Assembly (NCBI RefSeq): GCF_022808855.1
Contig: NZ_JAKZLF010000039.1
Coordinates: forward strand, 1-40,828
DNA: 40,828 nucleotides
Direction of reading: 5' to 3'
From: Anaeromyxobacter soli
GTDB taxonomy: Bacteria > Myxococcota > Myxococcia > Myxococcales > Anaeromyxobacteraceae
Shown: positions 1 to 40,828 of the stretch, piece by piece
Numbering within the stretch: position 1 is the first letter of the stretch
Layout: each line of letters opens with the position of its first letter
Notes under the pieces: model-generated
Seen by the model: the letters and a program-made list of their open reading frames with translations, nothing else
Told to the model about the DNA's origin: nothing
The model's database searches: none
Program-made: the position numbers and the translations under genes

Positions 1-915
1 TACCCCGGCGCGATGCCGCCCGGCGCCCGTCCTGGCCCCGCCGCCCCCGCGGCTCCCCCCGGCGCGCGACCCACGATGCCCGGGTTCCCCCCCGCCGCCG
101 CTCCGCGGCCGGGCGCCCCCATGCCGCCGCCCGGGGCGCGTCCGGCAGGCCCGTTCCCCGGAGCCATGCCTGCGCAAGCTCGTCCGGGCGTCCCCGGCGC
201 GGGCATGCCCCCCGGCGTCCGTCCCGGCATGCCACCTCCCGGCGCTGCCGCCGCGCGCGCGGGGGCTTTCCCGCCCGCCGCCGCTCCCGGCGCGCGGCCT
301 GGCGTGATGCCGCCGGGCGCGGTGCCGCCGCCGGGCGCCTACCGCCCCGGCGCTCCGGTCGCCCCGTCCGCCGGCCCGCGTCCGGCGTCCTTCCTCGGCG
401 CGCCGCCGCAGGCAGCTCGCCCGGCAACGCCGGTCCAGCCGGCCCGGCCGGCGCCGCCCGCGGCGCAGCCCGCGCCCGCGCCGGTGCGCAAGGATCCCTT
501 CGGCTTCGGAACGCCCGCCCAGCCCGCGCCCGTCGTCGCGCCGCGCCAGGACGACGACTGGAGCGACGTGGACATGGGAGAGGCGGCGCAGGCGCGCCAC
601 GAGCCGCTCGACCTCGGCCTCGGCCTCGGGCTCGACGCGGCGCCGCGCGCGCCCGCGCCGATCGAGCTGCCGCCGGCCGAGGCGCCCGCGCCGGAGCTCG
701 CTCCGATGCACGAGTTCGTGCCGCCTGCGGCCACGACGGGCCACGCGCCCGCCGCGGCCTCCGCCGCCGACGGCGGCGAGACGGCGCTCCGCGACGCGCT
801 CTCGAAGGCCTCCCGCGAGGTCATCGAGCGCATCGTATGGGAGGTGGTACCCGAGCTCGCGGAGACGATCATCCGCGAGAACCTCGACCGCCTCGTGAAG
901 TCGCGCCAGGGCTGA
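1..915 (+). CDS. Pro/Ala/Gly-rich disordered protein, C-terminal part (5' end outside window)
   Basis: The frame is open from the first base, so the true start lies upstream. About 175 residues are low-complexity repeats around PPGARPG and MPPG, very rich in Pro, Ala, Gly and Arg, and almost certainly disordered. An acidic Ala/Pro-rich stretch follows (residues about 175-260). The last 45 residues look like a folded amphipathic helix ([20 protein letters not shown]). From memory, similar C-terminal helices end several delta-type proteins that carry an N-terminal receiver or zinc-ribbon domain and a long Pro-rich linker, so that architecture is likely here but its N-terminal domain is not visible. 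Function not recognised. A hairpin follows the stop before valS. Confidence 0.75.
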
Positions 916-951
916 GCGCCCGGCGCCATCCCGCAAGGACAACCTCATCAG

Positions 952-982
952 GCCCTCCCGTCCGCACGCCGGGCGGGAGGGC
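952..982 (+). terminator. GC-rich hairpin between the Pro-rich gene and valS
   Basis: A perfect 9-bp inverted repeat, GCCCTCCCG (952-960) and CGGGAGGGC (974-982), has a 13-base loop. It starts 37 bases after the upstream stop and ends 13 bases before the valS ATG. No T-tract follows, so it may be a weak terminator or a structure in the valS leader. I see no T-box features. Confidence 0.4.
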
Positions 983-995
983 GAATCGAGACGTC

Positions 996-3900
996 ATGGA
1001 GAACGACAACCGGACCGAGCTCGCGAAGGGCTACGAGCACCGCGAGGTCGAGGCCCGCTGGTATCCCTTCTGGCTCGAGCGCGGCTACTTCCACGGCGAC
1101 GAGAACGACCGCACGCGCCCGCCGTTCTCGATCGTGCTGCCGCCGCCGAACGTGACGGGCTCCCTGCACCTCGGCCACGCGCTCACGGCGACCCTGCAGG
1201 ACGTCCTCATCCGCTGGAAGCGGATGAGCGGCTTCAACACCCTGTGGCTCCCCGGCACCGATCACGCCGGCATCGCCACGCAGATGATCGTGGAGAAGGA
1301 GCTCAAGAAGACGGAGAAGGTGAGCCGCCACGACCTCGGCCGCGAGGAGTTCCTCCGCCGCGTGTGGGCGTGGAAGGAGCGCTTCGGCTCGCGCATCGGC
1401 GAGCAGCACAAGGCGCTCGGCGCCTCCCTCGACTGGGAGCGCGAGCGCTTCACGATGGACGAGCGGTCCTCCCGCGCCGTGCGCGAGGTCTTCGTGCGCC
1501 TGCACGAGGAGGGGCTCGTCTACCGCGAGAAGAAGCTCATCAACTGGTGCCCCGACTGCCGCACCGCGCTCTCCGACCTCGAGGTCGAGCACGAGGAGGC
1601 GCACCCCGGCGAGCTCTGGTCGTTCGCCTATCCGCTCGCCGACGGCTCCGGCGAGATCGTCGTCGCCACCACCCGGCCGGAGACGATGCTCGGCGACACC
1701 GCCGTCGCCGTCCACCCGGAGGACGAGCGCTACCGGGGGCTCGTCGGCAAGAAGGTGCGCCACCCCCTCCTCGATCGCGAGATCCCGATCGTCGCCGACG
1801 CCATCCTCGTCGATCCGAAGTTCGGCACCGGCGCCGTGAAGGTGACGCCCGCGCACGACTTCAACGACTTCGAGGTCGGCAAGCGCCACGGGCTCGAGCA
1901 GCTCACGGTCATCGGGCTCGACGGGCGGATGACCGAGGCGGCCGGGCCGCTCGCCGGCCGGGATCGGTTCGACGCGCGCGAGGAGGTGAAGCGCCTCCTC
2001 GCCGAGAAGGGGCTCGATCGCGGGACGAAGCCGCACGTCCTCCCGCTCGGCCGCTGCCAGCGCTCGCAGACCGTGCTCGAGCCGCTCCTCTCCGACCAGT
2101 GGTACGTGAAGATCGAGCCGCTCGCGCGGCCGGCGATCGAGGCGGTGGAGCAGGGGCGGACGCGCTTCATCCCGGAGCAGTGGACGAACACGTACATGGC
2201 GTGGATGCGCAACATCCACGACTGGTGCATCAGCCGCCAGCTCTGGTGGGGCCACCAGATCCCGGCCTGGTACTGTCCGGACGGCCACGTCACCGTCGCG
2301 CGCGAGACGCCGTCCGCGTGCGCCACCTGCGGCAAGGGAGCGCTGCGCCAGGACGAGGACGTGCTCGACACCTGGTTCTCGTCGGCGCTCTGGCCGTTCT
2401 CGACCATGGGCTGGCCGGACCGGACGAAGACGCTCGAGACGTTCTACCCCACGTCCGTCATGGAGACGGGGCACGACATCATCTTCTTCTGGGTCGCCCG
2501 GATGATGATGATGGGGATCCACTTCATGGGCGAGGTGCCTTTCCGGACGGTGTACCTGCACCCGATGGTGCGGGACGAGAAGGGCCAGAAGATGTCGAAG
2601 ACGAAGGGGAACGTGATCGACCCCCTCGTCATCACCGAGCAGTACGGCGCGGACGCGCTCCGCTTCACGCTCGCGGCGCTCACCGCGCAGGGGCGCGACA
2701 TCAAGCTCGCGAAGGACCGCATCGAGGGCTACCGCGCGTTCGCGAACAAGCTCTGGAACGCGACGCGCTTCGCGCTCATGAACCTCGAGGGCCACGTCCA
2801 CCGCGACGTGGACCCCACGAAGCTCGCGATGACCCCCGCCGATCGCTGGATCCTGGCGCGCACGCAGCGCGCCGTGAACGACACCCTCGCGGCGCTCGAG
2901 GGGTTCCGCTTCAACGAGGCGGCGAGCACGGTCTACCAGTTCGTGTGGGGCGAGCTCTGCGACTGGTACATCGAGCTCGCCAAGGAGGCGCTCTACGGCG
3001 ACGACGCCGGCAAGAAGGCGGCGGCGCAGGCGACGCTCACGCACACGCTCAAGACCGCGCTCCTCCTGCTGCATCCCTTCATGCCGTTCATCACCGAGGA
3101 GCTCTGGCACGTGCTCCGCGCGCGCGTCGGCGCGGACGGCTGGCCCGACTCGATCCTGGCGGCGCGCTACCCGCGCGCGGCGGAGGTGGACGAGGCCGCC
3201 GAGCGCGGGTTCGGCCCGGTGATCGGCGTCGTCGACGCCATCCGCAACATCCGCGGGGAGATGAACATCCCGTTCAAGGTCGTGCTCGAAGACGTGGAGC
3301 TCGGCTCGCTCGACGCGGAGGCCGAGGCGACCGTTCGCGAGGAGCTCGGCCGCATTCACCGGCTCGCCAATGTGAAGGACGCGCGCGTGCTCTCCGACGG
3401 GGCGGTCCCCGCGAAGCGCGGCCAGAGCGCGGTGGCCGTCGGCGCCGGCTTCGAGGTCCGCGTCGGCCTCGCCGGCGCGATCGATCTCGCTGCGGAAGCG
3501 GCGAGAATCGAGAAGGAAATCGCCAAGTTGGATCAGGATCTCGCCTCGGTCGGGAAGAAGCTCGAGAACCCCAGCTTCGTCGCGAAGGCGCCGGCGGAGG
3601 TGGTCGAGAAGGACCGCGCGCGGCTCGTCGAGCTTCGCGAAAAAAAGCACAAGCTCGAAGCGCATCGTGCAATGCTCTCGGGTTCCGAGACGCTTTCCAC
3701 GAGGAGGCAATCCATGGAGAACCAGAACGAGCAGAAGCCCACGACCGAGGAGTCGCCGTCCACGCCGGCCGCGGCCGTCCAGGAGGCCGCCGGTCAGGTG
3801 CAGACGGCGGTCGCCGGGGCCGTCGAGAAGGTGGTCGCCACCGCGACGGAGATCGCGAAGGCAGCCTCGAGCGCGGTCGTCTCCGGCATCGAGGGCCTCC

Positions 3901-4145
3901 GCAAGGAGAAGAAGCCGGCGCGCCGCTCCGCCCGCAAGCCGGCGAAGAAGGCCGCGGCCAAGAAGGTCGCCGCGAAGCCGGCCCGCGGCGGCAAGAAGGT
4001 GGCCGCGAAGAAGGCCCCCGCTCGCAAGGCGGCGGCTCGCGGCGGCAAGAAGGCGGCTGCGAAGCGCGTCGTGAAGGCCCCGGCGCGCAAGACGGCCGCG
4101 AAGAAGGGCGCTCGCAAGGCGGCGGCGCGGCGCGGCAGGAAGTAG
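996..4145 (+). CDS. valS: Valyl-tRNA synthetase with in-frame C-terminal histone-H1-like extension
   Basis: Class I synthetase that charges tRNA-Val. The HIGH motif appears as HLGH at residues 58-61 after PPPNVTGS, and KMSKS as KMSKT at 532-536. The anticodon-binding domain and the C-terminal coiled coil (about 840-890) follow. ATG 996 is chosen because synthetase homology starts there; an in-frame ATG at 837 would run through the upstream gene. A normal ValRS of about 890-906 residues should end near residue 893 (HRAML). Instead the frame stays open for a further 143 Ala/Lys/Arg-rich residues from Met907, giving 1049 aa. That segment has its own ribosome-binding site (next entry). Whether the long fusion, the short product or both are made cannot be read from sequence. 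nadC follows after 9 bases. Confidence 0.95.
3714..4145 (+). CDS. Histone-H1-like Ala/Lys-rich protein, internal start within the valS frame
   Basis: Probable independent 143-aa product in the same frame as valS. ATG 3714 is preceded by GAGGAGG at 3701-3707 with a six-base gap, one of the strongest Shine-Dalgarno sites in the window. Residues 1-25 are polar and acidic, about 25-65 form an amphipathic Ala/Val-rich helix, and from about 66 to the end the sequence is a Lys/Arg/Ala/Pro array with repeated KKAAAKK and [11 protein letters not shown] units, like eukaryotic H1 tails and bacterial H1-like proteins. DNA or RNA binding by charge is the likely role, perhaps nucleoid compaction. The oddity is that no stop codon separates it from valS. 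It may be an ancestral separate gene whose upstream stop was lost, or a true fusion domain. Confidence 0.6.
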
Positions 4146-4154
4146 CACCGCGGG

Positions 4155-4991
4155 ATGCCTCGGCTCTCGGCCCACGCGGAGCGCCTCGTCGATCTCGCGC
4201 TCGAGGAGGACCTGCTCCTCGGGGACGTCACGAGCGAGGCCACGATCGACCCGGCTGCGATGGGGGAGGGGCAGTTCCTCGTCAAGGAGGAGCTGACCCT
4301 CGCCGGGACGGCCGTCGCCGTCCGGGTCTTCGAGCGGCTCGGCGCCGAGTGCCGCTTCGATCGAGCGGACGGGGCGCGCGCCCTCCGCGGCGAGGTGGTC
4401 GGCGTGGCCACGGGGCCGGTCCGCGCGCTCCTCGCCGCCGAGCGCACCGCGCTCAACTTCCTGCAGCGCCTGTCCGGCGTCGCGTCCGCGACGCGCCGCT
4501 GCGTCGACGCGCTCGCGGCCGGCGGCACCCGGACGCGCCTCCTCGACACGCGCAAGACCACCCCGGGCTGGCGCATGCTCGAGAAGGCCGCGGTGCGGGC
4601 CGGCGGGGGGAAGAACCACCGCTTCGCCCTCGGCGACGGGATCCTCATCAAGGACAACCACGTCGCGGCCTGCGGCGGGGTGGCCGAGGCGGTGCGCCGC
4701 GCCCGCGCCCAGGCCGGCGCGATGCTCAAGATCGAGGTCGAGGTGGTGGACCTCCCGGGGCTCGAGGCGGCCGTGGCGGCGGGCGCGGACATCGTCCTGC
4801 TCGACAACATGGACGACGCCGCGATGGCCGAGGCGGTCCGTCGCGCGAACGGCCGCGTGCTCCTCGAGGCGAGCGGGAACATGACCCTGGAGCGGCTCCC
4901 GCGGGTCGCCGCGACCGGGGTCGACTTCGTCTCGATGGGTGCCATCACGCACTCGGCCCGGGCGGTCGACATCTCCTTCGAGCTCGCGTAG
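4155..4991 (+). CDS. nadC: Nicotinate-nucleotide pyrophosphorylase (quinolinate phosphoribosyltransferase)
   Basis: Converts quinolinate and PRPP to nicotinate mononucleotide, CO2 and PPi in de novo NAD synthesis; cytosolic. The 278 residues match the usual family length. Visible signatures are the N-terminal EEDLLLGDVTSEATI region, the substrate-binding DTRKTTPGWR stretch, the KNHRFALGDGILIKDNHV block and the late DFVSMGAITHS segment. The gene begins 9 bases after the valS stop and birA begins 12 bases after it, so co-transcription with both is likely. No strong Shine-Dalgarno precedes the ATG, consistent with coupling to upstream translation. Confidence 0.95.
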   Translation: MPRLSAHAERLVDLALEEDLLLGDVTSEATIDPAAMGEGQFLVKEELTLAGTAVAVRVFERLGAECRFDRADGARALRGEVVGVATGPVRALLAAERTALNFLQRLSGVASATRRCVDALAAGGTRTRLLDTRKTTPGWRMLEKAAVRAGGGKNHRFALGDGILIKDNHVAACGGVAEAVRRARAQAGAMLKIEVEVVDLPGLEAAVAAGADIVLLDNMDDAAMAEAVRRANGRVLLEASGNMTLERLPRVAATGVDFVSMGAITHSARAVDISFELA

Positions 4992-5003
4992 CGTCCTCGC
5001 AGC

Positions 5004-5993
5004 ATGGCGGAGGCCTCGAGCAGCGAGGAGCTGGTGCTCGCCTTCCTGGCGGAGGCGGGCGACGAGTTCGTCTCGGGCGAGGCCATCTCCGGCAAGCTCG
5101 GCCTCACCCGCGCCGCCGTCTGGAAGCACGTGGACGCGCTCCGCGCGCAGGGCTACCGCATCGACGCCGTGCCCGCGCGTGGGTACCGCCTCGCGGAGGT
5201 CCCCGACCGGCTCACCGCGCTGGAGCTCCGGCCGCTGCTCAACACGCACGACCTGGGCCGGGAGCTGCACTGCCACGAGGAGCTCGGCTCGACGAACGAC
5301 CGCGCCAAGGAGCTCGCCGAGGCGGGCGCCGAGCACGGGACCATCGTCGTCGCCGAGACGCAGACCGCCGGCCGGGGGCGCCGCGGCCGGGCGTGGGTCT
5401 CGCCCCCGCGCCGCAACCTCTACTTCTCCGCGATCCTCCGGCCCGACCTCTCGCCGGCCCGCGCCCCCGAGCTGACACTCGTCGCCTCGATCGCGATCTG
5501 CGAGGCGATCCGCCAGGCGGGGGTGGAGGCGGGGATCAAGTGGCCGAACGACCTCCTCGCGTCGGGGAGGAAGCTCGCCGGCATCCTCACCGAGCTCGCC
5601 GCCGAGCCGGACCGCGTCCACTGGGTGGTGATCGGCGTCGGGGTCAACGTGAACGCGCGCACGGAGGACTTCCCGGAGGAGCTACGCGCGGAGGCGACGA
5701 GCCTCGCCATCGAGCGCCGCACCCCCGCGCCCCGCGCGCTCTTCGCGGCCGCCTGCTTCACCGCGCTCGAGGACTGGATCGACCGGCACGCGGAGGAGGG
5801 GTTCGGCGTCATCCGCGAGGCCTGGCGCGAGCGCTCCGTCACCCTGGGCCGCGAGGTGACCGTGAGGACGGACGGGCGCGAGATCGTGGGGATCGCCGAG
5901 GACATCGACGCGACCGGCGCGCTCCTCGTGCGCGGGCGCGCGGGCGTGGAGCGGATCCTCTCGGGCGACGTCGCCCTGCTCCGGCCGCGATAG
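5004..5993 (+). CDS. birA: Biotin--[acetyl-CoA-carboxylase] ligase with HTH domain (BirA)
   Basis: Activates biotin as biotinyl-5'-AMP and attaches it to the carboxyl carrier protein of acetyl-CoA carboxylase. The 329 residues comprise an N-terminal winged helix (about 10-65, with LTRAAVWKHVDALRAQGY), the catalytic domain carrying GRGRRGRAW near residues 123-131 and KWPNDLL near 180, and the small C-terminal SH3-like domain. The DNA-binding domain marks the bifunctional type that can also repress biotin genes; no operator is obvious here. It sits between nadC and coaX, and a birA-coaX pairing is common in bacteria. Confidence 0.95.
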   Translation: MAEASSSEELVLAFLAEAGDEFVSGEAISGKLGLTRAAVWKHVDALRAQGYRIDAVPARGYRLAEVPDRLTALELRPLLNTHDLGRELHCHEELGSTNDRAKELAEAGAEHGTIVVAETQTAGRGRRGRAWVSPPRRNLYFSAILRPDLSPARAPELTLVASIAICEAIRQAGVEAGIKWPNDLLASGRKLAGILTELAAEPDRVHWVVIGVGVNVNARTEDFPEELRAEATSLAIERRTPAPRALFAAACFTALEDWIDRHAEEGFGVIREAWRERSVTLGREVTVRTDGREIVGIAEDIDATGALLVRGRAGVERILSGDVALLRPR

Positions 5994-6016
5994 CGGCCCG
6001 GGAGGCGCCGACCGCG

Positions 6017-6046
6017 TTGACCCCGGCTGGGAGGCGACGCTAGGCT
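6017..6046 (+). promoter_or_regulatory. Sigma70-type promoter of coaX
   Basis: TTGACC at 6017-6022, an 18-base spacer, and TAGGCT at 6041-6046. A start seven bases beyond the -10 box falls on 6053, the G of the coaX GTG. No Shine-Dalgarno is present, so the transcript is probably leaderless. Confidence 0.55.
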
Positions 6047-6052
6047 CCGGCC

Positions 6053-6813
<761 letters not shown>

Positions 6814-6817
<4 letters not shown>

Positions 6818-7359
6818 CTGAGCCCCTCTCCCCGCCACGGGCCGCCCCCGAGCCGGCGGGCGACGCCGCCCTCGAGGAGGGGCTCGCCGCGTTCGCCGCC
6901 CGCGACGTCGACGGCGCCCACGCCGCCTTCGAGCGCGCGTTCCGGCGCGACTCGCGCGCGCCGCGGGCGATGTCCTGGTACGGCGTCACCCTCGTCCTCG
7001 TCGAGCGGAACTCGAACCTGGGCGTCTCGCTGTGCGACCAGGCGGTGCGCGCCTCGGGCCCGGACCCGGAGCTCCTGCTCAACCTGGCGCGGGTGCACCT
7101 CGCCCTCAACCAGCGCGACCGCTCCGTCCGCGCCATCGCGCGCGGGCTCGAGCTGTGGCCCCGCGACGTCCGGCTCCTCGCCGCCCGGGAGGCGCTCGGC
7201 ACCCGGAGCGACCCGGTGCTGCCGTTCCTCTCCCGCAAGAACCCCCTCAACCGGACGCTCGGCAAGCTGCGCCACCGCTGGCGCCGGCGCCGCGCGCCGG
7301 TCTACGAGGTGTCGCCCGTCGCGCTCGGCTCACCGGCCGAGGCGCCGGAGGCGCCCTGA
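6814..7359 (+). CDS. Small TPR-like protein
   Basis: 181 aa, starting at GTG 6814 inside the coaX stop (GTGA overlap). Helical repeats of tetratricopeptide type can be seen: [19 protein letters not shown] near residues 16-35, then [12 protein letters not shown] and a third block [20 protein letters not shown]. The C-terminus is highly basic ([12 protein letters not shown]), which could bind nucleic acid or phospholipid head groups. No signal peptide. Probably a scaffold or adaptor; no specific partner can be named. The overlap with coaX shows operon membership rather than shared function. Confidence 0.75.
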
Positions 7360-7403
7360 ACGGACGATCCGATCGGATCGCGAGCCGTCGTCTAGGAGCC
7401 GAG

Positions 7404-8540
7404 ATGCCCGGGTGTCCGCTGCCGCTCGACACGCTGCCGAAGCCGCTCCAGAAGCACGCCGACGAGAAGGCGCCGGCGGCGCTGCGGACGATGGGCGCGA
7501 AGGGGCTCGTCCCCGCCGTCGCGCCCGGGGACCTCGTCACGCTCCTCTGGTTCCTGTCGTTCGACGGCGACGCGACCGTCGCCGCCACGGCGCAGAAGAC
7601 GGCGGAGGGGCTCCCCGACAAGCTCTGGGGCGTGGCCCTGCGCGCCGAGGGGGTCCCGGGGCAGGTCCTCGACTGGCTCGCCGACAGGCTCGCCGGCAAG
7701 GACGCCGCGCTCGAGCTCGTGCTCCTCAACCCGGCGACGCCGGACGCCACCGTGGCGCGCCTCGCGGCCTCGGTGTCGCAGCGGCTCGTCGACATCGTCC
7801 GCCAGAACGAGCTCAGGCTCCTGCGCTGCGACGAGATCATCCGCGCCCTGTGCCGGAACCCGAGCGCGCTCGCCTCGACGGTGGACGGCGCGTGCGACTT
7901 CTGCGTCCGGAACGGCCTCACGCTGCTCGACGTCCCGCAGCTCGTCGCGGCGCACGTGCGGATCCACGGGGTGGACCCGAGCGCGAGGGCGCCCGAGCCG
8001 GTCGAGACCGCGGCCGCCCTGATGCGCGACTACGGCGCGGAGCTGGCCCAGGAGCAGGGCGCGGCCGCGGCGGCGCAGACGGCCGAGGACGAGAAGAAGA
8101 AGCTCAACATCACGCAGCGGGTCATGCGCATGTCGGTGGCCGAGAAGATCAAGCTCGCCACCCTCGGCAACAAGGAGGCGCGCACGCTCCTCCTGCGCGA
8201 CTCCAACAAGCTCGTGTCGATGGCGGCCGCGACGAGCCCCCGCATCACGGACGGTGAGATCCTCGGCCTCGCCAACTCGCGGACGGTGAGCTCGGACGTG
8301 CTCCGGTACATCTACTCGAACCGGGAGTTCACGCGGACCTACGCGATCAAGATCTCGCTCGTGAAGAACCCGAAGGTCCCGCTGCCGACGGCGCTGAAGA
8401 TGATGTACACGCTGCAGGAGAAGGACATCAAGGAGCTCGCCCGAGACCGGAACGTCCCCCAGACGATCCAGGCGCAGGCGAAGTCCTTCCTGATGAAGAA
8501 GGAGGCCGCCGCGCGCGGCCCCGCGATGGGCAAGCACTAG
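7404..8540 (+). CDS. HEAT-like helical repeat protein of unknown function
   Basis: 378 aa. ATG 7404 is preceded by AGGAG at 7394-7398, five bases away, which fixes the start. The sequence is all-helical with repeated units of about 35-45 residues (LELVLLNPATPDATVARLA, LLLRDSNKLVSMAAATSP, KISLVKNPKVPLPTALKMM), like HEAT or leucine-rich-variant repeats. Residues about 215-235 are charged (DEKKKLNITQRV). There is no catalytic motif, membrane segment or signal peptide. Likely a protein-binding scaffold. It lies between the TPR-like gene and murJ. I do not recognise the family with certainty. Confidence 0.75.
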   Translation: MPGCPLPLDTLPKPLQKHADEKAPAALRTMGAKGLVPAVAPGDLVTLLWFLSFDGDATVAATAQKTAEGLPDKLWGVALRAEGVPGQVLDWLADRLAGKDAALELVLLNPATPDATVARLAASVSQRLVDIVRQNELRLLRCDEIIRALCRNPSALASTVDGACDFCVRNGLTLLDVPQLVAAHVRIHGVDPSARAPEPVETAAALMRDYGAELAQEQGAAAAAQTAEDEKKKLNITQRVMRMSVAEKIKLATLGNKEARTLLLRDSNKLVSMAAATSPRITDGEILGLANSRTVSSDVLRYIYSNREFTRTYAIKISLVKNPKVPLPTALKMMYTLQEKDIKELARDRNVPQTIQAQAKSFLMKKEAAARGPAMGKH

Positions 8541-8571
8541 CGGCCGCCGCCGAGCAGGGACCACGACCCAG

Positions 8572-10209
8572 ATGACGCAACCGACGCAGGCGCCCGCGGG
8601 CGCGACCCCGGGCGCAGCCTCGGGGGCCACCTCGGCCGCGCCGGTGCGCGTGGGCCGGGCGCTGTGGCTGTCCGCCGCGACCATGATCTCGCGCGTCCTC
8701 GGCCTCGCGCGGGACCAGCTCTTCGCGATCCTCATCGGCGCGAACCGGTTCTCCGACGCCTTCGTGGTCGCGTTCCGGATCCCGAACCTCCTGCGGGACC
8801 TCTTCGCGGAGGGGGCGCTCTCCTCCGCGTTCGTCCCGGCGTTCGCCGACGCGCACCGGAACCGCGGCCGCGAGGCCGCCTACCGGCTCGGGAACGCCGT
8901 CGTCGCGCTCGTGCTCCTCGCGGTCGGGATCCTCACCGCGCTCGGGGTCGTCTTCGCGGGCGGGCTCGTGGCGGTGATCGCGCCGGGCCTCGAGGCGTCC
9001 GGCCTCGCCGCGCTGCTCGCGCGGATCATGATGCCTTTCCTGCTCCTCGTGTCGCTCGCCGCGGTGGCGATGGGCATGCTGAACGCGCAGAGCCGCTTCA
9101 CCGCGCCGGCGATCGCCCCCGCGCTCTTCAACGTGGGCTCCATCGCGGTGGGGCTCGGGCTGTGGGCGGCGGGCTGGCCGCCCGAGCGCGCGGTGGTCGG
9201 CTGGGCGGTGGGGACGATGGTCGGCGGGGTGATGCAGCTCGCCGCCCAGCTCCCGGCGCTCCACGCGCTCGGCTTCCGGATCCGGCCGACCCTGGCGCGC
9301 GACGCGCTCGCCGACCCGGGGCTGCGCCGGATCGGCAGGCTCATGGGGGCCGCGGTCGTCGGCCTCTCCGCGACCCAGGTGAACATCCTCGTGAACACGG
9401 TCTTCGCGTCGCACCAGGTGGGCGCGAACACGTGGCTGCAGATGGCCTTCCGGCTCATGCAGCTCCCGCTCGGCGTGTTCGGCGTCGCGATCGCGACGGT
9501 GGCGGGGGCGGGGGTCGCGCAGCGCGCCGCCGCGCGCGACATGCCGGCGGTGAAGGCGACACTCGGGGCGGCGATGCGGCACGTGGCGTTCCTGAACGTG
9601 CCGTCCGCGGTGGGGCTCGCGGTCCTGGCGCGCCCGATCATCTCCATGATCTACGAGCACGGCCGATTCCGCCCGGAGGACACGGCGGCGACGGCGCAGG
9701 CGCTCGTGTTCTACGCGATCGGGCTGTACGCGTACTCGGGCGTGAAGGTGTTCGCGCCCGCCTTCTACGCGCTCGACGAGGCGCGGGTGCCGGTCGTCGG
9801 CAGCGTCCTCGGGATGGCGTCGAACGTGGCGCTCAACGTGACGCTCTGGCCCGTGCTCGGCTTCCGCGGCGTGGCGCTCGGGACCTCGATCGCCGCCGGG
9901 GTGAACTTCCTCGTGCTCGCCTTCGCCTGGCGGCGCCGCCACGGCGGCCTGGGCGGCGTCGGGATCGCGGCCCAGCTCGGGCGCGTGCTCGTCGCGACCG
10001 CCGTGCTCGGCGTCGCCGCGTGGGCGACCGAGCATGGGCTCTCGCGCCTGCTCGGCGCGGGGGGCGGGCTCGGGCGCCAGCTCTCGCTCGGGCTCGTCCC
10101 CGTAGCCGCGGGAGGCCTCGCCTACCTCGCCGCCGCGCGCGCGCTCGGCATCGCCGAGCTGACGGAGCTCCTCGGAGCCGTACGTCGGCGGCGCGCGGCG
10201 CGCCGCTGA
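8572..10209 (+). CDS. murJ: Lipid II flippase MurJ (MviN)
   Basis: Moves lipid II across the inner membrane for peptidoglycan synthesis. The 545-aa protein begins with a 25-residue Thr/Ala/Gly-rich polar extension, then the diagnostic first helix region (SAATMISRVLGLARDQ) and the conserved FSDAFVVAFRIPNLLRDLFAEGALSSAFVPAF block. About 14 hydrophobic segments follow, as expected of the MOP exporter superfamily. The C-terminus ends in a short Arg-rich tail. It stands 31 bases after the HEAT-like gene and may be co-transcribed with it. Confidence 0.95.
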   Translation: MTQPTQAPAGATPGAASGATSAAPVRVGRALWLSAATMISRVLGLARDQLFAILIGANRFSDAFVVAFRIPNLLRDLFAEGALSSAFVPAFADAHRNRGREAAYRLGNAVVALVLLAVGILTALGVVFAGGLVAVIAPGLEASGLAALLARIMMPFLLLVSLAAVAMGMLNAQSRFTAPAIAPALFNVGSIAVGLGLWAAGWPPERAVVGWAVGTMVGGVMQLAAQLPALHALGFRIRPTLARDALADPGLRRIGRLMGAAVVGLSATQVNILVNTVFASHQVGANTWLQMAFRLMQLPLGVFGVAIATVAGAGVAQRAAARDMPAVKATLGAAMRHVAFLNVPSAVGLAVLARPIISMIYEHGRFRPEDTAATAQALVFYAIGLYAYSGVKVFAPAFYALDEARVPVVGSVLGMASNVALNVTLWPVLGFRGVALGTSIAAGVNFLVLAFAWRRRHGGLGGVGIAAQLGRVLVATAVLGVAAWATEHGLSRLLGAGGGLGRQLSLGLVPVAAGGLAYLAAARALGIAELTELLGAVRRRRAARR

Positions 10210-10324
10210 GGCCCGCCGCCCGCCCGGGCGCTCCGTCGCGAGCCTCGAGCCCCGGGGGGGTGCAGGACGATCCGCCGGCCACCGGGACGCCCGTCCGGAC
10301 CGCCGCCGCCGCCTCCACGGGGCT

Positions 10325-10354
10325 TTGGCGCGTCCGGCACGTTGCCTCTACCTT
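10325..10354 (+). promoter_or_regulatory. Sigma70-type promoter for the DUF883-like pair
   Basis: TTGGCG (10325-10330), an 18-base spacer and TACCTT (10349-10354). A start near 10361 gives a leader of about 29 bases containing GAGG at 10379-10382 before ATG 10390. Confidence 0.45.
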
Positions 10355-10389
10355 GCCGAGAGGATCCCTTTCACGCTCGAGGTTGGCAC

Positions 10390-10599
10390 ATGGAGAACGG
10401 CGGCAGCACCGTGTCGCACATGAGGCAAGGTGCGGGCGACATCGCCCAGGACGTACAGGATCGGATCGAGGAGCTCCGCGGGTACGCGGAGGACGCGGGC
10501 GAGATCGTCCGGAACTTCGCGCGCGAGCGCCCGGTCGCGGCGATCGCGATCGCCGCCGGGCTGGGCTTCGTGCTCGGCAGGCTCATGTCGCGGACCTGA
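10390..10599 (+). CDS. Small DUF883-like (ElaB/YqjD type) membrane-anchored protein
   Basis: 69 aa. An amphipathic, acidic N-terminal helix (AQDVQDRIEELRGYAEDAGEIV) is followed by a short basic stretch and a single C-terminal hydrophobic Gly/Ala segment ending in Arg (RERPVAAIAIAAGLGFVLGRLMSR). This is the layout of the ElaB/YqjD/YgaM family, C-tail-anchored inner-membrane proteins; the E. coli members are linked to stationary phase and ribosome association. ATG 10390 has GAGG seven bases upstream. It is followed by a related but longer protein. Confidence 0.7.
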   Translation: MENGGSTVSHMRQGAGDIAQDVQDRIEELRGYAEDAGEIVRNFARERPVAAIAIAAGLGFVLGRLMSRT

Positions 10600-10640
10600 G
10601 CGCGCCCATGGACGACCGAGGGACGAGGGGGGCGGGAGAC

Positions 10641-10973
10641 ATGGCGGCGATGGACGACATGAACGAGGTGGGCGAGACGCTGAAGTCGGTGAGCCGCCAG
10701 GCCCGCGACGCGGTGACGCGGTTCGCCGAGCAGGTCGAGCTCGAGCGGCACATGCAGGAGCGGCCGATGGCCGTCCTGGGGGTCGCCGCCGCGGCCGGGT
10801 TCGTCCTCGGAGGCGGGCTGTGGCCGGTCATGCGCCCGTTCGTGAAGGCGGCGGCGCGCGCGGCGCTCTCGCCCACGAACCTGATCGCGATCGGAGCCGC
10901 GCTCGGCGCCATGCGGGCCGCGAGCGGCGGCGACGAGATGTCGCAGGAGATCCCCGGAGCCGAGACGCACTAA
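10641..10973 (+). CDS. Small membrane protein, distant paralogue of the DUF883-like neighbour
   Basis: 110 aa from ATG 10641 (GAGGGG ten bases upstream); in-frame ATG 10608 would give 121 aa but has no ribosome-binding site. Residues about 8-40 form an amphipathic helix (VGETLKSVSRQARDAVTRF) and QERPMAVLGVAAAAGFVLGG mirrors the RERPVAAIAIAAGLGFVLGR segment of the preceding gene. A second hydrophobic stretch (NLIAIGAALGAMRAA) follows, so this version may cross the membrane twice. It could be an envelope-stress or membrane-spacing protein, probably made together with its neighbour. Function unknown. Confidence 0.6.
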   Translation: MAAMDDMNEVGETLKSVSRQARDAVTRFAEQVELERHMQERPMAVLGVAAAAGFVLGGGLWPVMRPFVKAAARAALSPTNLIAIGAALGAMRAASGGDEMSQEIPGAETH

Positions 10974-11056
10974 ACGGCCGAGCACGATTCGCGAACAGGC
11001 GAGTGAAACCCCGCGAGACCGCGTCGCAGTGGGGCTCGCTTGGGGTCGGAAGTTGA

Positions 11057-11072
11057 CCGCCCGGGAGGGCGG
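11057..11072 (+). promoter_or_regulatory. Inverted repeat next to a TTGACC box upstream of the STAS gene
   Basis: CCGCCC (11057-11062), a four-base loop and GGGCGG (11067-11072) overlap the end of TTGACC (11053-11058). A possible -10, TAGACG at 11081, is 22 bases from it, too far for a standard promoter. The repeat could be an operator or simply a stable GC hairpin. Confidence 0.25.
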
Positions 11073-11109
11073 CCACACCCTAGACGCTCGCAATCGCGAG
11101 GTGAACGAG

Positions 11110-11424
11110 ATGATGGACGTGACGCGAGGCGCGCACGGGGAGCTGGTCATTCGTATCGGTGGAACGTTCGACGGGCGGGCCGCGACGCGCCTCACCGGCT
11201 GGCTCGGCGAGATCCCCTCGAGCGACGCGCTCGTCGTCGACTTCTCGCAGGTGCGGGACTGCCAGGACTTCGGCCTCGCCGCCGTCGCGCGCGATCTCGC
11301 GCAGCGCGGCGAACGCCTCCAGCTCCGCGGCCTCACGCGCCACCAGCAGCGGATGCTCCGCTACTTCGGCCTGGATCTCCGCCTGCACGGAGAGCTTCAC
11401 GAAGAGGAAGAGGCGCTGGGGTAG
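11110..11424 (+). CDS. STAS-domain protein lacking the usual phosphorylatable serine
   Basis: 104 aa. ATG 11110 is preceded by GAGGTG six bases away. The fold is that of a single STAS domain: GELVIRIGGTFDGRAATRLTGWL, then ALVVDFSQVRDCQDFGLAAVA, then a final LRGLTRHQQRMLRYFGLD helix. In SpoIIAA-type anti-sigma antagonists the loop reads DSSG with the second Ser phosphorylated; here it is QDFG (about residues 52-55), so kinase control by that site is not possible. MlaB-like or other non-phosphorylated STAS roles fit better. It converges on the FrzS-like gene with only six bases between the stops. Confidence 0.75.
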   Translation: MMDVTRGAHGELVIRIGGTFDGRAATRLTGWLGEIPSSDALVVDFSQVRDCQDFGLAAVARDLAQRGERLQLRGLTRHQQRMLRYFGLDLRLHGELHEEEEALG

Positions 11425-11430
11425 GCCGCG

Positions 11431-12957
11431 CTACTCGCGAGGGGGCGCCGCGCGCGGGTCCTTCGCTCCCGGCTCCGCCGGCGCACCCTCGTCGAGGAGC
11501 TGCGCCGCGATCGCGAGCGCCTTGCGCACCTTGTCGCGCACCTTCTCGTCGCCCTTGATCTTCTGGTAGGCGCGGAGCACGCGCTCCTCGTTCTTGGCGT
11601 TCGCCGCCTCGAGCTCCTGCACGCGCTTGCGGAGCTCGACGGTGCGCTTCTCCGCCTCGCCGCGGGCGCCCTCGGCCTCTCCGCGCGCGACGACGAGGTC
11701 GGTCCGGAGCGCGTCGAGCTCCTGCTCGAGCGCCTCCGCGCGGGCGATCGCGCCGGAGGCCTTGGCGGACTCCTCGCCCTTGCGCCGCGCCTCGGCCTCG
11801 GCGAGCTCCGCGCGGCGCTCGGCGTCCGCCGCCCGGCGGCGCGCCTCGGCCGCGTCGCCCTCGGCGCGACGGGCCTGCGCCGAGAGCGCGTCGATCTTCT
11901 CGCGCGCGCCGGCGAGCGCGGCCTCCGCGTCGGCGGTTCGCGCGCGCGCGTCCTCGAGCTCGCGCTCGAGCCGCCCCACGTCGGCGCGGGCCGCGGAGCC
12001 GGAGGTCGCCGGCGCGGGCAGCTCGTCGAGGAGGGGGATGCCCGCGGCGCGGAGGAGGTCTGCGCTCGCGCCGCGGACGGGGGCGCGCGGAGCCGGCCGG
12101 GCCGCCCGGGCCGGCGCAGCGTCGTCCGGCCGGTCGTGCTCACGGAAGGGCGGGCGGTCGTCGTCGCCCTCGGGGAGCCCGAGCGAGTCCGGCCCGTCGG
12201 AGAGCGCGTCGAGCCCGAGCTCGGGCTCCCCGCCGTCCGCGGGCGCGCCGGTCTCGAGGACGCCGTCGTCGAGGCGGAACGGCTCGCCGTCCTCGGGCTG
12301 CGGCAGCCCGAGCTCCAGGTCGAGCCCTTCGTCCTCGCCCGCGGTCCGCGGGGCGGCGAGCTCCTCGAACGCGTCGTCGAGCAGGCGCAGCTCGTCGTCC
12401 GCGCCCGCGCTGCGCGGGCTCTCGACCGGCTCGTCCGGGAGCGCCGACAGGTCGAGCGCGGGGAGATCCTCCACCGGCTCGTTGGGGAGCGCCTCGAGGC
12501 CCATCGCGTCCTCGAGGCTCACGAGCTCCTCCTCCTCGAGATCGTCGGCCGGGCGCGGGATGTCGTACTCGTCTGCCGGCTCCGGCGCGCCGGCGACCCG
12601 AAGCACGGCGTCCACGAGCGCCTCGGTGGCGTACGGCTTGAAGAGGTACTCGTCGGCGCGGACCTTCAACGCGCGGTGCTTCTCGAACGTCTCCTCGGTG
12701 GCCTCCGCGCTCGTGAGCACGAGCGGGATCGACTTGAGGGCGTCGTCCTTCTTGAGCCGCTGGCAGACGAGGTAGCCGCTCATGCCCGGGAGCTCGACGC
12801 AGAGCACCACGGCCTGCGGGCCCCACTCGCGCGCGAGGTCGAGCCCCTCCTTGCCGTCCCCGGTGGCGCGGACCTCGAAGCCTTCGGACTCGAGGGCGTC
12901 GGTGAGCGCCGACGCGAGGGCGGCGTCGTTCTCGATGAGGAGGATCTTCGTGGGCAT
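11431..12957 (-). CDS. FrzS-like pseudo-receiver / coiled-coil protein
   Basis: 508 aa from ATG 12957. Residues 1-120 form a receiver-like domain that from memory resembles the Myxococcus xanthus motility protein FrzS (GYLVCQRLKKDDALKSIP and KHRALKVRADEY blocks). Residues about 130-320 are an acidic Pro/Glu/Asp linker and about 330-490 a long Ala/Glu/Arg coiled coil. The phospho-acceptor position is Cys53 (VVLCVELPGMSG) rather than Asp, and the usual acidic pair is Glu-Asn, so ordinary phosphorylation is excluded; FrzS is also an atypical receiver. FrzS moves between cell poles and acts in type IV pilus motility. That role here is inference. It lies downstream of an ECF sigma/anti-sigma pair. 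Confidence 0.75.
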   Translation of the reverse strand: MPTKILLIENDAALASALTDALESEGFEVRATGDGKEGLDLAREWGPQAVVLCVELPGMSGYLVCQRLKKDDALKSIPLVLTSAEATEETFEKHRALKVRADEYLFKPYATEALVDAVLRVAGAPEPADEYDIPRPADDLEEEELVSLEDAMGLEALPNEPVEDLPALDLSALPDEPVESPRSAGADDELRLLDDAFEELAAPRTAGEDEGLDLELGLPQPEDGEPFRLDDGVLETGAPADGGEPELGLDALSDGPDSLGLPEGDDDRPPFREHDRPDDAAPARAARPAPRAPVRGASADLLRAAGIPLLDELPAPATSGSAARADVGRLERELEDARARTADAEAALAGAREKIDALSAQARRAEGDAAEARRRAADAERRAELAEAEARRKGEESAKASGAIARAEALEQELDALRTDLVVARGEAEGARGEAEKRTVELRKRVQELEAANAKNEERVLRAYQKIKGDEKVRDKVRKALAIAAQLLDEGAPAEPGAKDPRAAPPRE

Positions 12958-13009
12958 CGCGCGTTCCGGGAGGGGCGGGACGGGGCGCGGCGATGAGGCA
13001 ACCGCGCGG

Positions 13010-13036
13010 AAAAGGCTGGGAAACTCTACCCCAGCC
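13010..13036 (-). terminator. Intrinsic terminator of the sigma/anti-sigma operon
   Basis: Read on the minus strand, GGCTGGG, a nine-base loop and CCCAGCC form a perfect 7-bp stem followed directly by TTTT (complement of 13010-13013). It begins 23 bases beyond the anti-sigma stop codon. This is the only hairpin with a T-tract that I found in the window. Confidence 0.6.
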
Positions 13037-13050
13037 CGGGCGCGGATCAA
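13023..13050 (-). promoter_or_regulatory. Putative promoter of the FrzS-like gene, overlapping the terminator
   Basis: On the minus strand: TTGATC (13050-13045), 16 bases, TAGAGT (13028-13023). The -10 box lies in the loop of the terminator palindrome. The predicted start near 13016 leaves a leader of about 59 bases to ATG 12957. Confidence 0.4.
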
Positions 13051-13059
13051 AATGCGCGG

Positions 13060-13890
13060 CTAATGAGAGGCGTCGGCCTGCGCAGTCTGGACGAGATCGA
13101 AGAGCTGAGCTTCGTCGAGGTCGGAGACGAGGGAGTAGACGATCTCGTCCTGGCGCCAGACCGCCACGTTGTAGCCGCGGGCGGTCGCGATCTTGACCTT
13201 GTGCGGCCCGATCTTCACCTCGCGCCCGGACGCGTCGAACCGGCCGTCGGGATCGTCGACGATGAACAGGCCGGCCTGGCCGCGGGGGAGCTGGTAGCGG
13301 ATGTAGGCGGCCGGCCACGCGCCGATGTGCGACAGGCGCGCGCCCAGCACCTGCACGCCGGCGGCGCGGAAGCGTGGCGGAGCCGGGTTGAAGTCGAGCT
13401 TCCCGGCGAACCAGCCGGGGATGCCGCTCTCGGGATCGGTGAAGGTCACCTCGAGCGGGAGCTCGCGGTGGTGCTTGCGGATCGCGTCCTCCAGGAGCGG
13501 GCTGCCGCCGTGGCCGAGGGGATCGAGCCAGAGCACGAGCAGGACGCCCGCGACGCAGGCGGCGAGGGTGGCGATCGGGATGGGCGCGAGGGCGCGGCGC
13601 CAGAGCGGCTTGCGGCGGCGCGCGAGGGCCCCCTCGATGCGGGTGCGGAGCGCGGGCGGGGCGCGGCCGGAGGGTGCGTCCTCACCGAGCGCCTCGCGGA
13701 GCTTCGCGCGCAGCGCGGCGCGCATCCGGGCCTGCCGCTCGACGAGCGCGCGGCAGCGCGGGCACGCGGCGAGGTGGACGTCCATCTCGGACCGCTCGCG
13801 CTCGTCGAACTCGCGGTCGAGGTACGGATCGACCGAGCGCTCGACGTCGCTGCATTCGAGGGCCGCGATGAGCGTGGGTTCGATCGCCAT
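13060..13890 (-). CDS. Anti-sigma factor with zinc-binding N-terminal domain
   Basis: 276 aa. The N-terminal 50 residues carry the zinc-binding anti-sigma motif H39-x3-C43-x2-C46 (HLAACPRC) after a helix with ECSDVERSVDPYLD. A basic region is followed by one transmembrane helix (about 103-125, IATLAACVAGVLLVLWL) and a periplasmic domain of about 150 residues ending in WRQDEIVYSLVSDLDEAQLFDL. It lies 20 bases after the ECF sigma gene on the same strand, so it should hold that sigma factor at the membrane and release it on an envelope or redox signal. The signal itself cannot be read from the sequence. Confidence 0.9.
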   Translation of the reverse strand: MAIEPTLIAALECSDVERSVDPYLDREFDERERSEMDVHLAACPRCRALVERQARMRAALRAKLREALGEDAPSGRAPPALRTRIEGALARRRKPLWRRALAPIPIATLAACVAGVLLVLWLDPLGHGGSPLLEDAIRKHHRELPLEVTFTDPESGIPGWFAGKLDFNPAPPRFRAAGVQVLGARLSHIGAWPAAYIRYQLPRGQAGLFIVDDPDGRFDASGREVKIGPHKVKIATARGYNVAVWRQDEIVYSLVSDLDEAQLFDLVQTAQADASH

Positions 13891-13910
13891 GGGCGCGTTC
13901 CGCCGGGGCC

Positions 13911-14549
13911 TTACGCCGACTTGCCGCGGCGCTTCCGATACGTCTCGAGGTCGATGCTGCCGTCTTCCCCGACCTCCTGCAGCACGCCCGAGACCACCGC
14001 GTAGCTCGCGAGCGCCTTCTGGAGGAGGCGCCGCCCGCGGTACAGGCGGCTCATGACGGTGCCCACCGGGACGTCCAGGATCTCGGCGATCTCCTTGTAC
14101 GAGAACTCCTGGAGGTCCGCGAGGATCACGACGAGCCGGAAGTCGATGGGGAGCGAGTCGACGGCCTTGAGCACGTCGTCGGACAGCAGCCGGTCGAAGA
14201 AGTACTGCTCCGGGTTCGCGGCGAACTCCGCCGCCTCCCTCGACACGAACCGCTCGTGCACGGCGTCGCGCTCGGATCCCTCGACGATGTTCCGCTCCTT
14301 CACCGACCGCCGGTAGCGGTTGATGAAGGTGTTCGTCAGGATCTTGAACAGCCAGGCCTTCATGTTGGTTCCTCGCTCGAACTTCTCGAAGAACCGGTAG
14401 GCCCGCAGGAACGTGTCCTGGACGAGATCCTCCGCGTCGCGGTCGTTCTTGGTGAGCCGGAGGGCCGCGGAGTACAGCGGGTCGAGGTGCTTGAGCGCGA
14501 GCTCCTCGAACTCGCCACGCGTGAGATCGGTCTGTCTCAGATCGAACAT
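13911..14549 (-). CDS. ECF RNA polymerase sigma factor (RpoE-like)
   Basis: 212 aa. Region 2 spans about residues 20-85 ([28 protein letters not shown] and the -10-recognition [16 protein letters not shown]), a variable linker follows, and region 4 is at about 125-180 ([26 protein letters not shown] with the helix-turn-helix [14 protein letters not shown]). The ATG at 14549 has GGGAG a few bases upstream. It is the first gene of an operon with its anti-sigma factor. An ECF-like promoter could be GGAAT (complement of 14645-14649), 17 bases, CGTT (complement of 14624-14627), which would allow self-regulation; this is weak. Confidence 0.95.
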
Positions 14550-14885
14550 CAGGGGTTCGTGTCTCCCACCCGGGTTCTATTCCGCTCGTCCGTGCTCCGC
14601 TTCCCTCGTACCACGACCCAGGGAACGAGCAGCCGGCCGAAACGATTCCCGCGCCTCACCCCCGCGCCCGGTCGCCAGGGGTGCATGCAGTCGAGATGAC
14701 GGAAAGGACCCGCGAATTCTAATCGGCCCTGAGGGGGTACGCATGCCTCCGAGGCGCGAGCCGGAGCGGAGGCACGGGCGCGGAGGCGGGCGCCTGGCCG
14801 GCCGCCTGCGTGGTATGACCGCGGGCCGCGAGATCGTACCCTCCGCCCGGGCGACGCCGCGCGCCACGCTTAGATAGAACGCCGA
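14550..14885. other. 336-base divergent intergenic region, sigma factor / radical SAM
   Basis: No convincing gene. It holds the sigma gene's leader (GGGAG before its ATG), a TTCCCT/AGGGAA inverted repeat at 14601-14606 and 14620-14625, a possible ECF promoter on the minus strand (see the sigma entry), an unusually AT-rich patch at 14711-14723, and a TAGATAGAAC stretch at 14871-14880 that could be the -10 region of the radical SAM gene on the plus strand. Confidence 0.5.
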
Positions 14886-16220
14886 ATGCCGAAGCTCCTC
14901 TTCGCGGACGACCGCGGAAACGTCTACGACCACCCCGAGCTCGACGCCGCCGTGCGGAGCGGCGACGAGATCCTCGCGACGCGCGAGCGCCCGCTCGACC
15001 TCCCCGAGGGGGCGTCCCTCTGCATGCTCCCGGGCCGGCGGCCCGTGGGCCTCGATCCGGCGACGGGCGAACCGATCGTCCTCCACGAGGTCAAGATCGG
15101 GCGCAGGAGGGTGAAGCCGCACGCCGTGGGCGCCACCTTGCCGCCGGGGTACACGCGGACGTTCCTGCCAGCCGCGGCCAGGGCGGCCCTCCCCACGACC
15201 GGCGAGGCGCCGATCCTCCCGCAGTGGGCGTACACGGCCGCGGCCCTCGGCGCGCGCGGTCCCGTCGCGTGGGCCCTGCACACGGATCGCCGGAGCCACT
15301 GGAGCCCGGCCGCGCACTCGACCGAGGAGCTCCCCGACCTCGTCGCGCGCACGCTCGAGGAGTCCGACAACCCCATCTACCGGCAGCTCGCGCGCTGCGC
15401 GCTCGAGTGGCGCTGCTTCACCGCGCAGAACACGTTCTACGGCCGGGACGAGGGGGCGATCCCGGCGTCGGCGTCGTGCAACGCCTCGTGCGTCGGCTGC
15501 CTCTCCGAGCAGCAGGAGGGGATGCCGCCCTCGAGCCACGAGCGGATCGCGCAGGCGCCGACCGCGGACGAGATGGCGGAGGTGGCCCTGCGCCACCTCG
15601 CGCGCGCGACGGGGCACGTGATGGTGAGCTTCGGCCAGGGCTGCGAGGGGGAGCCGCTCACGCGCTGGAAGGAGATCGAGCGGGCGCTCCGGCGCGTGCG
15701 GGCGGAGACTCCGCGCGGCTCGCTGCACGCGAACACGAACGGCTCGCTCCCGGCCGCGCTCGGGAAGCTCTGCGACGCGGGGCTCGACTCGGTGCGGATC
15801 TCGACGAACTCGGCCTCGCCCGACCTGTACGCGGCGTACTACCGCCCGAGCGGCTACGGCCTCGAGGACGTCGTGCGCTCGCTCCACGTCGCGAAGGCGA
15901 AGGGCGCGTACGTCGCGCTGAACCTGCTCACCTTCCCGGGCGTCACCGACCGCGAGGGCGAGGCGGAGCGGCTGTGCCGGCTCGTCGCCGAGACGGGTGT
16001 GGACCAGGTCCAGACGCGGCCGCTCGCGCTCGATCCGGACGTCTACGCGGAGCTCGCGCGAGGCCGCGGCGGGGCGGGACGCGCCCTCGGGATCCGGCGA
16101 CTCGTGGCCGAGCTGAAGGCGGCGCGGCCGGGGCTCGTCGTGGGGAACTTCTCACGCGCGCGCGAGGAGCGCGCGCGCACGGGCCGGCGCGCGAGGCGCG
16201 CCAGGGCGGAGGCGCGATGA
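14886..16220 (+). CDS. Radical SAM protein with long N-terminal domain
   Basis: 444 aa. The [4Fe-4S] motif CNASCVGC (Cys198, Cys202, Cys205; CX3CX2C) sits unusually far in, after about 190 residues of unrecognised sequence. The SAM-binding GQGCEGEPL block, HANTNGS and DSVRISTNSA strands of the partial TIM barrel follow. It has no extra C-terminal Cys cluster of SPASM type, and ends in an Arg/Ala-rich basic tail that suggests nucleic acid contact. The TGA overlaps the ATG of the RlmI-like methyltransferase (ATGA), implying coupled translation and perhaps a joint RNA-modification role. No ribosome-binding site is seen; TAGATAGAAC lies just upstream. Substrate unknown. Confidence 0.85.
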   Translation: MPKLLFADDRGNVYDHPELDAAVRSGDEILATRERPLDLPEGASLCMLPGRRPVGLDPATGEPIVLHEVKIGRRRVKPHAVGATLPPGYTRTFLPAAARAALPTTGEAPILPQWAYTAAALGARGPVAWALHTDRRSHWSPAAHSTEELPDLVARTLEESDNPIYRQLARCALEWRCFTAQNTFYGRDEGAIPASASCNASCVGCLSEQQEGMPPSSHERIAQAPTADEMAEVALRHLARATGHVMVSFGQGCEGEPLTRWKEIERALRRVRAETPRGSLHANTNGSLPAALGKLCDAGLDSVRISTNSASPDLYAAYYRPSGYGLEDVVRSLHVAKAKGAYVALNLLTFPGVTDREGEAERLCRLVAETGVDQVQTRPLALDPDVYAELARGRGGAGRALGIRRLVAELKAARPGLVVGNFSRAREERARTGRRARRARAEAR

Positions 16221-17443
16221 GGGCAGTCGGCAGCGCGGTGCGCGGCGAGGCGGAGCTGGAGCTGCGCAAGGACCTCGCGCGCCACCTGCGCGCGGGCCAT
16301 CCGTGGGTGTTCCGCAAGGCTGTGGAGCGGGCGCCGAAGGGGCTCCCCGCGGGCGCCATCGTGGACGTGACCGAGGAGGGGCGGTTCGTCGCGCGCGGCT
16401 ACTACGATCCGCACTCCGCCATCTCCGTGCGGATCCTGACGCGGGAGCCCGCCGAGGCCATCGACGCGGCGTACTGGCGCCGCCGGATCGCGCGCGCGAT
16501 CGCGCTCCGGCGCGAGCTCGTCCACGGCACGACCGGCTTCAGGCTCGTGCACGGCGAGTCGGACGGGCTGCCCGGCGTCGTGGCGGATCGCTACGACACC
16601 TTCGCGGTGCTGAAGCTCTACTCCGCCGGCCTCACCCCCCACCGCGCGGCGATCGTGGAGGCGCTGCGGGCGGAGGCCGAGGGGCTCGCCGGCGTGTTCG
16701 GACGGGACGAGATCCCGCGCGACGACCTCGACGACGCCGACGCCGGGGCGCCGCAGGGCCGCGTCCTGTGGGGCGCGGAGCCGCCGGAGCGGATCGCCTA
16801 CGACGAGCACGGGATGCAGGTGCTCGTGGACGTGCGGCGCGGGCAGAAGACCGGCCACTTCCTCGACCAGCGCGAGAACCGCCGCCGCGTGCGCGCGCTC
16901 GCAGCGGGGCGGCCGGAGGCGCTGAACCTGTTCAGCTACACGGGAGGCTTCTCGGTCGCGGCCGCGCTCGGCGGCGCGCGTCACGTCGTGTCGGTGGACG
17001 TGGACAGGGACGCCATCGCGCTCGCGCGCGAGAACTTCCGCGCGAACGGCCTCGACCCGGCCGATCACGCGTTCGCGACCGAGGACGCGTTCGAGCTGCT
17101 CGCCCGGTACAAGCGGGAGGGCCGCCGGTTCGATCTCGTCGTCTGCGATCCCCCGGCGTTCGCGAAGTCGCAGAAGGCGGTCGACGCCGCGCTCGCGGGC
17201 TACGCGTCCCTGAACCGCGCCGCGCTCGCCGTGCTCGCCCCGGGCGGCCTGCTCGTCACCGCGAGCTGCTCCGCGCGCGTCTCGGCCGAGCAGTTCACCG
17301 AGGCGGTGAAGGAGGCCGCGTACAAGGCGAAGCTGGAGCTGCAGCTCGTCGAGGAGACGCGGCAGACCCCGGACCACCCGGTGTCCCTCCAGTTCCGGGA
17401 GGGGCGATACTTGAAGTGCCTCGTGCTGCGGCGGGTGGGGTAG
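16217..17443 (+). CDS. RlmI-like class I SAM-dependent rRNA methyltransferase
   Basis: 408 aa from ATG 16217, in the ATGA overlap with the radical SAM gene. The N-terminal PUA-like RNA-binding domain (about 1-80, LARHLRAGHPWVFRKAVE) and the central EEHAD-like domain precede a Rossmann methyltransferase with NLFSYTGGFSVAAALGGA near 236 and the catalytic CDPPAFAKS near 310. This is the layout of RlmI, which makes m5C1962 in E. coli 23S rRNA; the exact target here is inferred from family. GQKTGHFLDQRENR is a strong RlmI-family block. A hexanucleotide repeat follows the stop. Confidence 0.9.
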   Translation: MRAVGSAVRGEAELELRKDLARHLRAGHPWVFRKAVERAPKGLPAGAIVDVTEEGRFVARGYYDPHSAISVRILTREPAEAIDAAYWRRRIARAIALRRELVHGTTGFRLVHGESDGLPGVVADRYDTFAVLKLYSAGLTPHRAAIVEALRAEAEGLAGVFGRDEIPRDDLDDADAGAPQGRVLWGAEPPERIAYDEHGMQVLVDVRRGQKTGHFLDQRENRRRVRALAAGRPEALNLFSYTGGFSVAAALGGARHVVSVDVDRDAIALARENFRANGLDPADHAFATEDAFELLARYKREGRRFDLVVCDPPAFAKSQKAVDAALAGYASLNRAALAVLAPGGLLVTASCSARVSAEQFTEAVKEAAYKAKLELQLVEETRQTPDHPVSLQFREGRYLKCLVLRRVG

Positions 17444-17448
17444 GGGGC

Positions 17449-17478
17449 GGTCGAGGTCGGGGTCGCGGTCGCGGTCGC
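17449..17478 (+). repeat. Five-unit hexanucleotide tandem repeat (GGTCGN)
   Basis: Units GGTCGA, GGTCGG, GGTCGC, GGTCGC, GGTCGC run without gaps in the 59-base gap between two convergent genes. Three units are identical, so the tract could vary in copy number between strains. Confidence 0.9.
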
Positions 17479-17502
17479 GGGTTCTGCTACCGGCGGACCC
17501 CC

Positions 17503-18087
17503 TCAACCCCTCCCGATCCACTCCACCGCCCTCCGCCCCATCTCCGGCAGCCCCGCCCGGAAGAGCGCGTCCGCGTCCGGCACCGTGTCCACCTGCGCTC
17601 CCTCGCACTCCCCGGTCTGCACCCGCGCGCCGTGCTCCGGGACGAGCACGAGCACGCGCGCGCCGGCCGCCGGGCGCGGCGCGCGCTCCGGGGCGACGAG
17701 CACGAGCCGCGCGAGCTCGGGACGCGCCGCCGCGAGGGCGAGCGCGGTCTCGCAGCCGGACCCCACCCCCGCGAGCGCGATGGATCCACCGGCGGTCTCG
17801 GCGAGGTGTCGCAGCGCGGCGAGGGCGTCGTCGAGCGCGCGCGCGGGATCCGGCGCGCCCTGCGAGGCGCCGACGCCCCGGTGCTGGAACCTGAGCGAGG
17901 GGTGCCCCGCGCGCGCCGCGCTCCAGGCGAGCTCGGCCACGGGCGGCGCGTCCATGCCGCCGCCGCCGAGGGGCGGGCAGACGAGCAGCGCCGGGCGGCG
18001 TGACCCGCGGTGATAGAGCGCCTCGAGCACGAGCCCCTGCACGTCCACGAGCGCGGGCCGCTCCAGGAACTGGCCGGTCATGACCAT
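17503..18087 (-). CDS. Small alpha/beta-hydrolase-like protein
   Basis: 194 aa from ATG 18087 (a second ATG two codons on is also possible). The order of segments suits a short alpha/beta hydrolase of the S33/DLH kind: LLVCPPLGGGGMDAPPV oxyanion-type loop, LRFQHRGVGASQG, then ALAGVGSGCETALALAA as the nucleophile elbow. The elbow reads V-G-S-G-C rather than GxSxG, and the only His near the C-terminus is in VPEHGARVQ, so the catalytic triad may be altered or lost. The next gene upstream on this strand is a hybrid kinase whose stop is 72 bases away. Substrate unknown. Confidence 0.7.
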   Translation of the reverse strand: MVMTGQFLERPALVDVQGLVLEALYHRGSRRPALLVCPPLGGGGMDAPPVAELAWSAARAGHPSLRFQHRGVGASQGAPDPARALDDALAALRHLAETAGGSIALAGVGSGCETALALAAARPELARLVLVAPERAPRPAAGARVLVLVPEHGARVQTGECEGAQVDTVPDADALFRAGLPEMGRRAVEWIGRG

Positions 18088-18158
18088 GCGGAGGCGATTG
18101 TAGCCGCGGCGCCGGGGCGACGCGCAGCGCGCGCGCCCGGGCGGCCCGGAGCGGCGCG

Positions 18159-19718
18159 TCAGCCCGCGGCCGCTCCGACCGGCGACGACCACGAGCCCGG
18201 CTTGAACAGCCGGAAGAGCGTGTCGTAGTCCACCGGCTTCGTGAGGTGCTGGTCGAAGCCGGCGGCGATGGCGCGGCGCCGGTCCTCCGGCTGCCCGTAG
18301 CCCGTCACGGCGACGAGCTTCACGCCCTGGCCGAGCGCGCCGCGGACCCGCCGCGCGACCTCGTAGCCGTCGAGCCCGGGCAAGCCGATGTCCACGAGCA
18401 TCACGTCGGGGTGATCCGAGAGGGCGCGCGCGACGCCGCGGAGCCCGTCCTCGACCGCGTCGACCTCGTGGCCGAGGTGCTCGACGAGCAGGCGGAGCGC
18501 GTCGCGGTTGTCCTCGTTGTCCTCCACGACGAGGACGCGGAGCTTGCCCGCGCGCGGCTCCTGGCGGGGCAGGGGCCGCTCCCCCGCCTCGGTGACCGCG
18601 GCGATCGGGAGCGACACCTCGAACTCGCTCCCCAGGCCCGGCCCCGGGCTCCGCGCCTCGACGGTGCCGCCGTGCTGGTCGACGAGCCGCTTCACGAGCG
18701 CGAGGCCGAGCCCCAGCCCACCCTGGGCGCGGTCGATGGTCGTCGCGGCCTGGGTGAACGGCTCGAAGATGCGGGAGATCATCTCGGGCGGGATGCCGAT
18801 CCCGTCGTCGCAGACGCGGATCGAGGCCTTCTCGTTGCGCCGGGCGACGAGCACGGTGACGCGCCCGCCGGAGGGCGTGTACTTGAGCGCGTTCGCGAGG
18901 AGGTTCGCGACGATCTGCTCCACGCGGACCGAGTCGGCGTGGACGGGGACGCGCTCGCGCCAGAGGGACACCGCGAGGTCGAGCCCCTGGAGCCTCGCGG
19001 CCTCGGCGAGCCCCGCCACCGCCTCGCCGACGATCTCGTTGAGGTCGACGACCTCGCGCCGCAGCGTGATCTGCCCGCGGGTGACGCGCGAGACCTCGAG
19101 CAGGTCGTCGACGAGCCGCGCGAGCCGCCGCGCCTGGCGGTCGATGATCCCGCGGGGGCGCTCGTCGTCGGAGGCGCGGACGAGCGGCAGCGCGAGGAGG
19201 ATCGCGCCGAGCGGGTTGCGCAGCTCGTGGCCGAGCATCGCGAGGAACTCGTCGCGGGCGTCCACCGCGCGTCCGAGCTGGCGCATGAGGTCGCGCGCGG
19301 CGTACTGGCGGCGGCGGTTGCGTACCGCGAGCTTCACCGCGCCGAGGAGGGTGAGGACCTGCGCGGGCCGCTCGACGAGCGTCACGTTGCCGAGCGCCTC
19401 GAGGGTCTCCGGCGCAGGCGACGCGGCGGGCAGGCGCAGGCCGGCGGGGCACAGGACGATGACCGGCAGGTCCGACCACGCCTCCTGCAGCCCGAGCGCG
19501 CCGGAGAGCTCGGTGAGGGCGTCCGGGCCGAGGGCCTCCGCCTCGAGCACCAGCGCCGCCGCGCCGCGGCCGAGCTCGCTGGCGAGCGTGGTCGTGTCGG
19601 AGAGGGAGACGACGTTCAGCCCCGCGCGGCGCAGCGCCGGCCCCGCCAGGTCGGCGCCGTGGGCGGTGGGCATGAGCAGGAGGACCCGGTCTTCGAGCTG
19701 CGAACCATCGTTGCCCAT
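18159..19718 (-). CDS. Hybrid histidine kinase / response regulator
   Basis: 519 aa, no transmembrane segment, so cytosolic. Residues about 10-125 look like a degenerate receiver with Glu59 where Asp is expected (AALVLEAEAL). The HisKA domain has His164 in GHELRNPLG; the ATPase domain shows the N-box (ANLLANALKYT), G1 (DDGIGIP) and G2 (GGLGLGLALVKRL). A complete receiver follows (from about 390) with acceptor Asp443 in VDIGLPGLDGYE and the Lys in LTKPVD. GGAGG precedes the ATG. No output domain, so phosphotransfer to another protein is expected. Input may come through the N-terminal pseudo-receiver. Confidence 0.9.
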   Translation of the reverse strand: MGNDGSQLEDRVLLLMPTAHGADLAGPALRRAGLNVVSLSDTTTLASELGRGAAALVLEAEALGPDALTELSGALGLQEAWSDLPVIVLCPAGLRLPAASPAPETLEALGNVTLVERPAQVLTLLGAVKLAVRNRRRQYAARDLMRQLGRAVDARDEFLAMLGHELRNPLGAILLALPLVRASDDERPRGIIDRQARRLARLVDDLLEVSRVTRGQITLRREVVDLNEIVGEAVAGLAEAARLQGLDLAVSLWRERVPVHADSVRVEQIVANLLANALKYTPSGGRVTVLVARRNEKASIRVCDDGIGIPPEMISRIFEPFTQAATTIDRAQGGLGLGLALVKRLVDQHGGTVEARSPGPGLGSEFEVSLPIAAVTEAGERPLPRQEPRAGKLRVLVVEDNEDNRDALRLLVEHLGHEVDAVEDGLRGVARALSDHPDVMLVDIGLPGLDGYEVARRVRGALGQGVKLVAVTGYGQPEDRRRAIAAGFDQHLTKPVDYDTLFRLFKPGSWSSPVGAAAG

Positions 19719-19914
19719 CGAATGCCTCCGGTCCCCGCCTCCGCCGCCCCGCAGGGCGCCCGCACCCCGCCGCCGTGGGTCGATAGCTCGCTTACCCGCA
19801 CCGCGTTGTCGAGGGGCCTACCGAGGTTCCGCCCCAAGGAGGAGACGGTGCGGTCGCGCTCGACGTGTGGCGCGACCCATGCTCGGATCCGGCCCACCTG
19901 CTCCGGAGGTCCAC

Positions 19915-20460
19915 GTGATCCGCCCGCTGCTCGTCGCCACCGCGCTCGCGCTCCTCGTCCCCGCCCTCGCGGGCGCGCGCGGACCCTCGACGGCCGAGGA
20001 GCGCCGGCGCGCGGTGCAGACCACGCGCAAGCTCGAGAAGGACCCGCTCGCGCGCGACGCGAACGACTCCCGCCGCTGGCTCCTCGACTGGATCGTCGCG
20101 ATCCCCGACGTCCAGGTGCGGAGCTGCTCGGGTCCGCTGGACGTCCTCGTGGAGGACTCCGGCCCTCACGGGCGGGCTCTGTACCTCCAGTCCATCTTCG
20201 GGATGGCGACCTACCTCATCGAGCACCCGCGCGCCAAGGACGACTGGGTGGCGGTCCAGACCGCGGGCATCGAGAGCGTGCTCAGGGCGTACCGCTCCCT
20301 CCTGCGGGCCGACCCCGAGGCGCGGCGCGACGAGCTCGACGCGCTCCTCGACACGCAGAAGCGAGGGCGGCTCGCGCAGCTCGTCGAGGACACGATGGCC
20401 GAGTGCGGCAAGCCGCCCAAGGACGAGGGGATGGGGCCGGCGCCGCGCGGGTCGATCTGA
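19915..20460 (+). CDS. Secreted protein of unknown function
   Basis: 181 aa starting at GTG 19915, chosen because GGAGG lies at 19905-19909 and the sequence from there is a clean signal peptide (IRPLLVATALALLVPALAGA, cleavage near residue 21). The mature part is helical and charged: TAEERRRAVQTTRKLEKDPLA, then DSRRWLLDWIVAIPDVQVRSC, then a Tyr/Leu-rich helix and an acidic/basic C-terminal half. Two Cys (in VRSCSGP and AECGKP) could form a disulfide. No family recognised. It lies between the divergent kinase gene and the convergent CPBP protease gene. Confidence 0.7.
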   Translation: MIRPLLVATALALLVPALAGARGPSTAEERRRAVQTTRKLEKDPLARDANDSRRWLLDWIVAIPDVQVRSCSGPLDVLVEDSGPHGRALYLQSIFGMATYLIEHPRAKDDWVAVQTAGIESVLRAYRSLLRADPEARRDELDALLDTQKRGRLAQLVEDTMAECGKPPKDEGMGPAPRGSI

Positions 20461-20517
20461 CGGACGCGGCCGCTCGCCTCGATCTCCCCCGCTCGTGCTT
20501 CGCGCCCCGAGGGCGGC

Positions 20518-21501
20518 TCAGCGCCGCGCGCCGGGCAAGAGGCCCATCCGGACGGCGAGGACGAGCGCGAGCAGGATCTGAAGGCCGAGGAGCAGCGTGA
20601 GCCGGAGCCACGCGGGCACCCGCCCCGGCCGGAAGCGGGTCGAGGGATCGGCCGGATCGCGCAGGACGAGCGCGGTCTCCGGGGAGAGCGGCCCCGCCGC
20701 GACGGAGCGGAACGCCGCGAGGAGCGGCGCGAGCGCCGCCGCGCCGAGGACGAGCGCGCCGAGCAGCGCCAGGAGGGGCGGGTTCTCCACCTCGGGCGCC
20801 GCGCGCGGCGCGGCGATGGCGAACAGCGAGACGAGGCCGTTGTTCGCGGCGTGGGCGGCGACGGCGGGCCACAGCGAGCCCGAGCGCCACGCGAGCCACC
20901 CGAACACGGCGCCGAGCACGAGCAGGGCCGGGAAGCGGACCGGGTCGAGGTGGATGACCGCGAAGAGCAGGCTCGAGCCGGCGATCGCGACGGCCGGCGC
21001 ACGCCGCGCGAGCAGCGTCGTCTGCAGGTACCCGCGAAAGGCGATCTCCTCGCACGGCGGGGCGACGAACGTCGCGACGACCGCGAGGAAGACGCGCTCG
21101 GCGAGCGGGCGATCGAAGAGCTTCGCGACGTCGAAGGTCTCGATCCAGGAGCGCGGCATGACCTGCTGCGCGGCCGCCATGACGGCCATGGCGAGGAGGG
21201 TCCCGGCGACGCCGCAGAGCGCGCCCAGCACCACCGCGGCGGGGCGCACGCGCCCGAGCCGGAGGTACGGGACGGCGCGCAGGTTGGAGCCCAGCGTGAG
21301 CACGAGCGCGGGCAGGAGGAAGACGAACAGCTCCGACCAGACGAGGCCGGCGAAGACGTGGAGCGCCTGCGCGAGGAGCCCCGGCAGGAACAGCACGAGC
21401 AGCACCCCGAAGAACGCGAGCGCGCTCTTCCTCGCCGGCCGGGGCGCGGCCGTCGGTTCGGATGGGGCGGGGCTGGGATCCACGCCCGCGCAGGATGGCA
21501 T
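20518..21501 (-). CDS. CPBP family intramembrane metalloprotease
   Basis: 327 aa from ATG 21501 (an in-frame TTG at 21519 is less likely). Multi-pass membrane protein with about eight hydrophobic helices. The Abi/CAAX-protease signature is intact: Glu151-Glu152 and Arg156 in CEEIAFRGYL, then His in FAVIHLDP and the last motif HAANN. Family members cleave membrane proteins or prenylated peptides, or confer bacteriocin immunity; the substrate here is unknown. Pro/Ala-rich cytosolic N-terminus of about 25 residues. Divergent from coaBC. Confidence 0.85.
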   Translation of the reverse strand: MPSCAGVDPSPAPSEPTAAPRPARKSALAFFGVLLVLFLPGLLAQALHVFAGLVWSELFVFLLPALVLTLGSNLRAVPYLRLGRVRPAAVVLGALCGVAGTLLAMAVMAAAQQVMPRSWIETFDVAKLFDRPLAERVFLAVVATFVAPPCEEIAFRGYLQTTLLARRAPAVAIAGSSLLFAVIHLDPVRFPALLVLGAVFGWLAWRSGSLWPAVAAHAANNGLVSLFAIAAPRAAPEVENPPLLALLGALVLGAAALAPLLAAFRSVAAGPLSPETALVLRDPADPSTRFRPGRVPAWLRLTLLLGLQILLALVLAVRMGLLPGARR

Positions 21502-21616
21502 CGGGTGGGCCCGCCGCAAAGCGCTTCGAGCGCCGCCCGTCCGGGCCTTTCGCTTGCCCGGAGCGCGACGCCACCCTCGCGCCTCACGACGGGCGCGGTC
21601 CGAACGGGCAACGCTG

Positions 21617-21622
21617 TAAGAT
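21617..21622 (+). promoter_or_regulatory. -10 box of coaBC, overlapping an upstream in-frame ATG
   Basis: TAAGAT at 21617-21622 includes the first bases of ATG 21621. A transcript starting seven bases on (about 21629) would begin at the second ATG, 21630. No clear -35 box. Confidence 0.35.
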
Positions 21623-21629
21623 GGCCCGC

Positions 21630-22850
21630 ATGAACTTCCGCAACCGCACGGTCGTCCTGTGCGTCGGCGGCGGCATCGCCGCGTACAAGGCCTGCGAGGT
21701 CGGGCGCCTCGTCGTGAAGGGCGGCGGCACGCTGCGCGTCGCCATGACGCCGGCCGCGACGCGCTTCGTCGGGCCGCTCACCTTCCAGGCGATCTCCGGC
21801 GCGCCCGTCCTCGTCGACCTGCTCGATCCCGCGGCCGACCTCGCCTACGGGCACCTCGGCCTCGCCCGCTCGGCGGACCTCGCCATCGTCGCGCCGGCCA
21901 CGGCCGATCTCATCGCGCGGATCCGTGCGGGCATGGGCGACGACGGCGTGACGACCACGCTCCTCGCGATGCGGTGCCCCGTGCTCGTGGCGCCGGCGAT
22001 GAACACGCGGATGTGGGCGAACGCGGCGGTCCAGGAGAACCTCGCGGCGCTCCGCGCGCGCGGGATGCACGTCGTCGGCCCGGAGGCGGGGGAGCTCGCG
22101 GACGGGGACGTGGGGGAGGGGCGCCTCGCCGACCCGGCGCAGATCGCGCTCGCGGCGGCGCGGCTCCTCGGCCGGCAGGACCTCGCCGGGCGCCGCGTGG
22201 TCGTCACCGCGGGGCCGACGCGGGAGCCCATCGACCCGGTGCGCTTCATCTCGAACCCCTCGACCGGGAAGATGGGCTACGCGGTGGCGGCGACGGCGGC
22301 GCGCCGCGGCGCGGAGGTGACGCTCGTCTCCGGGCCCACCGCGCTCGCCGACCCCGCCGGCGTCCGGGTCGTGCGCGTCGAGACCGCGGAGGAGATGGCG
22401 CGCGCGGTGGACGCGGCGGCCGGGGGCATGGATCTCTTCGTGGGCGCGGCAGCGGTGTCCGACTACCGGCCGCGCGAGGTCGCGCCGCAGAAGCGGAAGA
22501 AGTCCCCGGGGGAGGAGACGCTCGTCCTCGCGCGCACGCCGGACATCCTCGCCGGGCTCGGCGCGCGGCTCGCGGACCGTCCGGACGCGCCGGTGCTGGT
22601 CGGGTTCGCCGCCGAGACGGAGGACGTCATCGTCCACGCGCGCGAGAAGCTGAAGGCCAAGCGCTGCGATCTCGTGGTCGCGAACAAGGTGGGCGCGCCC
22701 GGCGCCGGCTTCGGCTCGGACACGAACCGGGTCGCCCTCGTCTCGTCGGGCGAGCTCGCCGAGATCGAGGGGACGAAGGAGCAGGTCGCCGAGGCGATCC
22801 TCGACTGGATCCTCCCGGTGCTCGACGGGCGGCGGCCGAAGGCGAGCTAG
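21630..22850 (+). CDS. coaBC: Bifunctional phosphopantothenoylcysteine decarboxylase / phosphopantothenate--cysteine ligase
   Basis: Joins cysteine to 4'-phosphopantothenate (CoaB) and decarboxylates the product (CoaC) in CoA synthesis. 406 aa from ATG 21630; ATG 21621 would add three residues but overlaps a -10 box. The CoaC half (about 1-180) has the FMN site VGGGIAAYK, His in GHLGLARSAD and the APAMNTRMW motif. The flap that holds Cys158 in E. coli Dfp reads LADGDVGEGR, with Asp158. The CoaB half has VVTAGPTREPIDPVRFISNPSTGKMGYA, AAVSDYRP and the KxKK loop. coaX in this window supplies its substrate. Confidence 0.95.
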   Translation: MNFRNRTVVLCVGGGIAAYKACEVGRLVVKGGGTLRVAMTPAATRFVGPLTFQAISGAPVLVDLLDPAADLAYGHLGLARSADLAIVAPATADLIARIRAGMGDDGVTTTLLAMRCPVLVAPAMNTRMWANAAVQENLAALRARGMHVVGPEAGELADGDVGEGRLADPAQIALAAARLLGRQDLAGRRVVVTAGPTREPIDPVRFISNPSTGKMGYAVAATAARRGAEVTLVSGPTALADPAGVRVVRVETAEEMARAVDAAAGGMDLFVGAAAVSDYRPREVAPQKRKKSPGEETLVLARTPDILAGLGARLADRPDAPVLVGFAAETEDVIVHAREKLKAKRCDLVVANKVGAPGAGFGSDTNRVALVSSGELAEIEGTKEQVAEAILDWILPVLDGRRPKAS

Positions 22851-22861
22851 CAGGCCGTCGA

Positions 22862-22887
22862 GGAACGGCGCTTCACGGCGCCGTTCC
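22862..22887. terminator. Hairpin between convergent coaBC and phospholipase-like genes
   Basis: A perfect 10-bp stem, GGAACGGCGC (22862-22871) and GCGCCGTTCC (22878-22887), with a six-base loop. It starts 12 bases after the coaBC stop and could serve both strands. No T-tract on either side. Confidence 0.55.
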
Positions 22888-22939
22888 GGAAGGCGCTCGC
22901 CAGCCACGGGGATGAGCGGGGCCGGATCGCGGTCCGTCT

Positions 22940-23884
22940 TCAGGCGACCAGCTTCGCGAGCGAGGACGGCAGGACGAGCTTGCCCTCGATCGCGCCGCGG
23001 AAGCTCTCGCGGGTCTCCGCCGCGATCTCGTGGGCGTCGCGGGCGAGGACGTACCGCCGCGCGGTGCGCTGCTTGAGCTGCTTGCGGAGGTCGCTCGCGA
23101 GCCGGATGTTGCGCGCCCCGGTGGCGTCCGCGCGGGCGGCCTGGCAGCGCTCGCCCTCGGTGAGCAGGCCGAGGATCGCCTCGAGCGCGAGGCCGTTCGT
23201 CTCGGTGACGAGGTCCGGCTCGAGCACCAGGTTCCGCTCGGGCGCGAGCAGCGAGCGCGACACGTGGTGGAACCGGGTCATGCGCGCGCTCGCCAGGAGC
23301 GAGCGGAAGAGCTGCTTCGAGACGCCGAAGGGGAGCACCGACGCGCCCGCGAGCGTCCGGTCCAGGAAGGCGTCGTGCTCGCGCAGCGCGCGGGTCGAGA
23401 CCTGCCGGGCGAGCCGCGACAGCGTCCGGTCCATGCGCTGGTCGTAGCGCAGCTCCCAGTAGGCGTGGCGCGTGTTCGTCTTGTGGAACGAGGCGACCGT
23501 CTTGAACGGGACGTAGTAGTTGTGGGCGACCGTGTCGGCGGAGAGGTGGGCGAGGAAGCCGAGCGCGAACGCCTGCTCCGCGCCGGGCTTCGCTTGCTTG
23601 AAGACGTTGAAGCCCACGCGCCAGTTGTGACAGTGGTACAGGTACCTGGCCATGTTCTTGCCGACCACGATGTCCGCCGCGAGCGACCCGTACAGGAAGT
23701 CGTGGCCGAAGTCCTGGAGCAGGCCGCGCATCGAGGGCTGCACCGCGCCGAGGCTGGCGAGCGCCTGCGCCGAGAAGCTGAGGTGCGCGAGCGGGCCCCA
23801 CGCGTGGGCCTCGGACGGTAGGAACAGGACGAGCAGCGCGACGACGGCAAGTGGCAGGGTGGCGAGCAGGCGCTTCGTGGTCAT
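22940..23884 (-). CDS. Secreted zinc-dependent phospholipase C-like protein
   Basis: 314 aa with a clear signal peptide ([19 protein letters not shown], cleavage near residue 28). The mature protein begins WGPLAH, as in zinc-dependent phospholipases C where the N-terminal Trp and a following His bind metal. Further likely ligands are in [14 protein letters not shown] (His, Asp), and in [18 protein letters not shown], the family's strongest block (H-x3-D-x3-H). It is therefore probably a periplasmic or secreted hydrolase of phospholipids, though substrate and activity are not shown by sequence. The C-terminal half is helical and basic. Almost no leader separates its promoter from the ATG. Confidence 0.75.
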
Positions 23885-23893
23885 CTGGTCGGG

Positions 23894-23923
23894 ATTCTAG
23901 GTTCCGGATCAGTCGCGTCGCAA
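23894..23923 (-). promoter_or_regulatory. Promoter of the phospholipase C-like gene
   Basis: On the minus strand: TTGCGA (23923-23918), 18 bases, TAGAAT (23899-23894). Predicted start near 23887 leaves about three bases before ATG 23884. Confidence 0.55.
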
Positions 23924-23959
23924 CGCGCGGATCCGTATTTCTCGTGGGGTCGAGCGGCC

Positions 23960-24784
23960 GTGAGCAAGCACGTCGGGCAGGGGAGCGAGGAGCTCGCGCG
24001 AGTCGCCGAGGAGGCGCTTCGCCACCTCACGTGGCTGCGCTCCGCGGGCGTCGCCGAGATCCCCGAACCGGTGTTGCCGCCGTCCACCTCGAGGGAGCCG
24101 CCGCCGCAGGGAGCGATTCGAGCCGCCCCGACCGCCCCGGCCGCGCCACCTCCTCCCGGCGTGGGGAGCTCGCCGGCGCCCTCCGAGGGCGAGTACTCCC
24201 TCGCCGGCAAGGGGTGCGGCAGCCCCGCGCTGCTCGCGCTGCGGCAGGACCTCGGCGAGTGCACGCGCTGCAAGCTCGCCGGAGGCCGGACGCACCTCGT
24301 GTTCGGCGTGGGCAACCCGCAGGCGGAGCTGATGTTCGTCGGCGAGGGGCCGGGGGCCGACGAGGACGCGCAAGGAGAGCCCTTCGTCGGCAAGGCGGGG
24401 CAGCTCCTCACCCGGATGATCGAGGCGATGGGCTTCCGGCGCGAGGACGTCTACATCGCGAACGTGGTGAAGTGCCGCCCCCCCGGGAACCGCAACCCCG
24501 AGCCGGACGAGATCGCGGCGTGCGAGCCGTTCCTGCGCCGGCAGATCGACGCCATCTCACCGAAGGTGATCGTCGCGCTCGGCAAGTTCGCGGCGCAGAC
24601 CCTGCTCCGCGACCCGACGCCCATCAGCAGGCTCCGCGGTCGCTGGTCGACCTACGGCGGCGTGAAGCTCATGCCGACGTTCCACCCGGCCTATCTCCTC
24701 CGCAGCCCGGAGGAGAAGAAGAAGGCGTGGGAGGACCTGCAGCTCGTCATGAAGGAGCTCGGGCGGCCCACGCCGCGGAGGTAG
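23960..24784 (+). CDS. Family 4 uracil-DNA glycosylase
   Basis: Removes uracil from DNA. 274 aa from GTG 23960; the first 85 residues are a poorly conserved Pro/Ala-rich extension. The four iron-sulfur cysteines of family 4/5 enzymes are Cys101, Cys104 (CTRC), Cys172 ([10 protein letters not shown]) and Cys188 (AACEPF). The catalytic-pocket motif is [20 protein letters not shown] and the DNA-binding loop is TFHPAYLL. The GEGPG...E pattern marks family 4 (UdgA-like) rather than family 5. It diverges from the phospholipase-like gene, and nfeD starts two bases after its stop. Confidence 0.9.
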
Positions 24785-24786
24785 CC

Positions 24787-26148
24787 ATGCGCCTTCTCTC
24801 GAGAGCGCGCCTCACCGTCGCGGCCACGGCCGCGATCGCGGCGGCGCTCGCGCTCGCCGCCCCCGTCGCGCCGCCCGCTGCCGGCGCGCAGCGGGTGCTC
24901 ACGCTGGAGATCCGCGGTCCGATCACCGGCGGGACCGCGGAGTACGTCGAGGCGGGGCTCGCGAAGGCGCGCGAGGGCGGCTACGCGGCGCTCGCCGTCA
25001 CCCTCGACACGCCGGGCGGCGCGCTCGACGCCACCCGCGAGATCGTGCAGGCGATGCTCGCCTCGCCCACCCCGATCGTCGTGTGGGTCGGCCCCGCCGG
25101 CGCGCGGGCGGGCTCGGCGGGCGTGTTCCTCACGCTCGCCGCGGACGTCGCGGCGATGCACCCGACCTCCAACATCGGCGCCGCCCATCCGGTGACCGGC
25201 TCCGGCCGCGACGTCGCGGAGGAGGCCGGCAAGGACATGGCGAAGAAGGTGGAGAACGACACCGCCGCCTTCGCGCGCAGCGTCGCGGCCGCCCGCGGCC
25301 GGAACGCCGACTGGGCGGAGCGCGCGGTCCGCGAGAGCGTCGCCATCACCTCGGCCGACGCGGTGAAGCAGCGCGTCGTGGACTTCACCGCGCCGGACCT
25401 CCGCTCCGCGCTCGACGCCGCGGACGGGCGCAAGGTGAAGACCTCCGCCGGAGAGAGCACGCTGCGGACCCGCGGCGCCGCGCTCGAGCCCTACGAGAAG
25501 ACGCTCCGCCAGAAGCTCCTGTCCTTCCTCGCCGACCCGAACGTCCTCGCGATCCTCATGCTCGTCGGCACCCTCGGGATCGCGCTCGAGCTGTACCACC
25601 CCGGCTCCTTCGTGCCGGGCGTCGTCGGCGCGTTCGCGCTCTTCCTCGGCTTCATGGGGATGCGGGTCATCCCGGTGAACGCGGGCGCGGTGATCCTCCT
25701 GCTCGTGGGGGCGGCGCTCCTCGTCGTGGAGGCCTACGTCACGACCCACGGCCTCGCGGGCCTCGGAGGGACGGCGTGCCTCGTGCTCGGCCTGCTCTTC
25801 TTCGTGGATCAGGCCTCGCCCGACTACCGCTTCGCGCCGGGCGCGCTCCGGATCTCCCCCTGGATCGTCTGGCCCACGCCCATCGCGGTCGCGCTCGCGC
25901 TCGGCTTCATGGCCTGGAAGATCGCCGCGACGCGGCGGCGCCCGCTGCAGCTCGGGGCGCCCGGCCTCCTCGGCAGCGCGGGCGAGGCGCTCTCGGACGT
26001 CGGCCCGGCCGCGGGCGAGGTCTTCGTCCACGGTGAGTACTGGCAGGCGCGCAGCGCGCTCCCGATCCCGAAGGGGGCGCGCGTCCGCGTCGTCGCGGTC
26101 GACGGTCTCACCGTGAAGGTGGTCGCGGAGGCGGCCGCCGCGGGATAG
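24787..26148 (+). CDS. NfeD-family membrane serine protease (ClpP class)
   Basis: 453 aa. Signal peptide (residues 1-34), then a ClpP-like protease domain (about 35-235) with nucleophile Ser110 in RAGSAGVF and a Lys near residue 153 (KKVEND), the Ser-Lys dyad known from the archaeal 1510-N protease. The middle holds four or so membrane helices ([21 protein letters not shown] onward) and the C-terminal 80 residues form the OB-fold NfeD domain ([15 protein letters not shown]). These proteases are encoded with, and cleave, slipins; a slipin gene follows after 53 bases. The ATG follows the glycosylase stop by two bases. Confidence 0.9.
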
Positions 26149-26201
26149 TAGGGCCACGCTGCGAAGCAAGCCGCTCCACGAACGGTCCTGGAGGTCCAGA
26201 C

Positions 26202-26966
26202 GTGCCGCTCATCGGAATCGCCATCCCCATCGCCGTCGTCCTGCTCTGGTTCCTCTCCGGCATCCGGATCATCAACGAGTACGAGCAGGGCGTGATCCTG
26301 CGGCTCGGCCGGTTCGCCGGCATCCGCACCGCGGGGCTCAAGTGGATCATCCCGTTCATCGACCGGATGATCATCATCGACATGCGCATCACCGCGGAGC
26401 AGGTGCCGCCGCAGGACGTCATCACGCGGGACAACGTCTCCGTGAAGGTGAACGCGGTCATCTACTTCCGCGTGCTCCAGGCGGACCGCGCCTTCCTCCA
26501 GGTGACGGACTTCCTGTTCGCGACGAGCCAGTTCGCCCAGACGACGCTCCGCTCCGTGCTCGGCCAGGTGGAGCTCGACGACCTCCTCAGCCAGCGCGAC
26601 AAGATCAACCGCCAGCTCCAGGAGATCATCGATCGTCACACCGAGCCGTGGGGCGTGAAGGTCACCGCGGTCGAGGTGAAGCAGGTGGACCTCCCGGACG
26701 AGATGCGGCGCGCGATGGCGAAGCAGGCCGAGGCGGAGCGAGAGCGGCGCTCGAAGGTCATCGCGGCCGAGGGCGAGTACCAGGCCGCCGAGAAGCTCGG
26801 CCAGGCCGCCGACGTCATCGCCCGCTCCCCCGGCGCGCTGCAGCTCCGCTACCTCCAGACCCTCGTCGAGATCGCCGCGGAGAAGAACTCCACCGTGGTG
26901 TTCCCCCTCCCCATCGACCTCGTGAAGCCGTTCCTCGACCTGGGGAAGCTCCCGGCCGCGAAATAA
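26202..26966 (+). CDS. Slipin (stomatin/SPFH-family membrane protein)
   Basis: 254 aa from GTG 26202, with GGAGG at 26190-26194. A single N-terminal hydrophobic segment ([19 protein letters not shown]) anchors an SPFH domain: [18 protein letters not shown], the [21 protein letters not shown] stretch, and the [26 protein letters not shown] helix that forms the coiled coil. The C-terminus ([13 protein letters not shown]) is the segment cut by the partner NfeD protease in archaeal examples. The nfeD-slipin order is a known stomatin operon, thought to act in membrane microdomain upkeep or stress. Confidence 0.93.
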
Positions 26967-26993
26967 CTCCGCGGCGCGCGCGTAGAGCGATCC

Positions 26994-27014
26994 GTCCCTC
27001 TGGGGAGAGAGGAC
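26994..27014 (+). terminator. Weak hairpin after the slipin gene
   Basis: GTCC and CTCT (26994-27001) pair with AGAG and GGAC (27006-27014) around a GGGG loop, with one bulged A. It is 28 bases past the slipin stop; no T-tract. Confidence 0.3.
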
Positions 27015-27081
27015 CGGCGGGGGGTGTCCGGCGCACGGGCCGGGCATCCCTCGGCCGCTTTTCGTCCGATCGGGAGCCTCC

Positions 27082-27795
27082 ATGCGCCTCGCCCTCGCGG
27101 CCGTCGCCGCCGTCGCCACCCTCTCCGCCGCCACGCCCGCCCTCGCTCGCGGACGCCTGGACGGCGACGGGAACGTCACCACCGAGCAGCGCGAGACCGG
27201 CGCCTTCGATCGCATCTCGCTGCGCGGCGCCGTCGACGCGGTCGTGAAGGTCGGTCCGCCACGCGCGGTGTCGGTCGTGGTCGACTCCAACCTCCAGCCT
27301 CACGTCCGCGCGCGCGTCGAGGGCAGCACGCTCGTGGTGGACACCGATGACGACGTCCGGCCGTCCCGCGAGGCGCGCGTCATCGTGACCGTCCCGGAGC
27401 TCCGGGCGCTCGAGACCCGCGGCTCGGGCGAGGCGGTCGTCGACGGCGGCAAGGGAGACCTCGCGCTCGACACGACCGGCTCGGGCGAGATCCGCTGGCG
27501 GGGCGAGGCGGCGCGGCTCGAGGTCACGACGAGGGGCTCGGGCGAGATCACCCTCGCGGGCAAGGCGGAGACCCTCGTCGGGCGCACGATGGGGTCGGGC
27601 GACATCCGCGCGCGAGAGCTCACCGCGCACGACGCCGACGTCCGTACGTCCGGGTCGGGCGCCGTGGAGCTGACGCTCGGTGGCGGAGCCCTCCGCGCGC
27701 GCACGAGCGGCTCGGGTGACGTGACGTGGCACGGCGAGGGGCGAGTGGAGGAGGCGAAGTCCGCGGGGAGCGGCAGCATCTCGCGCGGAGGCTAG
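27082..27795 (+). CDS. Secreted DUF2807 (head GIN domain) repeat protein
   Basis: 237 aa with signal peptide (ALAAVAAVATLSAATPALA). After FDRISLRGAVDAVVKVG, typical of the start of a head-GIN/DUF2807 domain, the protein consists of about seven strands each opening with a GSG motif (RGSGEAV, TGSGEIR, RGSGEIT, MGSGDIR, SGSGAVE, SGSGDVT, AGSGSIS), roughly every 20-25 residues, as in a right-handed beta-helix. It is therefore a periplasmic or surface protein. No enzymatic residues are recognisable. GGGAG precedes the ATG. A strong hairpin follows. Confidence 0.85.
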   Translation: MRLALAAVAAVATLSAATPALARGRLDGDGNVTTEQRETGAFDRISLRGAVDAVVKVGPPRAVSVVVDSNLQPHVRARVEGSTLVVDTDDDVRPSREARVIVTVPELRALETRGSGEAVVDGGKGDLALDTTGSGEIRWRGEAARLEVTTRGSGEITLAGKAETLVGRTMGSGDIRARELTAHDADVRTSGSGAVELTLGGGALRARTSGSGDVTWHGEGRVEEAKSAGSGSISRGG

Positions 27796-27806
27796 TGGCT
27801 GGAATG

Positions 27807-27839
27807 CGAGAGGCCGCCCCGCGACGGGACGGCCTCTCG
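27807..27839. terminator. Strong hairpin after the DUF2807 gene
   Basis: Ten perfect base pairs, CGAGAGGCCG (27807-27816) with CGGCCTCTCG (27830-27839), plus CCC/GGG inside after a one-base mismatch, and a five-base loop. It lies 11 bases after the stop and between convergent genes, so it can act on both strands. No T-tract. Confidence 0.6.
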
Positions 27840-27850
27840 ATGCCGGGACC

Positions 27851-27922
27851 CGCTCGTGCTTGAAGCGCTCAGCAGGAGCGGAGCAAAGACTGCTCGCCTC
27901 CGAGCCTGTCGAAGGGCGAGCG
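27851..27922. repeat. REP/BIME-like imperfect palindrome pair
   Basis: The right half holds GCTCGCC (27892-27898) and GGCGAGC (27915-27921) around a core that, on the minus strand, reads CCTTCGACAGGCTC, the hallmark of REP elements in many GC-rich bacteria. The left half (27851-27886, beginning CGCTCGTGCTTGAAGCG) is a degenerate inverted copy of it. Only one copy is in this window, so dispersal is inferred. Confidence 0.45.
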
Positions 27923-27954
27923 GTGGGCCGGGTCGACTCGAGCGATCAGCGCCA

Positions 27955-28497
27955 TCAGTCCGCCGGCGGCGTGAAGGGCGGCGGCGGCACGTAGCAGCAG
28001 GTGCACGCGGTCGCGTCCTTCTCGTCGCAGATCCAGAGATCTCCCTGGCCCCACACGTGAACGTAGACGTAGTCGGAGTGGGGGTTACCCGATTTGCTGC
28101 CGGCCATCAGCTTCCAGCCCGGCGCCTTGCCGTTCGCCTCGGTGTACTTGATGGCGGTGCCGTCCGGGACGACGAGCGCGTCGATCTGCTCGCCGTCGCC
28201 GTTCCCGTCCTCGACGCCGCCGATGCCAGGGCACCCGTTGTAGAGCTTGAGGCCGTGCCCATCCGCCGACTGCAGGAGGAAGAAGCCGTCCGGATTCTGC
28301 GGCGTGGCCTCGTTCTTCGTGCCCGGAGCGGTCGACCACCCGCCCGGAACCCCATCGAACTTCTCGGGCTGCGCCGCCGGGTTCCACGTCTCGGGGCACG
28401 AGGGTGGCAGGTGGGCCGCCGCCAGGGTCGGTAGCGTCAGCATCGCGCCCATCGCACAGCCGAACACGCCCGTCCTCACTCGCTGACTCCAGTTCAT
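27955..28497 (-). CDS. Small secreted Cys-containing protein of unknown function
   Basis: 180 aa from ATG 28497, with GGAGGAGG (complement of 28505-28512) seven bases upstream. Signal peptide VFGCAMGAMLTLPTLAAA. The mature part carries a Gly/Asn/Asp-rich stretch (GIGGVEDGNGDGEQIDAL), a strand-rich core (YVYVHVWGQGDLWIC) and a C-terminal cysteine cluster CDEKDATACTCC followed by a Pro-rich tail PPPPFTPPAD. The Cys cluster could bind metal or form disulfides in the envelope. No family recognised. Codon use is less extreme than in the neighbours, with more A/T (AAG, TTC, GAT), which may point to a younger gene. Confidence 0.7.
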   Translation of the reverse strand: MNWSQRVRTGVFGCAMGAMLTLPTLAAAHLPPSCPETWNPAAQPEKFDGVPGGWSTAPGTKNEATPQNPDGFFLLQSADGHGLKLYNGCPGIGGVEDGNGDGEQIDALVVPDGTAIKYTEANGKAPGWKLMAGSKSGNPHSDYVYVHVWGQGDLWICDEKDATACTCCYVPPPPFTPPAD

Positions 28498-28817
28498 CCC
28501 CCGACCTCCTCCGTTCGCCGGGTCTCCATGGCCCGTCGGCCCGAGGCTGTGCGTCGCGGAGGCCCGGCGCATCCCCCGCCGACGGCGACGCGCGGCGAAT
28601 TCGACGGTCAGGTGGAGTTCATCCAAGGCGTGACCCCGGGCCATGACGCGAGACCGTGGGACTTCCCCTGCGGCGTCGCGCTCGCCGGGCTCCTGAGCGT
28701 CTTCCCATCGAGGAACGTGATGAGGGCCCGGGCAGGCGGGCGAAGGAGATGAGGCGCGCACCGCGCGCGGAGCCGACCGGCTGGCTGGGTCGAGATGGAG
28801 GACGGCGGCGCTCATGA
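28498..28817. other. 320-base intergenic region upstream of the small secreted protein
   Basis: No credible gene. A 74-codon open frame on the plus strand (28528-28752) has no ribosome-binding site and no family resemblance. On the minus strand TTGGAT, 16 bases, TCGAAT around 28603-28630 is a weak promoter candidate for the secreted protein. The base composition is more mixed than in the flanking genes. Confidence 0.5.
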
Positions 28818-29753
28818 TCAGAGCTCCGCGACCACGTCTCCGTCCGGAGTCGTCCAGGCCCGGCTCATCACCGGGGTGTTGTGCGCGAAGCCGACCTCTC
28901 CGCGCGGTCCGACGACGATCACGCCGCCCTCTCCTCGCACGCGACGGCCGAGCGCGGCGATGGCCTCGCGCGCCGCGTCCATGGGCGTCGCGCCGCGACC
29001 GACGCGATCCGCGACGAAGCGCGCGAGCGTGAGCTGGATGATCCGCTCGCCATGGCCGGTACACGAGACGGCGGCGAGCGCGTCGTCGGCGTAGGTGCCG
29101 CAGCCGATGAGCGGCGTGTCGCCGACGCGGCCCGGGAGCTTCAGCTGCATGCCGCCCGTCGAGGTCGCGGCGGCGAGGTGTCCCCGCGCGTCGCGCGCGA
29201 CCGCGCCGACCGTCCCGAACTTCTTCCCGGGCAAGGTCCCCGCGGGCCCGGTCCCGGCCGCAGCGGCGCGCGCCTCCTCCCATCGCGCGCGCTGGCGGGC
29301 CGTCACGAGCAGCGCGTTCTCGTACGGCGGGATCCCCGCCTCGCGCGCGAACGCGGACGCGCCCGGCCCGGCGAGCAGCACGTGCTGCGACCGCTCCATC
29401 ACCGCGCGCGCTAGGGTCACCGGGTTCCGCACGTCCTTCACCACCGCGACCGCGCCGCAGCGGAGCGTCTCGCCGTCCATGATCGAGGCGTCGAGCTCCA
29501 CGTCGCCCGCGGCGGTGAGGGTGGCGCCGGTGCCCGCGTTGTAGGTGGGGTCGTCCTCGAGCACCCGCACCGCGGTCTCCACCGCGTCGAGCGCGCTCCC
29601 GCCGGCGCGGAGCACCGCCTGGCCCGCCTCGCAGGCCCGGCGGACGCCCTCCAGGCGCGGGGCGTCGGCGCCCCCGGATGAGGCTGGGTCATCGGAACCG
29701 AGGCTTCCGGCTCCGCCGTGGACGATGATGGCGGGCGAGGCGGCAGGGGGCAT
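28818..29753 (-). CDS. Isoaspartyl peptidase / plant-type L-asparaginase (Ntn hydrolase)
   Basis: 311 aa proenzyme that self-cleaves before a Thr to yield alpha and beta subunits; it removes N-terminal isoaspartate from peptides and hydrolyses L-asparagine. The N-terminal IIVHGGAG motif, YNAGTGATLTAAGDVELDASIMDG and the cleavage site KFGTVGAVA with nucleophile Thr181 are intact, as are STGGMQLKLPGRVGDTPLIG and GTYADDALAAVSCTGHGE (substrate-binding). Homologues include IaaA. No signal peptide, so cytosolic. Its promoter is back to back with that of the thiolase operon. Confidence 0.93.
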   Translation of the reverse strand: MPPAASPAIIVHGGAGSLGSDDPASSGGADAPRLEGVRRACEAGQAVLRAGGSALDAVETAVRVLEDDPTYNAGTGATLTAAGDVELDASIMDGETLRCGAVAVVKDVRNPVTLARAVMERSQHVLLAGPGASAFAREAGIPPYENALLVTARQRARWEEARAAAAGTGPAGTLPGKKFGTVGAVARDARGHLAAATSTGGMQLKLPGRVGDTPLIGCGTYADDALAAVSCTGHGERIIQLTLARFVADRVGRGATPMDAAREAIAALGRRVRGEGGVIVVGPRGEVGFAHNTPVMSRAWTTPDGDVVAEL

Positions 29754-29765
29754 GTCGGGGTCGGC

Positions 29766-29794
29766 AGGTTAGAGAGGGCGCCGCGCGCGGGCAA
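29766..29794 (-). promoter_or_regulatory. Promoter of the isoaspartyl peptidase gene
   Basis: On the minus strand: TTGCCC (29794-29789), 17 bases, TAACCT (29771-29766). The predicted start near 29759 leaves a six-base leader before ATG 29753. Confidence 0.5.
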
Positions 29795-29816
29795 GGCCGG
29801 CGCGGTAAAGCTTCGG

Positions 29817-29846
29817 TTGGCGCGCCGGATCGGCGCATCCTATGTT
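29817..29846 (+). promoter_or_regulatory. Promoter of the thiolase / CoA-transferase operon
   Basis: TTGGCG (29817-29822), 18 bases, TATGTT (29841-29846). Predicted start near 29853, leader about 44 bases with GAGAGG at 29885-29890 before ATG 29897. Confidence 0.6.
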
Positions 29847-29855
29847 CCCGGGCGC

Positions 29856-29871
29856 CCGGAGGTCCCTCCGG
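29856..29871 (+). promoter_or_regulatory. Hairpin at the very 5' end of the thiolase leader
   Basis: CCGGAGG (29856-29862) and CCTCCGG (29865-29871) are perfect complements, starting about three bases after the predicted transcription start. It may stabilise the mRNA or act as an operator; no T-tract. Confidence 0.3.
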
Positions 29872-29896
29872 AGCTCCCGACGACGAGAGGTCATCA

Positions 29897-31078
29897 ATGC
29901 CCGGACGCGAAGTGGTCATCGTGGGGGCGGCGCGTACGCCCATCGGCTCGTTCCTCGGCTCGCTCGCGAGCGTCACCGCCCCGCGGCTGGGCGCGACCGC
30001 CATCCGGGCGGCGCTCGAGCGCGCGGGCGTCGAGCCCTCGGCGGTGGACGAGGTCGTGATGGGGAACGTGCTGCAGGCGGGCGTGGGTCAGGCGCCCGCG
30101 CGGCAGGCGGCGCTCTTCGCGGGCCTCCCGGAGAAGACGCCCTGCTGGACGCTCAACAAGGTCTGCGGCTCCGGGCTCAAGGCGGTCATCTCGGGCGCGC
30201 AGGCGATCGCCCTCGGCGACGCCGAGGTGGTGGTGGCGGGCGGGATGGAGTCGATGTCGAACGTCCCGTACTACGACCGCGCCGCGCGCACCGGCGCGCG
30301 CATGGGCAACGTCGAGCTCGTGGACGGGCTCGTCCACGACGGCCTGTGGGACGTGTACAACCAGCAGCACATGGGCATGTGCGCCGAGGCCTGCGCGACC
30401 ACGCAGGGCATCTCGCGGGCCGCCCAGGACGAGTACGCGCTCGAGTCCACCCGCCGCGCGATCGAGGCGTGGCGGAGCGGCGCCTTCAAGGCCGAGATCG
30501 TCCCGGTGGAGGTCGAGGCGAAGCGTGGCGAGAAGACGCTCGTCTGGGACGACGACGGGCCCAAGAACGCGAAGCCCGACAAGATCCCGGGCCTCCGGCC
30601 GGTCTTCAAGAAGGACGGCAGCGTCACCGCAGCGAACTCGTCGTCCATCAACGACGGCGGCGCCGCGGTGGTGCTCATGAGCGCCGAGCGCGCGGCGCGC
30701 GAGGGCCGCACCGTCCTCGGCCGGCTGCGCGCCTGGGGCGGGGCCGCCCGGGCACCGGTCGAGTTCACCATCGCCCCCGCGGACGCGGTGAAGCTCACGC
30801 TCGAGAAGGCGAAGCTCGCGACGAGGGACGTCGACCTCTGGGAGATCAACGAGGCGTTCGCGGTGGTGTCGATCGCGAACAACCGGCTCCTCGACCTGGA
30901 CGCGAAGAACGTCAACGTGCGCGGCGGCGCGGTGGCGCTCGGTCACCCCATCGGCGCCTCGGGGGCGCGCATCCTCGTGACGCTGCTCCACGCGATGAAG
31001 GACCTCGGCAAGCACCGCGGGCTCGCGTCGCTCTGCATCGGCGGCGGCGAGGCGGTCGCGCTCGTGGTCGAGCGCTGA
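29897..31078 (+). CDS. Acetyl-CoA C-acetyltransferase (thiolase)
   Basis: Interconverts two acetyl-CoA and acetoacetyl-CoA. 393 aa, normal for the family. Catalytic Cys90 is in NKVCGSGLKAV, the thiolase-specific EINEAFAVVSIAN block is near 315, GHPIGASGARI carries the His, and the second Cys is in SLCIGGGEAVAL. The MGNVLQAGVGQAPARQAA loop is typical of the biosynthetic/ketone-body type. First gene of an operon with both CoA-transferase subunits, so the pathway is acetoacetate activation to acetoacetyl-CoA and its thiolysis, or the reverse. Confidence 0.95.
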   Translation: MPGREVVIVGAARTPIGSFLGSLASVTAPRLGATAIRAALERAGVEPSAVDEVVMGNVLQAGVGQAPARQAALFAGLPEKTPCWTLNKVCGSGLKAVISGAQAIALGDAEVVVAGGMESMSNVPYYDRAARTGARMGNVELVDGLVHDGLWDVYNQQHMGMCAEACATTQGISRAAQDEYALESTRRAIEAWRSGAFKAEIVPVEVEAKRGEKTLVWDDDGPKNAKPDKIPGLRPVFKKDGSVTAANSSSINDGGAAVVLMSAERAAREGRTVLGRLRAWGGAARAPVEFTIAPADAVKLTLEKAKLATRDVDLWEINEAFAVVSIANNRLLDLDAKNVNVRGGAVALGHPIGASGARILVTLLHAMKDLGKHRGLASLCIGGGEAVALVVER

Positions 31079-31087
31079 GGAGCTCCC

Positions 31088-31789
31088 ATGAACAAGCTCG
31101 TCGAGTCGGCCGACGCGGCGGTGGCGGACATCCGGGACGGCGCGACCCTCATGGTCGGCGGCTTCGGCCTGTGCGGCAACCCGGAGAACCTCATCGCCGC
31201 GCTGCACCGCAAGGGCGTGAAGGACCTCACCGTCATCTCGAACAACTGCGGCACGACGGACCAGGGCCTCGGCATCCTCCTGAAGGCGCGCCAGATCCGG
31301 AAGATGGTCTCGTCGTACGTCGGCGAGAACAAGGAGTTCGAGCGGCAGTTCCTCTCGGGCGAGCTCGAGGTGGAGCTCGTGCCGCAGGGCACGCTCGCCG
31401 AGCGCATCCGCGCCGGCGGCGCCGGCATCGGCGGCTTCTACACCGCGACGGGCGTCGGGACGCAGGTCGCCGAGGGCAAGGAGACGCGGGTCATCGACGG
31501 GCGCGAGTACCTCCTCGAGCGTCCGCTCAAGGCCGACTTCGCGCTCGTGTACGCGTGGAAGGCCGACACCTGGGGCAACCTCCTCTACCGGAAGACGACG
31601 CGCCAGTTCGGCCCGATGATGGCAAGCGCCGCGAAGATCACGATCGCGGAGGTGGAGCACGTCCTCCAGCCGGGCGAGCTCGACCCCGACGCGGTCCACA
31701 CGCCGAGCGTCTACGTGAAGCGCGTCGTGAAGGGCGAGCGGTACGAGAAGTGGATCGAGCGGCGGACGGTCCGTCCGCGGCCTTCCTGA
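31088..31789 (+). CDS. 3-oxoacid CoA-transferase subunit A
   Basis: 233 aa, beginning nine bases after the thiolase with GGAG before the ATG. Family blocks: [20 protein letters not shown] (CoA-binding), [41 protein letters not shown] (the GGF loop) and [28 protein letters not shown]. Matches ScoA/AtoD-type alpha subunits that transfer CoA from succinyl-CoA or acetyl-CoA to acetoacetate; the donor cannot be told from sequence. Works with the next gene's product as a heteromer. Confidence 0.93.
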
Positions 31790-31802
31790 GGAGGACCGAG
31801 AC

Positions 31803-32459
<657 letters not shown>

Positions 32460-32487
32460 GGCGGCGCTCACCCTTCGACGGGGAATC

Positions 32488-33258
32488 TTGGGCCCGCTCT
32501 TCACGCTCCTCACGGACTTCGGCGCCGGCTCCGGCTACCCGGCGCAGCTCAAGGCGGTGCTGCTCGCCGCGCATCCGGACGCGCGGCTCGTGGACGTGTC
32601 GCACGAGGTGCCCGCGTTCGACGTCCTGGCCGGCGCGCTCCTCCTCGAGGCGTGCGTGCCCTGGTTCCCGCCGGCGGCGATCCACCTCGCCGTGGTCGAT
32701 CCGGGCGTGGGGACGGCGCGGCGCGCGCTGTGCGTCGTCGATCCCGCGGGGCGCCTGCTCGTCGGCCCCGACAACGGGCTCCTCACGCCCTTCCTCGGCG
32801 CGGGCGCGCGTGCGTTCGAGATCACCCCGGGCGTCGCGGTGCCGGCGCCGCGCAGCGCGACCTTCCACGGCCGAGACCTCTTCGCCCCCGCCGCGGCGTT
32901 CCTCGCCGCGGGTGGCGCGCCGGAGCGGCTCGGCCCCTCGCTCTCCGATCCGGAGCGGCTCGCCTGGCCCGGGGCGGAGCGCCGCGGCGGCGCCCTCGCC
33001 GGCGTGACGCTCGCCGCCGATCCGTTCGGGAACCTCGTCACCTCGGTGCGCGAGGCGGACCTCGCCGGCGCCGCGGTCGCGGAGGTGCGCGTCGGGGGGG
33101 AGCGCGTGCGCTTCGTGCGCACCTTCGGTGACGGCGCCCCCGGCGAGCTCGTCGCCTACGTGGGGAGCGGGGGCCGCGTGGAGCTCGCGGTGCGCGAGGG
33201 GAGCGCCGCGGCGCGGCTCGGCGCGCGCGGGGTCGGGGTGGAGCTCGTCCTCGCGTGA
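32488..33258 (+). CDS. SAM hydroxide adenosyltransferase (DUF62; SAM hydrolase)
   Basis: 256 aa from a TTG at 32488. It belongs to the fluorinase/chlorinase fold but carries the Asp-Arg-His set that marks the water-using enzymes, which split SAM to adenosine and methionine: Asp71 and Arg78/79 in VVDPGVGTARRAL and His127 in ATFHGRDLFAP. The N-terminal LLTDFGAGSGYPAQLK and GPDNGLL loops bind SAM. A halogenase is therefore unlikely. It follows the CoA-transferase genes by 28 bases and may be transcribed with them, though the functions are not obviously linked. Physiological role of the family is unclear. Confidence 0.9.
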   Translation: MGPLFTLLTDFGAGSGYPAQLKAVLLAAHPDARLVDVSHEVPAFDVLAGALLLEACVPWFPPAAIHLAVVDPGVGTARRALCVVDPAGRLLVGPDNGLLTPFLGAGARAFEITPGVAVPAPRSATFHGRDLFAPAAAFLAAGGAPERLGPSLSDPERLAWPGAERRGGALAGVTLAADPFGNLVTSVREADLAGAAVAEVRVGGERVRFVRTFGDGAPGELVAYVGSGGRVELAVREGSAAARLGARGVGVELVLA

Positions 33259-33349
33259 GCGCGTGAACGAATGGGCCTGCTGCACCTCGCGAAGGCCCCG
33301 ATTCCTTCACGAGCTCTGGCGGGGTGCCGGTGAGGCGCACGCAGCGTCC

Positions 33350-33378
33350 TTGGCCGCCCCGATCGCTGCTGCTACAGT
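33350..33378 (+). promoter_or_regulatory. Promoter of the PilZ gene, predicted start on the ATG
   Basis: TTGGCC (33350-33355), exactly 17 bases, TACAGT (33373-33378). Seven bases on is 33385, the A of the PilZ ATG. No Shine-Dalgarno is present. Confidence 0.6.
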
Positions 33379-33384
33379 TTCGAC

Positions 33385-33744
33385 ATGCAACGCCCGCCGG
33401 GGAACAAGCGCAAGACCGCGCGCCTCCACCACGAGATCCCGGTGGCGTACCGCAGCGTCGGCAGCTTCCTCACGGACTGGGCCACGAACATCAGCCAGGG
33501 CGGGCTCTTCATCAACACCCGCAGCCCGCTGCCGGTCGGCACGGGCGTGAAGATCCTCATCCAGCTCCCCGGCGCGTCGTTCCCCTACCAGCTCACGGGT
33601 CGCGTCGCGCGGGTCACCGAGTTCGACAACCGCGTGAACCTCGTGCCCGGCATGGGGGTCGAGTTCACCGACCTCGACGACTCCAAGCGGAGCGACCTCG
33701 AGGCCTTCGTGAACCGGCTGCGCCACCAGCTCGAGGAGGCGTGA
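33385..33744 (+). CDS. PilZ-domain c-di-GMP-binding protein
   Basis: 119 aa, a stand-alone PilZ domain. The two c-di-GMP motifs are intact: RxxxR (R9-K-T-A-R13) near the N-terminus and NxSxxG in TNISQGGLFI at about residues 35-45. The remainder (GVKILIQLPGASFPYQLTGRVARV and GMGVEFTDLDDSKRSDLEAFV) is the beta-barrel and closing helix seen in the delta-type PilZ subfamily. It likely relays c-di-GMP to motility, exopolysaccharide or gene control by binding a partner. The mRNA is probably leaderless. Confidence 0.92.
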   Translation: MQRPPGNKRKTARLHHEIPVAYRSVGSFLTDWATNISQGGLFINTRSPLPVGTGVKILIQLPGASFPYQLTGRVARVTEFDNRVNLVPGMGVEFTDLDDSKRSDLEAFVNRLRHQLEEA

Positions 33745-33774
33745 AGCCGCGCCTCTGCCCGCGCGAGCGCCGCG

Positions 33775-33803
33775 GTGACACCGGGCGCCGTCCGCGCTAA
33801 CTC
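33775..33803 (+). promoter_or_regulatory. Putative promoter of the rRNA uracil methyltransferase gene
   Basis: GTGACA (33775-33780), 17 bases, TAACTC (33798-33803). The start codon GTG 33812 is nine bases past the -10 box, so the leader would be at most two bases. Confidence 0.4.
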
Positions 33804-33811
33804 TCCTGGCC

Positions 33812-35137
33812 GTGCGAACCGAGCTCACGATCGACGACCTCGCCTCCGGCGGCGAGGGGGTGGGGCGCTCCGGCGCGCGGACGGTGTTCGTGCCGTGGAC
33901 CGCCCCTGGCGATCGCGTCGTCGCCGACGTCCCCGCGGGCGAGGGGACGTCGCACGGGACGCTCGTCTCGCTCGAGGCCCCCGGCGCCGTCCGCGTCCCC
34001 GTGCCCTGCGTGCACTTTGGGCCAGGGGGCCTCTCGGAAGATCCCGATCGAGAGTGCGGCGGCTGCGAGTGGCTCCACGTCTCCTACGCCGCCCAGCTCG
34101 CCACGAAGGCGCGGACCGTCGCGGAGGCGCTGCGGCGCATCGCGCGGCTCTCGCCCGGCGCCTACGAGGCGCGCCCGATCCTGGGCTCCCCGTCGCCGCT
34201 CCGCTACCGCGCGCGCGCGAAGTTCCACCTCGACCGCGCGAGCGGCCGGCTCGTGTACTTCCGGCGGCGCTCGCACGCGCCGGTGCGGCTCCGCGAGTGT
34301 CACCTGCTCGACGAGCGCCTCGATGCGCTGCGCGAGGCCGTCGGGCCGGCGCTCGTCCGGGCGGGCCTCCCCGCGCGCGAGGTCGCCCTCGAGTGGTCCG
34401 CCTTCGAGGGGCGCGGAGCGGCGTGGCTCCTCCTCCCCGCGCTCTCGCCCGCGGTGCGCTCGCGCGTCGAGGCGCTCCTCCAGGCGGTGCCGGGGCTCGC
34501 CGGCGTGGTGCTGCAGGCCGAGGGTGCTCCGCCGGCCCTCGTGGGCGAGCCCGTGCTGCGCCACGCCCGGGTCCCGGGCGAGGCCGGCGCCGGGCTGCAG
34601 CGCTCCCGGCCCGACGTCTTCCAGCAGGCGAACCGCGGCGCGAACGCGCTGCTCGTCCGGGCCGCGCTCGACCTGCTCGCGCCCGACGGCCTCGACGTCC
34701 TCGAGCTGCACTGCGGGGCGGGGAACTTCACCGGTCCGCTCGCCGCGCGCGCCCGGGCCGTCGCGGCGGTGGAGGTCCAGGGGCCGGCGCTCGAGCTCGC
34801 CCGCGCCGACCTGGCCGGCGCCGGGAACGTCCGGTTCTTCGCAGGGGACGCGCTGAAGCTCGCGCTCGCGTTCGCGCGCGAGACCGGCCCCTCGGCGCGA
34901 CGGTTCGGGGCGGTGCTCCTCGATCCCCCGCGGGAGGGGGCGAAGGGGATCGGGCCCGCGCTCCGGGAGCTCGGGGTCCCGCGCGCCGTCTACGTCTCCT
35001 GCGATCCCGCCACGTTCGCGCGCGATCTGCGCGCCTGCGTCGAGGCGGGCTTCCGGGTGGCGGCGGTGCAGCCGGTGGACATGTTCCCGCAGACGCACCA
35101 CGTCGAGGCGGTGGCGCTCCTCACCGCGGCCCGCTGA
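33812..35137 (+). CDS. RlmD/TrmA-family RNA (uracil-5-)-methyltransferase
   Basis: 441 aa from GTG 33812. N-terminal TRAM domain (about 1-60, IDDLASGGEGVGRSG), then the iron-sulfur cysteines CVHF and CGGCEW near 65-86, a central RNA-binding domain and a Rossmann methyltransferase with LELHCGAGNFTGPLA and LLDPPREGAKG. The catalytic Cys397 is in VSCDPATFARDL. Members methylate uracil C5 in 23S rRNA (U1939 or U747) or tRNA; the exact position cannot be assigned from sequence. No ribosome-binding site; near-leaderless by the promoter upstream. Confidence 0.9.
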   Translation: MRTELTIDDLASGGEGVGRSGARTVFVPWTAPGDRVVADVPAGEGTSHGTLVSLEAPGAVRVPVPCVHFGPGGLSEDPDRECGGCEWLHVSYAAQLATKARTVAEALRRIARLSPGAYEARPILGSPSPLRYRARAKFHLDRASGRLVYFRRRSHAPVRLRECHLLDERLDALREAVGPALVRAGLPAREVALEWSAFEGRGAAWLLLPALSPAVRSRVEALLQAVPGLAGVVLQAEGAPPALVGEPVLRHARVPGEAGAGLQRSRPDVFQQANRGANALLVRAALDLLAPDGLDVLELHCGAGNFTGPLAARARAVAAVEVQGPALELARADLAGAGNVRFFAGDALKLALAFARETGPSARRFGAVLLDPPREGAKGIGPALRELGVPRAVYVSCDPATFARDLRACVEAGFRVAAVQPVDMFPQTHHVEAVALLTAAR

Positions 35138-35247
35138 CCCTGCTGCGGGGACCCTGTCGCGGGGGGCGCTTGCGCGTCCGCGGTGACACGCGCATGACAG
35201 TCTCAGGCCACGCTCCCCACCCGCACGCCCTGGGAGAGAGCGAGAGC

Positions 35248-37044
35248 ATGGACCGGAGACTTTCGATCGAGCGGTTCCCGGAGCGGACGCTGCCGCGGCT
35301 CATGGTCGCCGCCGCCCGTCGCGTCCCCGGGAAGGTCTTCATCCGGTACCTCGATCCCACGAGGCCCGACGAACCCCCGCGCGTCCTCACCTTCGGCGAC
35401 TTCGCCGCCGGCGCGGGCCGCGCCGCCGCGTTCCTCCGCGACGCGGGGGTGGGCCCGGGCACGCGCGTCCTCCTCCTCGCAGAGAACTCGCCCGAGTGGC
35501 AGATGCTCGCCCTCGGGGCCCAGGCCCTCCGCGCCGAGCCCGCGACGCTGTTCGCGAGCCTCGCGCCCGAGCCGGTGCAGGGGATCGCGCGCCGCGTGCG
35601 GCCGCGCATCGCGTTCGTCGGCTCGGCGGCGCTCTGGGCCAAGCTCGCCCCCATCGCCGCCGAGCTCGCGGCCGCGGGGCTCGCGGCCATCGTCTCGGCC
35701 GAGCCGCTCGCGCCGGCCTCCGTGCCGGCGGGCGTCCGCACGGCGACGGTGGCGGAGGTGTTCGCGGGCGAGGGCCTCGACCTCGACGCGCTCGAGGCGC
35801 TCGCCCGCGCCGCGGGCGAGGAGGACCCGTTCCTCCTCCTCTTCACGAGCGGTACGACCGGGCGGCCGAAGGGCGTCCGCCTCGCGCAGCGCGCCATCGT
35901 GCACGCCATCGAGGGCGGTCACGTCGCCGTCGGCCGCACGCGGGAGGACGTCGGGCTCCACTTCCTCCCGTTCGCGCACGTCGCCGGGCACGATCAGTTC
36001 GCCCTCGCGCTGGCGGAGACGCACGGCCTCGTCATGCTCTCGCGCCGCGAGGACCTCGAGCGCGGGCTGGCGCTCGGCCCGACCTATCTGTTCTCCGTGC
36101 CGCTCGTCTACGAGCGGATCCGCGGGGCCGTCGAGGCGAAGCTCGCGGCGCTCCCCGGTCCGCTGCGCGCGCTCGCGAACGCGTCGCTCGCCGCCGCGGC
36201 GCGGGTCCGCGTCGACGGCGGGCGCTCGGCGCGCGATCGCGCGCTCACCCGGCTCGCCGACCGGCTCGTGGGGAGGGCGGTGCGCGCGAAGCTCGGCGGC
36301 CGGGTGCGCGGCCTCTTCTCCGGGGGTGCCCCCGCGGCGCCCGCCCTGTTCCGCTTCTTCGAGGCGCTCGGGATGCCGTTCGTAGAGCTGTACGGCATGA
36401 GCGAGACGGCCGGGCTCATCTCCTCGAACCTGTTCTCCGGCGGGCGCCGCGCGGGGAGCGCCGGCGTCGTCACGCCCGACCACGAGCTCCGCTTCTCGCC
36501 CGAGGGCGAGCTGCTCCTCCGGGGCCCGCTCCTCCTCACCGGCTACCTCGAGCGCGAGGACGAGCAGGGCGCGTACACCGAGGACGGCTTCTTCCGCACC
36601 GGCGACATCGGCCAGCTCGACGCGGAGGGGCTGCTCCGCATCGAGGGGCGCAAGAAGGACCTGATGGTGCTCTCGACCGGCAAGAAGGTGACGCCCGAGC
36701 CCATCGAGCTGGCCATCGCGTCGGCCGCGCCGTTCCAGGGGGCGATGCTGCTCGGGGAGGGGCGGCCGTTCGTGGCCGCGGCGGTGTTCGTCGCGGCGGA
36801 GGAGCTCGCGCGGATCGCGGCGGCAGGGAAGGACGCGGCCCAGGAGCTGCTCCCGCGCGCCCGCGCCGCGCTCGGCGCGTTCAGCGACTACGAGAAGCCG
36901 AAGCGGCTCGTGGTGATCCCCGGCTCGCCGCAGGATCACCCGGCGCTCATCACGCCCACGCTCAAGCTGAAGCGGGACGCGCTCGTCGCGTTCCTCGGCT
37001 CGACGGTGACGGACCTCTACGCGGCTCCAACGGGCAGCGCGTGA
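35248..37044 (+). CDS. Long-chain acyl-CoA synthetase (AMP-binding family)
   Basis: 598 aa from ATG 35248 (GGGAG about 11 bases upstream); an earlier in-frame ATG at 35194 would add 18 poorly conserved residues. Activates fatty acids through an acyl-AMP to acyl-CoA. The ATP loop FTSGTTGRPKG is at residues 199-209, then YGMSETAG, GDIGQLDAEGLLRIEGRKKDLM and the C-terminal Lys in PTLKLKRD. Length and layout match the long-chain ACSL/FadD15-like group. No signal peptide or transmembrane segment. A thiolase/CoA-transferase operon nearby also handles acyl-CoA. Confidence 0.92.
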   Translation: MDRRLSIERFPERTLPRLMVAAARRVPGKVFIRYLDPTRPDEPPRVLTFGDFAAGAGRAAAFLRDAGVGPGTRVLLLAENSPEWQMLALGAQALRAEPATLFASLAPEPVQGIARRVRPRIAFVGSAALWAKLAPIAAELAAAGLAAIVSAEPLAPASVPAGVRTATVAEVFAGEGLDLDALEALARAAGEEDPFLLLFTSGTTGRPKGVRLAQRAIVHAIEGGHVAVGRTREDVGLHFLPFAHVAGHDQFALALAETHGLVMLSRREDLERGLALGPTYLFSVPLVYERIRGAVEAKLAALPGPLRALANASLAAAARVRVDGGRSARDRALTRLADRLVGRAVRAKLGGRVRGLFSGGAPAAPALFRFFEALGMPFVELYGMSETAGLISSNLFSGGRRAGSAGVVTPDHELRFSPEGELLLRGPLLLTGYLEREDEQGAYTEDGFFRTGDIGQLDAEGLLRIEGRKKDLMVLSTGKKVTPEPIELAIASAAPFQGAMLLGEGRPFVAAAVFVAAEELARIAAAGKDAAQELLPRARAALGAFSDYEKPKRLVVIPGSPQDHPALITPTLKLKRDALVAFLGSTVTDLYAAPTGSA

Positions 37045-37050
37045 GCGACG

Positions 37051-37089
37051 GGGGCTGATTCGCGCGGCACCTCCGGCGTCGCGAGCCCC
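37051..37089. terminator. Interrupted hairpin between convergent acyl-CoA ligase and M48 genes
   Basis: GGGGCT/AGCCCC (37051-37056, 37084-37089), then CGCG/CGCG (37061-37064, 37080-37083) and CGG/CCG inside. A four-base bulge interrupts the stem; no T-tract. Confidence 0.25.
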
Positions 37090-37122
37090 GATCCGTCCGT
37101 TCAGGCCAGGCGTCCTCGCGAG

Positions 37123-38400
37123 TCACCCCGCCGCGGGCGCCGCCGCCTGCCGCTCGGCGGCGGCGGCCCGCTCTATCGCCGCGAGCCGCTCCACGAGCAC
37201 CGGGTGGCTGTAGTGCCACGCGCTGTACCAGGGGTGCGGGTGGAGGTTCGAGAGGTTCTCGCCGTTGAGGCGCACGAGCGCGGTCTCGAGCGCCTCCGGC
37301 GCGCCGGCGAGGCGCACCGCGTACCGGTCGGCCTCGTACTCGTGCCGGCGCGAGAGCCGCGCCGCGAGGGGCGAGAGCCAGAACACGAACGCGCCGCCCC
37401 CGAGCGACACGAGCGCCAGGGCGGCGTGCAGGCTCGGGCCCTCGAAGCCGAACGCGGCGTAGAGCGGCGGCCAGGGCACGAGGCGCGAGAGCGCGAACAG
37501 CAGGAGGAGGGTGCCTGCCGCGGAGAGCGCGAGCCGGCGCTGCACGTGGTGCGCGCGGTAGTGGCCGATCTCGTGGGCGAGCACGCTCGCCGCCTCGTCC
37601 ACGCTCATCTTCTCGACGAGCGTGTCGAACAGCACGATGCGGGGACGGAAGATCCCGGTGAAGTAGGCGTTCGAGTGGCCCGAGCGCCGCGACGCGTCCA
37701 TCACGTACAGCCCGCGGTGGGCGAACCCGGCCTCGCGCGCGAGCGCCTCGACGCGCGCGCGCAGCGGCCCGTCCGGCAAGGGCTGGAAGCGGTTGAAGAT
37801 GGGGGCGATGATCGACGGGTACAGCCACAGCAGGACGAGCTGGATCGCCACGTAGAAGGCGAAGAGCCAGACCCACCAGAGCGCGCCGGTGAAGCGCATG
37901 AACCCGTAGGTCGCGTAGAGGAGGGGGACGCCGAGCGCCGCCTGGAGGGCGAGCGCCTTCAGGCGGTCCACGAGCCAGAGGCGCAGGGTCGTGCGGTTGA
38001 AGCCGAAGCGCGCCTCGAGCACGAAGGTGTGGAAGAGCGCGAACGGGAGCGCGGCCGCGGAGAACGCGAGGCTCAGCGCGACCAGGAAGGCGGCGAACCG
38101 GTGCGCGCCCTCGAGCCCCGCCGCCGCGAGCCCCGCGTCGAGCGTGGGGAGCACGCCGGAGAGCAGGATCGCGAGCGTGAGCGCGGTGGAGAACGCCCCG
38201 TGCGCGAGCGCGAAGCGACCGTTCGCGAGCGTGTAGGCGCGGCTCCGCTCGGCCGTCGCCTCGTCGACGCGGCCGGAGAGAGGCCCCGGCACCCCGCGCG
38301 CGCGGGCGACGTGGCGCAGGTTGAGCAGGAGGAGACCGGTCTCGACCGCGTACTGGATGGCGAAGAGGACGAGGAAGACGGGCAGGACCCACGAGGTCAT
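37123..38400 (-). CDS. M48 (Ste24-like) zinc membrane endopeptidase
   Basis: 425 aa from ATG 38400. The order of features matches CAAX prenyl protease 1/Ste24: several N-terminal helices, a long central FGFNRTTLRLWLVDRLKAL block, FNRFQPLPDGPLRARVEALA, DASRRSGHSNAYFTG, then the zinc motif HEIGH (His276, Glu277, His280) and the third ligand in HEYEADRYAV. Two helices lie between the zinc sites. In bacteria it is expected to act in membrane protein quality control or peptide processing. It starts 40 bases from the divergent next gene. Confidence 0.93.
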   Translation of the reverse strand: MTSWVLPVFLVLFAIQYAVETGLLLLNLRHVARARGVPGPLSGRVDEATAERSRAYTLANGRFALAHGAFSTALTLAILLSGVLPTLDAGLAAAGLEGAHRFAAFLVALSLAFSAAALPFALFHTFVLEARFGFNRTTLRLWLVDRLKALALQAALGVPLLYATYGFMRFTGALWWVWLFAFYVAIQLVLLWLYPSIIAPIFNRFQPLPDGPLRARVEALAREAGFAHRGLYVMDASRRSGHSNAYFTGIFRPRIVLFDTLVEKMSVDEAASVLAHEIGHYRAHHVQRRLALSAAGTLLLLFALSRLVPWPPLYAAFGFEGPSLHAALALVSLGGGAFVFWLSPLAARLSRRHEYEADRYAVRLAGAPEALETALVRLNGENLSNLHPHPWYSAWHYSHPVLVERLAAIERAAAAERQAAAPAAG

Positions 38401-38440
38401 CGAGGGTGGTGATACCGCGGCCGCGCGGGCGGCGCACCGC

Positions 38441-39082
38441 GTGTTCCTCCTCTCCCCCGCGAACAGCGGGGGCGAGCGCATGGCGCTCGTCCTCTCCCCG
38501 CGCGCCCGCTTCGCCCTCGCGCACGCGGTCCAGGGCGACGGCGCGCCCCTGGGGGAGGTCTTCGCCTTCGCGAGCGGCCTCTACTTCCGGGGCAAGCTCG
38601 CCTATGCGCGTGCGTTCGGACGTCCGCCGCGGGACGTCCCGGGCGCGCTCGTGATCGCCCCGGGGGCGGGCCTCGTGCCGGTGGACGCCACGATCCGGGC
38701 GGCGGAGCTGCGCGCCTTCGCCGCGGTGCCGGTGGACGCCGGGGACGCGCGCTTCCGCGCCCCGCTCGAGCGCGACGCGCGGCTCCTCGGCGAGCGGCTC
38801 GGGCCCGAGGGCGAGGTGGTGCTGCTCGGCAGCATCGCGAGCCCCAAGTACGTCGAGCCGCTGCTCGCCATCCTCGGCCGCCGCCTGCTGTTCCCGCAGG
38901 ACTTCGTCGGCCGGGGCGACATGAGCCGCGGCGGGCTCATGCTGCGGGCCGTGCGCGCGGGCGAGGAGCTCGCCTACGCGCCGGTGGACGGCGCCGTGCG
39001 CCGCGGGGCGCGCCCGCCCCGGCTGCCGCGCCTGCCGAGAGCCCCCGCGGGATCCGGCGACGAGCCGGCCGGCTCCGGTTAG
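38441..39082 (+). CDS. Conserved-looking protein of unknown function
   Basis: 213 aa from GTG 38441; ATG 38480 is an alternative that would drop FLLSPANSGGER, which looks like a real N-terminal strand and glycine loop. The sequence is soluble alpha/beta: FLLSPANSGG, APLGEVFAFASGLYFRGKLAYARAF, ALVIAPGAGLVPVDATI, VVLLGSIASPKYVEPLLAIL and FPQDFVGRGDMSRGGLMLRAV. The pattern VLLGSIAS(P/T)KY near residue 130 may be a nucleotide or substrate loop. I do not recognise the family. The C-terminus is Pro/Arg/Gly-rich. It precedes the CoxE-like gene by ten bases. Confidence 0.75.
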   Translation: MFLLSPANSGGERMALVLSPRARFALAHAVQGDGAPLGEVFAFASGLYFRGKLAYARAFGRPPRDVPGALVIAPGAGLVPVDATIRAAELRAFAAVPVDAGDARFRAPLERDARLLGERLGPEGEVVLLGSIASPKYVEPLLAILGRRLLFPQDFVGRGDMSRGGLMLRAVRAGEELAYAPVDGAVRRGARPPRLPRLPRAPAGSGDEPAGSG

Positions 39083-39085
39083 GAT
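39057..39085 (+). promoter_or_regulatory. Putative promoter of the CoxE-like gene
   Basis: GCGACG (39057-39062), 17 bases, TAGGAT (39080-39085). Seven bases on is 39092, one base before GTG 39093. The -10 box overlaps the stop codon of the upstream gene. The -35 is weak. Confidence 0.35.
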
Positions 39086-39092
39086 CGGCCGC

Positions 39093-40496
39093 GTGTACGC
39101 GCGCGTCGCCGAGTTCGCGGGGCTGCTCCGCACGAACGGGGTGCGGGTCTCGCCCGCCGAGGTCGCCGACGCAGTCGAGGCCGCGGCGCTCGTGGGTGCC
39201 TCGGAGCGCGGGAGCTTCCGCGCGGCGCTCCGCGCGACCCTCGTGAAGCGCTCCCGCGACGTGCCGGTCTTCGACGGGCTCTTCGATCTCTACTTCTCGG
39301 CGCTCGGGGGCGCGCTCGGGGGGCTCGAGCGCGGCGTCGTGGGCGAGCTCGACGCGCAGGGGCTGCTCGAGGGGGACGACCTCGAGCTCGTCGCGCGGAC
39401 CATGGAGGAGCTCCTCCGCGGCATGAGCCCGCTCGCGCGCGCCGCGCTGGGCGGCGACCCGGCGCTGCTCGCGCGCCTCCTGCGCGGGGCGGCGCTGCAG
39501 GTCGACTTCGGCGCGTTCGCGAGCGCCGGCGCGGCCGGGTTCCAGGCGCGGCGGCTCCTCGCGGCGGCGGGCGGCGGCGCGCTCGAGGACGACGCGGCCG
39601 CGCTGGAGCGCGCGCTGCGGGAGCGCGGGCTCGGGGCGGGCGCGCGCCAGCTCGTCACCGCCACGCTGGAGTCGGCGCTCCGCAAGGTGGAGGAGGCGGC
39701 CCGTCGCTGGGCGGAGCTGGAGGGGCGGGCGCGCACGCTGCGAGCCGGCCCACTCCCGGGGGGGCTCGCGCCGGTCTCGCGGGAGGAGGCGGCGCGTGTG
39801 GAGCTCGCGGTGCGCCGGCTCGCGGAGCGGCTGCGCGCGCGGCTCGTCCGGCGAGAGCGCTCGCGGAGGCGCGGCGCGCTCGCTGTGCGCAGGACGCTCA
39901 GGCGGAACCTGGCGCTCGGGGGAGTGCCGGCCCGGCTGGTGTTCCGCCACCGGCGGCGGGAGCGACCGGAGGTCGTGGTGCTGTGCGACGTGTCCGAGTC
40001 GGTCCGGCACGTCACCCGGCTCATGCTGCTCTTCCTCTACACGCTGCAGAGCCTCTTCACGCGGGTGCGGACGTTCGTGTTCGTCTCCGACCTCGCCGAG
40101 GTGACGGAGCGGCTGCGCGCGGAGCGGGACCCGACCCGCGCGGCGCAGCTCGCCGTCGCGGCGCGCGCGGTGAGCCTCTCCGCGAACTCCAACTACGGCC
40201 GCGCGCTCAAGGCCTTTCACGACGACTTCCGGGGGGCGGTCACCCGGCGCACCACCGTGATCGTCATCGGCGACGGGCGGAACAACTACAACGCGCCGGA
40301 GGCGTGGGTCCTCGACGAGCTCCGGCGGCGCGCGCGCCGCCTGCTCTGGATCTGCCCGGAGCCGCGCATGGCGTGGGGCATGGGCGACAGCGAGATGCCC
40401 CTCTATGCCCCGCGCTGCACGCGGGTGGCCACCCTGAGCTCGCTCGAGGAGCTCGAGGGGATCGCCGACGCGCTCGTGCCCGGGGGCGGCGGGTGA
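39093..40496 (+). CDS. CoxE-like VWA-domain protein
   Basis: 467 aa from GTG 39093. The N-terminal 290 residues are helical and charged (VSPAEVADAVEAAALV; KRSRDVPVFDGLFDLYF), as in CoxE/YehP-type proteins. The C-terminal von Willebrand A domain has a complete metal-binding site: DVSES at Asp299-Ser303, the Ser/Thr loop near SANSNYGRAL, and GDGRNNY at Asp394. Such proteins usually work with a MoxR AAA+ ATPase as a metal-insertion or maturation chaperone; no MoxR gene is in this window. Its stop overlaps the next gene's GTG (GTGA). A member of the carbon-monoxide-dehydrogenase-accessory class, target unknown. Confidence 0.88.
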   Translation: MYARVAEFAGLLRTNGVRVSPAEVADAVEAAALVGASERGSFRAALRATLVKRSRDVPVFDGLFDLYFSALGGALGGLERGVVGELDAQGLLEGDDLELVARTMEELLRGMSPLARAALGGDPALLARLLRGAALQVDFGAFASAGAAGFQARRLLAAAGGGALEDDAAALERALRERGLGAGARQLVTATLESALRKVEEAARRWAELEGRARTLRAGPLPGGLAPVSREEAARVELAVRRLAERLRARLVRRERSRRRGALAVRRTLRRNLALGGVPARLVFRHRRRERPEVVVLCDVSESVRHVTRLMLLFLYTLQSLFTRVRTFVFVSDLAEVTERLRAERDPTRAAQLAVAARAVSLSANSNYGRALKAFHDDFRGAVTRRTTVIVIGDGRNNYNAPEAWVLDELRRRARRLLWICPEPRMAWGMGDSEMPLYAPRCTRVATLSSLEELEGIADALVPGGGG

Positions 40497-40828
40497 GCGC
40501 GCGCGGCGGCGTGCCGGGGTCGCGCGAGGCGCGCGCGCGCGAGCGGCGCTGGCTGGCCCTCGCGGTCGCCGTCTCCGCGATTCTCCACGCCGCCCTCCTC
40601 GCTGCGATGCGGGCCGGGCCGCTCGCGCCGCCGCCGGAGGAGCCCCTCACGGTCTCGCTCGTGGAGATCGAGCCCGGCGCGCGCGGCGAGGCCGCGGGCT
40701 CCGCCGCGGAAGGGCGGGCGGAGCGCGGCCGGCGGGCGGGCGAGGGCGCTTCTCCGGCTCCGGCGCCACGCGAGCGGGCCCCGGCGGCGGCCCTCGCCCC
40801 GGGCGCGGAGGCGGGAGCGCGCGAGCGC
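40493..40828 (+). CDS. TonB-like protein, N-terminal part (runs out of window)
   Basis: 112 codons visible from GTG 40493, which overlaps the CoxE-like stop by four bases. The start is cytosolic and Arg-rich (REARARERR), followed by one hydrophobic helix (LALAVAVSAILHAALLAAM, about 22-40), then APPPEEPLTVSLVEIEPG and a Pro/Ala/Glu/Arg-rich linker. This N-terminal design (short basic head, one helix, P-x-x-V-x-L/V-E, Pro-rich linker) is that of TonB/energy-transducer proteins; the deciding C-terminal domain lies beyond the window end. Another Pro-rich membrane anchor cannot be excluded. Confidence 0.65.
   Translation, partial: MSARGGVPGSREARARERRWLALAVAVSAILHAALLAAMRAGPLAPPPEEPLTVSLVEIEPGARGEAAGSAAEGRAERGRRAGEGASPAPAPRERAPAAALAPGAEAGARER

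Follow-up and report, generated by a model that had tools for sequence, protein, structure and literature searches.

Lys-rich, basic and disordered extensions that raise general tRNA affinity are found on eukaryotic aminoacyl-tRNA synthetases, usually at the N-terminus. Structures of valyl-tRNA synthetase (ValRS) have the C-terminal arm contacting tRNA. In E. coli, the short forms of ClpB, IF2 and CheA are nested in-frame genes with internal starts. Cas11b is also a nested in-frame gene with an internal start (PMC11899642). Appended domains occur on bacterial ValRS as well: in Anabaena, the CAAD domain of the cyanobacterial enzyme relocates it with little effect on catalysis (PMC4893482). A further point of comparison is provided by two Pseudomonas proteins, AlgP and PhaF; their repeat domains are believed to bind DNA and to assist in placing polyphosphate or PHA granules (PMC9239181). 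As classes, nested in-frame genes and domains appended to synthetases are both known already.

We describe here the valS gene of Anaeromyxobacter soli, located in a window of 40,828 nucleotides (the whole stretch of DNA that was analysed). As in the CAAD-bearing enzymes, a lineage-specific domain is appended to a bacterial ValRS; CAAD, however, is a membrane anchor, whereas the valS tail is a soluble polycation with a nested start. The membrane-spanning CAAD domain was sought in the tail and is absent (the tail is polycationic and lacks a Pfam match). With the extensions of eukaryotic synthetases the tail shares its basic, disordered character but not its position or its host, and an effect of the valS tail on tRNA is something that we infer. 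The resemblance to ClpB, IF2, CheA and Cas11b lies in a single frame with an internal start and two products; what differs is that the inner product of valS is a predicted H1-like protein inside a synthetase gene. A free tail would resemble AlgP and PhaF, which combine a helical N-terminal part with a long, disordered, Lys/Ala-rich H1-like end (PMC9239181), although these are encoded by separate genes with KPAA repeats and no synthetase, composition being the sole shared feature. The closest annotation model, NCBIfam NF011492 (PRK14900, valine--tRNA ligase, 1044 positions), spans the whole fused protein, and the tail alone matches its positions 906-1043. As this model already covers the fused form, the fused protein is not new to annotation; the model is named only as a valine--tRNA ligase and is silent on the nature of the tail and on an internal start.

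The valS frame and its basic tail

The features of the locus are as follows.

996..4145, + strand: whole valS open frame (ValRS and H1-like tail), 1049 codons plus TAG (4143-4145) in a single frame; NF011492 covers residues 1-1048 with 2047 bits
3483..3677, + strand: Val_tRNA-synt_C, the C-terminal tRNA-binding arm, residues 830-894 (Pfam PF10458, E 3e-18)
3678..3713, + strand: stop-free linker, residues 895-906, read in the sequence and open in 9/9 genus members
3701..3707, + strand: internal Shine-Dalgarno sequence GAGGAGG, -11.8 kcal/mol with the anti-Shine-Dalgarno; its AGG AGG (3702-3707) encodes Arg903-Arg904, and no other Arg codon is AGG throughout the nine genus members
3714..4145, + strand: nested frame for a probable free H1-like protein of 143 aa, pI 11.6, from ATG 3714 (conserved ATG and Shine-Dalgarno sequence, low local structure, homologous separate gene in genus g38)
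3777..3902, + strand: putative helix of the tail, residues 928-969, of low confidence (AlphaFold2 model, pLDDT about 39-52)
3900..4142, + strand: H1-like Lys/Arg/Ala-rich end, 81 aa, charge about +35, by composition; modelled as disordered, without Pfam match

Direct reading confirmed that no stop interrupts the valS frame between the ValRS arm and Met907, as the original prediction had stated; ATG 996 and TAG 4143-4145 delimit one frame. The ValRS part is complete up to residue 894, with catalytic, anticodon-binding and C-terminal arm domains (PF00133, PF08264, PF10458). HLGH and KMSKT, corresponding to the HIGH and KMSKS motifs, can be read in the sequence, and the fused protein scores above the cut-off of NF011492. 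By its domains, motifs and family model, the predicted product of valS is a bacterial class Ia valyl-tRNA synthetase. Genomes of relatives in the order normally contain just one full-length ValRS match. The gene is followed by nadC, from 4155. At the start of valS itself (window 970-996) the Shine-Dalgarno sequence is weak, -3.6 kcal/mol against -11.8 at the inner start; as it is so much weaker, either the inner start may be the stronger one or the true valS start may differ.

The arm is followed by a linker of 12 residues and then, in the same frame, by a basic tail of 143 residues, the last 81 of which contain 28% Lys, 16% Arg and 33% Ala. In an AlphaFold2 model of the C-terminal third, the arm helices are confident to about residue 895; the linker is of low confidence, and the basic end, after the low-confidence helix 928-969, is disordered. 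By composition, charge and model the tail is thus a strongly basic, Lys/Ala-rich, disordered region, a feature that characterises the H1-like basic bacterial proteins AlgP, PhaF, Hc1/Hc2 and BpH1. It matches no Pfam domain, and the curated H1-like family model hist_H1_lk_Burk gives 13 bits, below its cut-off of 80, so that "H1-like" refers here to composition only. Likewise, the label "nucleoid protein" is a guess from composition. A search of the same genome for a second H1-like protein, with the tail as query, matched only the tail itself. The pattern KK[AP]xxKK occurs at seven places in this genome; wherever the frame is readable, the place is part of another protein, and at the one on contig C24 there is no frame of at least 60 aa. 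We also observed, in the frame from base 1121 of locus L204 (G000:C36), an RsfS-like (ribosome silencing factor) protein with a Lys/Arg-rich N-terminal extension, MAIKKKAIAKKATRKTTAKSGKAPARGG....

Conservation and loss of the fusion in the order

The check put forward with the original prediction, a comparison of the valS 3' ends of relatives, was carried out. The fusion of ValRS and tail, with an open linker, is present in 9/9 genus members (G000-G008, including the genome of the window) and, in frame, in 54 of the 68 sampled sequences of the order, these counts, like those of Shine-Dalgarno sequences given below, coming from genomes related to each other and hence not being independent. The rest of the 68 comprises one sequence frameshifted inside the tail (G050), one split (G116) and 12 without a fused tail. 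One of these 12, G096, groups with the outgroups in a tree built on the C-terminal 231 residues of ValRS from the valS 3' ends fetched across the order. A broader scan of genome contigs returned mostly ordinary tail-less ValRS from many phyla; its matches with the fusion included Anaeromyxobacter sp. PSR-1, to which genus member G001 corresponds, and one Myxococcus species.

It had been pointed out that three linker codons (TCG 3678, GAG 3687 and CAA 3708) are one base from a stop, and an error in the sequence or the recent loss of a stop had been offered as alternatives. As the fusion is present in all nine genus members and in most of the order, both alternatives are excluded; the codons carry no weight, the linker being open in the nine genus members.

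Two loci show altered tails. In G050:C1 (L068, a one-contig genome) the tail is frameshifted near its start and the remainder lies in another frame, which may be a real lesion, phase variation or an error. In G025:C180 (L071), valS ends with TAA, and an out-of-frame Lys-rich remnant just before nadC looks like a decaying tail.

Within the order sample, tails differ widely in length and in their repeats, and several losses of the tail have occurred. This would fit a low-complexity sequence that drifts where a high-GC gene ends and is under selection for no function, fused or free. We regard drift as highly improbable: despite the sequence divergence, Lys and Arg together make up roughly 20-35% of most tails in the different families, 0/20 genomes sampled outside the order have ValRS tails, and the initiation signals are conserved.

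Taking as linker ATG the first in-frame ATG at most 30 codons from the arm, 15 fused genomes have none, one of which (G016) has a GTG behind a purine-rich stretch. In most of these 15 genomes the tail can therefore be made only as part of ValRS, and the fused tail would, on these sequences, be a product in its own right. That these genomes still keep a basic tail argues against a role for the free H1-like protein alone, with the fusion as a tolerated read-through after loss of the valS stop. So does the finding that all intact tails found, except those of genus g38, are in frame with valS. Such a role would be in line with the strength of the internal Shine-Dalgarno sequence, with the separate gene of g38 and with the notion that ValRS could tolerate a long disordered tail without harm; we nevertheless consider it very unlikely.

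In Myxococcaceae and two further families (loci L061-L094, assigned to Myxococcaceae, and L063 and L075), the tails carry an extra conserved block between the arm and the Lys-rich end, VxLxxELxxEL ... DHHDLGVAYMSMGLVDDAMREF, with one TPR-like motif that is sub-threshold (E 0.006). The strong internal start is mostly absent from the lineages bearing this block, and with the block present and the start mostly missing, the fused role seems to dominate there. The ATG, or the tail in its entirety, has disappeared from several lineages, so that neither product can be called indispensable in the order as a whole.

The predicted internal start and the split genes of genus g38

GAGGAGG is separated by six bases from the in-frame ATG 3714-3716 (Met907), and the 143-aa frame that had been proposed to begin there can be read directly in the sequence. 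The tailed genomes of families f1, f5 and f7 have 25 linker ATGs, 24 of them preceded by a strong Shine-Dalgarno sequence; within ValRS cores, such a sequence precedes 5 of 609 Met codons (0.8%). The nominal p value of this comparison is too favourable, the genomes being related. (Family codes are internal to the analysis; the label f4 is a default that also covers tail-less members of f3, f6, f8 and f9, and leaves the f1, f5 and f7 counts unaffected.) The motif is spelled as Arg-Arg (AGG AGG) in Anaeromyxobacter, as Glu-Glu or Glu-Gly/Asp in most others and as Gly-Gly in f5; it is thus kept in different codon phases and with different amino acids across families.

When synonymous codons were shuffled with the amino acids fixed, the observed Shine-Dalgarno strength was reached with p 0.003-0.04 in every genus member (nine of nine) and with p 0.02 in f5. 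The remaining genomes were not significant, as GGAG already follows from the amino acids encoded there. The genus has 58 invariant Arg columns; only two, residues 903-904, have AGG in all nine species, and these form the Shine-Dalgarno sequence. Folding of the 44 nt around the linker ATG amounts to -6.8 kcal/mol, compared with -13.0 around core Met codons, and the GC content of codons 2-8 is 0.56 after the linker ATG and 0.66 for core Met codons. Reduced folding and lower GC are the usual marks of a start region. A chance Shine-Dalgarno sequence is rejected by the 24/25 versus 5/609 comparison and by the invariant AGGAGG of the genus. With an in-frame start and a properly spaced Shine-Dalgarno sequence, conserved beyond the needs of the protein, valS qualifies as a predicted nested gene.

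The order also contains separate genes. In two species of g38 (G116 and G166), valS ends in TGA, after which come CCTGGAGGAACG-ATG and an H1-like gene that stands free, 140 and 144 aa long, respectively. At the same place, the fused sister G083 reads ATC AAG CCG GAG GGA ACG ATG. The free protein of g38 and that of G083 from its linker ATG both begin with MSE[K/R]TPEEM, and the two ATGs are homologous. In the tree, the split g38 species and G083 group together (SH-aLRT 99), nested inside fused lineages, which suggests that the split is derived, the direction being beyond proof by the tree. In g38 the free gene obviously starts at this ATG, which makes it very plausible that its homologue in the linker of the fused relatives also serves as a start. 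Relatives with two genes, which had been expected to speak against the original prediction, thus occur in this one genus; they support the linker ATG as a start and leave the fusion elsewhere intact.

These data bear on whether the fusion alone is made, the internal Shine-Dalgarno sequence and ATG either being left over from a gene that was once separate or marking a place where ribosomes pause, with no free protein. The Myxococcaceae, which retain the fusion yet mostly lose the Shine-Dalgarno sequence or the ATG, would fit, and outside the genus the residues alone can account for much of the motif. A relic should decay, however, and the synonymous sites of AGGAGG do not vary among the nine species, while across families the motif is retained with different codons and phases. 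A pause site needs neither an ATG nor a low-structure start region, and g38 uses the homologous ATG. Production of the fusion alone therefore appears unlikely.

One gene with two probable products

The explanation that we favour, and consider likely, is that valS is a nested in-frame gene giving both a ValRS-H1 fusion and a free H1-like protein. Ribosomes starting at ATG 996 would yield ValRS with a disordered, H1-like polycationic tail, as the frame has no other end. Others would be recruited to the internal AGGAGG and initiate at ATG 3714, as its conservation suggests, to give the tail alone as a free basic protein of 143 aa. The original prediction of one gene with two products has in this way gained strong comparative support, from the conserved fusion, ATG and Shine-Dalgarno sequence; the products themselves are predicted, a search for expression, proteomic or ribosome-profiling data having found none.

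Polyanions are the most likely binding partners of the tail. When part of ValRS, it would lie beside the tRNA-binding arm and, since it adjoins the part that contacts tRNA, could hold the enzyme on tRNA, on ribosomes or polysomes, or on other RNA. The free tail would bind DNA, RNA or polyphosphate, as thought for AlgP and PhaF.

We found no paper on ValRS tails or an internal start in myxobacteria, in a search that covered few subscription journals; the one paper in which Anaeromyxobacter and valyl-tRNA synthetase occur together just names the genus in a list. New with respect to the searchable literature is an H1-like tail on a bacterial synthetase that is retained over a large part of an order and accompanied, in several families, by a start signal of its own. 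A well-annotated housekeeping gene here contains a probable second protein that automatic annotation conceals. With two probable products, fusion only, split genes and neither all represented, the order lends itself to separating the roles of fused and free tail. Tentatively, an H1-like protein binding polyanions or the nucleoid may be made inside an essential synthetase gene and also displayed on the synthetase. Chromosome or granule organisation and translation capacity would then be produced together and ValRS tethered to the nucleoid or to polysomes, by a gene that would be old in the order and would have become fusion-only, split or lost in some of its lineages.
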